From positions 62,001-126,000 of the forward strand of contig JAIWND010000027.1 of NCBI GenBank assembly GCA_025330725.1: a stretch of DNA of 64,000 nucleotides. Direction: 5' to 3'. Both the position numbers and the translations under genes were made by a program. Origin of the DNA: Chlamydoabsidia padenii (lineage: Eukaryota; Mucoromycota; Mucoromycetes; Mucorales; Cunninghamellaceae). The notes beneath the pieces were generated by a model that saw only the letters and a program-made list of their open reading frames with translations, ran no database searches and was not told the DNA's origin. Shown here in pieces: positions 1-64,000 of the stretch. Each line of letters opens with the position of its first letter. The first letter of the stretch is position 1.

Positions 1-1762
1 TTGTAATGCCTTTTTTCATAATCTATTGATTTGGCTTTTTCCAATCGATTGGTCAGTGGATTTTCCATCTTTCTGCTGTTGAAATTGTTGCTGTTGCTGC
101 ATTGTTGTCGTTGCCTACTATGCTGATCATCAGGCTCGGTATTACTGATCCAAAATGATTCGTCATCATTGCTATTGATACTTTTTCGCTTTTTCCGTTT
201 ATCAACATTAATTTCGTTAGGAGGAGTTTGTTGTTGTGGTGATGATGGTGTATTTGATCCTCCATGTATTTCATCCCAGATTTTATTTCTAATACGACTA
301 CCATTGGGTGTTCTAATCTCACCGGAAAAGTTAATGTTCGGTTACCAGTTTCAAAAAACAGGTCAGCTTATTTATTACTTACGTGATAGTTTCGGTGGAT
401 CGTAGCTGTGCTTTAGGAATATCATCTAGTAATTTGTCCATTTGATATTGCTGTTCATTGTTTGATTCATCTTTATGAGATGGTGGTAAAGAAGAGGAGA
501 CATGTTGTAGTATTGGTGAGGTGGTTGGCATATAATTAGATCTTTTCGCCGGTAAATAGGCTACTTTGTTTGAGGCTTTTGTCATTGTTGATGATGGTTT
601 TGACTTTTGCGGTGAATAATGTGTGCATATTTTCGGTTGTTGTTGGCGGTACACAGGCACATTTTTGGGTTCATTTGTTGGTGGTGAGACCAGTGGTGGA
701 ATAGCACAAGAGGGCGAATCATGATATAATGGATGGCGATGCTGTTGTCTAGTACTTGGTATACCAGTATCAGTAGGAGACTCGTATATTTGCCTAGTCG
801 TATTTTGTATGTCACGTTGTCGTTGTGTTGTTACTGAAGAGCTGGATAAAGCAAGAGATTGTTGTTGCACTAAAAGAACGTTCCGTTGAAGTTGTTCGAG
901 TCGTCGTGATTCGTCCAACAGATGATTATGAAGCATCAGACTTGGTGACGGTGGGCAGGTTGTTGTGATATCATTCGAATTGTGCCTGTTCTTGAAAGGA
1001 GAGGGTTGAAATGATCGAGTTGGGGTGATGGTCGTGCCATTAAGTGTTTTATGAATCGCACGATGAGGGCTGTGAATATAGGTGCTTGTCATTGGGTCGT
1101 CTTCAATATCATCCTCGTTGGGCTGAAGACAGATACTACTGGCTGTCCGGATAGTGTTTGGTGTCAGAGTCATCGGTCTGGGAGGTGGATAATCATTTTG
1201 ACGACGGCGACGATCCAATGTTGGGATACTTGCATAGTGACTAGCTATATACACATACACACATACAAAAGAAAAGAAAACCGACAGTCAGTTTCCTAGG
1301 TAACTAAGTAGCTTGTTTTCTTTTTCAAGGTAACCTACTTGAAGATAAAGTATCTTGATTGTGAGGGGAAGTGACAAGCGAGTGCCGTTCCATCATTGGT
1401 GTAAGTAAAGACGAGTTGGTGCTAATGTTACGCCGTCTGTCCATTTCTTGTCTTATTTTGGTGGTATTCTTTGGTAAAGTTTTGTGAATCTTTTTGTTAT
1501 CGATATCAATGCCAGCTCCCTAGTAAAAAATAAAAAAAAATAAAAAGATAAAATGTTAGGATACAACAAATTTCAAATATCATCAACTTTTTACTTGAGG
1601 TTGTGTTCGGCGAGGAGACATGACTTTTGAGATAAAGCCATAAAACTGATCAAATTCTTTGGTGACGTTTTCGTATGCATCAATAAACGGTGTTGAGATG
1701 GTGGTGGAAAGAGCAGAAGGTATCTGTTTACTGTTGGTAATAGTTGGGTAATGTTTCTCCAT
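1..1762 (-). CDS. Partial low-complexity protein of unknown function (3' end outside window)
   Basis: I do not recognise a family. Four spliced segments keep one reading frame: 1762-1595, 1519-1339, 1244-383 and 312 to beyond base 1, with GTAAAA, GTAGGT and GTAAGT donors. The start at 1762 is the first ATG after an in-frame TGA. The first ~55 residues look ordered (a stretch ending DQFYGFISKVMSPRRTQ). The rest is rich in Ser, Pro, Gln, Asn and Thr, with many SP/TP sites and a short Gln-rich helix containing RRLEQLQRNVLLVQQQ. The last exon has a conserved-looking patch, TPNGSRIRNKIWDEI, followed by a basic KRKKRKS stretch that could be a nuclear localisation signal. The composition suggests a regulatory or scaffold protein, but that is a guess. 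The reading frame shift between exons 3 and 4 is explained by the intron at 382-313. Confidence 0.6.
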
Positions 1763-2644
1763 TTGTTTGAATGATCAAGGAACAAGCGAGTGAAAATTGA
1801 TTTCATAGCCTCTCGCGCAACCGTGTTTTGGTACTTTTGCTTTTTTTTTTCAGTCGCCGAGCGAAAAGGGGAAACTTCATTTTTGACTGCCGAATACCAA
1901 AATTCCGTGCGCCTAGCAATTCCCGAAATACATGCTCTAAAACATTGCACGTGCCGTCAAAAGATCGTCAATAGGGATAAGAATGCTGCGTCTAACATGT
2001 ATAGAATCATGGAAACCGAATTAGCTGACCTTGGGCGACCTCCATCTCTCTCCCGTAACATCTAACTTTGATTACCTTTTTTATGTCGACCACACATTGT
2101 GGTTGATCGGCCCTTTCCCCACTCCCTTCTTTATCTTGGTCAGTCTTGAGGACAATGAAGCACTTGAGTGCATACAGTCAAGTCGGCAATCCCCATTTCA
2201 AAACAAGCAATCTTTGTCTCACCAATTTTTATATGATCCACCTTTTTATTATTGGTTTGGCTTGGTCTGACTTGCATAATGATTTCTTCTTCAGTGAGCT
2301 CCGACCTACTTATGCTCCAAAAATATTTTTATTTTAAGGTTGCCTATTAGTGAATAAAGTAAGTTAACGACTTGACAACTGTTTTATGTTTTTTTATAAT
2401 TAGCCATACATGCGTGAATACTTACGTTGTCCGAACCAGCGGTGATATTTTGATTTTCCAGCCGGCGGATCCAGAGAAAGCTGATGGCCCGAGGTTTTAT
2501 GTTTTTGATTTTTCCGTGAGAAAAAAAAAAAAAAAGAGTCAAACTTGACATTCAATCACCGCGAAAGTAATAAAAACCAGTAGGTGGCTCATGCCCCTTT
2601 CACACTATTATTTTTTTTCCCTTCCTTCCAAATAAGTGCTGCTC
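1763..2644. other. Intergenic region between divergently transcribed genes
   Basis: About 0.9 kb separates the 5' end of the partial minus-strand gene from the aminotransferase start. It should contain both promoters. Short open frames here have no coding character. The only notable element is a copy of a dispersed ~40-bp motif at 1889-1930, described separately. A poly(A) tract lies at 2521-2535 and pyrimidine-rich sequence precedes the aminotransferase ATG. Confidence 0.5.
1889..1930 (+). repeat. Dispersed repeat motif, copy 1
   Basis: The core AAAATTCCGTGCGCCTAGCA, continuing into AATTCCCGA, recurs almost unchanged at 19243-19275 (inverted) and 20816-20858 (direct). A GC-containing 30-mer repeated in AT-rich intergenic DNA is unlikely by chance. 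It probably marks the end of a non-autonomous transposon, but no partner end was found near this copy. Confidence 0.55.
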
Positions 2645-4234
2645 ATGACTTGTCGACGCACTAGCTGGAATGTCCCTGCCTCTGATATGGCTAAATCTGC
2701 CCATAATCCTATTCGTCAAATTGTCGATAAATTGAAACTAGATCCTCAAGCTACAAAGTCTTTTATCAGTTTATCAGTAGGTGACCCCACTATTTTTGGT
2801 AACTTCAACATTGACGACAGTGCTAATGAAGCCATTATTCGTCAACTCAAAACATTCAAACATAATGGCTATCCTCCTGCGCACGGTAAAAAAAAAAAAA
2901 AAAAAACTCTCCATTACCCCTCCTCCAAATGGCATGTCACTTGGCTGACTCTTTTTTTCTAGGTACGGTGGACGCTCGTAATGCTGTGGCGGACATGATC
3001 ACTACACCGGAAGCTCCTGTCACTGCCGATGATGTCTTATTAGCCAATGGTTGCTCTGGTGCTTTGGATATGTGTGTCAATGTATTGGGTAACCCTGGAC
3101 AGAACATTTTGCTTCCTCGTCCTGGTTTCTCTTTGTATGGTAGTTTGGCTGCCATCCGATCCCTGGAAACCAAGTATTACAATTTATTGGTAAAGTAGGA
3201 GGGAAAATAAAATAAAATATGTATACTAATCATGTTGATCTCTGTGAAATATTTCTAGCCCGAAGAAAACTGGCAAATCGATCTGGCCCATATGGAATCC
3301 TTAATCGATGAAAAGACCTGTGCCATTCTGGTGAACAAGTAACTTCTCCACACACACACACACACACATACATATCAAATGAAATCACCTAATCACATTT
3401 GTTTCTTCTTCTTTGTTTTCTTAGCCCATCCAACCCATGTGGTTCTGTATACTCTCGGGAACACCTGCAAGCCATTCTTGCCGTCGCGGCTAAACACCAT
3501 GTACCTATTATTGCCGATGAAATTTATTGTGATTTGGTATTCAAGGGCAATACTTTTTATCCTATGGCTAGTTTGACGACCGAAGTGCCTGTTTTATCTG
3601 TTGGCGGACTTGCAAAGAAATGGTTGGTACCTGGTTGGCGTGTAGGTTGGATCGTCATTCATGATCGCCATGACGTCTTTAATGCTGCCGTACGTGAAGG
3701 TTTATTGAACTTGTCCCAAGTGATTTTGGGTCCCAACTCGGTGGTCCAGGCTGCTTTACAAGATATTTTACATCATACACCTCAACAATTTTATCAAGAT
3801 ACCATCGAACAATTGGAGGTAAGAAGGGGGCGTTGTACTTTTTTTTTCTCACTCTTTGTTTGGATAGAAAAACACGAAATTAAGTATGGATGCCGTTTCC
3901 AAAATTCCTGGATTAAACCCTGTGCAACCTCAAGGTGCCATGTATATGATGGTTGGTATTGATTTGGATAAATTCAAGGATATTGCATCAGATGTGGAAT
4001 TCAGTCAAAAGTTATTGGCAGAAGAGTCGGTGTTATGTCTTCCTGGTGAAGTAAGTAAACCCCCCCCCCAAGAGTAGAAAATAAAAAAACACTTAATATT
4101 GCCTTTTTTTCTATGAATGAAACTAGTGCTTCACTTACCCCAACTTTATTCGGATTGTTATCACCCCTACTGTGGATCGTCTTGATGAAGCTTATAAGCG
4201 TATGGCTGAGTTTTGTGTTAGACATTTGAAATAG
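2645..4234 (+). CDS. Tyrosine aminotransferase
   Basis: A PLP-dependent fold-type I aminotransferase that transfers the amino group of tyrosine to 2-oxoglutarate, the first step of tyrosine catabolism (EC 2.6.1.5). Six exons join in frame: 2645-2885, 2963-3189, 3259-3338, 3425-3818, 3868-4050 and 4127-4234. Family hallmarks are SVGDPTIFGNF near the N-terminus, NPGQNILLPRPGFSLY, NNPSNPCGSVYS, the cofactor region IIADEIYCDLVF and the PLP-lysine region GGLAKKWLVPGWRVGW. The C-terminal part reads GAMYMMVGIDLDKF and then CFTYPNFIRIVITPTVDRLDEA. Length and order match animal TAT closely, so this fits better than kynurenine or alanine aminotransferase. The first ATG after the upstream pyrimidine tract is used. 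The first intron opens with a run of 18 A immediately after its donor. The gene looks intact. Confidence 0.95.
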
Positions 4235-4460
4235 AAGTGAAATAAAATTGTATTCTTTATTATCCCAACATGCTTCTTTACGTAAATGCCTACATTATTA
4301 CTTGATTGATTAACTGTTTTTTTGGGAGGGGGTGGAAGTGGGGTGGATAAAATGAAAAAAAAAGAATGGAAATGTAGAATGAATGGAAGTGGAAATGAAC
4401 GAAAATGAAGGACAGACAGAGTATATGTGTGTATTATACGTGCATAAGAAAGAGAGTTGA

Positions 4461-5932
4461 TTATATTGACTTCGTTGAGGGGACTTCTAGTTTGCTGTCA
4501 TGGTGACTGTGAGCATCATTGGTAGAAATAGCAGTTGTTGCAACAGCACTCGCGATCAATGTAGCATCCTTGGATGAGGATGAGATAGCGTCGTTACTGT
4601 CTTCCAACTTTTTATAGGCAGCGGCAGCGGCAGCTTTTTTTGCTGCCTTTTCATTTCGAATGTATTCCTCCAAAAACGTATATACCTTGGGTTGCTTGCT
4701 TTCCCATTCTTTCGGATTACCTCCAATCACAATATGGTAGTTGGCACGATCCAATGGTCGTACATGCTCGAGAAATTCAAACATTCTTGCTTTGCCTGGG
4801 AAGTCAACTTCGGCAAACATTTCCTTACTGAGTTGCCCAATTTTGAAAACAACCTTTACAAAGAAAAGAAAAAAAAGAAAAGGTGAGATTTTTGAATAAC
4901 ATGGTGTTTTACAAAGCCTTTTTTTATGATTATTACCATGTAGCGTTGGAAAAAGAAGGAGTAAGTACGTCGAGCCATATCCACCTGTTCTACCAATTTT
5001 CCTTCTTCATCTAATTCTTCCGTTGTTTTGCCTCGGTTTGCTTTCAGTATACGCCCCCAGTCATTAGCACGTTCTTGCCATGCTTCCCTGTCTCTCTTGT
5101 TATAACCCTTGTACCAAGTAAAGATAGAGACTATAAGATCACGCATTTCCTTGGAAGAATAGTAAGTGATCAACTCGTTAACCATTTTAGCGACCTCCAT
5201 TCGGGTTTGAGCTGAAACTGTGGCATGCGAATCCATCAACGAAGGCAACTTTTCCAAATTCAAAGGAAAATCACAAAGTTTAGTAAGTAAGATATAACCG
5301 GCAATGGTCATATTCGTGCCGTCCTTGCAAGCGACCCTTCGGATTCGTTCAATGGTATTATCATCCCAATCCACCTTGTATTTTTGTTGATAATTTTGGA
5401 TGAATATGGCCCAGGCACCACCATTGGCTTGGATTTCTTCTCCACACATGTCCTTCCAAAATAAGAAACTTTCATGGTTCGGCATATCTCCGCGATACCA
5501 ATGCACAGTAGGTTTACTGACCATAGCTGACAGTTGCAGTGTATCTTCAATCTTTTTTTTACAGACTTCCAAATGTGCCGTGGCTGCCTTGAATACCGCT
5601 CGATGATCATAGGCCAGGTACACTCGTTTCATTTTCCATCCAGTCTTGCTAAAGATTGATCTGTCTTTCCGGTTGTCTTGGTACAGAAAATCCTCAATCA
5701 ATTTTTTTGTATCGGTTAGAGTCTTGTTCACATCCAACAATATGTTATGAATGGGGAGGTACGGTTTGTCAAGTATATCACCAATGAGACTTTGGAATAA
5801 TTGACATTCTTTACGAAGGGATTTGGCTTCAGGTACCACGTTTTGCCAGTCATCAATTCGTTCGAGAGTAAAAGATATCGTCATCTGTAATACCTTGATG
5901 GCATTATCGATATTCATTAACTCAGCTGCCAT
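4461..5932 (-). CDS. All-helical protein, divergent paralogue A; possible MLKL/HeLo-like N-terminal bundle
   Basis: Two exons (5932-4937 and 4853-4461) encode about 460 residues; the splice gives RYM-VVFKIGQLSKEMFAEVDF, which aligns with the intronless paralogue at 6925-8133. I know no characterised homologue. Residues ~1-135 look like a four-helix bundle, ending with HLEVCKKKIEDTLQLSAM. That pattern resembles the MLKL/RPW8/HeLo-like helical domains of cell-death effectors. A second module follows (FWKDMCGEEI, W..FI, CKDGTNMTIAGYILL, FPLN), reminiscent of a degenerate EF-hand-like unit. A third helical segment contains YSSKEMRDLIVSIFTWYKGYNKRDRE, and the C-terminus has PGKARMFEFLEHVRPLDRANYH and an Ala/Lys tail. 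No kinase, NTPase or transmembrane segment was seen. A TATATAAA-like box lies about 90 bp upstream. The gene call is firm; the fold assignment is inference. Confidence 0.8.
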
Positions 5933-6924
5933 GGTGATGTTGTAAGGATGAATGACAATGTATTATGGTATTGAGGAGAAGAAAAAAAAAAGAAGGAGAT
6001 AATATGGGAGAGGGAGACTTGTTTATATACCATTCTACTTCTTATTTGTTGTTTTTTATTTCTTGTGTATCAACTTTACATTTTGACTCAGATCCTCGTG
6101 TTCATTGGCCATTTTCTTTGTGGTAGATAACGTGTCCTGGTAAATGATCTCCATGATTTCAGTTACAAGCCTAATTTCAAACGCCGATCTCATGCATTTT
6201 CTCTTTCTTTCAAACATTACAAAGTGGCGACATTTGATCTATGCCACTGCAGCGTGTCTTTTTTCTTTCTTTCTTTGTTTATGGACGCATCAATACGAAT
6301 TGCATTATAATTGTACCCGCTTTTGAAAAGACCGGACTAAATAAGGTTCTGTCGGTCGACTGTTCCTTTCCATATGTTTCACGACTCCGGTAGACAAGTT
6401 TATATAGCTCTTTTGTTCGGCTGCGTAGTTCTGTATCCTTACACGGACTAATTCCATGATTTAGACAGTCTAATTACCGCGCGAACTATTTATGCGTAGA
6501 GAAGTTTCGATTAGTCGGCATCAAAAGGGGTCACCTGTTCACTCTCTTTACTCCTTATATTATAGTGTGCAGCTAACATCAAAGCATTACAAACATGCCG
6601 AATATCTCTCTCTTTTTTTTTCTTTTTTATTTATTTACTGTGGCACCCGCTCTATTGTCCATTTTTGGAAGAGCGCACAAAAACCAATTAAACGCCACCT
6701 CCCCACTTTCCTACTCCCACCTCAAATTGATTAGTTTCTTGGCCCATTTTTTTTTCTTTCGAATTGTGTAAAATAAAAAAAGTCCTGAGCCTCATACTTG
6801 GGGTACGGTAACTTAAAATAGAAATGCTCGGTACCACAAAGCATGAGCCTGACCTCAAAGAAAAAAAGTTGGCTTTAAAACGAAACGCACCCGGTTTTTT
6901 TTTCTTCTTCATCTTTAATTTACA
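5933..6924. other. Shared intergenic region between the two paralogues
   Basis: The two related genes are transcribed away from this ~1-kb region, so it should hold both promoters. It contains the TATA-like box for the minus-strand gene near 6022-6029. It also has a GC-richer stretch (6330-6530) without open frames and a pyrimidine-rich leader just before the plus-strand ATG. No RNA gene or repeat was identified. Confidence 0.5.
6022..6029 (-). promoter_or_regulatory. Candidate TATA box of paralogue A
   Basis: On the minus strand the sequence reads GGTATATAAACAAG, about 90 bp upstream of the ATG at 5932. The spacing is plausible for a fungal core promoter. No expression evidence is available from sequence alone. 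Confidence 0.4.
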
Positions 6925-8133
6925 ATGGCAACAACTTTCAAAGTACTCAAACATGAAGTATTAGAACTACAACAAGTTCTTGACCAATGGAAACATATTG
7001 AACCTGAAGGTTTGGCACTACAAAAGCTTTGTCAGTTACTTAGTGAAGACGATTCCCATATGACGAAATTAGCAACTGCCGACAAGACCAAGGACATTAG
7101 CGTCATCTTTCGAGATTTAACCGCCAGCACAAGAAACTTTATTCAACGAGATCAAGAAGGACAGGATTTGTGGGGTAACATGTTATGGAAAACTCGACGA
7201 GACCTGCTTATTTCTCAATACCGTCTAATTTGGCAATCGGCGCTGTTTCAACAACTCGACCCTTTGATGAAAAAAGCTCTTAACCGACCCTTTCCCTTTT
7301 ACACTCAAGTCGAGCACTACAAGGAAGATATGAAGATCATGGAAAAGGATGTAAAGGCGGCGGCAGGTGAAGAAGAAGCAAGCTACAAGTATTACATATC
7401 ACTATTCGGTGAAAATCAAGTAGCTGGCGGCAGCAGCAACATGTGGAACACTTTTATGAAAAAATATCAGGATCAGTTTGGCAAGTGGGATGATATCACT
7501 CAAGAATGTCTCATGTATTTACTCTGCACCGATGGTCAAGACATGACTATTTACAGTTACATTGCGGTTACTCGGGAATTTGGGTTTCCTTTGGATATGG
7601 AAAAGTTGCCCCTGATGATGCTCTCACCTCCTCCTGTGCCGTCCGAACAAGCCCGTGTGGAAACTGCCAAAATGATCATGGACCTTGTGACCTACTTTTC
7701 CTCAAAAGAAATGAGAGATCATCTCATTGCTCTATATACTTGGTTTCAAGGGTGTGATAAACGAAACAAGGAAGTGATGCAAGACCGTGCCAATGCCTGG
7801 GCCAACGCCATCTTGAACTCGAGAACAAAAGTGCATAGTAGCCCGGAATGGACTGCAGAAGATGATTTGGTCGATCGTGTTGACATGGCTAGGCGAACGG
7901 TGTCACTCTTTTATCAGCGATACATGGTGATGTGGCGAATGGGTCAGTTTGCACGTGACCTATTTGCTGATGTGGATTTCCCTGGTAAAGCACGGATCTT
8001 GGAAATGAAGGAACATGTTTTACCGCTGGATGTAGCTAATTATCATGTGGTCATTCGTGGAGATCCTGCAAAATGGGAAGCGAAACGACCAAAGGTCTAT
8101 AACTTTATGGATCAAGTCGTCAAGCAAGCTTAG
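6925..8133 (+). CDS. All-helical protein, divergent paralogue B; possible MLKL/HeLo-like N-terminal bundle
   Basis: A single uninterrupted frame of 402 residues starts at an ATG preceded by a pyrimidine-rich leader. It is clearly paralogous to the head-to-head neighbour at 4461-5932. Shared blocks include YFSSKEMRDHLIALYTWFQG, VDMARRTVSLFYQRYMV, FADVDFPGKAR and LDVANYHVVIRGDPAKWEAK. Order and spacing are conserved, but identity is moderate, so the duplication is not recent. The N-terminal ~135 residues are predicted helical by pattern (LQQVLDQWKHIEPEG, KTRRDLLISQYRLIWQSALFQ). The middle repeats the W/DG/FPL signature (TDGQDMTIYSYIAV, FPLDMEKLP). It lacks the intron found in paralogue A and the Ala/Lys-rich C-terminal tail. 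Function is unknown; the cell-death-like fold is inferred only from residue pattern. Confidence 0.85.
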   Translation: MATTFKVLKHEVLELQQVLDQWKHIEPEGLALQKLCQLLSEDDSHMTKLATADKTKDISVIFRDLTASTRNFIQRDQEGQDLWGNMLWKTRRDLLISQYRLIWQSALFQQLDPLMKKALNRPFPFYTQVEHYKEDMKIMEKDVKAAAGEEEASYKYYISLFGENQVAGGSSNMWNTFMKKYQDQFGKWDDITQECLMYLLCTDGQDMTIYSYIAVTREFGFPLDMEKLPLMMLSPPPVPSEQARVETAKMIMDLVTYFSSKEMRDHLIALYTWFQGCDKRNKEVMQDRANAWANAILNSRTKVHSSPEWTAEDDLVDRVDMARRTVSLFYQRYMVMWRMGQFARDLFADVDFPGKARILEMKEHVLPLDVANYHVVIRGDPAKWEAKRPKVYNFMDQVVKQA

Positions 8134-8429
8134 TTTATAGGACTCTCTCTCTCTTTAGTTTACATCTTTTAAATATCTCTAATATTTTTGTTTTGATGTC
8201 TACACTCACCTTTGAATAAAATGTACTTTGACAATTTTTTTAACGGATTGCCCGGCACACGACACAGTAAGCACACAGGATCGTTTTTTGTGAAACCCCG
8301 GCATTCATGCATTTGAACCCGCGATTCAACATCTCGTTACTCCCTTGGTCCCATTGTTACAAACTTTTTCGACTCACAAACACACATTTATATCCAAACT
8401 TGTATACTATAAACAGCGAATATTGACTT

Positions 8430-8762
8430 TCAAGAACAATCACCGATGCAGCATCCGAAGCACTTTTTTGCCAATCCTTTCAAATTTGTGACAAGTGTAC
8501 TACCTATAATCAAGACCAGGGAAAAAAGAACCATCAAGGTAGTAAAACCGTACCTTGACATGATGAATCCGGCAAACACTGGACCGAGAAACATACCAGT
8601 ACCATAAGCCATATTGTAAAGTGCATACACTAAAAAAAAAAAAAAAAAAGCCGAGTTTAGTCTTCCACACCCTTTTATTATTATCTTAATTACCTTGTGC
8701 ATAGGCATTACCACCCTAGAGAAACAAAACGAAATTTAAATCATCAAGGGGAATGAATGGGC

Positions 8763-8827
<65 letters not shown>

Positions 8828-9982
8828 TACCAAATCGTTTACGATGATACCCATCTCAGGTAAAACCGGGGTCACTGTAACAGGGCCAGAAAATCCAAAT
8901 ACCATCAAGGACGGGATTATCATGTATACAGAGGGATAGGTCAGAGTCACCAAGGGAGATATCATTGCCATCATTAAAAGTCCTGTTGAAGTAATCACTT
9001 TGCGACCCACCTTTGCAAAAGTATAGGAAAAAAAAAGTTAGATCAAGTACTTTTGGGGGAGGGTATGATGATACCTTATCAGATAAATGACCGATCAGGG
9101 GTGATGTGAACGATGGAAGGACCATTGCACCGAATATAACTAAACCATAAGATAGAATAAAGAGACAATGAGTTTTTTTCTATATTTTTGTATAAAAAAA
9201 ATAGTAGTAGATAATATTACTTCCAATCGTCGACGGTGAGCTATGATAAACATTTTGCAAATGGATAGGCAAGGAAGGCTCGATTCCTGAGAAGACTGAC
9301 GAGCTAATCACAGTAATCGCAACACAACAAAGTATACGTCGGTGTTTCAATAAAGATAAAATAGTAACTGATGCTTGTTGCTTTGGCTCAGGCCCTTCTG
9401 GCGACAAACTAGAGTGAATACTACCATCATTACTACTACTGCCACATTGTTCTTCTGGAGGTAAAAGAGGCGTTGTTTCACCTTGAGGTTGTTCTTCTTC
9501 TTTTAGTCGTCTAGCCACCACCAAAGGTTCCTCGATCCAAACCACAGCTAAAAGATTCAAAACAGCCAAACAAGCACAAAAAAAGAATGGGGCTTGAAAT
9601 CCACCAAACTGATACATAAACCCACCAGCAACGGGTCCGATCGTAAAACCCAACGTGTTGGCTGTCATCACACTACCCATTACCATGCCCAAACGATCAT
9701 TAGGAAACACATCGGCTAGCATCCCAAATCCAATGGCCCAAGTGGCTCCACCTGCTACTCCTTGTGCTAATCGTGCTATCACCAATTTGGCGTATGTATT
9801 GGCAAAGGCAAATCCGATGGTGGATGCCACTAGTCCAAGTGAGCCAACCATGGTGGGATACCTTCGGTTAGCATATCGGTCAGAGAGGACAGCGAAAATA
9901 GGTGTTGATACTAAAAGTCCACATGCTTGAGAGAAAATAAAAGGTATTTTAGTTTTAGTTTATGTATGACCCTCCCACGTCT

Positions 9983-10020
<38 letters not shown>

Positions 10021-10334
10021 AATTGTTGCAGACATTACCATAGCAGCCACATAAAAAACCTACCATGCTAGAATCTCCACCTAGCCGATCCATCACTAGT
10101 TTGGGTAAACAGGGAATCACTACACCATAAGTGATCATGTCACTATACCAAGAGTAAAGAAAAGAATGCTGTTTGTATTTGTTTATACTTAGATTGTTTC
10201 AGGTTTTTTCTTTACGTAAATAGAGTCAAAGCTACTACACCTGCAATTGCTTTCGGAGATTCCCTTGCTCGCTGCCACTGTGAAGTCTGTGATACAACCG
10301 AAGGTTTGACTGGGGTGCTTTTTTGGATGGTCAT
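8430..10334 (-). CDS. Major facilitator superfamily transporter, DHA/vesicular-amine-like
   Basis: An integral membrane antiporter-type carrier; the substrate is unknown. Seven exons join in frame: 10334-10216, 10142-10039, 9925-9221, 9139-9075, 9010-8831, 8715-8694 and 8629-8430. The MFS signature between TM2 and TM3 reads STPIFAVLSDRYANRRYPT. TM4 has VIARLAQGVAGGATWAIGFGMLADVFP and TM5 has GPVAGGFMYQFGG. These GP-rich motifs are typical of drug:H+ antiporters and vesicular amine carriers. A long, acidic Ser-rich cytosolic loop (EEEQPQGETTPLLPPEEQ) separates the two six-helix halves. The C-terminal half has a second signature (SPLIGHLSDK). Exon 6 is only 22 nt. The intron at 8830-8716 contains a run of 62 A on the plus strand, and the intron between exons 2 and 3 has a long T run. 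The C-terminus ends with a Cys-rich CFGCCIGDCS, possibly palmitoylated. Confidence 0.88.
8764..8825. repeat. Homopolymer A run of 62 within an MFS intron
   Basis: An uninterrupted run of 62 A on the plus strand (poly-T/U in the transcript) lies between the donor at 8830 and the 22-nt exon at 8715. It would act as an extreme polypyrimidine tract. It is the longest homopolymer in the window and its length may be unreliable in the assembly. Confidence 0.8.
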
Positions 10335-10530
10335 AAAAAAGGATGGTAATTATAATGGAAGAAAAGGAAATAAAGTGAAAAGAAGAAGGAAAAAGAAGAG
10401 AAGAGGGCTCGGCGTCCCTTTTTATTCGACTTTGTCTGCATTTTTAATCAAACTGGTTACACAAATCATACACAAAGTCTTCTCCTATGAACCATCTTGG
10501 ATCATTGACATTGACATTTAACCTGCTAAT

Positions 10531-12412
10531 TCAAGGGGAAGGAATGACTTTATATGGGTTCATGATACCATGTGCATCAAATGTAGCCTTGATTTTCCTC
10601 ATCAGAGCCAATTGGACAGGATTCTTACAACTGGTCATATAATCTACTTTATGTATCCCAATGCCATGTTCTGCACTGATTGATCCCTGATGTTGAACTA
10701 AATAATAATAATAATAATAATCGAACAATCAGAACCTCTTTCTTTCTTTCTTTTTCCCTACAACATACTTGCCCAATTGAAAATATAATCATCGAATTCC
10801 TCTTGACCACGTTGATCAAATCCTTCCATATTCGCCATGATATGCAAATTCTAATATAAATACGCACAAAAAAACAAGATGAGCGTTTTTCCTATCTGGA
10901 TTTTCTTTTTCTTTTCTAGCATACCCCATCGCCCACATGGCCAAAACCTAAAACATTAGAGTAACGAGACCCTAACAACCCGCGCTCGTCAAAATGTGCC
11001 TTGACATCTTGGATCATTTGAGGGAAAAGTCGAATATCAATAGCAACGTCATATGTCATGGCAGTACCAGATCTTGTGACAGCTTCGGGAATCTTTTCAC
11101 GCCATTGCCAGAGTGAATTGGCCTGAGCGGTATTCTGAGCCAGTACACCATCTTGGATAACACCGCTAGATATATTATTTTCCAGGTACGCTTCGAGTTT
11201 TTGCATATCATGATCTTGACGACTTCCTTGAGTTTCCAATAGCGCATAATAAAAAGTGGGTTTCAGATGAGATTCAAGTGGATACGTTTGATTTGGTAAC
11301 ATGGTTTTTTGTACAAGTTTAACAGAATCATGATCCCAGAATTCGAAAGCTACTCGAAAAAAAAAGAAAAAAGTTGAGCCATGTATTACTTATATACGCA
11401 AGTAGATGGATTATCACCAGAAAGAATCTCTGAGAGATCAAGTCGAGCCGAGTCATACGCTTGTTGAACTTGATCAAAGGATTCCAAAGCAATCATAGCC
11501 ACATTTATTGCTTGAGAGCGTTTGGGTGTCAATAATGCAATCCCTGTCACGATCCCTAACGTGCCTTCGGCGCCAATGAACAATTGTTTCAAATCATACC
11601 CCGTATTATCTTTCCGTAAACTAGTACTGAGATCATCCAAAATGGTACCATCAGGCAAAACGACTTCTAGACCCAGTACGTTACCATGAAGATTTCCGAA
11701 TCGCATCAGGCGTAATCCACCCGCATTGGTCGATACATTGCCTCCGATCTGACAAGACCCCTTCGCACCCAGATCTAAAGGCACAGTATATCCTAAAGGT
11801 GTAAGGGTCTGGTCGATCTCTTGAAGGATAACGCCGGCATCAACAATAGCGATTCCAGACAAGGCGTCAAAGGATCGAACCTGGTTGAATCGACTGGTAT
11901 TGATGATGATTTCGTCAAAGACTGGGATGGAACCGCCGCTCACGCCCGTATTGCCACCCTGAGGTACCACGGCCAACCGTTGATCGTTACAGTATTTTAA
12001 TATGGACGAGACTTGATCTACTGTAGTAGGAAACAGGCATACTCTGTTTAAATAATATTACAAAAAGTTTAGTTCGCTAGTTGACTGAGAGTGAAAAGAG
12101 CTCACTTTGAATTGCCTCGATAGAGATTGAAGAAATCTAGGTTATAGCTATCTGTATCACTTGTCATCACCTGTTGTTGCTTTGGTAAGACTTTATGAAA
12201 GTAGTCTATATCTTGTGCATCTACCTTTTTTTATATGTGTAAATGGTATGAATGCTTGACTCTTTCTTTTTACTTTTTTACTTTTTTTATATTACCTTTT
12301 TATAGGGTCCTCGTTTTAGCTGAGGGTGTTTAGTGCTTGTTAGTGGAGTTATTGTTTTTACTGCCGAGGAAAATTCTCGCCTTGCCATTGACAATGTTGA
12401 TGACGAGAGCAT
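10531..12412 (-). CDS. D-2-hydroxyglutarate dehydrogenase, FAD-linked, mitochondrial
   Basis: Oxidises D-2-hydroxyglutarate (and in yeast relatives D-lactate) to the 2-keto acid, passing electrons on through FAD; it is expected in mitochondria. Six exons join in frame: 12412-12296, 12224-12106, 12043-11418, 11349-10925, 10850-10769 and 10697-10531. The FAD-binding PCMH-type domain shows PQGGNTGVSGGSIP, PLDLGAKGSCQIGGNVSTNAGG and KDNTGYDLKQLFIGAEGTLG. The C-terminal FAD-oxidase domain shows GHVGDGNLH and SISAEHGIGIHK, both metal/flavin-site motifs of this family. Downstream of the start at 12412, LSSSTLSMARREFSSAV looks like a weak mitochondrial presequence, followed by HPQLKRGPYKKV as in other D2HGDH proteins. 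A LINE has inserted about 130 bp upstream of the ATG. D-lactate dehydrogenase DLD1 is the main alternative, but the motifs fit D2HGDH better. Confidence 0.93.
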
Positions 12413-12526
12413 GACGGTGATGGATGAATTCACAGTAAAAAACGACTTCCCTACACCCTTAAATATTTCCTCACCGAGGCTACATTTTTTAATCGGCGAC
12501 CTAATTGCATAAATGTCGACGTTTAT

Positions 12527-12540
12527 AAATGTTCCTCAAA
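12527..12540. repeat. Target-site duplication, left copy (LINE)
   Basis: AAATGTTCCTCAAA here is repeated at 14235-14248, directly after the poly(A) tail of the retrotransposon. The length and position are typical of target-primed reverse transcription. Confidence 0.85.
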
Positions 12541-14114
12541 CTGAAGCTTTCTCCCTCAGTGGACAATCACATCCTACCTGGCTCTCTTTCCTGACTCAAA
12601 ACGGTGTTACCAAGTGGTATGATGGTCGATCATTATCCCCTATTCGATATCTTGGCTTCCATATGACTCAATCTCCCGCACAACGACATTATATTGGTCA
12701 CGAACTTCAACAAAAAGTAGCTCAAGCCTGTACCATCTTCTCTCAACGCCGTTTATCGATAAGGGGAAGGGTGATGGCTGTTAACACTCTGATACTGGCG
12801 ACAATATGGTACCAACTTCGGGTCACGATCTTACCAAAATCCTTCTACAACAAGCTTCGATCCACTATTTACCAGTTTATCACTAAAGGATTTCGACCAT
12901 CAATAGGTTACTCCACTCTGTGCCGACCGATCAAACAAGGAGGTCTAGGACTGCTGGATCCATACACTCAAACGATGATATTACAATACCGATGGCTTCA
13001 GATGATTTTCGATAATGACCAACCTCCTGGCTTCTGTTTTTCGCTGATTCATCAACATCTGTCTCTGCTTCCTGACAATCACTGTGGCCATCGCCTACCC
13101 TTTTTCTTCAAGTCACTCCGAAAAGGTCCATTGTGTGCCGCTCAAAACAGCCTAGATCAATTCTTTGTAGCTTTCGACGGTTTTGCCCAACAAATGGATA
13201 TTCCACTTCTGACTCCTGCGACATAGTTAAGACTTCCTCTCCAAACGATCATTACATCGGCACCTGACAACTATTGGATACACGGTAAACATGGTTCGGA
13301 CTTGATCAGCTGCTACTTTTGCTTTGACTCCGATACAGGGTGTCTGCGTCCTCTACTGCCTCCATCTGTCACCTCCTCTGCTACTTCTGATCTTATCCGG
13401 CATCCTATCTTATCAGCGCGATTACTCAAGGATATTCTTAAACGCACGATCACTCTGCACGCCTCCTTCAGCCATCACCTTACAACCTGGAATCAGCCTT
13501 TGGGGACAATCATCGACCAACCATTGATTTCGATATTTATGCAATTGAATTCTTGGAAAAACTATAGGGCACGTACTCATCGCTTACGTTTGTTAGAACA
13601 GCTACCTCAAACTCCACCTTTACATCGGTTACCTCCTTCTTGTTGGAAAGCCTTTTGGTCTAAACCTCAACACCTGTCTGCTCGAACAATTTGGTGTAGA
13701 CTCTTACTGGGAAAACTATACTGTCAAGCCTCCATGTCTCGATTTAATCCGTCCATCTCTAGATTATGCAAGTTCTGTCTCACCGAAGAAGAGTCCTTGG
13801 GTCATCTCTTCGTCACTTGCCCGTTCAAATGGGATATCTGGATTCACGTCTTTGCCTTATATCTGCCAGACAGGTCTCTCTCTTCTGACAAGGTGCTTCG
13901 ATGGCTTTTCCATCTACAATTCTCTCCAATTGATCCTTCTGACATAACGGCTTGGCTGGTTTGCAGCTGTCTTATTCAAGTTATCTGGCGACATCATTGG
14001 GCATATATCATTAATGATCAACCTTTCTCTCCACCAACAATCCTCTCCTCTGTTTCTAGTTTATTCTCCATCCTTCGTCCCCCTCCTCATATATATTATG
14101 TAAATATAGAATAG
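12541..14114 (+). pseudogene. LINE reverse transcriptase, C-terminal part with one nonsense codon
   Basis: The frame is open from the truncation point through RYLGFHMTQSPAQRHYIGHE and the thumb-like QRRLSIRGRVMAVNTLILAT. It continues through KQGGLGLLDPYTQTMILQYRW to a C-terminal CCHC-like reverse-transcriptase zinc-binding motif (CKFCLTEEESLGHLFVTCPF). One in-frame TAG at 13224-13226 interrupts it; the same frame continues afterwards (LRLPLQTIITSAPDNYWIHG) to a stop at 14114. The palm domain with the catalytic aspartates is absent owing to 5' truncation. A single nonsense change in ~520 codons suggests a fairly young insertion. Confidence 0.85.
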
Positions 14115-14237
14115 CTTCCCTATATATCTTAACACTTAGCTTTCTTTTTTGCAAGTAATGCCCCTCAACGATGTATTCACTTTTACCCCGACACCATCTA
14201 ATAAATATTTGATGTCCCTACAAAAAAAAAAAAAAAA
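12541..14237 (+). mobile_element. 5'-truncated non-LTR retrotransposon (LINE)
   Basis: The element starts inside the ORF2-like coding region, ends with a run of 16 A (14222-14237) and is bracketed by a 14-bp target-site duplication. These are the three hallmarks of a LINE inserted by target-primed reverse transcription with 5' truncation. An AATAAA-like signal lies shortly before the tail (near 14200). It is inserted between the 5' end of the D2HGDH gene and the 3' end of the SulP gene. The catalytic reverse-transcriptase palm is missing, so this copy cannot move by itself. Confidence 0.9.
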
Positions 14238-14248
14238 TGTTCCTCAAA
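14235..14248. repeat. Target-site duplication, right copy (LINE)
   Basis: The second copy of AAATGTTCCTCAAA. Its first As merge with the poly(A) tail, so the exact 5' edge is ambiguous by three bases. Confidence 0.85.
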
Positions 14249-14684
14249 TATAATTGCGAACTATCGCTGCGATCAACATAAACCATCAAAAGATGGTTTT
14301 TACCGAGCCTTACCCCACCTGCGATGATGAATTTATCAAAACGTGGAGCCATCATCATCATCTCCAACCTTACAATATTCCACGTAATCAATACACCATG
14401 AACGTTAAGTAAGGGGCATGACCACCTTTTGCTTAAGCCACTTCTTTTATGTAAACATATCGCTAGGGCAAGTGGTGCCATAGCGCCCTTTCATCACTTT
14501 ATAAAACGCAATGTGGAAACGACCCTTTGTCCAATTACTTAATGTAATTATCAACATGATTTTAATTTTTTTAAAATAGTGGAAATCAATACAAAGATTA
14601 TAAATCAAGTTTTATTAATGTGATATATAAATGTACCATCAAACTAAAGTATGCCAAAAAAATAAAAAACAGGAGTAATGATAA
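14249..14684. other. Intergenic region downstream of the SulP gene
   Basis: About 0.43 kb of AT-rich DNA with no convincing coding frame. Before the LINE inserted, this was probably part of the upstream region of the D2HGDH gene, and it also holds the 3' end of the SulP transcript. Nothing else was recognised. Confidence 0.4.
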
Positions 14685-17600
14685 TTAATGATGCAAGTGG
14701 AATGCATATTTGGTCATGGTATCTTGTCGATCGACACTAAAGTGCAAAGTGAGTAAAACAAATCGAGTGGCCAAAGTAGGATCAGCCTGGACGAGATCTT
14801 CAAATTTCGATCTTGTCAATTGCCAAAGGACAGCACGTTGTTTGGGTGCCACAACCAAAGACCGACTACGACGTTGAGGAGGTGATTGACCGGCAAATAG
14901 TCCCAGTTCACCCACCACAGTACCTGGCAAGATGGTTTCCACCGTCACATCGCCGTGTTCTTCCAGTAGGTTGAGAGAGGAGAGATGCATCAAACTGCGT
15001 AATGAACCTTGTTCCAATACAATCAAAAAATGACATGGATCACCTTGTCGCCAAATCGTCGCTCCTGCTTCATAGGTCCGTTTTTCAAAGTAGTGCGCCA
15101 AAGTGTGATAGAATTCCATGGGTGGAGGTGAGGACAGTGAAGATTGATGGTCTTGGTAGGAGGACATGAGGTCGCCGAAGGTTTGAGCCAACAGTAAGGT
15201 CGGCTGAGACATATTGGCATGTGGTTTAATCATGTCGTGTGTTTCTGTTGTAGTTTGTATATTGATGAGTAAACACACTTTTTCTTTTTCTTTCTTTTTT
15301 GAAACTTTACCTTGTAGTAAATGCTGGACTGCCCGAGATAGCATTCGATGACGAGGTGATGTTGATGTAGATTGATTCATATCAGTTGAAGAAGTAGCAT
15401 TAAGATGTTGTTGTTGTTGTTGTGCCTTATCATGATTGCCTATATACAAAAATAAAATAAAACAGTTAATGATCAAATGAGTAACACCTCCCCCCCTCCT
15501 TTTGAGAATATAATACTACTTACCAGCAGCCATGGCGTGAGGAAAAACACGTGGTGTAGGGATCGGGTGATGAGGTTTCTTCAAAAAGTATGATTTCAAC
15601 AGCACATTTTCACACCATTCTAACGCTTCATCCAAATGTTCAAAGCATTTCAAGACGCCTTGTTGATGACGATGATGGTTTGACATGATTTCATCATCCC
15701 AAACCCCAGCCTTTTTTAACGCCTTTTCTTCATCCGAATTGGGAGCCACATTACAAATAATCATGAATACTTGTCGAGCAGCCAAAAGTCGCCGAATTCT
15801 AACAAATGCTTCGGCAGCACTAAAGTCCAAACCTTGTACCAATTGAAGATCCAATACCAGGAATCGAATAGGATGTTGTCGCCTTGTTCCTTTGACACCT
15901 TGTTCTTCATCATCCATGATTGTATTATCGTCCCGATGTTCGAGTAAGCTTCGGATAGCCCTTTCCACTTGATTGATGGTACCAAAAAACAAATAACCTT
16001 GTAACTTGACCACCTGGATTTGACTAGCGACTTGGTTTAAAAACACTTGCTGGCGATACATCCTGCGTACGGTCGAGCGCATGATTTGACCAGTAAATGT
16101 AGCTCGAATGGTTTCACTACGCCTGGCGTTTTGAACCACAAAAAACAAACATGCCGTCAAGATGCCAATAAAAATGCCTTCGACGAATCCCAATGTTGCC
16201 ATACAGCCCACAATCACACAGATCGTAATGTATTCCAAATGATGTACCGAGTGCCAGGTATCTACAAGAGCTTCTTTCAATAGATCAATTCCCAGATGGA
16301 AAATTAAACTACCGACTACCATGACGGGAATATACCCGACGATCCAAGGTCCCACCATCCATAAAATCGTTGTTGCCAAGGCCAACATTAATCCTGCCAA
16401 TCGACTGTCTCCACCTGAACGGATAAAAAGTAAACTATTGGTGTATACAAGATAATCTATAAAATCGTTATCAGTTGATAATAAAAAGATAGAAGGGGTT
16501 TTTTCTCTTTCTCTTTCTTATCTTTTTGTGACACTTACTTTGTACCGCACCAAAACAACCAGAGACGGCATTGGATAAACCATGCGCGACAAGTTCCCGA
16601 TTGACATCCACATCATCCTTGTTAGTTGATACCGCCAAAGCTGGCACGTTGATAGGCACATGTAAAAGACCTATTTGTATGATAGGTTGTGTGTGTGAGA
16701 GAACATTTAAGGTTATTATGTGTTGCAGTTTATCACTTACCAAAAAAGGTTAAGGCTAGCATTGCAGGTAAGGTCTGTGCCACGGCTTTCCAATCCACCA
16801 AGCTAAAGTTGTAGTAGGTATAGAAATGCCAGAAGGGTACATCACTATCAACCAAAGGAAAGATCCAACCAGCATCACGGATTTGATCAACGTCAAGACC
16901 TGCAATCAAAACCACCAAATAAAAAACAGCAGGTAGAGCCATAAAAAACACAGGGACGACCATAGGATGATCTTTCAGTTTGGCTTGCAACACCCGAAGA
17001 AATAGCGCGACACCCAATGCTGAGGACCAGAGAGCCAATACATGTCCATCCAAAAATAGTTGCTTGAACATGTCCCAAGTATAAACCAAGTTTTCATCTA
17101 GACGCGCAGACACTTCGATCCCGGTGGCTACCAAAAACCACCCTACCCCACCGATTGTCGCCACCAAGATATGTCGAGGGAAGAATTCGATGAGTGAGCC
17201 GAGTTTAAATGCACCTAGTAAGAAGAATGCCATGCCCGTCATGACGCTACTAAGCGCAAACGCGATCATTGTTGTTGAGATCACTTTTTCCGGATGCTCA
17301 GCACCGATGGATGTCACAATGCTTTCGGCCCTAGTTTTTAAAAAAAGTGTCGAGATGTTAGTTATGATGAGAGAAAAGATGCTCTTTCTTATGTTTACAT
17401 GATATGCAAAAAGGGGACCACTATGACCATTAACGATTCAAGAGAAGTGTTAGAAGAAAAGGAAGATAAATATAAAAAAAAGAAATTTGGTGTTAGTAAA
17501 ACCCTGAATCTAAAACAATCCCAGTTTCAATCAAGGTTTTCTTTACTTACCTTCAATCATCATACTAATAAAAAAAGAAGAAAATGAGGACATGTGAGCA

Positions 17601-18789
17601 TGTGATAAAAGTGAACACAATCATTTCCAGTTTGATCAATCCTTGAGGGAAATGTCGCCACTAATGATCATCCCCCCCCCAATCTTACCTTCCATTTCCA
17701 CCATCAAAGACACTTCCACCACAAGTATAGACCAATTGCGCGATAATACAACTAGATGATTCAAAAAATAAATAAACAATTGAGTAACCGGGTTAAAATC
17801 TAGTTTTAATATATAGTTTACCTGACAAAAAACATGGATATACCATCAGGACCAAAAGATGCAAAGATTGGATTGTTTAAAGGAAAAGTGATCATGCCTG
17901 AAACAAAGACAAAAAGTAGGATAAATAAAAATCAAAACATCAATATTTAATGTCATTCGCTTACCATAGGAGATCGCATCCAAAAGATTTAATAAAAGTC
18001 CCAGAATGACTGATGGAATACATGCCAAAGGTCGTAAAATGACCGATTGCCATGTAGGTGGGCGTAGGTGAGTTTTCCAAATATGATCCATCTTGGCCGC
18101 CAATCCTTTTCGACGTTGTTGTTGGTAAACAAAAGATGATGAAGTTGTTGTTGTTGTCGTTGATTTAGAGAATGAAAGTGTATCAACTGCCGGTGGTATA
18201 TCTTTTAGATCAGGTAATGTCTGGACACTATTTCGACGGTTGTCGTCTTGTGTTTCATCAATAGCTAGGTATCGTTTTGGTGTTGTTGTTGTCGACGTGA
18301 TTAAAGGTCGTTGTTCTTCTTGTTGTTGTTCTGTATCTTGCGTTTTCATGTGGTGGTGATGTCCGTATCGTTGAAACAAGTAAGATAGATTACTATTGCT
18401 GCCTTCATTAGTTGGTGATGGTGGTGAAGGTGGTGAAGACAGTTTAATGGTAGATGGAGAGTGTGTATCACTGTTGTCTTCTGCTTCTGTTGTGTTGTTC
18501 TTGTCGTTATCATTATCCTTCATACAGAATTCACCTAGAGCTAGTGATTGGGCACGGATGGATTCCACCGAGGCAGAGTAACGCCCCATACTAGTATCCT
18601 CGCCGGCACCTACATGTGATAGAAAAATGTGTCAGTTTCCTCGTTCGATAATAAAACAAACCAGACAAACTTACTTGAATCATTGTTATGGTGAGAAGAA
18701 TAATAGGACCGGGAAGGTATATGATCGTCAATCACAGGCGACGGCGACGACGAATGGCTAATATCCAAAGGATGCTGAGTAGGGCCCAT
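14685..18789 (-). CDS. SulP-family transporter with STAS and cyclic-nucleotide-binding-like domains (yeast Ygr125w/Vsb1-like)
   Basis: A multipass carrier, probably vacuolar by analogy with yeast Ygr125w/Vsb1, which affects storage of basic amino acids; substrate here is unproven. Ten exons join in frame: 18789-18675, 18609-17965, 17897-17822, 17751-17689, 17564-17551, 17330-16741, 16670-16539, 16456-15524, 15439-15311 and 15244-14685. The N-terminal ~220 residues are disordered. The membrane core includes [59 protein letters not shown] and [20 protein letters not shown] domain follows ([42 protein letters not shown]). The C-terminus is a cNMP-binding-like fold ([40 protein letters not shown]). 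Exon 5 is a 14-nt microexon that restores SMMIE. The start at 18789 is the least certain point. Confidence 0.88.
17551..17564 (-). other. 14-nt microexon of the SulP gene
   Basis: Flanked by TTTTTATTAG and GTAAGT on the minus strand. Its 14 bases join exon 4 (GGNG, phase 2) to exon 6 ([10 protein letters not shown]) in frame and supply the residues of the conserved SMMIE motif. Skipping it would shift the frame in the middle of the membrane domain. Confidence 0.8.
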
Positions 18790-19078
18790 TGGGTCAAGAG
18801 GCTGTATAATATAAATGTCAAGAAGAGAAGAAAGAATGAATGGAAATCAAAAAAAAAAAAAAAAGTTTTATATGGAAACGAGGGAGCGCCGATTGAATCT
18901 TGTTTTTTTCCCAGGCTGGTGGGTGATGTGTGATACAAAGGGAGGCCAAAGATCAATATCATATTTCTGCAAAAACCCCAACTACAAGTGATATGTGTAC
19001 CATAACATATTAATGGCGGCTCTTTTTTAGATCCGTTTTTTCCGTTGAAGAGGCTGACGTACAGTATACACTCGGGCT

Positions 19079-19114
<36 letters not shown>

Positions 19115-19242
19115 TAAGCTTGGATAAGTCCTTTTTATTGGTTTCAACATGACCTAAGATGGATGACAAGTCGTCTTTACAGTGTCGCACATGGGTGTTG
19201 CAGCTGAAAAAAAAAACAGATATCGGGTTTTCAAAGATAAAA
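18790..19242. other. Upstream region of the SulP gene
   Basis: No coding frame of good quality. It contains a poly(A) run at 18849-18863 and a 31-nt A run at 19081-19112. A possible upstream non-coding exon could end near 18840, because an acceptor-like TTATACAG precedes the first coding exon; this cannot be settled without transcripts. Confidence 0.4.
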
Positions 19243-19275
19243 ATATCGGGAATTGCAAGGCGCACGGAATTTTGC
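19243..19275 (-). repeat. Dispersed repeat motif, copy 2 (inverted)
   Basis: Reads ATCGGGAATTGCAAGGCGCA and continues CGGAATTTTG on the plus strand, the reverse complement of the motif at 1889-1930. Together with the direct copy at 20816 it forms an imperfect inverted repeat about 1.6 kb apart. Confidence 0.55.
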
Positions 19276-19790
19276 GAGGTCCTTAAATCGTCATAAAGTT
19301 ATTTAAGCTCTGCGATCCCTCTGGAAAATCAGTCTCCTCACTCTTTAACATCATTTACACCCCCTCCCCATTCTCAATCACCCTCTACAACTATCATAAT
19401 ATTAACAACCCATGTCTGTGTTATAGTTTATCTTTTATCCTTACCTCAACATGTAGTACTGTCATACTAGTTTAGTTTATATCCGTCATTACTATAGCAA
19501 TCCTATATCATTATCTTAACTTGTAGTGCTATCTTACTAGTTTAATTTATATCCATCATTACTATGGCAACAAACCTTTTTATAATAAGGTCTTCCACTT
19601 GCCTTATCAACTTGTAATCTAGTATTACTGAAACAACTACTTTTTTCAAGTAATAAAATCGGCCTTGTGCCTTGTCTTTTTTTTTTTTTTAGCGACCTGG
19701 GTAGTTTTTTTTTTTTTTTTTTTTTTTCAAGTGTAGGACTTGGTTCATTTGGGGACAGTGTGCGGCGAATAAAAACTTTATGACGATTAA

Positions 19791-20626
19791 AGGGCATTCA
19801 CAGTGGTCCACTTGATTTTTCCACTTAATTGGATGGGAAATGACATATCGGCGCTTACATTTTATAAAGTTAGTGGGAAAAAATAAATAAGGCACAGTGG
19901 TCGACTTCAAATTCCCACTTCAAGACCAAAAAAAAATAATTCTGGAGAAATCAGAGCCAAAAAACAGGTCTTTGTAGAAATCAAGGCCAAAAAAATAGGT
20001 CTCTGGAGAAATCACTTCGCTCTTCCATTCAAAATACAATACGAACTCTCTCTGTCCGATGACGATATCTTTTATGACAACGATTTCGTACGCCTGTCTG
20101 ACGACGACTAATTTTTGGACGACGATTTGGACCAATAAGTAACAGCTCTTGCGGTGGCAATCTCAAGATAACAGCGAGCGGAAATTCCTGTCAAGCAAAA
20201 CCGTAAAGTGGCAGTAGTAGTAGTAGTAGTAGAATAGTCAAGCATTAGAATAGGCATGATTTTATTGATAATGATAATAAAAAACAATAGTGATACTATT
20301 TTATACTATTCTATTCTATTCAATATAGGTGTTGTTGTTGTTGTCACTGTTGTCACTGATGGTGGTGTCGGTACTGATGATGATGTTGGTGTTGTCGTTG
20401 TTGTTTATTTTGTATAAGTGCCAAAATATAAAATATAAAATAAAAAAATAAAAAGCAGAGAGAAAAAGAGAGAGAGAAAAAAAAATCCCACTTGGCACTC
20501 CACTGGGTCTGGTGGGAAAACAAGTGGGAATCCCACTCCACTCATTCAAGTAGAGGAGTTAGTGGACCACTGTGGCATGGATTTTTTCAAATCCCACTTA
20601 ATTAAGTGGACCACTGTGGATGCCCT
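19791..20626. mobile_element. Non-autonomous DNA transposon (MITE-like), 836 bp
   Basis: The ends are inverted repeats of ~23 bp with one mismatch: AGGGCATTCACAGTGGTCCA on the left and the complement of TGGACCACTGTGGATGCCCT on the right. The subterminal motif CACAGTGGTC(C/G)ACTT with CCCACTT recurs at ~19892-19920 and, inverted, at ~20500-20610, giving four sites for a possible transposase. No transposase gene is present. The interior has three imperfect ~31-bp tandem units (19924-20012) and GT/TGG-rich simple sequence. No clear target-site duplication was found, so the superfamily is not assigned. Confidence 0.7.
19924..20012. repeat. Three imperfect ~31-bp tandem units inside the MITE
   Basis: Each unit carries a GCCAAAAAA-type start and a CTGGAGAAATCA-type end, with variation in the middle (TCTGGAGAAATCAGAG, TTTGTAGAAATCAAGG, TCTGGAGAAATCAC). 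Confidence 0.6.
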
Positions 20627-20815
20627 GAGGGCGTTCGGAAAATTGGTATTCGGCGTTTGAAAAGGATAAGTAAAAGTCATCGCAAGCCTGGACAGACCGA
20701 CACAAGGGTCTTGGTGCTTGGCTTTTGCGGTAAAGTATGTTGGAAATATGCCATAGTGTTCACATGGCCACTTTAATCATTAGCATCTGTTCACCATTGA
20801 GCGAGTGTTGCTCTT

Positions 20816-20858
20816 CCAAAATTCCGTGCGCACCTTCCGTGCGCCTAGCATTTCCCAC
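20816..20858 (+). repeat. Dispersed repeat motif, copy 3, with internal duplication
   Basis: CCAAAATTCCGTGCGC is followed at once by a second TTCCGTGCGCCTAGCATTTC, so the TTCCGTGCGC core occurs twice in tandem. A diverged inverted relative (GGAAAATTGGTATTCGGC) lies at ~20636, just outside the MITE. Confidence 0.55.
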
Positions 20859-21127
20859 CAATGGCTACACTATAACACCGCCCGCCATAGCCAGATCGTT
20901 AATGACTATGCCAGCACTTTCTTTTTTTCCTGCTTCTTCCAGCTACATAATATCAATCATTACATTTTTTCAAACAGCTTACAAATTAACTATAACCCAA
21001 CATTTAATATACAAATTGTTATTTTATTTAATGCGTCTTGGTGGCCAAAGCGTAGCCAAGAGTGGATGCTGTTTAATAAATTAATCAAGCTAATAGATGG
21101 CAAATCCACATATATATGGTTAACTAG

Positions 21128-22643
21128 TTAAAAAAAGAAATGGACAGGCATAGGTTTCTTGACAGCATTGGAGAATCCTTCATGGTATTTATAAGAGATC
21201 GTCACCAGTTCCACTGCGACAAAAAAAAGATATTGAGTAAAAAAAGAAGAGAGAGAGAGATGAATTGATTCCAATTATTGTACCTTCAGGTTCATCCTGT
21301 AAAGAGTTCATGATGTTCTTTTTGCTAATAGGTCGGCCAAAGAAATCCGTTGGTGTCTTTTCTGTGGTCACCTTTTTATTAGTATTCAAACTATAAAATA
21401 AAAGTGAGCCAAGTCTGATCGTCGTCCGTCCTTTATTTCTTACCTCGATGAGACATCCTTTTTCTTAGTCTTATCATAAAGGTCACCCATAGTCAATTCA
21501 CGCCGCCTTAATCGTTCCGTTTCAATCTATAGATATGTGAGTCTCAATTTCCCTTGGTATCATTATTATTAATTTACCTCTTGCATCACCATTTGACGTA
21601 CAGCATACCGACTTGTCAAAACGGATTTCTGTGTAACACCTTCAAACCAAACCAATTCTTCCATTGGTCTGAAATGAAAAAGAAGAGTTAATACACATGT
21701 GATTACTCTCTCTCCCAAAAGGACTTACGGTTCCAAATTAAAGGAGAATTGACCTTCCTCCGTCTTGTGTTGCATAAAAGTCAAACCATAATCAAGCATG
21801 ACATTCACCAAGCGATCCAAAGTTTCTTTTTCCTTGGGTTTGATCAATTGTTTATTAACCGGTCGTAGATCAGGTGAGAGAATCCGTAAAAGTCGAGGCA
21901 CCACATTCAATACCAATTCATCCCGTGATAAGAAGCGACGTTGACCAGGATGAATACCAGTCAAAAAGATCTTGATCAGGTTGTCGTAAGATCGCTTTTT
22001 CGCAAACACCTACAAAAAGGAAAAAGGTTAATATATACTATGTGTATATATTCATTCCGTGTCATTTACCTCGTAGTCCACTTTTGGGTACTCCATTCGA
22101 TGTTCTTGTGATACCGAGCCAGCGAAAAATCGATGAAAGTTGACAATGACATAAGGAAGATAACCATACACACTGTAATCATGTAAATGATAAGCACGAT
22201 GAGAGAGGTGATCATAAAAATCAAGCCAGGAGCCCATTTGCACCACTTTGGATAACGCCTCGTCATGAAATTTCATCAAGGGGTAAGCTTCAAAACATCC
22301 TTGCATCAATTTTTCCATGTCGCCGCTACTGGAGATGGATTCTGCTAATCGTTGGACATATCGATCTACAATAATTTCATTAGTTTTCTGTCTCTCACTC
22401 TCCCCAGCTTTTGGATTACCTGTTTGTAGTCGACTTTGTTTCATAAAGTGGGGTCTCCCATGCCCTGCCGTGAAGAGTTCATCCCATGTTGAAAATAGAG
22501 TCTGTCCCATATCCTTTTTACCCAATCCATCAGCCACCATCAGCATTTCTTTGTTAAACACCATGCTTTTGCTTCGTATAAACTAAAAAGATAAAGATAA
22601 AGTTAGTGTACATCGTCCTCTACTTATCTTTTTATTATTATTA

Positions 22644-22699
<56 letters not shown>

Positions 22700-24586
22700 T
22701 GTAGAGTATTCAAACAACTTCTTAAATCCCCATCAGTCATTTCCGCCAATAAACTTAGAGCCCTGAGATCGGTATTCAAGCCTTCATTGTTACTGATTTC
22801 TTGTAATCGACGAGCCACATTCAACATAGGTACTTTACGGAATGGAACATGATGAGCAATCATTCGTAAAGGTCGAAGGACAGGTGCATAAACATCATTG
22901 CAAATACAGATAATAGGGCGTAATAATGGTTGTTGTTGTTTTTTCTTGTTGTTATTGTTGGGTTTCTTGGTACTTTGGAATCCACTAGTCGTCGAGTTTT
23001 CTTTTTTAGAGGTTGCTTCAATACTGGCCAAATCCACCAATTGTTTAATAAAACTCTATATATATATATATATATATATAAGCATAGGGTTAGTAAAATG
23101 AGTTGTGAGAAGAGGGGTGCCACTTACATCAGATCCACCACCAGAACTGGCACCATCGATTTCATCAATAATAAGAATGTTTGGTTTGGTATACATGGTT
23201 GTGCCATCGTCACCTGGTTTGCGTAGAATAGCTTGCATTTCCAAAGCAGATTTTATCTTTGTCTTGACTACTTCACCTGTACGGTCATCGCTATATAAAG
23301 AGATACCATTTGTTAACGATGTTTTACGTACAATAATTTTTCTCTCTCTCTTGCTATTACCTAGCATTTACTTCGACAATATTGTATCCTGCTTGTTTCC
23401 CAATCACATGAGCCAAAGTTGTTTTCCCAAACCCGGGAGGACCAGACAATAAAAGGATCTATTACAAATCATGTTAGTCAACCTTAATAATCCTTCTTTT
23501 CCCCCTTTACCTTACGATCTGGCCGTAGCAAAGCGTCTTTGGGCTAACATATATAAAAGAAAAGAGTGTTAATCAATCATCCTAATCCAAGTTACCTGTT
23601 TTTTTCTTACCTGATCATTTTCATCCCCTGACTTTTTATCGTGCTTCTTTTGATAATGCTGTCCCATAGAATTACCAAATGTTGCCTTGTACTGTCGTAA
23701 AGCTTTGTCCCGTTGAGTTTCATGTTGTGGTTTTTTACCAAAGACGCAGTAATCCCATTGTTTGACCCACCGTAATGCTTCCCGATTGACACGCTACATG
23801 ATATAAAAAAAAGAAAAAAAAAAAGATAAATAAAAAGATCCCATCTTTAACATTTTTCGTTTACTTGATCACCAAGAAGATCCATAAATATGGAAGGTCG
23901 GTATTTCTCCACCCATAACGCTTGTGATTCGGCTTGAATGGTTTTCTTCTTCTTGAGTTTCCGTTTGACTTGTTTTTCTTGTTCCCTATATAATAACCAA
24001 CGCGTGAGTAGGCTAGGCACTTCCCAAACAGCACAACTTACAGTTTCAGTTGCTCTTCCTTTGTTTTATGTTCCAAGTCCAGCTGATCAAACATGAGTCG
24101 AATGGGTGCAGATAAGAGTTGGATTTCTTTCTTCTTGAACCAGTTGCAAGTTGTCATAGAGATGGTGGGTTTGAGTCGAAGAGGAAAGTAGATGGGTTGA
24201 CCAGTACGAGGACAATTAGCAGTAAGGAATCCGCCTGTTTCAGGGGGTTTCGAATAATCTTTACGATTCGTCGTCCTTTTGTCGTCGTCGGTGGTGGTGG
24301 TTTTTTTCATTATGGAGGCCAGTTCTTGATCCACTAACGGTGTCATCCAATCCATCTCTTGATCCATCAAATTGTCTTTATTAGGTGATTCAGGAGGTAA
24401 AAAAGGTTCCTGAGCTGATTGGTGTTGAAGGTAAACATCAAGTCCCACCATTGTATCTTCACCCGCATTGTCATCAAATAGTTTGACGTCGTCACTGTAA
24501 TTGTCGTCATCGCTATCACCTAGATCCCAATCGATAAACCCTCTTTTAGTGGTGGTAGAGGATTCAGGTTGAGGGTCATTGGTCAT
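21128..24586 (-). CDS. CTF18: CTF18 homologue, large subunit of the alternative RFC clamp loader
   Basis: An AAA+ ATPase of the Ctf18-RFC complex, which loads PCNA for sister-chromatid cohesion and replication checkpoint signalling in the nucleus. Thirteen exons join in frame, running 24586-24042 down to 21213-21128. The acidic N-terminus is followed by the RFC box ([18 protein letters not shown]). Walker A is [20 protein letters not shown] and Walker B is [11 protein letters not shown]. Sensor 1 is [18 protein letters not shown] and sensor 2 is [11 protein letters not shown]. The long Ctf18-specific region follows ([27 protein letters not shown]). The C-terminus ends [19 protein letters not shown], the conserved tail that contacts Dcc1/Ctf8 in yeast. 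The in-frame GTG-initiated extension upstream of 24586 lies in transposon inverted-repeat sequence and is rejected; ATG 24586 is the first in-frame ATG. Introns include (TTA)n and (TA)n tracts. Confidence 0.95.
22632..22696. repeat. (TTA)n microsatellite in a CTF18 intron
   Basis: About 20 TTA units with one interruption (TTG). It occupies most of the intron between the exons ending LRSCLNTLQ and starting FIRSKSMVF. Confidence 0.9.
23056..23081. repeat. (TA)n microsatellite at a CTF18 splice acceptor
   Basis: A run of 12-13 TA units leads directly into the acceptor AG of the exon starting [10 protein letters not shown]. Confidence 0.85.
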
Positions 24587-24730
24587 TTTTCGATATGTTA
24601 AAGAGAAGGGTATAGAAAGTGGAAAAGGGACCAGTGTCGCTCTTTTATTTTGTGACGAAGAAAAAAAATCCAAAAACGGCGCCGATTGAAATGATTTTTT
24701 GTGTCGCCGTTTGAAACTATATGCTGTGTC

Positions 24731-27700
24731 ACGAGACCTTAGCTTCACAGAAAAATCGCGGATTTTTTAAGACCCGACAGGCTCACTCACGCGCGGGTTC
24801 TGTTTAAAAAAAAAAGGGGGGAACGGGATTTTACAAAAAAAAAGGTTTATTTTTCTTTTCTTTTCCTTCTTTCTCCATTTTATTCTTCGCATCTACTATG
24901 AACACTCCCACACCCACTAGCGCCGATACACTCATACTTTGTAGCCGATGCAATTGTTATAGACAACGTCAACTCTTTATTGGTGTTAGAGCTGATAAAT
25001 TGTTTAAAACTTGTTACAACTGCCGTGAAAAAGAGACACCAGAACCGAAACCCCCAGCATCTCTCATATACAGCTCTGAAATCCGTCATTATTTCTTAGA
25101 TCCTGATGAAGTCGGTGATGATGGCGTTTATCTGGCTACTGACATCTTCATGAGCAACACTCTTTACGGAATATCAGATCAGCAAATGCATCAAGCGATC
25201 CTGGACTTCGTCAAGGATATTGATCACTACGAGTACTATCCTCGGTATATAGAACGCCCTGACTTACGACATTGTGTGGCCTTCGAGTTTGTTTGCACGC
25301 AGGATGCTCACGGTAAATATGTGTAAAAGTCAAGAATGTTATTGACTACCTCTTTTTTTTTTTTTTTTTTTTTTTTTAGCTTGCCGCCAAATTAAACAAT
25401 CGAGTTTGCACAGACGTTACCAACGGATGGATTCCTTCGATTGCAAAGGAAAGGTATTTGGATTCATCAACCGAAAGTACCGCTGGATCAATCTGAATGT
25501 TGTCCGCCACCTCGATCACGAAAGACCAGAAGCATTGGAGTTACGAATGATCCGAACAAGTCCTATGCCACCTGCCATCAAATCGTACATCGCCTCGCAG
25601 ATGGATGTGAACGTTCTCAATGCTGTGAACTTGTACGAAAAGGTTGTCGGGCAATTTGGTTATGTTGTAAACCGTGGACAAGTATCAACCGCCTGGCGTA
25701 ATGCATTTGAAGCTTCTTACAGGAAAGCCGATGATCAGCTCGAATCAAGCCGTATGTTGGTGGAATCGCTACGTGAAGAATTGAATTGTGAAGAGGTAAG
25801 TAACGGTAATGGGTCTGGTGAAGGACTACGTGGAAAATGGCTACGGGTGTGGTGGGTGACTAGATATAGATTATAGATTATAGTATAGATTATAGTACAG
25901 ATTATAGTGTAGATACTTTGTCAATTTTTACTAATAAACTTATTTAATCTATTGTTGTACTTAATGTTGAATGATGTACTGTAGTTGATGTTTAAAGGCA
26001 CTGCTGATGTAAAATATTTGGGGTTCAAAACTGGGTTTTTTGATATTCTTGTTCAAAGTGACCAGGTTACAGAGTACCAGGTCGATTCAACGTACAAAAT
26101 GAATCGTGCTAGTTTCGAGCTCTTCGGTGTTGTTGCAAATGTTTATGGCTCTGGCTACCCAATTGCTTATTTGATTTTGAAGGTTAACACCAATGCCAAT
26201 GCCATATCTGTACCACATACAGACACGGCAAGGATTGCAGTCTTGAGAACCTTCTTCAGGGCGATGAAAGATCGGGGTTTAAACCCCAACTTCTTCTTTA
26301 CCGATAAAGATCAAGCTGAAATCGCTGCAATTGAAGCTGTTTGGTCATCAAACGGTCCATCGATTGCCCGTCTGTAACTTTGGCATTTGAAGAGAGCCAT
26401 AAAAAACAAGTTGTCAAAGCCAAAAACTGCCATACTGCCTATATATAATGCAGTAGAGGCCCGAAATGAATATGATTTCATTGACACTAGCTTTGTTCCC
26501 GTCGCAGATGCTCGAAGAAGAGGACGACATCTTTTTATTAACGTGGAACAAAGGGGAATGATATTGGAGATGATGGGCAAACACTATAATTTGCACCATA
26601 TGATTCCCGAAGGTAAGAGTATCTTCAATGATCGACAGAGTTACTAAAAATAGAAATTTGTGAAATTCATGCATTGGGATCGTCATACCATTCTTCAAAC
26701 GAAATGATCCGTAGAAAATCCACGGAAGAGATGTATGCTTTTTGTCTGTTGAATAATTTGCAAGACACATGGGCATACCTTTACCGAAACTGGTATACCA
26801 GATCTGCCTATGATCGCTAGGCAAAATCAGCGGTAAACGGTATGGTTCCGATCGGAAAAACTACAATGATGATCGAAGCTCACTGGAAGGTGCTGAAGCG
26901 GACGCACCTTTACCATTACAACCGCGCCAGACTCAACCTGGTAACTTATGTGATTTTAAAGCATTACTATAACAAGTTGAAGGTCAAGTACCAATCGATG
27001 GTGGTGTTTCGTTCCGAAACATCAACATTCGAGGCACGTTTTATGGAAGAATGGAACAAGGGAAGGATTGCTCAGGTTTCTGACAATAATTATTCAACTA
27101 ATTTGGATCAATGGGTATGTGGTTGCCCAGCATTTTTACACAGTCCTGTTACATTGTGCAAGCATTTAGTGAAGACATATATAGCAATGGGTCAAAGTTT
27201 GGTCAACAGAAGGGGTTTTTTTTTATTAAAAGATCATATACACCACTATTCATCAGTTCCCTACCGGTGATCATATCTAATCGACCTAATTTATTTTAAC
27301 TATGCTAACTATTTCTACGCGTAGACCATCAACCCCAATCCTTACTATCCTGGTAATTATCCTCGTGAAGGCGTTTTGGCTCGTCCTCCTATGCGACGTC
27401 CGTTATCCTATATTGCAAATGATGCTGAACCACCGGCACTGATAATCCCACACCGAAGACTAGAACAGCAACAATCGTCACCTTTCACCATCCCTGATTT
27501 GGTGATTCCACGCAGAAGAATTCCTAGACGAGATCCAGAAGAAGGTGACCAAGGCAACGATGAAGCCCCTGTCGTGGATGAGGAGCGTAATTTGTTGGCG
27601 TTGAAAATCAGGTACAGGGATAAGCGTGCCGATGCGAGAAGTCTCAGAGAGCTATTAGCAAAAGTTAAGGAAGAAGAAGAGGAGGCGAGAGACTAATATG

Positions 27701-27967
27701 CCAATTTGTTGGAGGTGTCAAACACAACTCAAGCAACTATGTTTTACCGTGCTCAGAATGATGGTAGTGTCGATGCTTACATTGAGGCTGTCATCCGAGA
27801 ATGCCAACGTACAACTTTACCAAAAACGTGGCAAGACGATGATCCATATGCAAGACACATCTAGTTCCAAAAAATAAAATGTCTTCTTTAAGATCGCCCC
27901 CAACTTTTTTTTTTTTTGGGGGGGGGGTTGAATTCTCCGCGATTTTTCTGTGAAGCAAAGGTCTCGT
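24731..27967 (+). mobile_element. Mutator-like element (MULE), copy 1, decayed
   Basis: The 32-bp terminal inverted repeats (24731-24762 and 27936-27967) match at 31 of 32 positions; the outer end is ACGAGACCTTAGCTTCACAG and the inner end AAAAATCGCGGA. The interior encodes a MULE transposase related to the element at 39145-42586. No 9-bp direct repeat flanks the element (TGCTGTGTC on the left, CGACTTGCC on the right), so the original duplication has mutated or the ends were recombined. The left end lies 145 bp upstream of the CTF18 ATG. Confidence 0.88.
24898..27863 (+). pseudogene. MULE transposase, copy 1, with three nonsense codons
   Basis: Spliced exons (24898-25312, 25380-25795, 25985 onward, and later ones) encode an N-terminal Cys motif (CSRCNCYRQRQ...CYNC) and then a WRKY/FAR1-like basic region. 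The MULE DDE domain follows, with VDSTYKMN and FTDKDQAEI as catalytic-Asp regions and LWHLKRA as the typical following helix. A SWIM zinc finger (CGCPAFLHSPVTLCKH) and a coiled-coil C-terminus (RSLRELLAKVKEEEEEARD) end the protein. In-frame stops at 26375-26377, 26818-26820 and 27694-27696 replace sense codons in copy 2 or precede homologous coding sequence, so this copy is inactive. After the last stop, homologous sequence continues to a TAG near 27863. Confidence 0.85.
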
Positions 27968-28202
27968 CGACTTGCCATAGACATTCGTTTAGATGCAATG
28001 CCTTTTTGGCTTGCCCAATAATCTGCCGACAAGAATCCTATGGTTACTACTTGGAGACGATCTCTCCCTCTTTTTTTTTTTTTACTCTGGAAATTATTCT
28101 TACTATAGTTATGATTTAAACACATCTTTTCACCCTAAAGAACTTTTTAAGCAGTATTTTCAAACACTGACTTATCCCTGGAGATCCCTGGACTCTGTTT
28201 AT

Positions 28203-28654
28203 TCAAAAGTGTCTATGTTTGATTTCATTGGTTAGCATATCAAGTGCTACTTTGGGTTGATAGTAAGGTACTTCATGACCTGCTCCATGAATAACAGCAA
28301 AAGTCAGATTGCCACCAGTTTGGAATTCTCCAACTTGTTTACCCGCCAATCGCCATGGTTTGAGTTTGGATGATCGGTATGCTTTACTACCTTTGAAGTC
28401 AATTTTTTTTGTCCAAGCATAATTCCCATACTACCATTTAACAAAAAAGAAAAAAAAAGCAGCAAGTCAGTCAAAAAAGGATTCCTTCGAGTTGCTTACC
28501 CAGTTGCAAATGTAATCAGCATCCCCTTTAAAAAAACAATAATAAGAAACTTGATCATTGTGTTTGTATATATCTACTTACCAGCATAAATCAAGACACG
28601 AATACCATGATTCAATAAATGAGTGACACGAGGGGCAAAGTTCCTAGCACTAAC

Positions 28655-28710
<56 letters not shown>

Positions 28711-30276
28711 CAATCTCATCAGTCAACCTCGTCATTTCTTCCTTTACTTACTCATCACCCGTCTTTGAGAATTTCACAAATGGAGTATTCGCACATTCTT
28801 GGTACCCCACTTTAGCTCCGATCAATTCTCTCGTGGACGTTTTGTTTAGAAAAGTGATATAGGTACTTGGGATTTCATCGGCGGTACGGATATCGTAGTA
28901 ACTCCTATTAGCATGATCATAAATGTTTTGAACGTGATCAGTGCAGTAATTATCGGCTATGGTACAATCCTTATTTGTCCCTGTCTTATAACATGTCTTG
29001 GCTAGAAAGAAAAAAAGAAAATTAAACTCCCGATTCACGAAATAAAAAGAAAGATAGGGAACTTACTTAATGCGAGACATTTGGGTGTATTCTTTTTCAT
29101 GAGTTTGCAATACGATGCTGGAAGAACCGAGCCATCTAGAAACCATAATCATTAAAAGATGAAACAAGTTGAAAAGGGGGTGATTTACTTACAAGTCGAA
29201 TAACAGGCCATCTTTTCATAGTATTGACTAGACACAAAAGAACAATCAATAACCCTTTTTTATCATTTTTATTCTTCTTGTTTTCCCCTTTACTTTTGAG
29301 TCAATGAATCAGTGTATCCATTTCCAATACCAATGGATTGAAGATTGATATGAACTGATTTCGATTGTGGGGTTCGAGCCAAATTTTTTTTCAAAGTGTA
29401 ATCAGCAAATGCAGGAATCTATCACAAAGAAGAAAAAAAAAGAATTAAAAGCACTATTCAAACCCGGGATTGCTTACATAATGGCCACCATAGGATTCTC
29501 TACAAAAAAAAGAGAAGATAAAAGAATGAGAACGATTACCCCTCGCTCAGTAAATCCACTTACCCATAGAAATGAAAAGGATTGCGTTGGTATTTAGGAA
29601 ACGCTTCAAAGAAAGCTTGAAGAAGGTTATAACTAAGCGGGGCAGCATCATCAGTAGAGTAGACATTATCCTTGCCATACGAAAACCCTACACCATCGGG
29701 CTATAAACAAATATGCATGAATTCACTTTTTTTTTTTTTTTTTTTTTTTTCAAATCCCGGAGTTACCTGGTCAAAGAAGAGCATATTGGCCACTTGATTC
29801 CAACTACCTTCGGTATTATAAGTGTCCTGATGGCCATCTTTTGTCACTCGACAGGGTCCCAATTCTTGCCATAAACCACTAAGGTATAACAAGTTTTATA
29901 AAAAATAAAAAAAGGCGCTTCTCTTTTCCAAACTTGACTACTTACATCATGGAAGAACAACCAGGACCTCCATTTAACCAAGCTACTACAGGTGCATGTT
30001 CAGGATCCTGACGACTTTCAAAAAACCAAAAAAAGTAATGTTCATTTTCCCCCACATCTAAATAGCCCGAGTACTTTTTTTTTAAAAAAAGTGTGGTGAG
30101 TGGTGGAGGGAGTCAAAGATTGTGTGAATGTGTTGTACCTGAACCACTGTAGGATCGCATAGTTTAGGTTGTTTAAATGTCAATGTATGATTCTTATTCC
30201 ACTGACTATGAAAGACAGTAGTAGATTCTACAAGACCACTAAACAGTATGATGGATGATAACCACTTGAGATTCAT
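28203..30276 (-). CDS. Serine carboxypeptidase, carboxypeptidase Y type (peptidase S10)
   Basis: A vacuolar or secreted exopeptidase that removes C-terminal residues. Twelve exons join in frame, among them 30276-30139, 30073-29946, 29878-29767, 29700-29564, 29499-29478, 29418-29294, 29001-28752 and 28430-28203. A signal peptide ([18 protein letters not shown]) precedes the CPY-like [20 protein letters not shown]. The oxyanion-hole motif is [10 protein letters not shown]. The catalytic Ser is in GESYGGHY, encoded by a 22-nt exon. The catalytic Asp is in GDADYICNW, on a 26-nt exon, and the catalytic His is in [14 protein letters not shown]. Conserved Cys residues for the S10 disulphides are present. 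Two of the three catalytic residues therefore lie on microexons. Length and motif order fit an intact enzyme. One intron carries a 53-nt A run (28656-28708). Confidence 0.93.
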
Positions 30277-30286
30277 TGATTAATAA

Positions 30287-30319
<33 letters not shown>

Positions 30320-30505
30320 AAATGGACGTTTTTATAAAAATGCCGGGACAAGATAAAGTTTTCTGAGACAAGGTCGTACACAAACACCGCAAACTCTTTT
30401 TTCCTTCCTTCCTAAATCAAACACACACAGCATATACATACTATTTCATGTAGGACAAAATACAAGACACTTTATTAGAATGATAATATGATAAAAAGGC
30501 TAGTG

Positions 30506-32733
30506 TTAAGAATCACCATCAGGTTTAGTGCGTGGTAGAGGTGGAGGAGTGATGGTAGTAGTAGTAGGTGATAAAGGTTCCATGTGATCAGGTTTCGTGG
30601 TTGCTGTAAATGAAGTAAAAGACGATTCACTAGTAAAACCATGAGAAGACATGGGACGAGATGCCGTTAATCCTGCAGCCAAAGCAATCGAACCAAGTAA
30701 ATTCGTGGATACCGGTCGGGTTGTATTCTCCCCATGCCTAGTGGTATTATTATTATTATAAACAGGATCATCCATACCTAATCGTGGATCGTCACTAGTG
30801 GTATCAATGACAAAGGGTGAGGAGGATTGATGATTCTTTTTTTTTTGTTGTGCCAATGACGATAAAAGTAATCCATTGCCATTATCTGTTGATGATGCCT
30901 TGTCACTCGGTCGTCGATATCGATAATAATAATAGACTAGACCTATTCCAATGATAATCTACCATAATAAGTCCCAGTTAAAGTCAGACCTTGTATTACT
31001 ATATATATATATATATATATATATGTTTACCACTACAAGTACTCCCAATACTACACCAATGATTAATGGAATGGTCCAAATAGTTGTCATTACTTCATGA
31101 GAAGGTTTCCATTGCCATGTGATTGTATCCAGAATGTTCACATCCGCACGATAATCATTACGTTCATCCACACCAAACATGATAAAGAGATCCGTATTAT
31201 AAAGAATCGCTATAAGAAGTATTAGTTTGTTTGTTTGTTTTTTCATCAATAACACTATATGACTACTACTACTACTTACAATTATGTCCATACAATTGCC
31301 CTGAACCTAATTTGGTCGGATTGTTTTCTTGAGATTGCACATCAATAGGTGTCCATGTGGATGTAGCCACGTCCAAGGTATAGCAGACATCCAAGATGGG
31401 TACACGACCCGTTGCTCGATCTATACACATACATACATATTCAGTATCCAGTTCCACCCCCCATTTCCGACTTACTTCCTGTATCAAAGATCCCACCATA
31501 CAACACAAATTGATGTTTAAGAGGCACTATATCAAAAAGGTTATTAGTTTCTGGCAGACAGTTTTATGTTACTTACGATAGGTAAAAGTAAAAGCGCGTC
31601 TTTGGTTAGGAGTAGGACCATTTGTGGTGATTTGTTGCCAATGTTGATGGATAGTATCAAATACCAAGACTTGTTCCATTCTTGCATAGACCCGAGTCAG
31701 ATTGACGGATGGATCGGTATTGATTGTCATACCGCCTACAATATACATTTGATTATCCTTCGTGATGGCTGAAGCATGGTCAGCTCGGACTTTGTATTCA
31801 CCAGGTAATGCTAATGTTGTCCATTCCCAAGTCTAGAGAGATCATAAAAAAAAGAAGGGGGGGGTGAGATGAGGATGAGAAATGGTTTTATATATAAGTA
31901 TATTACCTTTGTATTGATCCCATATAAATTAGTAGGTAGTGTGACATTACTACTACTTGACTTGTCATTATAAAACCCATCCAAAATCGACGTTTGATTA
32001 TCTAAAGGTCTATCATATAAATAAGGTTAATTCATATCTTGCAAGACCCTTCCTCTTTTTTTTTTTTTACTTGCATGAGTCCACCATATAACCATACTAT
32101 CCCATTGGTATCAATCACCGTCGACAAGGCAAAACTAGGTAAAAAAAAAAGGGGGGGGGGTGATGAGGATGAATAACGGACGAGTCAGTGATTACCTGGA
32201 TTGAAGTGAATCGGGCGGTCGTAAAGAAGCCCAGGTCTGGTTGGATGGCGAATAAACGACAGTCGAGTTCCTTAGCATGTTTTTACCATCACCGGTATTA
32301 CTACTTCCCATGGCCATCAAGTATCCCATTTCGGTATTAATAAACGTACTGATGCTTTGTCCCCATCGTGGTTCATTATCCGTTGTCAGTGGGACCCATT
32401 GGGTGAGTGCTTGATTGGCTGTGAATGAGTTGGCGAGATCCAAATAGAAAGAATCACCATAAATGACCGAGCTACCCGCTACCGCTGAGGACCTGCCACC
32501 ACCGAAACAGTATATCTTGGTATCTATTATTGTACATGCTATAAAACAAAAAAGAAGAAGAAACACTTTTTTTTTTAAAAAAAAAGCTGGGTTCAAAAAA
32601 ATGTCGGGTATTGAATTGACACCTACTTTTTTTTGAGGGAGGGGAGACAATTACCTGCTCGATTGCGTTCCTTTACACTGACCGCTTCAACCCATAACAT
32701 CCATAGGAATGAAAGAACAAGATTTTTTCTCAT
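30506..32733 (-). CDS. Kelch-repeat single-pass membrane protein
   Basis: A type I membrane protein with a kelch/galactose-oxidase-type beta-propeller outside the cytosol. Nine exons join in frame: 32733-32655, 32538-32196, 32134-32071, 32009-31907, 31832-31577, 31526-31476, 31420-31280, 31209-31031 and 30958-30506. A signal peptide (MRKNLVLSFLWMLWVEAVSV) is followed by kelch-like blades: TKIYCFGGG, GIVWLYGGLMQ, QMYIVGGM, QFVLYGGIFDTG and LFIMFGVDER. One transmembrane helix spans TIWTIPLIIGVVLGVLVV and continues IIIGIGLVYYYYRYRR. The cytosolic tail is Ser/Thr/Pro-rich. This architecture is very common in Mucoromycota genomes; ligand and role are unknown. An (AT)n tract lies in the last intron. 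Confidence 0.85.
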
Positions 32734-33052
32734 TTCTATTCAGTATGAGAGAAAGAGAGATACAAAATAAAAAAAGGAGGAATATTTATTTATACCAGGT
32801 AAATAAAAAAAAAAAAAAAAAAAGAGAGGATCATCTAATGTAAAGATGCATCTGACGCCAAGCCTCTGTCTGTACCTGTTTTAGGCTGGGCTTGGCGGCA
32901 GGATAGAAAAAGAGGTGACGATGGGCGGTCTATATATACTTTTTTGTGAGCTCCCTTGTATGCATTCACTTTATGCCGATCCTTTTCAGGGGCCAGAAAA
33001 AAAAAAGGTTTACATGTGCAACCTTTTTGAATCACCGCTCGCTGGGGAGGAG

Positions 33053-33060
33053 TATAAATA
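33053..33060 (+). promoter_or_regulatory. TATA box of the small membrane protein gene
   Basis: A perfect TATAAATA lies 55-62 bp upstream of the ATG at 33115, followed by a pyrimidine-rich initiator region. This supports transcription of the short downstream frame. Confidence 0.6.
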
Positions 33061-33114
33061 AACATTTTTCTCCCCCCCCCTTCTCTCACCCAACTCTTTC
33101 TTTTTAATCGACTC

Positions 33115-33270
33115 ATGTTGGACACTATCACTACTTTTTCTCGCTACTTGGCTCTTTTTGCTATTGCACCTGTATCCACAATCATTGCTGTTGATCTTTT
33201 AGTTTATGCATTCCGAATTGGCAAACAACTCATCTCTCATTGTCATCAACAACTTATCCCCCAAGCATAA
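33115..33270 (+). CDS. 51-aa membrane microprotein
   Basis: An intronless frame of 51 residues starting MLDTITTFSRYLALFAIAPV and ending HQQLIPQA. Residues ~8-33 are hydrophobic and would form one membrane helix (YLALFAIAPVSTIIAVDLLV), followed by a short basic/polar tail (RIGKQLISHCHQQ). Upstream there is a TATAAATA box and a C/T-rich leader; downstream the sequence is AT-rich with AATAAA-like sites (~33453). I do not recognise a family. The promoter context and clean membrane-protein composition favour a real gene, but the length alone does not prove it. Confidence 0.6.
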   Translation: MLDTITTFSRYLALFAIAPVSTIIAVDLLVYAFRIGKQLISHCHQQLIPQA

Positions 33271-33489
33271 AAAAAAAGTATTATAAAAAACAACGAACAC
33301 TCCAACCAACCAAGTATCCAAACTTTTTTAAACATAGATTCCCCTCTCCCCCCCCGCAACCAAGTAGTCCACTATATTGTTATCCCCCTCCCCTCCTACA
33401 CATTGTCTATATATAATTAATCAAGTTATACACATTTTTATTACAAAAAACAAATAAAAACACCTCCTTATACTATTATGATCTATAAT

Positions 33490-33851
33490 CTAAATGACTT
33501 TGTAAAGATGGACTTGTTTGATTTCATCCAATTCATCTTCATTAATATCTTCAAACCAACCACCTTCATAATCCAATTCGATTTCCTTGACCCAACCCTT
33601 CATTTGCTTTTGAGGAGACATACCGGCTTCTTTTAATTGTTCTTGAAGCGACGGTAAAGTGACAAGGAGGAGACCGGATTTTTGACCAGTTTGAGCACGA
33701 ATGAATTTCCAAATGTCTTGTTGCACAGGGACTTGACTGAAGAATTGAAAGACATTGTTCATGATCACCACGTCCGCTTGGGTATTTAGTAATTCCGGTA
33801 ATGCTTGAATATCTTGACATTTGATCTATATTATAAAAATAAAAATAAAAA

Positions 33852-33889
<38 letters not shown>

Positions 33890-34863
33890 AATCATGTACC
33901 TTCCATAAATAGAGTACCTACCTCGATTCGATCATCCATTTTATACTTTTTGATCATATCACGTTGTAATCGACAGAACCAGTCATTGATTTCAACCCCA
34001 ATCAATCGTTTGGCCCTAGTAAATAAATGTCCCTACTCTTTTGTTAGTTAAACTGTCCTTTTTTTTTAAAAAAAAATAAAATAAAAATAAAAATGCCATC
34101 TTTTTACTTACAGAGTATAATACCGCACCTAATCTTGACCCAACATCCACAATCACCTTATCCTTCACTTGATTAGCCAAAGCCACCTGATATAAGAATT
34201 GAAGTTGTAACACCGAAGCAGAATGAGAGATAAAGTCTATACAAAAAGTATTATTAGTCCTTTATCTTTCTCCTCCTCCCTCCCCCTAGTTACTTACTTA
34301 GTGGTGCCACGTTTTTAGATTGACAATCTAGACAATAGTTTCTTGATAATTTGCCTTGGTCACATAATTCGTCCACATCTTCTTCACTAAATAAAAACCC
34401 ATCCACATGTACCGTATTGTCTTGATTATAATCCGCAAACTATAAAAAGAGTAAGAGTGAGAAGGTATACATTGACTTGGATAAACCAAACCTACTTCTT
34501 CTGTTTTGGGAATCACGGTTTGTTCACCGGGAGCTTCAGCTGATAAAGGCACCTTGGTTCGGAGATCTTGAATGATCCGGCCTAGTCGCATCATCTTGAC
34601 TTCACTGACAGGTTGGAAATGTCCACCGGGTTTGGCTTCATTCATATCAGCGTCATGATCATGTATTTGACCGTGGTATTCATCTATAATTTAAATCAAA
34701 CAATTAGATCAGATCGTACTTTTTTCTTTTTTTCTTGGTTAGACTTACCCAAAGCAGAGCGTACAAAGCTATCAAACCCGTGGAAATCTTGATCTTCCAA
34801 TTGGGAGAATAACTGAAGGAAAGCATCCTTGGTCTTTTCGAGTTGATCTTCTTGACCAGACAT
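33490..34863 (-). CDS. Class I SAM-dependent methyltransferase, uncharacterised
   Basis: Six exons join in frame: 34863-34749, 34683-34496, 34439-34298, 34235-34112, 34032-33922 and 33825-33490. The N-terminal ~140 residues are acidic and helical (MSGQEDQLEKTKDAFLQLFS), with a CLDC pair (NYCLDCQSKNVAPLSDFI) that could be half of a zinc knuckle. The Rossmann domain has motif I VIVDVGSRLGAVLYSGHL, an acidic second strand AKRLIGVEIN and motif IV ADVVIMNNVFQFF. The substrate is unknown; small molecule, protein and RNA are all possible. The C-terminus is strongly acidic (DYEGGWFEDINEDELDEI). A (GA)n tract sits in the intron before the last exon (33858-33888). Confidence 0.85.
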
Positions 34864-35118
34864 TTGTGTTTGTTTCGAGAAAGAGAAAGTTTTTTTAATT
34901 TTTGGACACAAAAGACTTTTTTTTTTTTTTTGAAAGCGGGGGTTCAATTTAACATGATGAATTTTATCCTTGATGCATACCCCACCCTACATTAAAAAGA
35001 TTCCTTTTTTTTTTTTTTTTTTTTTATCATTAAGTATTTATTTTATCATGTTTTGTTAGGTAGATAAAAATAATAAGACTAGGATAAAGAGTGAAGGTAA
35101 TCTAGTGCGTTTGCAAGA
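34864..35118. other. Intergenic region between the methyltransferase and nucleoporin genes
   Basis: Short AT-rich spacer with T runs at ~34918-34932 and ~35006-35026. It holds the methyltransferase promoter and the nucleoporin 3' end. No other feature was seen. Confidence 0.4.
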
Positions 35119-36435
35119 TCAGGCTGATAAAGAGTTAATTAGTTTACTTGATTCATCCTTTATCCAAAGATACCTTACCTGTTCAGAGACCAAGAATTCA
35201 TAAGCATCCAATAATATAGCACGACCAACACCAATGCTGATAAAGAGATCCACCACAAATCCATCACCTTCTTTTCCACCTATTTCCTTGCATCGTTTTT
35301 CAATCATACCAACCATCAAATCTATACAAGGGTGAGTCAACAAGGATTGTTTTCATTCTTCTTTTCTAACTTACAAATCGAAAAAGTGGTGGTGGAAGGA
35401 TAAAGTCGTTTGCCAAGTCGACTACATCGTGCCACCACTCCATCCACTGTTTTCTCTTGTTCAAGTAACCGAGTCCATGTTTGATACATTAACATATAAT
35501 CAAAGTCATCATTACTATCACCTTGTAAATGAAGCAATACCAAAACTTGATCCCATAACCCATGTGGCACCGCATAATCTTGGAGTAAATCATCAAGAGG
35601 TAACAGTCGTGATACTAATCGATCATCTGTTGAATATTCCACTATTTCCTGTTGAATAAGCGCCACATTATATAATAGTTGTAGTGATGATGATGATCGT
35701 TCCAGGGCGAGACGTAAATAAGAGATGCGTCGATCCAAAGTAACGTCGCGCATCTCGGTCGCTAATTGTGTCAGTACCTTCACTGCAGCTTTGTCTTGTT
35801 GTTGATGGTCATAATATTTATATAACCATACCAATCGTGATTCTGTGGGTGTTGATTCTAAATAAGATACCAAATACTGTGTCATTGTCTTGTTGTCAAA
35901 GACAAGTGGTAATTTGTCATGATCGATCAACCAGGTATAAATTGTATGATAAAGGGTCTTGTTTTCCGGATAGGCCACCAATGTCAATTCAAGTACCTTT
36001 ACGTTATTATCATCATCATCACCAAAGAGTGCGAGGATCGGAGCCAAATCATCCTTGTCGTTGCTTTGTAATGTCAAGGTAACCACACCACTAGTATAAC
36101 CCAGAGCTTGGAATTGTTGACATACCCGGTCCCTTGCTTTATGAGATAAATCTGTAGTGCCAGTCAAGTATTTCTCCAATGCCATGTCTAATAGTAAATG
36201 TTGTTGTTGTTGTTGGTCTGCTCGGGCCAGGTATTCATCCGCTTCATAGAGGCATGTGGTAAATAGAGTTGGACAATGGGTCACCAAGAATGGACTGATC
36301 ATTTCGTCTTCTTGATGAGAGGCTACTTGGTGAATTGCTTCAGTCACCAGAGACTTTAAACTATCGTGTCCAGCTTTGGTCGTCACAAGATCTGCAAATG
36401 ATTTCTTTTCCTTGTATCCTTGACTTTTTATATAC

Positions 36436-36478
<43 letters not shown>

Positions 36479-38694
36479 TCAGTTCCTTCGTTTATCACCG
36501 CCCAAAGTTTGTTTTTTTACCTGTCGAATGTGGGATGTTGAATTAAAAAGGCCACCAACGCAAGGACTTGAATACTTGTTGATAAAAGTTCCACCGTCGG
36601 TTGAAAGTCGGGATGTAATCGGACCAAATCATATAGTTTCTCCAATCCTTCTCGACAATGCACCAGTCTAGTATACCGATCAGATCTAGAAGAATAATTG
36701 TGAGTCATGATATACATTGGCCCTGTATATATATATCCTATTACCTGAAAAGTTCCTTGTCATGCCATACATCCTTCACCCATCGACTATAGAGTAACAC
36801 CAACGCATCATTACCTTCTTGTTTCGAGAGTTGTATCAACCAATCCACCTGGGTTTCTTCTTTTCGACTTGACAAGACATCCAATACCATGGCAAATGTC
36901 GGTACCAGCCCATATCGTTCCTTGCAACTATCCAGTGTGTCACCGTTCAACAAATGCAGAGCCACCAGATCCACAGGACGTTGCTTTTTATATATTTGGA
37001 TCATTCCCTCTTTTGTCAATGTCACCATTTTGACCTGTGGAGTATTATAAAACGTCTGATCCAGTTGTTCATAGTAACCCATATTATTGTTGTTCGCTGC
37101 TCCCAAAAGAAGCACGTCCATCCATTGACCTTGTTCATGAATGGTGTGGCCTTGGTCTTGATAACTCGTTACCCAGCACGTCTTGTTGTTGCTACCCATG
37201 GCGGCAAAGATACCTCGGAGTTGCAAGGACCGATCAAAACAAGTCAATGGGGTAGGTGGTAGACGGACATGTGACAAGGTAAACGTTGTCTGTCGAGTCA
37301 AGATGGACGAGTCGGCCTTGAAGTACAGTCGACAGCCATGACAAGTGACAGCACAGAATACTAAGGTACTGGACATAGATTTGGTTATAGGATGGATTGA
37401 GATCAAATCAAAGGGTCGGGGGGCTAGAGTCGAGCCGAGAATGTCGAGTGTAGAGGGGGGTGGCATGTGGGTGGTATTTTGTAAATAGGGTGAGAGTAAG
37501 AATTGGACGAATTGGTCGTGGATGTTGGTCAACACTGTGCCGCCCGCAAACGTCAAATGGCCATCGTCTAGGCAAAATATCTAATAGGAAGAGTTGAGTC
37601 ATACAAAGTGGACAAAGTGTTGTTGTGTTTACCTGAATAGTAGACTTTTCTGATAGGGCATACATTGCCTTCCTTTCATGATCCAAGGCAATCGATTTGA
37701 TTTTGACATCCAAATTAGATTTCAATTTGATAGGTAAAAACCACAAGTAGCTTTGTAAACTTTGATCCGTATGGCAGATCAATCTATTTACTTGATTACG
37801 CTATTGGTAAAAGAGTTAGTGAGTTTCTTCCCCCCCCCTAGTTCGTTTTTTCTTTATCTTATCTTACCGAATAATCCATTTCATACACATGACCATCCTC
37901 TTTGCCCAGCATAAAGATACGACCATTGTGACTACCAACAATGGATCCTACAAGTATTCCATCCGATTTTACACCATAACTTGTCTTGTCCAGCTTTAAT
38001 GGTGTTGTTGTCAGTATTCCTGTCACTGTAATCATATAAGTCGTATTCACCACCAGTACATATTCAATCGAGGGATCCAAAATGCCTATAGAAAGAGAGA
38101 GAGTCAGTACTATTTTAATTGTCCTTCCCCTCCCCCCCCCTTTTTTTTTCTTACCAGGTTTCGACTTGACTAGACCTACTTGCACCACTGTATCCTTGGC
38201 TTCGTACGTAAACAAAGTCCTGTCATATATAAATAACAAAGATTAGTGCATGCTTTCTTTATTCTATTAATAATGTTCCTACTTGTTTATATAATCCCAA
38301 AAGTAAATGCGTGATCCTGTCGCCAACCATACTCGATGAATATCCGGTAAAAGTCCTAGTAAAGGTGGATGGTGATGATCTATTTCAAAAAAAAAAAAAA
38401 GAGAGAGAGAGAGAAAGAGTAAGTCGTCTGTCAGATCATAGTCTTTTCATTACTTTTCAAGAGAGATAAAAGTGGTTGAGGAAGACAATCAAATGTATCT
38501 GGTACAAAGACGTCACTGGACACATCGTACTGATCGTTGGGTGTATCTAAACAAAAACAAAACAATCACTGTTAGTCTTCTTATTATTATTGCCGACTTT
38601 TATTCTTTTTACCAAAGAGGAATTGATCTAGATCGATCCGAGGTTGGTCTCGTTGTAAAATATGAGTGACTTGATCACCAAGATTGATTGTCAT
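35119..38694 (-). CDS. Nucleoporin of the NUP155/NUP170 family
   Basis: A scaffold component of the nuclear pore inner ring. Many exons join in frame, starting 38694-38613, 38546-38454 and the next beginning HHHPPLLGLLPDIHRVWLAT. That segment, ending SRIYFWDYINK, is the signature opening of the N-terminal beta-propeller of Nup155. Propeller segments continue through GRIFMLGKEDGHVYEMDY and KSIALDHERKAMYALSEKST. The alpha-solenoid half has CPTLFTTCLYEADEYLARAD and MALEKYLTGTTDLSHKARDR, as in Nup155. The C-terminal exon (35343-35119) ends LWIKDESSKLINSLSA. The ATG at 38694 gives a short N-terminal tail compared with animal proteins; an upstream exon cannot be excluded. One intron holds a 38-nt A run (36439-36476). 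A MULE sits 0.45 kb upstream of the start. Confidence 0.9.
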
Positions 38695-39135
38695 TTATGT
38701 GTGGTATAAAAAAAAAAAAAGAAAGTATGTTTTTTTGCCGCCGTCAAAGAGAATGGATTCAAAAAAAACGCGGCGTTTGAAAAATACGTCCCACTTGTCA
38801 CTCTGGTTGAGATCTGATATACCTTTATCAATCATTTGGCTGCTCATAACGTATCGAATTACGCAAATATCATGATGAGATAACTCAATTCAGTGATATT
38901 TCTCATCAACCATGTTCAAAATGAGCCTCTTTTAATAATGAACCTTGTGATAATATCTAGTTGTCCCTCTTTTTTATCAAACTCAGCTCGGATCTCGGAT
39001 GTATAGATAAAGAGGTTGCTTTGAGAAAGACGGTGCTGAACCTGGTATGAATCAAGTCGACCGTCTTTTGGCCTTGTTCAGAGTGTTATTGATTTATGCA
39101 GAAAAAGAAGGAGCTACGCGGCACTTGAATATGTA
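38695..39135. other. Upstream region of the nucleoporin gene
   Basis: AT-rich non-coding DNA between the nucleoporin ATG and the target-site duplication of the MULE at 39145. It probably holds the nucleoporin promoter. No repeat or RNA gene was recognised. Confidence 0.4.
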
Positions 39136-39144
39136 TTTCAAATC
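39136..39144. repeat. 9-bp target-site duplication, left (MULE copy 2)
   Basis: TTTCAAATC is repeated exactly at 42587-42595 on the far side of the element. A 9-bp duplication is characteristic of Mutator-like transposition. Confidence 0.9.
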
Positions 39145-39265
39145 ACGAACCCTTAGCGTTTCCCAAAAATCGCGGATGTTCAGACCCCGACTTGGGTTGA
39201 CGCGGTAGGAAAACGTGATCCAAATAAAACCCCTTCCTGTTATTTTTTTTTTCTCCTCTCTCTTC

Positions 39266-39315
<50 letters not shown>

Positions 39316-39418
39316 TCCTTTTTACATCCTCTCCATTTTACAAACTTCACTTCTACTATGAACAACCCTACTACTAACACTGCTGACACTACCATTTATT
39401 GCAAACGGTGCAAATCGA
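39145..39418 (+). repeat. Left terminal inverted repeat of MULE copy 2
   Basis: It runs inward through ACGCGGTAGGAAAACGTGAT, a 43-nt T run (39270-39312) and the transposase start codon, ending at CAAATCGA. It therefore carries the presumed promoter, leader and first ~20 codons. Confidence 0.9.
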
Positions 39419-42255
39419 CGAAGCCACAACAACTTTTTGCTGGTGTTGGTGAACACGATTTAAGACATGCTACGACTGCCGCGAACGGGACGCTCCAGAA
39501 AAGAAACCACCTACTTCGCTTATAATGCTTTTTGAAGTGCCTCATTACTTCCTGGATCCTGAAGAAGTTGGTGATGATGGTGTTTACCTCTCGGCGGACA
39601 TATTCATGGGACACACCCTTCGTGATCTTTCTGACAAACAAATACAAGCCGAACTCCTCAACGTGGTCCAAGAAATCGATCACTTTGAATACTACTGGAA
39701 GCACTCTGCTATGCCCAAATTGCGACATTGTGTGGCCTTTGAAGCGGTTTGCTCGCAGGATATCGACGGTAAATATAATTGATATAGTGACCCTGTTGAC
39801 TTTTTTTTTTGTATAGTTTGCCATCACGTCGACACCACCAATTTACGCCGACGATATCAGCGAATGGGCGAATTTGATTGCAAAGGAAAGGTATACGGTT
39901 TTATCAATAGAAAGTACAATTGGATCAACCTTAACGTGGTCCATCATATCGACCATGAACGACCTGAAGTAATGGAAAGTAGGATGATCCGTGCAACACC
40001 AATGTCAGAAGCGATAAAAGAATTCATCAACACTCAACTCGACATTCACAATATCAACGCCATCAACTTGTACGAAAAGGTGGTCGCTCGCTTCGGTTAT
40101 GTTGTGAACCGTGGACAGGTTTCAACTGCTTGGCGCCAGGGTTTCGAAGCATCATACAAGAAATGCGACGACCAATTGGAATCCTGCCGTCTTTTGGTCC
40201 AATCTCTCCATCAAGATTCTGATTGTGAAGAGGTAAGTAGTGGTGCGACAATAACGGTGGGGCAAATGATGGTTGGATCTTAGTTATAGTCATTAGTATA
40301 GAATACTTTAGTATAAGCTGTGGTGTTGATTGTGGTGTTAATATTTACTAATAAACTTGTTGATCTATTTGTTTTACTTGATTTTTGGTAATGTACGGTA
40401 GTTGATATACCGTAGTGCTGATGATGTGAAATACTTTGGGTTTAAAACGGGGTTCTTTGATATTCTTGTGCAGAGCAATCAAGTGATGGAATTCCACATC
40501 GATTCTACTTACAAAACGAATCGCGCTGGTTTCGAGCTATTTGGGGTAGTGGCCAATGTTTATGGTTCAGGTTACCCAATCGCCTACCTGATTGTAAAAG
40601 TTGGTAGCAATGACACTTCATTAGGTGAAGATACTCACAGGGTTGCAGCCTTGAAGATTTTTTTCCAAGCCTTGAAAGATCAGGGTCTCAACCCAACATT
40701 CATGTTCACGGATAAAGATCAAGCTGAAATCAATGCAGTTGAATCAATTTGGCCATCCGATACATCTGTTGGTACATCGATCATACGTTTATGTTTATGG
40801 CATTTGAAAAGAGCAGTAAAACTCAAGCTGTCAAAGCCAAAAACTGCTATTCTACCAATTTATAATGAACAAGCTGCCCATCACGAGTATAACTTTGTTG
40901 ATCCCAGCTTTGTTCCGGTTCACGATGCACGCAGAAGAGGTAGGAACTTACTTACAACAGTGTATCAACGCCAAGCTATTTTGGAAATGATGGGGAAGCA
41001 TTATAATATGCATTGTCTAATTCCTCAAGGTAATATGAATTTGATAACCTCTTTTTATGCATGAATTAACCAAATAAGGAAATGGTCAAATTTATGTCAG
41101 GTACCACATACTTTCAATCCAACGAAGCCATTCGCCAGCAATCTGCCTGGGAAATGTATATTTATTGTCATGATAATGGTCTTCAAGATACATGGGCTTA
41201 TCTTTACCGTAATTGGTATACCCGAATCAATTACAATCGTTGGGCCAAATCTGGTGTCATTGGCAAGGTACCCATTGGCAAAACGACGATGATGGTGGAA
41301 GCCCATTGGAAAGTACTCAAACGAACTCACCTCTACCACTACAATCGTGCGCGTCTTGATCTCGTCGTCTTTGTGATTATACAGCACTACTACCAAAAAC
41401 AGAGGGTTAAATACCAATCAATGATAGTGTATCGATCGGAGACGTCGACCTTTGAATCGCGCTTTATGCACGAATGGATTAAGGGCAGACTTTCCACCGT
41501 TTTAAACGTACAATATTTAACCGATTTGACCCAATGGGTGTGTGGTTGCCCAGCTTTTTTACATAGTCCAGTGGCACTTTGCAAGCATTTGGTCAAGTCA
41601 TACATAACAACGACAAACAGTGATTTGGTAAACAGGCGGTTTTTTATTAAAAGATCACATACACCACCTTTTATTACTTTTTTGCCGGTAAGGATTCTAT
41701 TTTAATATATCTGTACCTACTGTTAACTATATACTAACCGTGTGTTTCCAAAGACTACAAACCCAAACACCTATCATCCTGGTAATCATCCACGAGAAGG
41801 TCTTCTTGCCCGCCCGCCTTTGCGCCGTCGTATCACCAACGTCAATCGTACAATAGAGCAGGAAGACTTGATAATTCCGCCACGAAGAACCAACGGACCC
41901 CTACCAGCCCCTCCACCACGATTCGAAATACCACAATTGGTGATTCCCCCAAGAAGGGTGCAACAACAAGACGCACCTGTTGTAGACGAGGAGCGTGAGT
42001 ACTTGGCCAACGAAACCAGGTATAGAGAAATGCGTGTCGAAGCAAGGCGATTGAGAGACCAATTGGCAAGAGTTGAAGAAAGAGAAGAAGAAGAAAGGAA
42101 TGCTTATATTAGAAGGTTAGCGTCCAATCCCGCACAAGGTGCTGTGTTTGCCCAATAACGTAGATGCTTACCTTGATGCTGTTATCGGAGAGCGCCAACG
42201 GACAACATTACCAAGAACCTGGCGGGACGACAACCCCTATACAAGACATTTATGA
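39358..42255 (+). pseudogene. MULE transposase, copy 2, nearly intact but frameshifted
   Basis: The start ATG (39358-39360) lies inside the left inverted repeat. Exons follow the same plan as copy 1: an N-terminal CKRCKSTKPQQ...CYDCRE zinc motif and a basic region (CKGKVYGFINRKYNWINLNV). Next come the DDE domain (HIDSTYKTN, FTDKDQAEINAVES, LCLWHLKRAV), a SWIM finger (CGCPAFLHSPVALCKH) and a coiled-coil tail. Compared with copy 1, about four bases are missing near 39462, which shifts the frame before the CYDCRE motif. A second shift occurs near 42158, where the stop is followed out of frame by homologous sequence ending RDDNPYTRHL. The catalytic core between them is uninterrupted. Either error could be an assembly artefact. 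Confidence 0.8.
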
Positions 42256-42317
42256 TTAACTACCTATTCAGTATCAACGGTTTTTTTTTTTTACCATAAA
42301 TTAAGGAGTTTACGTTT

Positions 42318-42420
42318 TCGATTTGCACCGTTTGCAATAAATGGTAGTGTCAGCAGTGTTAGTAGTAGGGTTGTTCATAGTAGAAGTGAAGTTTGTAAAA
42401 TGGAGAGGATGTAAAAAGGA

Positions 42421-42466
<46 letters not shown>

Positions 42467-42586
42467 GAAGAGAGAGGAGAAAAAAAAATAACAGGAAGGG
42501 GTTTTATTTGGATCACGTTTTCCTACCGCGTCAACCCAAGTCGGGGTCTGAACATCCGCGATTTTTGGGAAACGCTAAGGGTTCGT
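42318..42586 (-). repeat. Right terminal inverted repeat of MULE copy 2
   Basis: The mirror copy of the left repeat. On the minus strand it contains a second ATG (42378) and the same ~20 codons, then diverges into element-internal sequence (AAAACGTAAACTCC). A promoter here would drive transcription into the element from the other end. Confidence 0.9.
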
Positions 42587-42595
42587 TTTCAAATC
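42587..42595. repeat. 9-bp target-site duplication, right (MULE copy 2)
   Basis: The second copy of TTTCAAATC, immediately after the terminal GGGTTCGT. Confidence 0.9.
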
Positions 42596-43013
42596 TCGGC
42601 ATTAGACAATTTATCATGTCGCCCCGCCCGATAGATTACAGTTCACACATACAGATACACACATACACATTTATATCAAGTCAGGTTGAATACAGTGGTA
42701 AAAAAAGTTTTTGTTATATATTAATGTAAAAAAATCCTTGTCCTGCAACCGGGACAACTGTCGGCTGACGATGTTGAACGTCAAAAAAAGAGATATATAC
42801 TAAAAAGATTATCTAACAAAAACCCAGAAATGCAAAATAATAGAAGGAATAAAATTAATGACAATGAATGATAAATGATCAGGGATGAGAGTGGGGAGGG
42901 GAAGATGGAGAATAGTTTGTTGAAAACATGCGAGGATAAAGTGTGTGTGGGTTTAAAAAACTAGACTAAAACCATATACCCCATTACTATTATTGTTGTT
43001 GTTGACATGTTGT
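42596..43013. other. 3' flank of the S-adenosylmethionine synthetase gene
   Basis: AT-rich non-coding DNA with a short CA/TACA-rich tract (42647-42680). It contains the synthetase 3' UTR. No other feature was found. Confidence 0.4.
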
Positions 43014-44259
43014 TTAGAACTTGAGTTCCTTGGGTTGATCCCAAGTGAATTCTTCACGACCAAAGTGACCATAAGCAGCAGTCTTTTGATAAATAGGTTG
43101 GAAGAGATCCAATTCCTTGACAATGACACCAGGACGTAAATCAAAGTTCTTCTTGACAATATCGAGGATTTCGGATTCGGAGCGGGTAGAAGTACCATAA
43201 GTATCCACAAACACAGACAAAGGTTCGGCCACACCAATAGCATAAGAGAATTGAACAAGAGCACGACGGCACAACTTGGCGTGGATCAAAGACTTGGCGA
43301 CCCAACGAGCAGCATAAGCACCGGAACGATCGACCTTGGACCAATCCTTACCAGAGAAAGCACCACCACCGTGAGCACCCCAACCACCATAGGTATCGAC
43401 AATAATCTTACGACCGGTCAAACCAGCATCCCCTTGAGGACCACCAATGATGAATTTACCAGAGGGTTGTAAATGGTAGATGGTTTGATCGTTCAATAAA
43501 TGAGCTGGGACCACGGGCTTGACAACGTGTTCCATCAATGCCTTGCGCAAATCTTCGGTAGAGATATCTTCGGCATGTTGGACAGAGATGACGATGGTAT
43601 CCACACGGAGGGGGACCATGGCACCGTTTTCTTTTTTGTATTCAATAGTGACTTGGGTCTTGGAGTCAGGACGTAACCAGGCAAGAGTACCATCACGGCG
43701 GAGATCAGCCATACGACGGTTCAACTTGTGAGAGAGGACAACGGTCAAGGGCATCATTTCGGGAGTTTCGTCAGTGGCATAACCAAACACAATACCTTGA
43801 TCACCAGCACCAATGTCTTCAATGTTGAACGATTTTTGTACCAAACCTTGAGAGATATCAGGGGATTGTTGTTCAATGGCAACCAAGACGTTACAGGTCT
43901 TGTAGTCAAAGCCCTTGTCGGAGGAATCGTAACCAATTTGCTTGATAGCGTTACGAATGATCTTTTGGTAGTCGAGATTAGCCTTGGTGGTGATTTCACC
44001 AAACACCATGATCATACCAGTCTTGGCAGCAGTTTCACAAGCAACCTTGGACAAAGGGTCTTGAGCCAAACAGGCATCCAAGATAGCATCAGAGACTTGA
44101 TCACAAATCTTGTCTAATTAAAATAAAATAAAATAAAAAAAGGTCAGAGTCCGTTTTGTTACATTATCAACAAACTAGTTTCCTATTTTGTTGTCACATC
44201 AACTTACCAGGGTGACCTTCGCCAACGGATTCAGAAGTGAAAAGGAATGTTTCGCTCAT
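43014..44259 (-). CDS. S-adenosylmethionine synthetase
   Basis: Makes SAM from methionine and ATP (EC 2.5.1.6), the main cellular methyl donor; cytosolic homotetramer. Two exons, 44259-44208 and 44113-43014, join at the [13 protein letters not shown] site. Motifs are [15 protein letters not shown] (ATP/Mg binding), VFGEITTKA and [20 protein letters not shown]. The signature [20 protein letters not shown] follows, including the P-loop-like [11 protein letters not shown]. About 385 residues, the usual family length. Codons are GC-richer and repetitive in choice (ACC, GTC, AAG), as expected for a highly expressed gene. It looks intact. Confidence 0.97.
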
Positions 44260-44537
44260 TATGGTGATCGGTGGTTTTTTTAGTGTAGTTAATAAAAAGG
44301 AAAGAAAAGAAGGGTTCGATGGAGGTTAGTTTTTTATAGTTGGATCACAGGAAACCCCCAGCCACCACCCTGTAAATCTCCTCCAGCCAATGAAAAATTT
44401 TGATGCTGAATTCGACCAATCATTGCAGAATCACACCATCTTCCATCTATCAAAACTCAATTCCATTTTCAATGAACGCGACAAAAGGGAAGAAGAATGA
44501 GAATGCCTAAAATGTATGATGAGACCCAAAAGTCTGA

Positions 44538-44577
<40 letters not shown>

Positions 44578-45511
44578 CTCCTCGGTGCATCATCATGTCT
44601 TTCATAAAGTCATGTTAAATGCATTTATGCAAAATGATTTACTTTTTTTCAAGATAAGCATATACAAACAAATAAATAATATACATTTCCCTATATCTAA
44701 CCAAAAAAAAAAAAAAAAAAACACTTGACAATGTCCCCAAAGTAGTTATCCCATTACTAAAGAAGGATCTATTGTGTGCTTGGACAGTATAAGAGTCGTT
44801 TGTCATCCTTCCATAGTATATAGTATTCTTCTTACCTTCATGTCTTCCCTCCCCCAATGCTTATCGTAGTCTATAAATAAATTAAAAATGAGTATATCTT
44901 TTTCTCATACACCTGTGCATATAGGTATATCAGACAAGGGCGGTAATGTCAAAAAAGGCAACATGATGATAAACCAGTAATCTATTAGACACACATACAA
45001 TAAAATCAACCATCATCAATAAGTATACATTTCGTTAACTGCAACCGACAATCCAAGTTGGAGAAAGGGAAAGAAGAGAAGAAAAGATGAAAAACTTGCT
45101 GGTTTTTTCAATTTCATGCGGTTTACAGTCACCCGGTGAAATATTCACATTCCGCTCATCCTAACTTTATCGAACCGATTGGTCGAACTAGGCATACGGG
45201 AGCATATGCAAGTACAGTATCGTAGATTGGCAAAGCAAGACACCGCAGTGACTATCCTGGAATAACAGGTCCGCATAGTGTAGGTGATTTCATTTCTTCA
45301 AGGTTGATGTTACAAGTGATATTTAGTAAAAACATTACAAAGAAGGTGAAAGCTTTTTTGATACAAGCTGATGGATAAATAAAAAGGATGTAAAATGTCG
45401 GCGAGGGTATAATTTAAAGACCGCCAATCATGCGCTTTTCCTCGATCTGAAACGCAGCCAAATAGATTATAATTTAAAAGATAATGTTTTCATTGAATCA
45501 ATCATTGCAGA
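44260..45511. other. Intergenic region upstream of the S-adenosylmethionine synthetase gene
   Basis: About 1.25 kb of AT-rich DNA ending at the TA target of the Tc1-like element. It holds the synthetase promoter, a ~36-nt T run (44540-44575) and a ~19-nt A run (44702-44720). Positions 45080-45500 are less AT-rich, but no coding frame or RNA gene could be supported. Confidence 0.4.
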
Positions 45512-45772
45512 TACAGTCATTTCAGGAAGTGAAGTCGCGGCTTCAGAATTTGATGTCGCCCAAAAATGTTTCTGTCCAACAATGAAGTCACTTGATCCAA
45601 AAATGAAGTCGTGTTCACGTGCCATGGGCTTTGTTTATTTTTACTTGTCGCTTAGTGATTACCATATAAAATTGCTTGGCATTTTATTTTTATAAAAATG
45701 AAGCGATAGTTCCTTGCTTTTTTTCTCTTCCTTTTTCCTGTTTCAGTTTATTTTACAGTACAGTTATTCAAA

Positions 45773-47059
45773 ATGAGTATTCAGTTTTTTTATGAAGATG
45801 GACGAGGACATGTTGTTGATGAGCACGGAGCTGAGCCCATGGATCTTGTTGTTGATGAGGAGCTGTTCGCTATCGAAATCATAAGTTCTCGTACTCAATT
45901 CCTAAAGAATAAACCTCCAGAAAGACCTAATCCTGCAATACATCCAACTGCAAATGAAATGAGTAATGAAGATGTTGATATGGAGTTATGCAATAAGCGA
46001 CGCTATACATTTTACTCTGATGACGAGAAAACTAGATTTTTTCATCTATTTTTTAGTAAAAACTTAAGTGCTTCTGCTGCTGCAAGACAATTAGGTATTC
46101 ATATTCGTGCAGCCCAGAGATGGGTCAAACGTTATTACGAAGATCCTGAAAGCATTTTTGAGAAGAAGAAAAAATCAGGTCGGCATCGTATTCTTAGGGA
46201 GGAGCATAAGCGATTTCTTTTAAACTACATTGATGAGAATCCTTCTGCTGTTTTAACTGAAGTGGTAGAAAGTTTGACACAAAACTTTGTAGATCTTAAT
46301 GTTTCTCGTAGTACTGTTTATAACTTCATGACAACTCAGTGTAATCTATCCATTAAACAAGCACAATTCCACCCTTTGGAAAGAAATAGCGAAGAAAAAA
46401 TTCAGCAAAGGTACGATTGGGTCCAAAAGTGGCAGCAAACTGACTTGGACTTTACAACCAATTGTGTCTTTCTTGATGAATCAGCCTTTCATATTAATTT
46501 GAAACGGAGTATGGCTTGGTCAAGGAAAGGAACTCCTGCAATAGTTACAGTGCCTACAACTAAAGCAAACGCAACTTCGATTTTAGGTGCAATATCTGCC
46601 ACTGGCTTAATTAATGTTAGTTTGAGGGTTCCAAAGCGTATCAAAAAGAGAAAACTTGGACGTGAGACTGATGCCTATAGCACAGGAACAGTGACAGGGC
46701 ATTATCTGAGCTTTTTAAAGGCCACTCTTGATGAAATGGATAAGTATCCAGAAATGAAGGGACATTATCTTGTCATGGATAATGCTCCTATTCATAGCTC
46801 TACTGATATAGGAAGATATATTCGCTCTCGAGGATATCGGTATGTTTATCTTTCTCCGTATTCTCCTGAACTGAATCCAATTGAGCAGTTCTGGTCAGTT
46901 GTCAAGAGTAAAGTGAAGCGAAATAAGTTTCTGGAAAAAGAGTCGCTAATGACTAGAATTAGTGAGGCATGCGATAGTTTATATTTAAGTGACTTCAAAG
47001 GTTTTGCTTCTCATTCTGCTAAATGTTTTGGAAGGTGTCTTAACAAAGAAAGGTTATAG
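45773..47059 (+). CDS. Tc1/mariner-type DD34E transposase, left-arm copy
   Basis: Cut-and-paste transposase of 428 residues, intact and intronless. Residues ~80-190 form the DNA-binding part with two helix-turn-helix units (ASAAARQLGIHIRAAQRWVK and VSRSTVYNFMTTQCNLS) joined by a basic linker (KKKKSGRHRI). The catalytic triad is D235 (FLDESAFHI), D336 (VMDNAPIH) and E371 (NPIEQFWS), with 34 residues between the last two, the Tc1 spacing. The acidic ~75-residue N-terminal extension is unusual for the family. It starts ~260 bp from the element end and reads inward. Its protein is identical to the copy at 49508-50794. Confidence 0.95.
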   Translation: MSIQFFYEDGRGHVVDEHGAEPMDLVVDEELFAIEIISSRTQFLKNKPPERPNPAIHPTANEMSNEDVDMELCNKRRYTFYSDDEKTRFFHLFFSKNLSASAAARQLGIHIRAAQRWVKRYYEDPESIFEKKKKSGRHRILREEHKRFLLNYIDENPSAVLTEVVESLTQNFVDLNVSRSTVYNFMTTQCNLSIKQAQFHPLERNSEEKIQQRYDWVQKWQQTDLDFTTNCVFLDESAFHINLKRSMAWSRKGTPAIVTVPTTKANATSILGAISATGLINVSLRVPKRIKKRKLGRETDAYSTGTVTGHYLSFLKATLDEMDKYPEMKGHYLVMDNAPIHSSTDIGRYIRSRGYRYVYLSPYSPELNPIEQFWSVVKSKVKRNKFLEKESLMTRISEACDSLYLSDFKGFASHSAKCFGRCLNKERL

Positions 47060-47079
47060 AGCCTCCGTAGACTTTTTGC

Positions 47080-47357
47080 TTAATGGTTTTTTTTGCTTTT
47101 GCTTAATGGGGGGGGGGGTTGCTTAAGCAAAAAAAAAAAAAAAAAAACCATCAAGCAAAAAAAAGCAGTCAAAAAAAACCATCAAGCAAAAAAAAGCAAA
47201 AACGAAAAAAACCATCAAGCAAAAAAAAAAAAACCATTAAGCAAAAAAAAAAAAACCATTAAGCAAAAAAAAAGCAGTCAAAAAAAACCATCAAGCAAAA
47301 AAAAGCAAAAACGAAAAAAACCATTAAGCAAAAAAAAAAACCATTAAGCATCCGCGA
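47080..47357. repeat. CCATTAAGC/poly(A) minisatellite array, left arm
   Basis: Units of ACCATTAAGCAAAAAAAA or ACCATCAAGCAAAAAAAAGC repeat about ten times, with interspersed GCAGTC and GCAAAAACG modules in a recurring higher-order pattern. The array ends in GCATCCGCGAATTTTTTTTT. A GC-rich hinge (GGGGGGGGGGTTGCTTAAGC) precedes it. Frames through it give only Lys/Asn-rich peptides and are not genes. Confidence 0.85.
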
Positions 47358-47519
47358 ATTTTTTTTTTCGTGGTTAAAAGATTTTTTTTTTTTTTTTGAT
47401 ATTGAACATTTTTATTTTTTTACGTACATATCTTAAGGTATAAATTGGATAAAAAAAGGCTACATGGGCATATACGGATGGTCGAAACTAAAAAAAAAAC
47501 ACATTTCTGTGCGGCAATC

Positions 47520-49022
47520 TTAATGATCCAGGGTTAATGAGCATTGGCGTTTTCGTGGTGCCAATTTTCCCTTGACGTTTTCCAAATACGACCTTGACAA
47601 AGTAGCACCTTTAAGCGCAGAAAGATTTTGGTTTGATGGGAGGCAATGGATCTTGTGTACGGATGAAATGAAGATTAAATTGTCCAAATGTCCAATTAAA
47701 TTTAAAAGATCGGGTTTTTTAGTTGGTAATGACATTCGAACAAGTTCTGTGAAGGTGTAAAAATGATGGAAGGATAGGGACATCGCAAAAAAAGTGATAC
47801 AATTTCCAACAACCTGAAACGCCAAGACTTCATTCAAGTTGAATCTGTCAATCGCATCTTTGCAAAAAATTGCAAGCCTGTAGAAGTCATTGACAAGCAG
47901 TGTTGGCGACATATCGGCATGTGGTTTGATTTCCCCATATGCATTTGTGTACTGGTATTGGTATCCTTGCCCGTATATATCAACCTTGTAGTCGGGACGG
48001 TTGTTGGAGTCGTGATTTTCGTCGACCACAATATTTGAACAATGTGCGACTTTTGCTGGCATTTTTGAGGATAAAAAACCGTGCACAAATGGATGAATGT
48101 AACTTGCTGCCAAATGAGCCTCTGAGAGAGGTTTCATATCGCAATCGTATATATACGACAACAACGCAACAATGGCATTAATCACACCGCGTTCATCCTC
48201 GGTTGCCTCCTCCGAAAGAGTCAACAGTTCGATTTTTGCGCGCGTTTCCTCCATTTCTTCATCAATGTATTGCTGGATAATGGTTTTGAGTCGTGAGGAA
48301 ATTTGAAGATTGAAAGTATCACGACGATACTTGCTAATGACATTCGAACGCATCGCCTGCAATAGCGTAGGCGGAAAGATGTTTATCGGTAGACTTTGAT
48401 AATCATATCGCTTTTGGAGAACGAGAATACCAGACATAGATAAAAGTTCGTTGAAATGATCCTCAAATGTAAAAGTGGTTGTTCTCGAGTTTTTGATGCA
48501 CAAAGATCTATAGTGATGGAATTTCAACGAAATATCTTCCCGTTGCATTATCCAATGACCATCTGTCGGTAATTGTTGAACAGATAGGTTGTTGACAATG
48601 TGAATACTGTCTATATGTGAGGCAAGTTCTGACTTCGTATTCATTACATTGGTGCATGAAATACACGCAAATTTTACAAGTATCTTGATACGCGCTTTGT
48701 TGTATTTTTCGATATTCGTTTTATTGTATACATGTACTGCGTTGCCCTGATCACTTTTGGTACGTCGTTCAACTTCTTTTCCGTGTGTTCGGTAAATGTG
48801 GCTTCTTGCACTTTGGAAGGTCGTGTACGAATTATCACAATACGGGCATTCCTTTTTGGCCAAAACAACCGTCTTAGGTGCTGGAATGCTGTTGTCAGGA
48901 ATGTTGTAGTCAGGAATGTTGTTCTCATGGTTACTGTTGTTGTTGCTGTTGTCAGGGGTATTGTTATTAATAATGCCACCGGTACTGGTTGAAGTTGTCG
49001 GAGAATTCATTTCATTTGACAC
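47520..49022 (-). CDS. C2H2 zinc-finger protein with a possible PD-(D/E)XK nuclease domain, transposon cargo
   Basis: A 500-residue intact intronless frame at the centre of the palindromic element. Residues 1-50 are Asn/Ser/Thr-rich. Two C2H2 fingers follow with identical spacing: C59-x2-C62-x12-H75-x4-H80 and C120-x2-C123-x12-H136-x4-H141. A helical middle leads to SEAHLAASYIHPFVHGFLSS (E301). Next come NRPDYKVDIY (D344), NAYGEIKP (E364 and K366) and LAFQVVGN (Q403). The order E...PD...ExK...Q is what a PD-(D/E)XK nuclease core would show; this is inference from motif order, not an alignment. The tail is basic (KGKLAPRKRQ). It reads away from the right-arm transposase's side toward the left array and has no relative elsewhere in the window. 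Confidence 0.8.
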   Translation of the reverse strand: MSNEMNSPTTSTSTGGIINNNTPDNSNNNSNHENNIPDYNIPDNSIPAPKTVVLAKKECPYCDNSYTTFQSARSHIYRTHGKEVERRTKSDQGNAVHVYNKTNIEKYNKARIKILVKFACISCTNVMNTKSELASHIDSIHIVNNLSVQQLPTDGHWIMQREDISLKFHHYRSLCIKNSRTTTFTFEDHFNELLSMSGILVLQKRYDYQSLPINIFPPTLLQAMRSNVISKYRRDTFNLQISSRLKTIIQQYIDEEMEETRAKIELLTLSEEATEDERGVINAIVALLSYIYDCDMKPLSEAHLAASYIHPFVHGFLSSKMPAKVAHCSNIVVDENHDSNNRPDYKVDIYGQGYQYQYTNAYGEIKPHADMSPTLLVNDFYRLAIFCKDAIDRFNLNEVLAFQVVGNCITFFAMSLSFHHFYTFTELVRMSLPTKKPDLLNLIGHLDNLIFISSVHKIHCLPSNQNLSALKGATLSRSYLENVKGKLAPRKRQCSLTLDH

Positions 49023-49042
49023 GATCTGATTGATCGATTTTC

Positions 49043-49495
49043 AAAAAAAAACCATTAAGCAAAAAAAAAACCATTAAGCATCCGCGAATTTTTTTTTGAC
49101 TGCTGGTTTTTTTTTTTTTGCTTAATGGTTTTTTTCGTTTTTGCTTTTTTTTGCTTGATGGTTTTTTTTGACTGCTTTTTTTTGCTTAATGGTTTTTTTT
49201 TTGCTTAATGGTTTTTTTTTTGCTTAATGGTTTTTTTTTTTGCTTAATGGTTTTTTTTTTGCTTAATGGTTTTTTTCGTTTTTGCTTTTTTTTGCTTGAT
49301 GGTTTTTTTTGACTGCTTTTTTTTTGCTTAATGGTTTTTTTTTTTTTGCTTAATGGTTTTTTTCGTTTTTGCTTTTTTTTGCTTGATGGTTTTTTTTGAC
49401 TGCTTTTTTTTGCTTGATGGTTTTTTTTTTTTTTTTTTTGCTTAAGCAACCCCCCCCCCAATAAGCAAAAGCAAAAAAAACCATTAAGCAAAAAG
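49043..49495. repeat. CCATTAAGC/poly(A) minisatellite array, right arm
   Basis: The inverted counterpart of the left array but longer (~450 versus ~280 bp), with about twice as many units in the same higher-order order. The module GCATCCGCGAATTTTTTTTT is present at 49078-49097 in the same orientation as the left-arm module at 47348. So this boundary sequence is direct, not inverted, relative to the arms. Confidence 0.85.
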
Positions 49496-49507
49496 TCTAC
49501 GGAGGCT

Positions 49508-50794
49508 CTATAACCTTTCTTTGTTAAGACACCTTCCAAAACATTTAGCAGAATGAGAAGCAAAACCTTTGAAGTCACTTAAATATAAACTATCGCATGC
49601 CTCACTAATTCTAGTCATTAGCGACTCTTTTTCCAGAAACTTATTTCGCTTCACTTTACTCTTGACAACTGACCAGAACTGCTCAATTGGATTCAGTTCA
49701 GGAGAATACGGAGAAAGATAAACATACCGATATCCTCGAGAGCGAATATATCTTCCTATATCAGTAGAGCTATGAATAGGAGCATTATCCATGACAAGAT
49801 AATGTCCCTTCATTTCTGGATACTTATCCATTTCATCAAGAGTGGCCTTTAAAAAGCTCAGATAATGCCCTGTCACTGTTCCTGTGCTATAGGCATCAGT
49901 CTCACGTCCAAGTTTTCTCTTTTTGATACGCTTTGGAACCCTCAAACTAACATTAATTAAGCCAGTGGCAGATATTGCACCTAAAATCGAAGTTGCGTTT
50001 GCTTTAGTTGTAGGCACTGTAACTATTGCAGGAGTTCCTTTCCTTGACCAAGCCATACTCCGTTTCAAATTAATATGAAAGGCTGATTCATCAAGAAAGA
50101 CACAATTGGTTGTAAAGTCCAAGTCAGTTTGCTGCCACTTTTGGACCCAATCGTACCTTTGCTGAATTTTTTCTTCGCTATTTCTTTCCAAAGGGTGGAA
50201 TTGTGCTTGTTTAATGGATAGATTACACTGAGTTGTCATGAAGTTATAAACAGTACTACGAGAAACATTAAGATCTACAAAGTTTTGTGTCAAACTTTCT
50301 ACCACTTCAGTTAAAACAGCAGAAGGATTCTCATCAATGTAGTTTAAAAGAAATCGCTTATGCTCCTCCCTAAGAATACGATGCCGACCTGATTTTTTCT
50401 TCTTCTCAAAAATGCTTTCAGGATCTTCGTAATAACGTTTGACCCATCTCTGGGCTGCACGAATATGAATACCTAATTGTCTTGCAGCAGCAGAAGCACT
50501 TAAGTTTTTACTAAAAAATAGATGAAAAAATCTAGTTTTCTCGTCATCAGAGTAAAATGTATAGCGTCGCTTATTGCATAACTCCATATCAACATCTTCA
50601 TTACTCATTTCATTTGCAGTTGGATGTATTGCAGGATTAGGTCTTTCTGGAGGTTTATTCTTTAGGAATTGAGTACGAGAACTTATGATTTCGATAGCGA
50701 ACAGCTCCTCATCAACAACAAGATCCATGGGCTCAGCTCCGTGCTCATCAACAACATGTCCTCGTCCATCTTCATAAAAAAACTGAATACTCAT
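49508..50794 (-). CDS. Tc1/mariner-type DD34E transposase, right-arm copy
   Basis: The inverted twin of the gene at 45773-47059, with an identical 428-residue product including the D235, D336 and E371 triad. The leader back to the element end also matches wherever compared (for example the CACGTGCCATGGGCTTTGTT-type segment). Full identity between copies means a very recent duplication or ongoing gene conversion between the arms. Both copies read inward, toward the arrays. Confidence 0.95.
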   Translation of the reverse strand: MSIQFFYEDGRGHVVDEHGAEPMDLVVDEELFAIEIISSRTQFLKNKPPERPNPAIHPTANEMSNEDVDMELCNKRRYTFYSDDEKTRFFHLFFSKNLSASAAARQLGIHIRAAQRWVKRYYEDPESIFEKKKKSGRHRILREEHKRFLLNYIDENPSAVLTEVVESLTQNFVDLNVSRSTVYNFMTTQCNLSIKQAQFHPLERNSEEKIQQRYDWVQKWQQTDLDFTTNCVFLDESAFHINLKRSMAWSRKGTPAIVTVPTTKANATSILGAISATGLINVSLRVPKRIKKRKLGRETDAYSTGTVTGHYLSFLKATLDEMDKYPEMKGHYLVMDNAPIHSSTDIGRYIRSRGYRYVYLSPYSPELNPIEQFWSVVKSKVKRNKFLEKESLMTRISEACDSLYLSDFKGFASHSAKCFGRCLNKERL

Positions 50795-51129
50795 TTTGAA
50801 TAACTGTACTGTAAAATAAACTGAAACAGGAAAAAGGAAGAGAAAAAAAGCAAGGAACTATCGCTTCATTTTTATAAAAATAAAATGCCAAGCAATTTTA
50901 TATGGTAATCACTAAGCGACAAGTAAAAATAAACAAAGCCCATGGCACGTGAACACGACTTCATTTTTGGATCAAGTGACTTCATTGTTGGACAGAAACA
51001 TTTTTGGGCGACATCAAATTCTGAAGCCGCGACTTCACTTCCTGAAATGACTGTATATATACACTATATGGTGGTAAGGACTAATAAGGAAGAGAATAAC
51101 AAATGATAAAAAAGTAGAATAGCCTAGGA

Positions 51130-51880
51130 TCAAATATGGAATTCATTTTTTCAGGAACACCGGCGGCGAGATTCTTCACTTGCAAAAAGATACCGGAAGA
51201 GGTTAGCGAAGTAGCCAAGGTCATTTCATCGAGACTGCGTCTACCAATTTAACCCACACAATATAAACAGACACTCATGTCCAAGTCAAATGTGATAACG
51301 TGATAGGCTAGTATGATCAGATATACAAGCGAGATTAGTATCATTATTGAAAGTATGCTTTTGATCAGCTTACCTTCCACCAGAATGCCATATATCCTAG
51401 CATCTTTGACTTTGGTGACGTCCAGCATTTTGTTTACCATTCCACGCATTCCAATCTTGGAAAAATCCGACTGATCACCAGTTTCTCGTTTAGTAGGGGC
51501 CACAGTCTCGCAGGTATTCATGCAAATAATTCACACCCCGACATTACCAGTTTCTAAAAAAGAGAGACTCGAATGGAATCACTTGATATGTATTAATAGA
51601 CTCGATCTTGATGAAATAAAACCACTTGTGCTATGTTTTTACTCACCAAGATACATATTTGATATTCAAGATCATCAAAAGGATGGTAACTGTGATATCT
51701 TACTTGGGCAATCTACGGTACCTCCATGTGGGATCCCCACGGCCGCTGATGAGAAAATGGTGTTCAGCTTGCCATCGAAAATCATGCGGTGCGCCAAGCC
51801 CCAACCTGTACATCGATGATACAACCAAAATAGCGATAAATGACATTGATATAGCTTAGCATATGCGACAATTTCATTAA
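51130..51880 (-). pseudogene. Possible gene relic or unannotated spliced gene, unknown
   Basis: Three minus-strand stretches have a protein-like composition. One contains CTGWGLAHRMIFDGKLNTIF and SSAAVGIPHGGTVDCPS. The second contains TKRETGDQSDFSKIGMRGMV, NKMLDVTKVKDARIYGILVEG and then a GTAAGC donor. The third contains DEMTLATSLTSSGIFLQVKN and LAAGVPEKMNS. They could be exons of one gene, but I could not join them convincingly, and no known domain is visible. The Tc1-like insertion lies just downstream, so truncation by the transposon is possible. Confidence 0.25.
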
Positions 51881-51995
51881 AAGTTAGTAATCGTCATTTT
51901 CAATCGGGTATTGAAATAATGATACCTCTCGACTGATCCATTTACTGTCATACTTCTTTATCAAATAGTGAAATGATAATAATAGCAACAAAACA

Positions 51996-52033
<38 letters not shown>

Positions 52034-52754
52034 CAAATATAAATAATTGCAATTCTACTAGTCAAAATTAGAAGCTCCGTGCGACCTTATGACCTTCTTT
52101 CTTCACATATAATGCAGAAATGCATTTTTTGTTTTCTGGGGGAAGGTGACACAGATCATTTACCCAGCGGATGTAACTCTCGATCTTTTACTTCTCATCA
52201 GGTACGAAATGATTTCATTCCAAAAACCAATCAGGTGGTATTTCCTCCCCCTGTAGATCTCTGTTGATAGAGAGAGAAACCTTCAGAACCATTGTTGTTA
52301 CATAAATACATGTTGGTATAGATTACCAAGCATTTCCCCAGCACGATATTTGGAACTCAGTTCCCTCCAGCAAAGTGCGGGGGTCCTGTCTTTATAATAA
52401 AACAAGGAAAGCGAGACAATGCAGAATATCAAATGTAAAAATAAAAATAAAAAAAATAAAAATAAAAAGAAACAAGGTTTATACAGAATTGACTGATGTC
52501 TATCATTAATTTTGGGGTGTACAGAATGTGAAATACTCACAAAGAAGATGGCTGCAAGTCAATGGTGAGAAAAACGGGGTTTGAATAGTTAAACATAAAA
52601 CTATTTCTAAATAAAGGGGGTGAGTGCGCCAATTCCTACCTTCTCTTTCCAATACATATCACATTTTATTCTTCTTTTTTTTTTGAACTTGACGTTTTTT
52701 TGACTTGTAAAAAAGTTGAACAGTCAATTCATTAAACCCCATCCCTTCTTTTTT

Positions 52755-52763
52755 ATATATATA
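52755..52763 (+). promoter_or_regulatory. TATA-like tract of the DUF3712-like gene
   Basis: TATATATA lies about 55 bp upstream of the ATG at 52815, with a pyrimidine-rich stretch between them. Confidence 0.4.
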
Positions 52764-52814
52764 ACCCACTCTCCATTCTTTTTATCACAATCTTGCAACT
52801 GTCACTATTCATCA

Positions 52815-55800
52815 ATGACTACAACACCTGACCATGATGAAAGCGATGCGCTTGCTATTAGTGCCCAAGACGAATACTATCATAATGCTCGCGAACGTAG
52901 TATTGACGACGATATGATGGAGGAATACTCTGAAAAACCACCACCACCACCCAAGAAGAAATTCTACAAGAACAAGAAATACTGGATCATTTGCTCCATC
53001 CTCTCTATCATCATCATTGTCGTGGTGGTCTGTCTCATTGTTTTTGTCTTTTTCCCCATGATTGTCCAATCTTTGATGAATCAAGCCGGTATTGATGTCA
53101 ATGGTGCTGATATCTCCTTCTCTCCTCCTCAAACTGGTCAACCTGTCAAACGGGATTATGATATTCAAAATACCTTTTTTATGAATATGCAAAGCACACT
53201 AAAGAATACTGGACCTTTTAGTGCAGATATCGTTTTTCATAATCCTATCATGGTGTATTACAATGGGACTCGTTTGGGGAATATCACTTTGCCGGGGACA
53301 AGTATTGGTGGTGGACATGGTGATCTCAATGCTCAAACTCCATTCTTGATTGAAGATCCCAATTATTTTGCTTTATTCTCAAAGGATATGTTAGCCATGG
53401 ACTCTTTTGACTGGAATCTTAAAGGTAGCTGTGATGTAACTGCTTTATCAAGGTAAATCAACTGTTTTTTTCCCCACGATTTTTTAGTGGTAAAGCATTA
53501 TTTTGTACAACATACTAACTCTACCTTTCCTTTTTGGACAATGTCTTTTATAGGACCTCTACTGCTAGTCTAGACAAAACTGTAACTATACCTGGTAGGT
53601 CAATCAACTATCTTTTTTTTTAAAAAAAAAAAAAATGTCACATACTCAAGCTGTGATTGATGGAGCCAAAAGAAAAAAAAAAAGGGGGGGGGGAGACAGG
53701 AATATCGGACTTTGAACATCATGTCACTAACTCACCTCTTTCTTTTTCTTTTTCTTTTCTGTTACATAGGTATGGGTGGATTCAAAGATGTCAAGATCCA
53801 ATCCTTCCAATTACCTGCTAATGATCCAAATGGTGGTATTATTGTTGAACTCGGCACAGTCATGGTCAGTCCTTCTCCTGTGGGTGTCCAACTAGGCACG
53901 ATCCAACTCCAAATCGGTTATCAGGGCGTCAATCTCGGTAAAGTGTCAGCCACCAATGTGACACTTCAAAAAGGCGATAATACCATTCCACTCAAAGGTA
54001 CACTTCAACCACAAACCAATCCTGCCGATCTTGAAAAAGTGGGTGTCATGTTCTCCACTTATGTCAGTGGTGGTGTGGCTCAAACCTCTGCTACTGGTGT
54101 ATCTGCTGCTCCCGATGGACATACGCCTGTCAACTGGTTGACTCAAGCCTTCCAATCAGTGCAATTAAATGTCGGCCTTGCCAATCAAGGTGGTCCGCTA
54201 AAGATCATCAATGCTGTCAGCATGGGTTTCCTTGATCTCACATTTGATGCCAATAATCCCTATGCTCCTACTGTGTCTGCTCCTAATGTTGTGGCCGATT
54301 TCAGCATTCCTTTTGGGTTTAGCCTCAACATTACGGATGTTACTCAGAATATTACCATGAACACAAACTCGACAGGTAACTTTTCTGATCTGGCTGTGCC
54401 CTGGGTATCTTGTCAAAGCGATCAAAAGGCGGGTAAACTCCAATTCCCTATCAATGGTGCGGCTCTCACTGCTCTGCCTGGAAAAGACGATGCCTTCAAC
54501 TCGTACACATATGACTTGACGTCCTCTGATAAATATACGTTTGGTGTGTCAGGGGTGGCAACAACAAGGACGAAGACGCCAATCGGTGAAATACTTTTGG
54601 GTGGTATTAGTTTTGCCGTGCCGACCTCACTCCATGGGCTCCAATTCCTCAACAGCACACCAACAGTCATTACCGGCGTAGATATGACGGGCGGAACACA
54701 AAAAGCACTTCAACTAAATATTAATGTGACCATGGGTAATCCTTCTGATTTCAGCATGTCGGTGGGTGATGTGACTTTTGCCATGTTTGCTGGCTCTACT
54801 CAGGTCGGCACTGTGACTCTGGCCAATCTGACGCTTCAACGTGGTGATAACAAGGTAGTTGCTCAGGCCAACTTTGATCCAAAATCTTCTTCTGATGGTC
54901 AAAAGATGCTTAGTACATTCGTGATGGGTCAAGACAACTTGGCTTCCATTGGTGGGTATGATGGCTCGACTCCTATTGCATCCTTGGCAAAAGCACTCAG
55001 TGCCATCAAGATCGATACGACTCTTCCTGGTCTCAAGGCTCCTTTAATCCAAAGTGGTGCTCTCAAGGTGCTGCCTGATACCGTCAAAACCAGTATTGTC
55101 AATGTGGCGGTGACAATTGGGAATCCTTTTACAGCAGGTTTAGCCATCACCAAGGTCAAGTCTGCTGCTACTTACAAGGGCATGCCAGTGGGGAATATTG
55201 ATCAAGATATCAGCAATAATCCATTTGTCATCAATGGTCATGCGAATGGTGTGTCTCCTCAATTAAACATGCAAATGAACTTGCAACCTGCTGCTGTGGC
55301 TCTTTTGATGCGTGATCTTGCCGTGGATGCTCATTTGGATACCAAGGCACTCGATGGTTTACTCGGCATGGGAGGATTCCATATTCAAGGTCAACAAGAT
55401 GTCGCCCCTGAAGCATCCATCTTTAAAGGCTTCAATATTTCAAGCTACGTGTTGGAAGCCATGAAGGTACTCAAGGTGGATCTCAATCTGGAATCGGGGC
55501 TACAGGTGGGTGACTATACGGATGATCTCGCCTTTTCTCAAAGTGGTGTGCAAATCCATGCGGATGATTCGGTGACACAACTCATTCCTATTGTCGGTCA
55601 ACCTATTGTACAGCAAATCGTCAATGGTGCCGTCCTTGGTTTCGATACCTTGATCTTATCCAATCCTACCGATAATAACGCAAAAGTACAAATGAAAGGA
55701 TCCATCACCAAATCAGGACCAATGGATGCCACCATCTCATTCCCTTCGCCACTCACTGTGCGTTGGCAAGGCAAGACCCTGGGTACAGCTACCATGCCGG

Positions 55801-58141
55801 ATATTCAAGCATTAGCTGATAAAGGTGCTCAATTCGATGTCCCATCCAACTTTATAATCACCGACCAACAAGCCATGCAAGACTTTGCTGCCTACATGAT
55901 CAACAATGAACAATTTGTATGGGATATTGTCGCTACGGATGTGTCTGTCACTGCTCTTGGTTTTACGTTTACTGGTGTCAAGATGGAGAAATTTGTCACG
56001 ATCAAGGGTGCGAATGGATTCAAGGGCGCTGTCACCATCAACTCTTTCAACTTGCCTTCCAATGATCCTGACGGTGGGATTACTCTGGTGGCTGATACCA
56101 CCATTGTCAATCCGTCCCAAGTCGGTTTCAATCTCAACACGGTGGCGTTTAATAGCTATTATCAAGATATTCTCGTGGGTCCTTTGGCTGCCTCGCCCGG
56201 TAATTTTGCTCCTGGTGGTCCTTCCAAGATTCAAATGAAGGGTCGGATGATTGCTCAAAACACACAACATGGTTTGGATATGGTTACCAAGGTATTTGAA
56301 GCATACCTGAATGCGTCAGACTCGGTGCTCTCGGTAAAAGGTGATTTGGCCAGTGGTCCCACCGGTCCAGTTGGTTGGCTTACCCAAGCTTTCAAGACAC
56401 TCAAGATTGATAACGTGGTATTGCCCGGTCCCAAGGAAAAACCCGTGTTGATTCCGTCCATCACAATGGAAAACATGCAATTGGACTTCACCAAGGATCC
56501 ATATGCTGCTCCTGCTAGCTCAAGCGATGTCCGTGCTCAACTCAAGAATCCTTTTGGTTTTCCGCTTGGTGTGTCTCAACTTAACATGGAGGTCGATGCC
56601 GAGGTGGAACATAACAAGATGGCTCATCTCTCTGTACCTACTGAAAAGGCAACTACCGACAGCAATCAAATGGTCAAGACTCAGTTTGATAATGTACCTT
56701 TCAAGGTGTATGATAATGCTCACTCAGATTTCTCTGGGTTTGTCTTGGGTCTTACAAAGAGTGGTAATGCTTCTTTTGGTCTGGCTGGTACTTCTAATGC
56801 ACTCACTGATACTGCTGTGGGGAAACTTCAACTCAATGGTATTGGATTTGACGTCACTACTTCTTTGGCTGGTAAGTCTTGATCCCCTTGCCTATGAAAA
56901 CCATACTCATTGCCCCCCCCTCTTTTTTTTTTTTTCTTTTCTTTTAAATAGGATTCAACAATTTTGGTGGAAAAGCTGATATCGTATCACTCAGTATCAC
57001 TGGCGGCACCAAGGAATACACGCTCGTCAAAACAGTGGTTGGTTTAACCAATCCTTCCCAAATTACCATTACCATTGGCGACGTTAATTTCTCCTCCAAA
57101 ACATCTGACGGCTCAGTCATTGGTCAAGTCTTTATCAAAAATACCGTGATCAAACCCGGGGTTAATCAATACGATGCGGAATTCCACCTAGCGGGTGATA
57201 CCACTGCTATTGGCCAATTATTCTCAGACTACCTCACCAATGTCCAAGTTCCTCTCTCGATTGTCGGCACCTCGTCATCGACCACCATCGAACCTCTTCA
57301 AAATGCTCTTGAATCCGTCCACTTGGATACGACTATGAAGGGTATTCAGGCCAATCTCGTGGTGGGCGTCAAGGTGATTATTTCCATTGCTGATCTGTTG
57401 GCACAAAAGGCCAAGACCGTGGTGACATTGCGTAATCCTTTGGACACTTCTTATGCTCTGACGGATATCAAGGCCGATGTGTTCTTTCCCGACAGCTCGG
57501 GGACGTTCAAGGTGGGTCATGTCACTTCGATTCCTTCGGCTTGCTCGGTGCCGGCGGGTGGTCAAACGACTTGTGATGAATGGTCGGTAGATTTGGATGC
57601 CAACTTGGTACAATTGTTAAAGGTCTTGCTGGCTAAAGACAAGAGTTTGAATCTGCAACAGAACATCACTACTACAGTTGGTCCATCTGATGGTTATGAA
57701 GGTAAGATAAGAAAAAAAAAGGGGGGGTGATATAAGAAAGGATTATTAACTGATCTTTTATTATTATTATTATCATTAGCGAAATTCTACTATTATCAAG
57801 ACAAGGTGCCCACTGAACTCGACTTTGATCTCGGTATTCTGGATTTACCACTCAGTCCCAAGCTTAATTCGACCGAATCAGCTCACAATGCAACATCTAC
57901 CGATTCGAAATCCTCCACCACTGTCAAATCATCTGATTCAGCTACCGATAAACCCACCTCAACTGATAACAACAAGCCCACGGAAACCAGCTCCAAATCT
58001 GAAGACAAACCAACAGACACTTCTGATGGCAAGACGACACCTACTGAAGCACCTAAAACAAAGAATGATGATGATTCAAGCAAATCAGATTCTTCATCAA
58101 CCACCTCGTCCAAAGGCGGACATTTTATCTTCCCTTTTTAA
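52815..58141 (+). CDS. Large single-pass membrane protein with DUF3712-like repeats
   Basis: Five exons (52815-53452, 53554-53594, 53770-56871, 56952-57701, 57780-58141) encode a protein of about 1,600 residues. The N-terminus is cytosolic and acidic with PPPPPKKK. A single membrane anchor follows (YWIICSILSIIIIVVVVCLI and continuing), making a type II topology. The rest is a long beta-rich region matching the fungal DUF3712/LEA-like pattern: NPSPV/DFSM segments, then GTVTLANLTLQRGDN, then a ~100-residue spacer ending in WLTQAFQSVQ. Related blocks recur, for example GGFKDVKIQSFQLPANDPNG and NGFKGAVTINSFNLPSNDPD, showing internal duplication. The C-terminal ~100 residues are a Ser/Thr/Lys linker (KPTETSSKSEDKPTDTS) ending HFIFPF. 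The function of the family is unknown; lipid or cell-wall roles are only guesses. Long antisense frames here are shadows of a GC-richer coding region. Confidence 0.88.
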
Positions 58142-58619
58142 TTTAATCCTTTCTTATTCTCCTCTCTTTATATTCTTCTTCTAGTTATCTTTTACATAGT
58201 ATTATTATCCTTATCCTTCCTTTCCTTTTTTTTATTTTTATTTTATTTTTTGCATCATTGTATCTATAGCTTGTTATATATGATTCCAAGCATACCTTTT
58301 TATTTTTTTCCTTTCCCTATAATCATCTCCATTCTTTTTTTCTTGGGATCTTTGCGGTCCTCCTCTTTGTACTTTACCCCTTCTTCTCTATTATCCTTCT
58401 TCGTCTTTTCTTTTATTTAATCTTTTAGTTTTAGTTTTTATTCATCACTTTATTGTTTATTTATTATGTATTTGCCCCCTTTTTAATCACATTGATATAA
58501 TAAAAAATATTGTGATTTTGCCTTTTTATAATATTAAAATTCCGACTTTTATGCGCCTACACCATTATGATAGTATAAAGGTTTTTTTATTTAGAGTAGG
58601 TTAATCAATCAAACTATAT
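58142..58619. other. Convergent 3' region
   Basis: T-rich non-coding DNA between the stop codons of two convergent genes. It includes AATAAA-like sites on both strands (for example ~58498) and no coding frame. Confidence 0.4.
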
Positions 58620-59434
58620 CTAATCCGTAGCCTTATGAGCTGCTTGTTGTCTTGAATACATAAACCCCACCAAAGCCAAAGACACCACCACACCACCAAA
58701 CACCCAAACAGACGGAGATCGGATCCTATAAACACGAGTCAGTCAGTGTGTCATCCCCCATTTCATGGCACTTACTGTGCATACCGATCAATGGGCACAC
58801 TTTGATCGGTAGGTTTCCCCGTGTTATCAAACATACGTCGTTCAGATTTGATATCCATCAATTCCACATCAAATACCAAGGTAGCACGGCCAGGAATCAC
58901 ACCGGCAAATCCACGATCCCCATATCCCATGCTAGAAGGGATAAACAATCGGCGTTTTTCCCCAATACACATACTACAGGTAAAAAAAGATGAGATGGGT
59001 TTGACTGTATGAGTGCAACTTGCCTTTTCAAGCCTTGGTCCCAACCTTGAATGACTTGACCAGCACCAAGAGTGAATTGAAATGGTCGACCACGATCCAA
59101 ACTACTATCAAACTTGGCACCTGTGTCATAAAGTGTCCCCGTATAATGCATTGATAATTTGTCACTATCAGTATAATATAAAAAGATTAGCAAGGCAGGA
59201 TATGATTCGACCCCCCAGCCAGTATATACCCATCGTGTGATTTCAATGTACATTGTTCTTCAGGTACTTGATGTTCAATATCTACGATAAAAAGAGAAAT
59301 CTGGGTAGTTAGTTATTCATCAAGTACTTTTCCAAGTATACTTTACCAATACGTAATTCTGTAATAGGTATCTTGGGCACATCTGCAGTGACCATGGCAG
59401 CCAAACCTATTAACACTAAACCAACAAGACGCAT
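58620..59434 (-). CDS. FKBP-type peptidyl-prolyl isomerase, ER-type with C-terminal membrane helix
   Basis: Catalyses cis-trans isomerisation of prolyl bonds in the secretory pathway. The exons spell a signal peptide ([17 protein letters not shown]) followed by an FK506-binding domain: [60 protein letters not shown] and [16 protein letters not shown]. The conserved FKBP active-site residues (Y, F, D, V-I, W, Y) are present. After the domain there is a basic linker (RIRSPSVW) and a C-terminal hydrophobic helix ([20 protein letters not shown]) with a short cytosolic tail. Most FKBP2/FKB2 proteins are soluble ER proteins with a retention signal; the membrane anchor here is a variation also seen in some fungi. 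Intact. Confidence 0.92.
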
Positions 59435-59558
59435 TTTGATAGTGATGATGATGAATGAAGAGGACAAAGATTGATTTTTATTGTTACCATTTAAATTGAG
59501 ACAGCGCCTTTTTTTTCGTAACAGCGGGCATTAAAAAACTTTTTTGAATTTCAACCTT

Positions 59559-62500
59559 TTATTTAACATCATCATACCCCATAATATAATCATTCATATC
59601 AATGAACCTATAACTACATTGATCCAGATACTTTTTAATTATTCTTCGTAGTGATTGGAAGGTGTCATCATGTTGCTTGACAATAGCCAGTTTGGCGGGA
59701 TCTATTAAAAAAAAAAAAAAAAAAAAAAAAGAGTTCCGAGTTCATGCAACTAGCCAACTTATATATTTTACCTTGATTGTCCGTATCAAATAACCCATCA
59801 AAATAGAGTAATTGGGAATAAAGCATTTCTGCCGTATACTATTAAAAAAATAACATATGAGTCCATCGTCATTTCACCATACAACTTACCTCTTTTACCA
59901 ATGTGCCATGACATGTCTGACACTGTAAACTACAATCCCGAATTTTATAATCACAATCCACATCTTGACAGATGAGCCAGCCTTGATAGTAAAGTCCAAT
60001 ATGAGCACGTATGGCTAGCACCAATTGACTTGATAAACCAGTCATGATGTGTTGACAATGAGTGCATTGTAAACCAGATACCCAGCAACCCATAGTGGGA
60101 TGGTACTTTGCATACCCCTGGATTTTGTTACGACCGTGACAATGTGAGCATTTGACCTTTAAAGCATCCAGTCCGGTTGTACGTTCCATTTTCTTGAAAG
60201 AGGCGTCTTGTTTCTTGTTCGTTTGTCGTCGTCCTTGTCGTTTCGACTCCGTTGGAGGTGGAGGGTTCAGTCCACAACAAAGAGCCAATTCGCTGGTATC
60301 CATGATAGGTTCACATAGTCGAGTGACAGAAGGTAAGATTTCATGTTCGAAGTACCAATCGTAATCTAAAAAAAGGGAGGTTAGAAGAAGAAGAAGAGGA
60401 AGAAGAAAGAAGAGTGATATGTTTACCTAGCGTCTTTTGTCCAGTTTCTGCTTCAAAAAGAGAGATGGCCTTGTCCGCCGTGCTGGCATTCATTTCATCA
60501 TCAGCCAAACATATAATATAGGCCACTGTATCACCGCCTTTGATAACATGTCCTGCTTGTTGCATTTTCAGGGCGACTTGGACATGGACTTGACCTTTGA
60601 CCTTGGTATAACTATCAAGATCTTTGGTGAGATGCTATGTTACAAAGATTGATTGATTAATCAAGTGGGTTTTCTTATTTTTCTATTTCTTTTTACCTTG
60701 TGGATCAAGAATTTGGTGATTGGCACATTACCGGCACGCACTTGTTGATTGATCCGTTTCAAAACAATCTGTACTGCTTCTTGTTTATTGGATTCATCAG
60801 ATAAAATCACCTTGAGTATACGCCTAGATAATAATAATAATAATAAAAAAGTGAGTAAAAAAAAAAAAAAAAAGTAACCCATTTACTTACATTGTGGTAA
60901 AAAAACACAGTTCAGATACATCTTTCCGAATAATCACCGACCCCTTTGGTTTGATGATATAATTGTTATTCACCATGACTAGAGAAGCGTAATTTTTCTT
61001 TCCCAGAATCAACAGCCGCCGAAAATAACCATCAATCCCCAGTTCCAACAATCGATATTTACTATTGATCACGCCTTGTACTTGGTTCGCAATCCTCTGG
61101 GCAGCTTGCATGGTGGATTCAGTGGTTGCCACCATGATCGAGTCTGTATCACCATAAACAATATCCAAGTCTAGTTCTTGTTCCACTGCGTCCACCGTGT
61201 CTCGTAAAATGGTGCGTCCTTGAGATGTGATCATGGCTGCTAAATGTCGCGCGGAAAATCGTGAGAAGCCAGACCCGAGACTGCCATATATACTGTTGGC
61301 GGTTAATTTGAGTGCATTCTGTTCAATGTCGTACTACAGAAGAAGGAGTGAGTTGTGTGACAATTCATGGTGAATCGCATTTTATACCTACCTGCATTTT
61401 CTTGTTTTCATCCAATCCTGGTGTTTTCATGAGTTGTTTAACTTGTTTCCGTTCATTTACAAATCGTTCCATCAGTCGAGGTAGCACACCAAGGGGTATA
61501 TCTGGACCAGGTATATCAGGAAGAAGATTCCCTTCGCCAACCTATCCACACAATCAATTAGTTTACCTTTTGCTATCCCCCTCTCTAACTGACTTGCCTT
61601 TTTTGTATCCACAGTGGTAAAACATATATTAAATTCTTGTATGATACTTGGATACAAACTATTAAAATCCAAAAGGACAACAAATTGTTCATGAAGACCA
61701 ATTTTAGGTTCCAACAAAAGCCCACCACCATAAGAAGGGCCCTGTTTTTTCGATTGCTTGGTTTTACCCCATTCGGAATAAAGTTTGTCCATCAACGCTT
61801 CTTCTACATGTATGTGAGTTGAGTTTGTTCTTTTTTTCCCTTTGTTATGCTTACCCTCTTCCAATCCTTCCAATTCGATTCCACCTTGACTGATATCCGA
61901 ATGATTACTATCAGGACAGATGAATTTGAGTTGATGAAATTCATGCAAGAGCAAGTATTCGTTTCGATTCATTCTTGAACCATCCAAAGACCGAGACCAA
62001 AGATTGCCGGCAATAGTGGTGAGTTTTTTAGATAGTTGCAAGATCTGGAATTTAAAGAGCAAAATCATGGCCAAGTAGGCATCCATCCAACATTGTTGCG
62101 CGACAAGAATGGTTGCCTTGTCAAAGGAATAATGCTCTAGTTTCATCGATGGAGGTTCATCATCACTTTGTATACCCAGTTGAGTTTCTGCCAAAGACGA
62201 CAGATTGTAGGATTTGGTGAGGATGAGTGATTTCAATCCAACCATTGTGTCGCAGACAAGTCGGCCCGCCAAGAGTGCCTTTTCCCTTGATGTTGTCCCC
62301 GGTAAAAGTTTTGGCATGCTATATATATATATATATCAACATAATTGGTTTAGATCAAAAGTAAAAAGATTCTTTTTTCGCTTACCTTTTCCATCGAAGT
62401 CGTCCAATTTTATGCCAATAGGAAGTATCACATGTTTTCATTCGGTGTAATAGAGTACCCAAAGTAGATCGCGAGAACCCATGACTTACAATAACATCAG

Positions 62501-63214
62501 GGTCAAAGAGATGTATCTTAGCTATAAAAGAGTCAGTTTTTTAATAATAAAAAACACGCACCAATTTTTCTATCATACCTACCACATAAATAGTTCAGCA
62601 AGCCATATTCACTATCTTCGATCCGAATTGGTAGTCCACGCAGTTTTTCCCTTTGCACCGCTTCATTAATTTCCACTGGCCAACTAGTGTTTCCGCCCCA
62701 AGGTCGTACCACAGTAATTCTTGAGTTTTTCAAAGATTCCAATTCCTCAAATTGATCCAGCATAACTATGGGTTTAAAAAAAAGAGAAAGTTAGAAGAAA
62801 ATAGTCAGGATTGAGATGATTTACCTTCTGGACAAAACAGTATGGCAGCTGCAATGATTTCATTAGAGGATGTCTGCGGATGTGGACTAGTTGTAAGATG
62901 GAGAGACATGACAGAGATCGGAGGTGTCTTTGGCTGATCTTGTTTGAGCAAAGTCACTTTCTTTGGACTGAAAACAATGAATTCATATTGACACCAAGTT
63001 TCCTGATTATATATATAAGAAGATGAGTGACTTTATTCCTCTTCTTCTTTTTGTGTATACCTGTGATGATCCAAAAACAAAGTGTGTATCCTTGATTTCC
63101 AACCACTGAGGACCTTTTATGCCACGTTTGATTAAGAATTGTTCCATTGGTGCATTGTTTGTTCCAAAGATATGACTATAGGTGTAACCATTTACATCTC
63201 CAGGTAGTTCAGGA

Positions 63215-63256
<42 letters not shown>

Positions 63257-64000
63257 ATTAATCAACAATAATGTTAGTTCCCAAAATAGCATATATGTGT
63301 GTTTTTTTCACTTACCTTCAAAGCTATATTGTATCTTCAAGTAATCCGCTTCAGGAGGAATGTCGTCCAATCCAAAAGCATATTTCCTCGATCGTATGGT
63401 ACATGTATAATCGTAAATGTTATGTCGTTCCAGTAATAGTGTGATTTCTTGCTTTACATCATCCATTGTCACCCGTGTCGTTCCAGGATTGCCATCTTCT
63501 ATAATAAGAATACATCAAAGTCAATATCTACATAGTCACAGTTGTCGTCAGGTATACTTACTATTTAGGTGATAAGGTCGAGGAAGGACATAGATAGTTC
63601 GTTTAACGTTCTTGATAATGACAGAGCAACTTGTATACCGTTTTACTGTACGATCAAATATCTATATAAATAATAACATTAGAGCCATGTCAACTGTTAT
63701 AACCCCTTTTGTTTTATATACCTTGCCAAATAGATAGATTGTTCCTTTACGATAATGTTGATAAGCATCAAACCACCATAACTGCAACGAGTCACCACGA
63801 GTCAGCACATCCATCTCCAGTGGCATTCTTCTTTTCCTTGGTATCGTCGTTTCTATAGTATGTGAATTAAAACGCCGTAATCCTGATTCCAATACACTTG
63901 TCCACGGTTGTAATGTGTCAATTGTTTGTAAAGCTTGGGTTTGAGTGCCTCTTGTGTCTTCGTCGTCTTCGTCGTCATCCCAAGTAGTATCGAGCATGCT
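59559..64000 (-). CDS. POL1: DNA polymerase alpha catalytic subunit, N-terminus outside window
   Basis: Family B polymerase that extends primase-made primers at origins and Okazaki fragments. Many short exons, reading in from beyond base 64000 and ending at 59559 (IMGYDDVK). From the N-terminal side, [20 protein letters not shown] and [20 protein letters not shown] match the pol-alpha N-terminal domain. The exonuclease-like region and [17 protein letters not shown] follow. Motif A is [20 protein letters not shown], motif B is [20 protein letters not shown] and motif C is [15 protein letters not shown] is the conserved lysine motif. Two Cys4 modules end the protein ([10 protein letters not shown]...CTHCQHIM and CQDVDCDY...CQTCHG), the region that binds the B subunit. 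[14 protein letters not shown] distinguishes it from delta and epsilon. Several introns hold long T runs (63219-63254). Confidence 0.95.

What the first reader, a model, noticed from the sequence alone, without database searches (positions are those of the whole stretch)
45514..51053. Palindromic transposon carrying two identical transposase genes and a cargo protein
Seen: the outer arms are inverted copies, each with an intact DD34E transposase; only the outermost CAGTCATTTC ends sit next to TA. The centre encodes an intact zinc-finger protein. Known Tc1/mariner elements are normally 1-2 kb with one transposase and short TIRs. Inference: this is a mobile unit whose TIRs have grown to include the transposase gene, and which carries a second enzyme as cargo. 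If the family exists elsewhere, it would be a new class of composite Tc1 element.
Basis: partly seen in the sequence, partly recalled or inferred. Interest (0 to 1): 0.88.

Follow-up and report, generated by a model that had tools for sequence, protein, structure and literature searches.

The report
Palindromic jumping gene with nuclease-like cargo
In a mould of the order Mucorales, a Tc1-type jumping gene has grown into a mirror image of itself, with a copy of its transposase gene in each arm and a zinc-finger, nuclease-like gene in the middle, and related mirror-image elements in the same genome suggest a family whose two arms stay alike while the middle gene can be exchanged.

Summary
Observation confirmed. 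Window 45514-51053 is a 5,540-bp palindrome next to TA on both sides; each arm carries the same intact 428-aa DD34E IS630/Tc1-type transposase, around one intact 496-aa gene. The decamer CAGTCATTTC lies only at the two outer ends. Host: Chlamydoabsidia padenii, by contig-length match. Five further inverted pairs were read in this genome, three (C37, C53, C36) with a cargo relative between the arms. Arms are 97.9-100% identical within an element, 50-85% between elements; in five of six pairs both arms carry the same transposase lesion, so arms are homogenised, most simply by gene conversion. Arm and cargo divergence disagree, so centres are exchanged. The cargo has two C2H2-type fingers plus a conserved E...PD...ExK pattern: perhaps a natural zinc-finger nuclease (motif evidence only; no fold test possible). 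Near-identical proteins in Rhizopus and Mucor suggest recent horizontal spread, without a host-gene control. Mobility, conversion and cargo function are inferred. Ten paper searches showed no Tc1 element with a transposase gene in both terminal repeats.

The parts
45512..45513 (.). TA next to the left end (presumed target-site duplication, left)
   Evidence: sequence; 16 of the 17 family ends printed are preceded by TA
45514..45772 (+). left outer TIR and 5' non-coding part of the left arm; begins CAGTCATTTCAGGAAG
45773..47059 (+). left transposase gene, 428 aa, IS630/Tc1 type, DD34E (D235, D336, E371)
   Evidence: PF13358 85 bits, cut-off 28.6; NCBIfam IS630 150.5 bits, cut-off 100
47125..47350 (.). 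minisatellite at the inner end of the left arm (units around CCATTAAGCAAAAAAA)
47520..49010 (-). cargo gene, 496 aa: two C2H2-type fingers plus PD-(D/E)XK-like C-terminal region
48783..48851 (-). C2H2-type finger 1 of the cargo (aa 54-76)
   Evidence: weak, below Pfam cut-off; aligned with the second cargo family
48600..48665 (-). C2H2-type finger 2 of the cargo (aa 116-137)
   Evidence: position read from the sequence
47925..48122 (-). E297 ... P339-D340 ... E360-x-K362 motif of the cargo (PD-(D/E)XK-like)
49043..49433 (.). minisatellite at the inner end of the right arm, inverted relative to the left one
49508..50794 (-). right transposase gene, identical 428-aa protein
50795..51053 (-). right outer TIR and 5' non-coding part of the right arm
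51054..51055 (.). TA next to the right end (presumed target-site duplication, right)

Best explanation
A palindromic ('two-headed') IS630/Tc1 DNA transposon. Shown by sequence: one unit with a single pair of outer ends, a transposase gene inside each very long terminal repeat, and one cargo gene in the centre. Inferred: the DD34E transposase from either arm binds the outer CAGTCATTTC ends, cuts the whole 5.5-kb unit out and inserts it at TA. Inferred from strong indirect evidence: the arms copy sequence from each other (intramolecular gene conversion or fold-back repair), so both transposase genes stay nearly identical whether intact or broken. Inferred: arms shared between elements act as homology handles through which centres are exchanged. 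The cargo is probably a zinc-finger-guided PD-(D/E)XK nuclease that helps the element; the favoured but unproven role is making breaks that stimulate repair from the element (copying, arm homogenisation) or that choose the target.
For: Outer-end-only decamer and TA on both sides. Same plan in further elements: C37, C53 and C36 with cargo, C27 and C51 without. Six left/right pairs: within-element identity at aligned bases 100, 100, 97.9, 99.6, 99.8, 98.5%, between elements 50.1-85.1%, each pair sister in a tree of 28 arms. Shared lesions in both arms in 5 of 6 pairs: C37 frame break near aa 88-117, C51 end at aa 172, C53 break near aa 287-293, C27 break near aa 178-202, C36 break near aa 256-280 plus TAG and TAA (C37, C53, C27 also seen in the ORFs). 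Transposases under purifying selection, dN/dS 0.08-0.18 in 5 comparisons. Cargo relatives sit next to these transposases more than expected: 11 of 26 cargo loci within 2.5 kb, mean 1.89 and maximum 7 in 2,000 random placements. Cargo swapping: C20/C35 transposase pS 0.34 but cargo pS 0.81; C20/C37 0.45 and 0.79; C37/C35 0.49 and 0.78; C37/C53 0.75 and 0.83. Two cargo families homologous over full length, probability 99.94, E 2.7e-37, with RPD...GExK aligned.
Against: No empty site, polymorphic insertion or transposition was seen. No second copy of exactly this unit was found in the genome. C27 and C51 lack a recognisable cargo, so the cargo is not needed for the palindrome. Two elements (C36:149224-151901, C38:118327-121942) have two short TIRs and one transposase. 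15 of 26 cargo loci have no such transposase within 5 kb (one of them, C10, has a weak transposase match beside it that one search did not list). dN/dS of two recent cargo pairs, in damaged elements, is 0.66 and 1.09 on few changes. No Pfam, NCBIfam or PDB profile supports the nuclease assignment, and the motif was not found by a simple pattern in the C35 and C48 relatives.
Confidence: 0.66

Rival explanations
1. Two ordinary Tc1 elements inserted near each other in opposite orientation and now flank a host gene (classical composite transposon of the Tn10 kind, or chance).
For: Bacterial IS630 composites are mentioned in PMC9977792 (passages); many single arms exist in the genome.
Against: No inner ends in the element. 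Arms are sister within each of six pairs. The same cargo superfamily lies between or beside arms repeatedly.
Confidence: 0.07
2. Each palindrome forms anew: an element with one transposase and one cargo lengthens its short TIR by copying one end onto the other (TIR expansion), so the arms are alike because they are young, not because they keep converting.
For: Two elements have short TIRs (143 bp at 81%, 60 bp at 97%) and one transposase; the published Mucor piriformis Tc1-MP1 is a 1,688-bp single-gene element with 141-bp TIRs (PMC9977792, passages).
Against: Six lineages with arms 50-85% identical would each need a recent event that copies the same stretch, and the lesions common to both arms of five pairs must predate the last copying. 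The single-transposase elements can equally be deletion derivatives. This rival shares the key step (one arm templating the other).
Confidence: 0.2
3. Assembly artefact: collapsed or over-polished inverted repeats.
For: Arms of 1.2-2 kb that are nearly identical are hard for polishing, so small differences between arms may be erased.
Against: Unique sequence on both outer sides and in the centre; minisatellites of different length in the two arms; five of six pairs differ by at least one mismatch and the sixth by gaps; a transposase-cargo fusion protein P0023 on a 2.8-kb contig from another dataset shows close relatives of this transposase and cargo linked elsewhere.
Confidence: 0.04
4. The palindrome is real and mobile, but the cargo is a passenger or selfish gene (for example a homing-type or defence nuclease) with no role in transposition. 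(Not exclusive of the best explanation of the palindrome.)
For: Cargo is exchanged between arms, not recognisable in C27 and C51, and 15 of 26 cargo loci have no such transposase within 5 kb.
Against: The superfamily recurs with several arm lineages, and between cargo lineages silent sites are saturated while amino-acid-changing ones are not (pS 0.78-0.83, pN 0.31-0.56).
Confidence: 0.3

Closest known systems
Tc1-MP1 of Mucor piriformis and its Mucoraceae/Rhizopodaceae relatives (PMC9977792, passages read)
   Same: DD34E Tc1/IS630 transposase of about 430 aa in Mucorales.
   Different: Published as a 1,688-bp element with one ORF and 141-bp TIRs; no second transposase, no cargo.
Ciliate Tc1/mariner elements TBE, Sardine, Thon (PMC4724952 and PMC3464196, passages read)
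   Same: [quoted passage not shown] Sardine and Thon: tyrosine recombinase); Sardine and Thon have long TIRs that are themselves palindromic.
   Different: The passages give one transposase gene, not inside both TIRs; different accessory proteins.
[quoted passage not shown]
   Same: Mariner transposase plus an endonuclease (GIY-YIG or restriction type), and different 3' portions behind a shared transposase end.
   Different: The passages give conventional TIRs and one transposase; third gene methyltransferase or Fanzor; no palindrome mentioned.
Foldback/Galileo-type long-TIR elements (recalled, not from a call)
   Same: Very long terminal repeats with internal tandem repeats.
   Different: Other transposase superfamilies; transposase not duplicated in the TIRs, as far as I recall.
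Tn7 TnsA/TnsB (recalled, not from a call)
   Same: DDE transposase paired with a PD-(D/E)XK-fold nuclease.
   Different: Bacterial, unrelated architecture, no zinc fingers.

Membership tests
IS630/Tc1/mariner superfamily | DDE_3 / IS630-type transposase domain | tested here: met
   PF13358 85 bits against cut-off 28.6; NCBIfam transpos_IS630 150.5 against 100
IS630/Tc1/mariner superfamily | DDE/D triad with 34 or more residues between the second D and the last residue | tested here: met
   D235, D336, E371: 34 residues between (E371 invariant, both D nearly invariant in 18 sequences)
IS630/Tc1/mariner superfamily | TA target-site duplication | tested here: inconclusive
   TA at both ends and at 16 of 17 ends chosen by alignment to the TIR; no empty site available
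IS630/Tc1/mariner superfamily | typical (not obligatory) layout: single transposase between two terminal repeats, 1-2 kb | tested here: not met
   two transposase genes, 5,540 bp; hence called a variant
Classical composite transposon (two complete IS copies flanking cargo) | each arm has its own inner end | tested here: not met
   decamer, up to one mismatch, only at the two outer ends
PD-(D/E)XK nuclease superfamily (cargo) | E...PD...(D/E)xK motif conserved in homologues | tested here: met
   E297, P339, D340, E360, K362 nearly invariant in A1 (23 rows); E307, P353, E373, K375 in A2 (31 rows; the D of PD is below the 90% list there); same pattern in the C36 and C8 relatives, but not found by the simple pattern in C35 and C48
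PD-(D/E)XK nuclease superfamily (cargo) | alpha-beta core fold | not testable with these tools
   structure prediction switched off; sequence searches of the PDB gave no nuclease
C2H2 zinc-finger proteins (cargo) | profile match to C2H2 fingers | tested here: inconclusive
   weak Pfam matches below the cut-off; PDB profile search best hit CTCF fingers at E 0.0093; 5 of 31 rows of A2 match zf-C2H2_2 at E up to 0.1; Cys/His pattern aligned
Tc1-MP1 family | 1.7-kb single-ORF element with 141-bp TIRs | tested here: not met
   anatomy; published description

The most novel reading that the evidence does not exclude
A widespread class of Mucorales 'two-headed' Tc1 transposons that keep two transposase genes identical by arm-to-arm conversion, use the arms as handles to swap a central cassette, and carry a natural zinc-finger nuclease that drives this copying; such units have jumped recently between Cunninghamellaceae, Rhizopus and Mucor.
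Probability: 0.3. Interest if true: 0.88.

Novelty: new variant of a known kind. Interest (0 to 1): 0.74.

Why it matters
It would add an architecture to one of the best-known transposon superfamilies: terminal repeats that contain the transposase gene. That has consequences that can be tested: the transposase gene has a backup copy and a template for repair, a broken gene can spread to the other arm, and long arms let elements exchange cargo. It also points to an uncharacterised family of zinc-finger proteins with a nuclease-like motif, which would be natural counterparts of engineered zinc-finger nucleases, and to recent horizontal spread of transposons among moulds.

Tried and rejected
A scan of virus contigs found no relative of the cargo. 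PDB and family libraries gave no nuclease match. Classical composite, chance neighbours and assembly artefact were considered and judged unlikely (see rivals). The exact pattern TACAGTCATTTC occurs 29 times in the genome against 16 for the reversed control, so by itself it marks family ends poorly; 19 of the 29 lie at copies found by homology, by my comparison of that list. dN/dS on recent cargo pairs was uninformative. Repbase could not be searched.
Full report
OBSERVATION. The window holds a 5,540-bp inverted structure, 45514-51053. Its arms are 99% complementary over 1,653 nt; aligned with gaps they differ by one mismatch and eight gap columns, with nothing inside the transposase gene. Each arm encodes the same 428-aa protein, and the centre one 496-aa protein on the minus strand. 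The terminal decamer CAGTCATTTC is present only at the two outer ends, also when one mismatch is allowed, and each copy adjoins TA. At the inner end of each arm lies a minisatellite.

THE TRANSPOSASE. It is an IS630/Tc1 protein: PF13358 at 85 bits against a cut-off of 28.6, NCBIfam IS630 at 150.5 against 100, and a match to Sleeping Beauty in the PDB at E 4.2e-5. D235, D336 and E371 give DD34E. Of 527 relatives the best 120 were listed; those with names are from Mucorales such as Rhizopus, Mucor, Parasitella, Rhizomucor and Absidia.

THE HOST. A cargo relative, P0143, is recorded as Chlamydoabsidia padenii BC941DRAFT_442566 on a contig of 162,487 bases, the exact length of contig C41 of this genome, where the matching gene lies. 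The species belongs to the Cunninghamellaceae, Mucorales.

A FAMILY, NOT A SINGLE ACCIDENT. The genome search with the transposase gave 102 matches (98 of 146 first-look candidates scored), which merge to 71 loci; many are fragments. Besides the window, five inverted pairs were read: C37:94315-99721, C53:73.6-78.9 kb, C27:233.6-243.4 kb, C36:144.8-154.7 kb and C51:6.8-10.2 kb. C37, C53 and C36 carry a relative of the cargo in the centre; the C36 protein matches the C37 and C53 cargos (E 2e-8, 2e-10) but not directly that of the window. C27 and C51 carry none that was recognised. Single arms with cargo beside them lie at, for example, C35, C38 and C41:155 kb. For four further single arms (C41:6.2 kb, C20:47.7 kb, C36:179.8 kb, C39:64.3 kb) no second arm was found within the 3-5 kb read. 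Seventeen ends chosen by alignment to the window's TIR all begin CAGTCATTTC; 16 follow TA. That choice favours ends alike to the query. More distant elements have variants (C27 right end TA|CACTCTTTCC; C36 left end TA|CAGTCGTTCC), and some ends are lost or degenerate (C36 right, C27 left, C53 left).

ARMS EVOLVE IN CONCERT. In a tree of 28 arms, each of the six left/right pairs is sister. Support for the C53 pair is only 83/42, with the half element at C41 next to it; the C20 and C37 pairs are identical rows. Within-element identities at aligned bases are 100, 100, 97.9, 99.6, 99.8 and 98.5%; between elements 50.1-85.1%. Over longer stretches that include gaps and minisatellites the pairs are less alike (for example C27 96.3%, C51 95.3%). 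In five of six pairs both arms carry the same transposase lesion: C37, C51, C53, C27 and C36. The sixth is the window's element, intact in both arms. A lesion common to both arms must have been copied from one arm to the other, or be older than the last copying. Arm-to-arm gene conversion is the simplest account; repeated regrowth of one arm from the other is the nearest rival.

THE CARGO. It has two C2H2-type fingers (weak in Pfam) and a C-terminal region without a nuclease match in Pfam, NCBIfam or the PDB. Twenty-two of the 23 relatives found (named ones from Mucorales, others from unnamed datasets) were aligned with it; the twenty-third, P0023, is a transposase-cargo fusion and was left out. 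Nearly invariant are E297, P339, D340, E360 and K362. A second set, 29 proteins found from the C41 cargo (P0143 is that same locus) plus the C41 and C53 proteins, has the same pattern (31 rows). The two profiles match over their full length with probability 99.94. The C36 and C8 relatives show the pattern too; a simple pattern search did not find it in the C35 and C48 proteins. The order E ... PD ... ExK is the signature of PD-(D/E)XK nucleases (recalled knowledge). The fold could not be tested because structure prediction is off. So 'zinc-finger nuclease' is a motif-based inference.

LINKAGE AND SWAPPING. Of 26 cargo loci, 11 lie within 2.5 kb of a transposase match of this family, against a mean of 1.89 and a maximum of 7 when positions are drawn at random within the same contigs 2,000 times; within 5 kb it is again 11, against a mean of 3.09 and a maximum of 8, so 15 of 26 have none within 5 kb (lengths of some contigs were approximated). 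Arm and cargo histories disagree. C20 and C35 arms are 86.3% identical while their cargos share 24% of residues; C37 and C53 arms are 63.9% identical while their cargos share 53% (21 pairs of seven elements, one pair without a cargo match). At silent sites the C20, C35 and C37 transposases are not saturated (pS 0.34-0.49) while their cargos are (0.78-0.81). The single arm at C41:6.2 kb is followed by a remnant of a C36-type cargo, E 5e-12. Two pairs do agree: C37/C38 and C53/C41 are close in both arm and cargo. Centres have therefore been exchanged between arms at least in the C20, C35 and C37 lineage.

SELECTION AND SPREAD. Transposase dN/dS in five comparisons is 0.08-0.18. Two recent cargo pairs in damaged elements give 0.66 and 1.09 on few changes. 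The window's cargo matches a protein named from Rhizopus azygosporus at 489 of 496 residues and one from Mucor circinelloides at 295 of 305 aligned residues, and its transposase a protein named from Rhizopus delemar at 376 of 380 aligned residues. The other transposase copies in its own genome are at most 88% identical. The genera Rhizopus and Mucor also hold cargo relatives at only 40-58%. This suggests recent horizontal transfer among families of Mucorales, but no host-gene control could be run, and the R. azygosporus cluster lies on contigs of at most 2,336 bases.

HOW IT PROBABLY WORKS. Transposase from either arm acts on the outer ends and moves the whole unit into TA (inferred from superfamily knowledge and anatomy). 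The two arms repair or copy each other (inferred from concerted evolution and shared lesions). Homologous arms let elements trade centres (inferred from the incongruence). The cargo, if a nuclease, could make breaks that promote such copying or could guide integration (speculation).

KNOWN RELATIVES. The published Mucorales Tc1-MP1 is a 1,688-bp single-gene element (PMC9977792, passages). Ciliate TBE, Sardine and Thon have accessory genes and, in Sardine and Thon, palindromic TIRs (PMC4724952 and PMC3464196, passages). Viral Mariner elements carry endonucleases and differing modules (PMC3627910, passages). Tc1/mariner elements are the largest group of transposable elements in the Mucorales of PMC7928374 (passages), and mariners are 3.62% of the R. 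oryzae assembly (PMC2699053, passages). None of these passages describes a transposase gene in both terminal repeats. The ten answered paper searches (read as listings) showed no such element either; that library is partial and Repbase was not searched.

VERDICT. Real, and a new structural variant within IS630/Tc1/mariner rather than a new kind of system. The two best supported points are the concerted evolution of the arms and the exchange of the central gene.

Noticed in passing
G000 C27:235.6-241.4 kb (L059, L046): The C27 palindrome (arms 2,010 bp, 96.3%) has a 5.8-kb centre without the usual cargo but with ORFs of 343 and 496 aa that have no Pfam match: possibly another cargo or a nested element.
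   Followed up: partly
G000 C36:149224-151901 (L031): A 2.7-kb single-transposase element with two 143-bp TIRs sits inside the 10-kb C36 palindrome: one member of the family nested in another.
   Followed up: partly
G000 C11:393719-394700 (L010, L017): A TIR-like end is followed directly by a broken relative of the window's cargo without a transposase between them: possible non-autonomous derivative.
   Followed up: no
G000 C59:38930-39068: A lone 139-bp stretch 96% identical to the window's TIR, the closest relative of its ends listed in this genome.
   Followed up: no
G000 C37:151395-165717 (L040, L043): Two transposases in inverted orientation about 12 kb apart that are sister in the tree: a possible seventh, larger pair; most of its centre was not read.
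   Followed up: no
window 47125-47350 and 49043-49433; L057, L058, L059: Minisatellites at the inner arm ends in the four palindromes tested (C20, C37, C53 on both sides; C27 left arm), with different unit sequences, AGGTAAGG shared by C37 and C53; role unknown.
   Followed up: partly
P0023 (unnamed dataset): A protein that joins the N-terminal transposase part to the zinc-finger part of the cargo, from a 2.8-kb contig: deletion or predicted splicing in a close relative of this element.
   Followed up: partly
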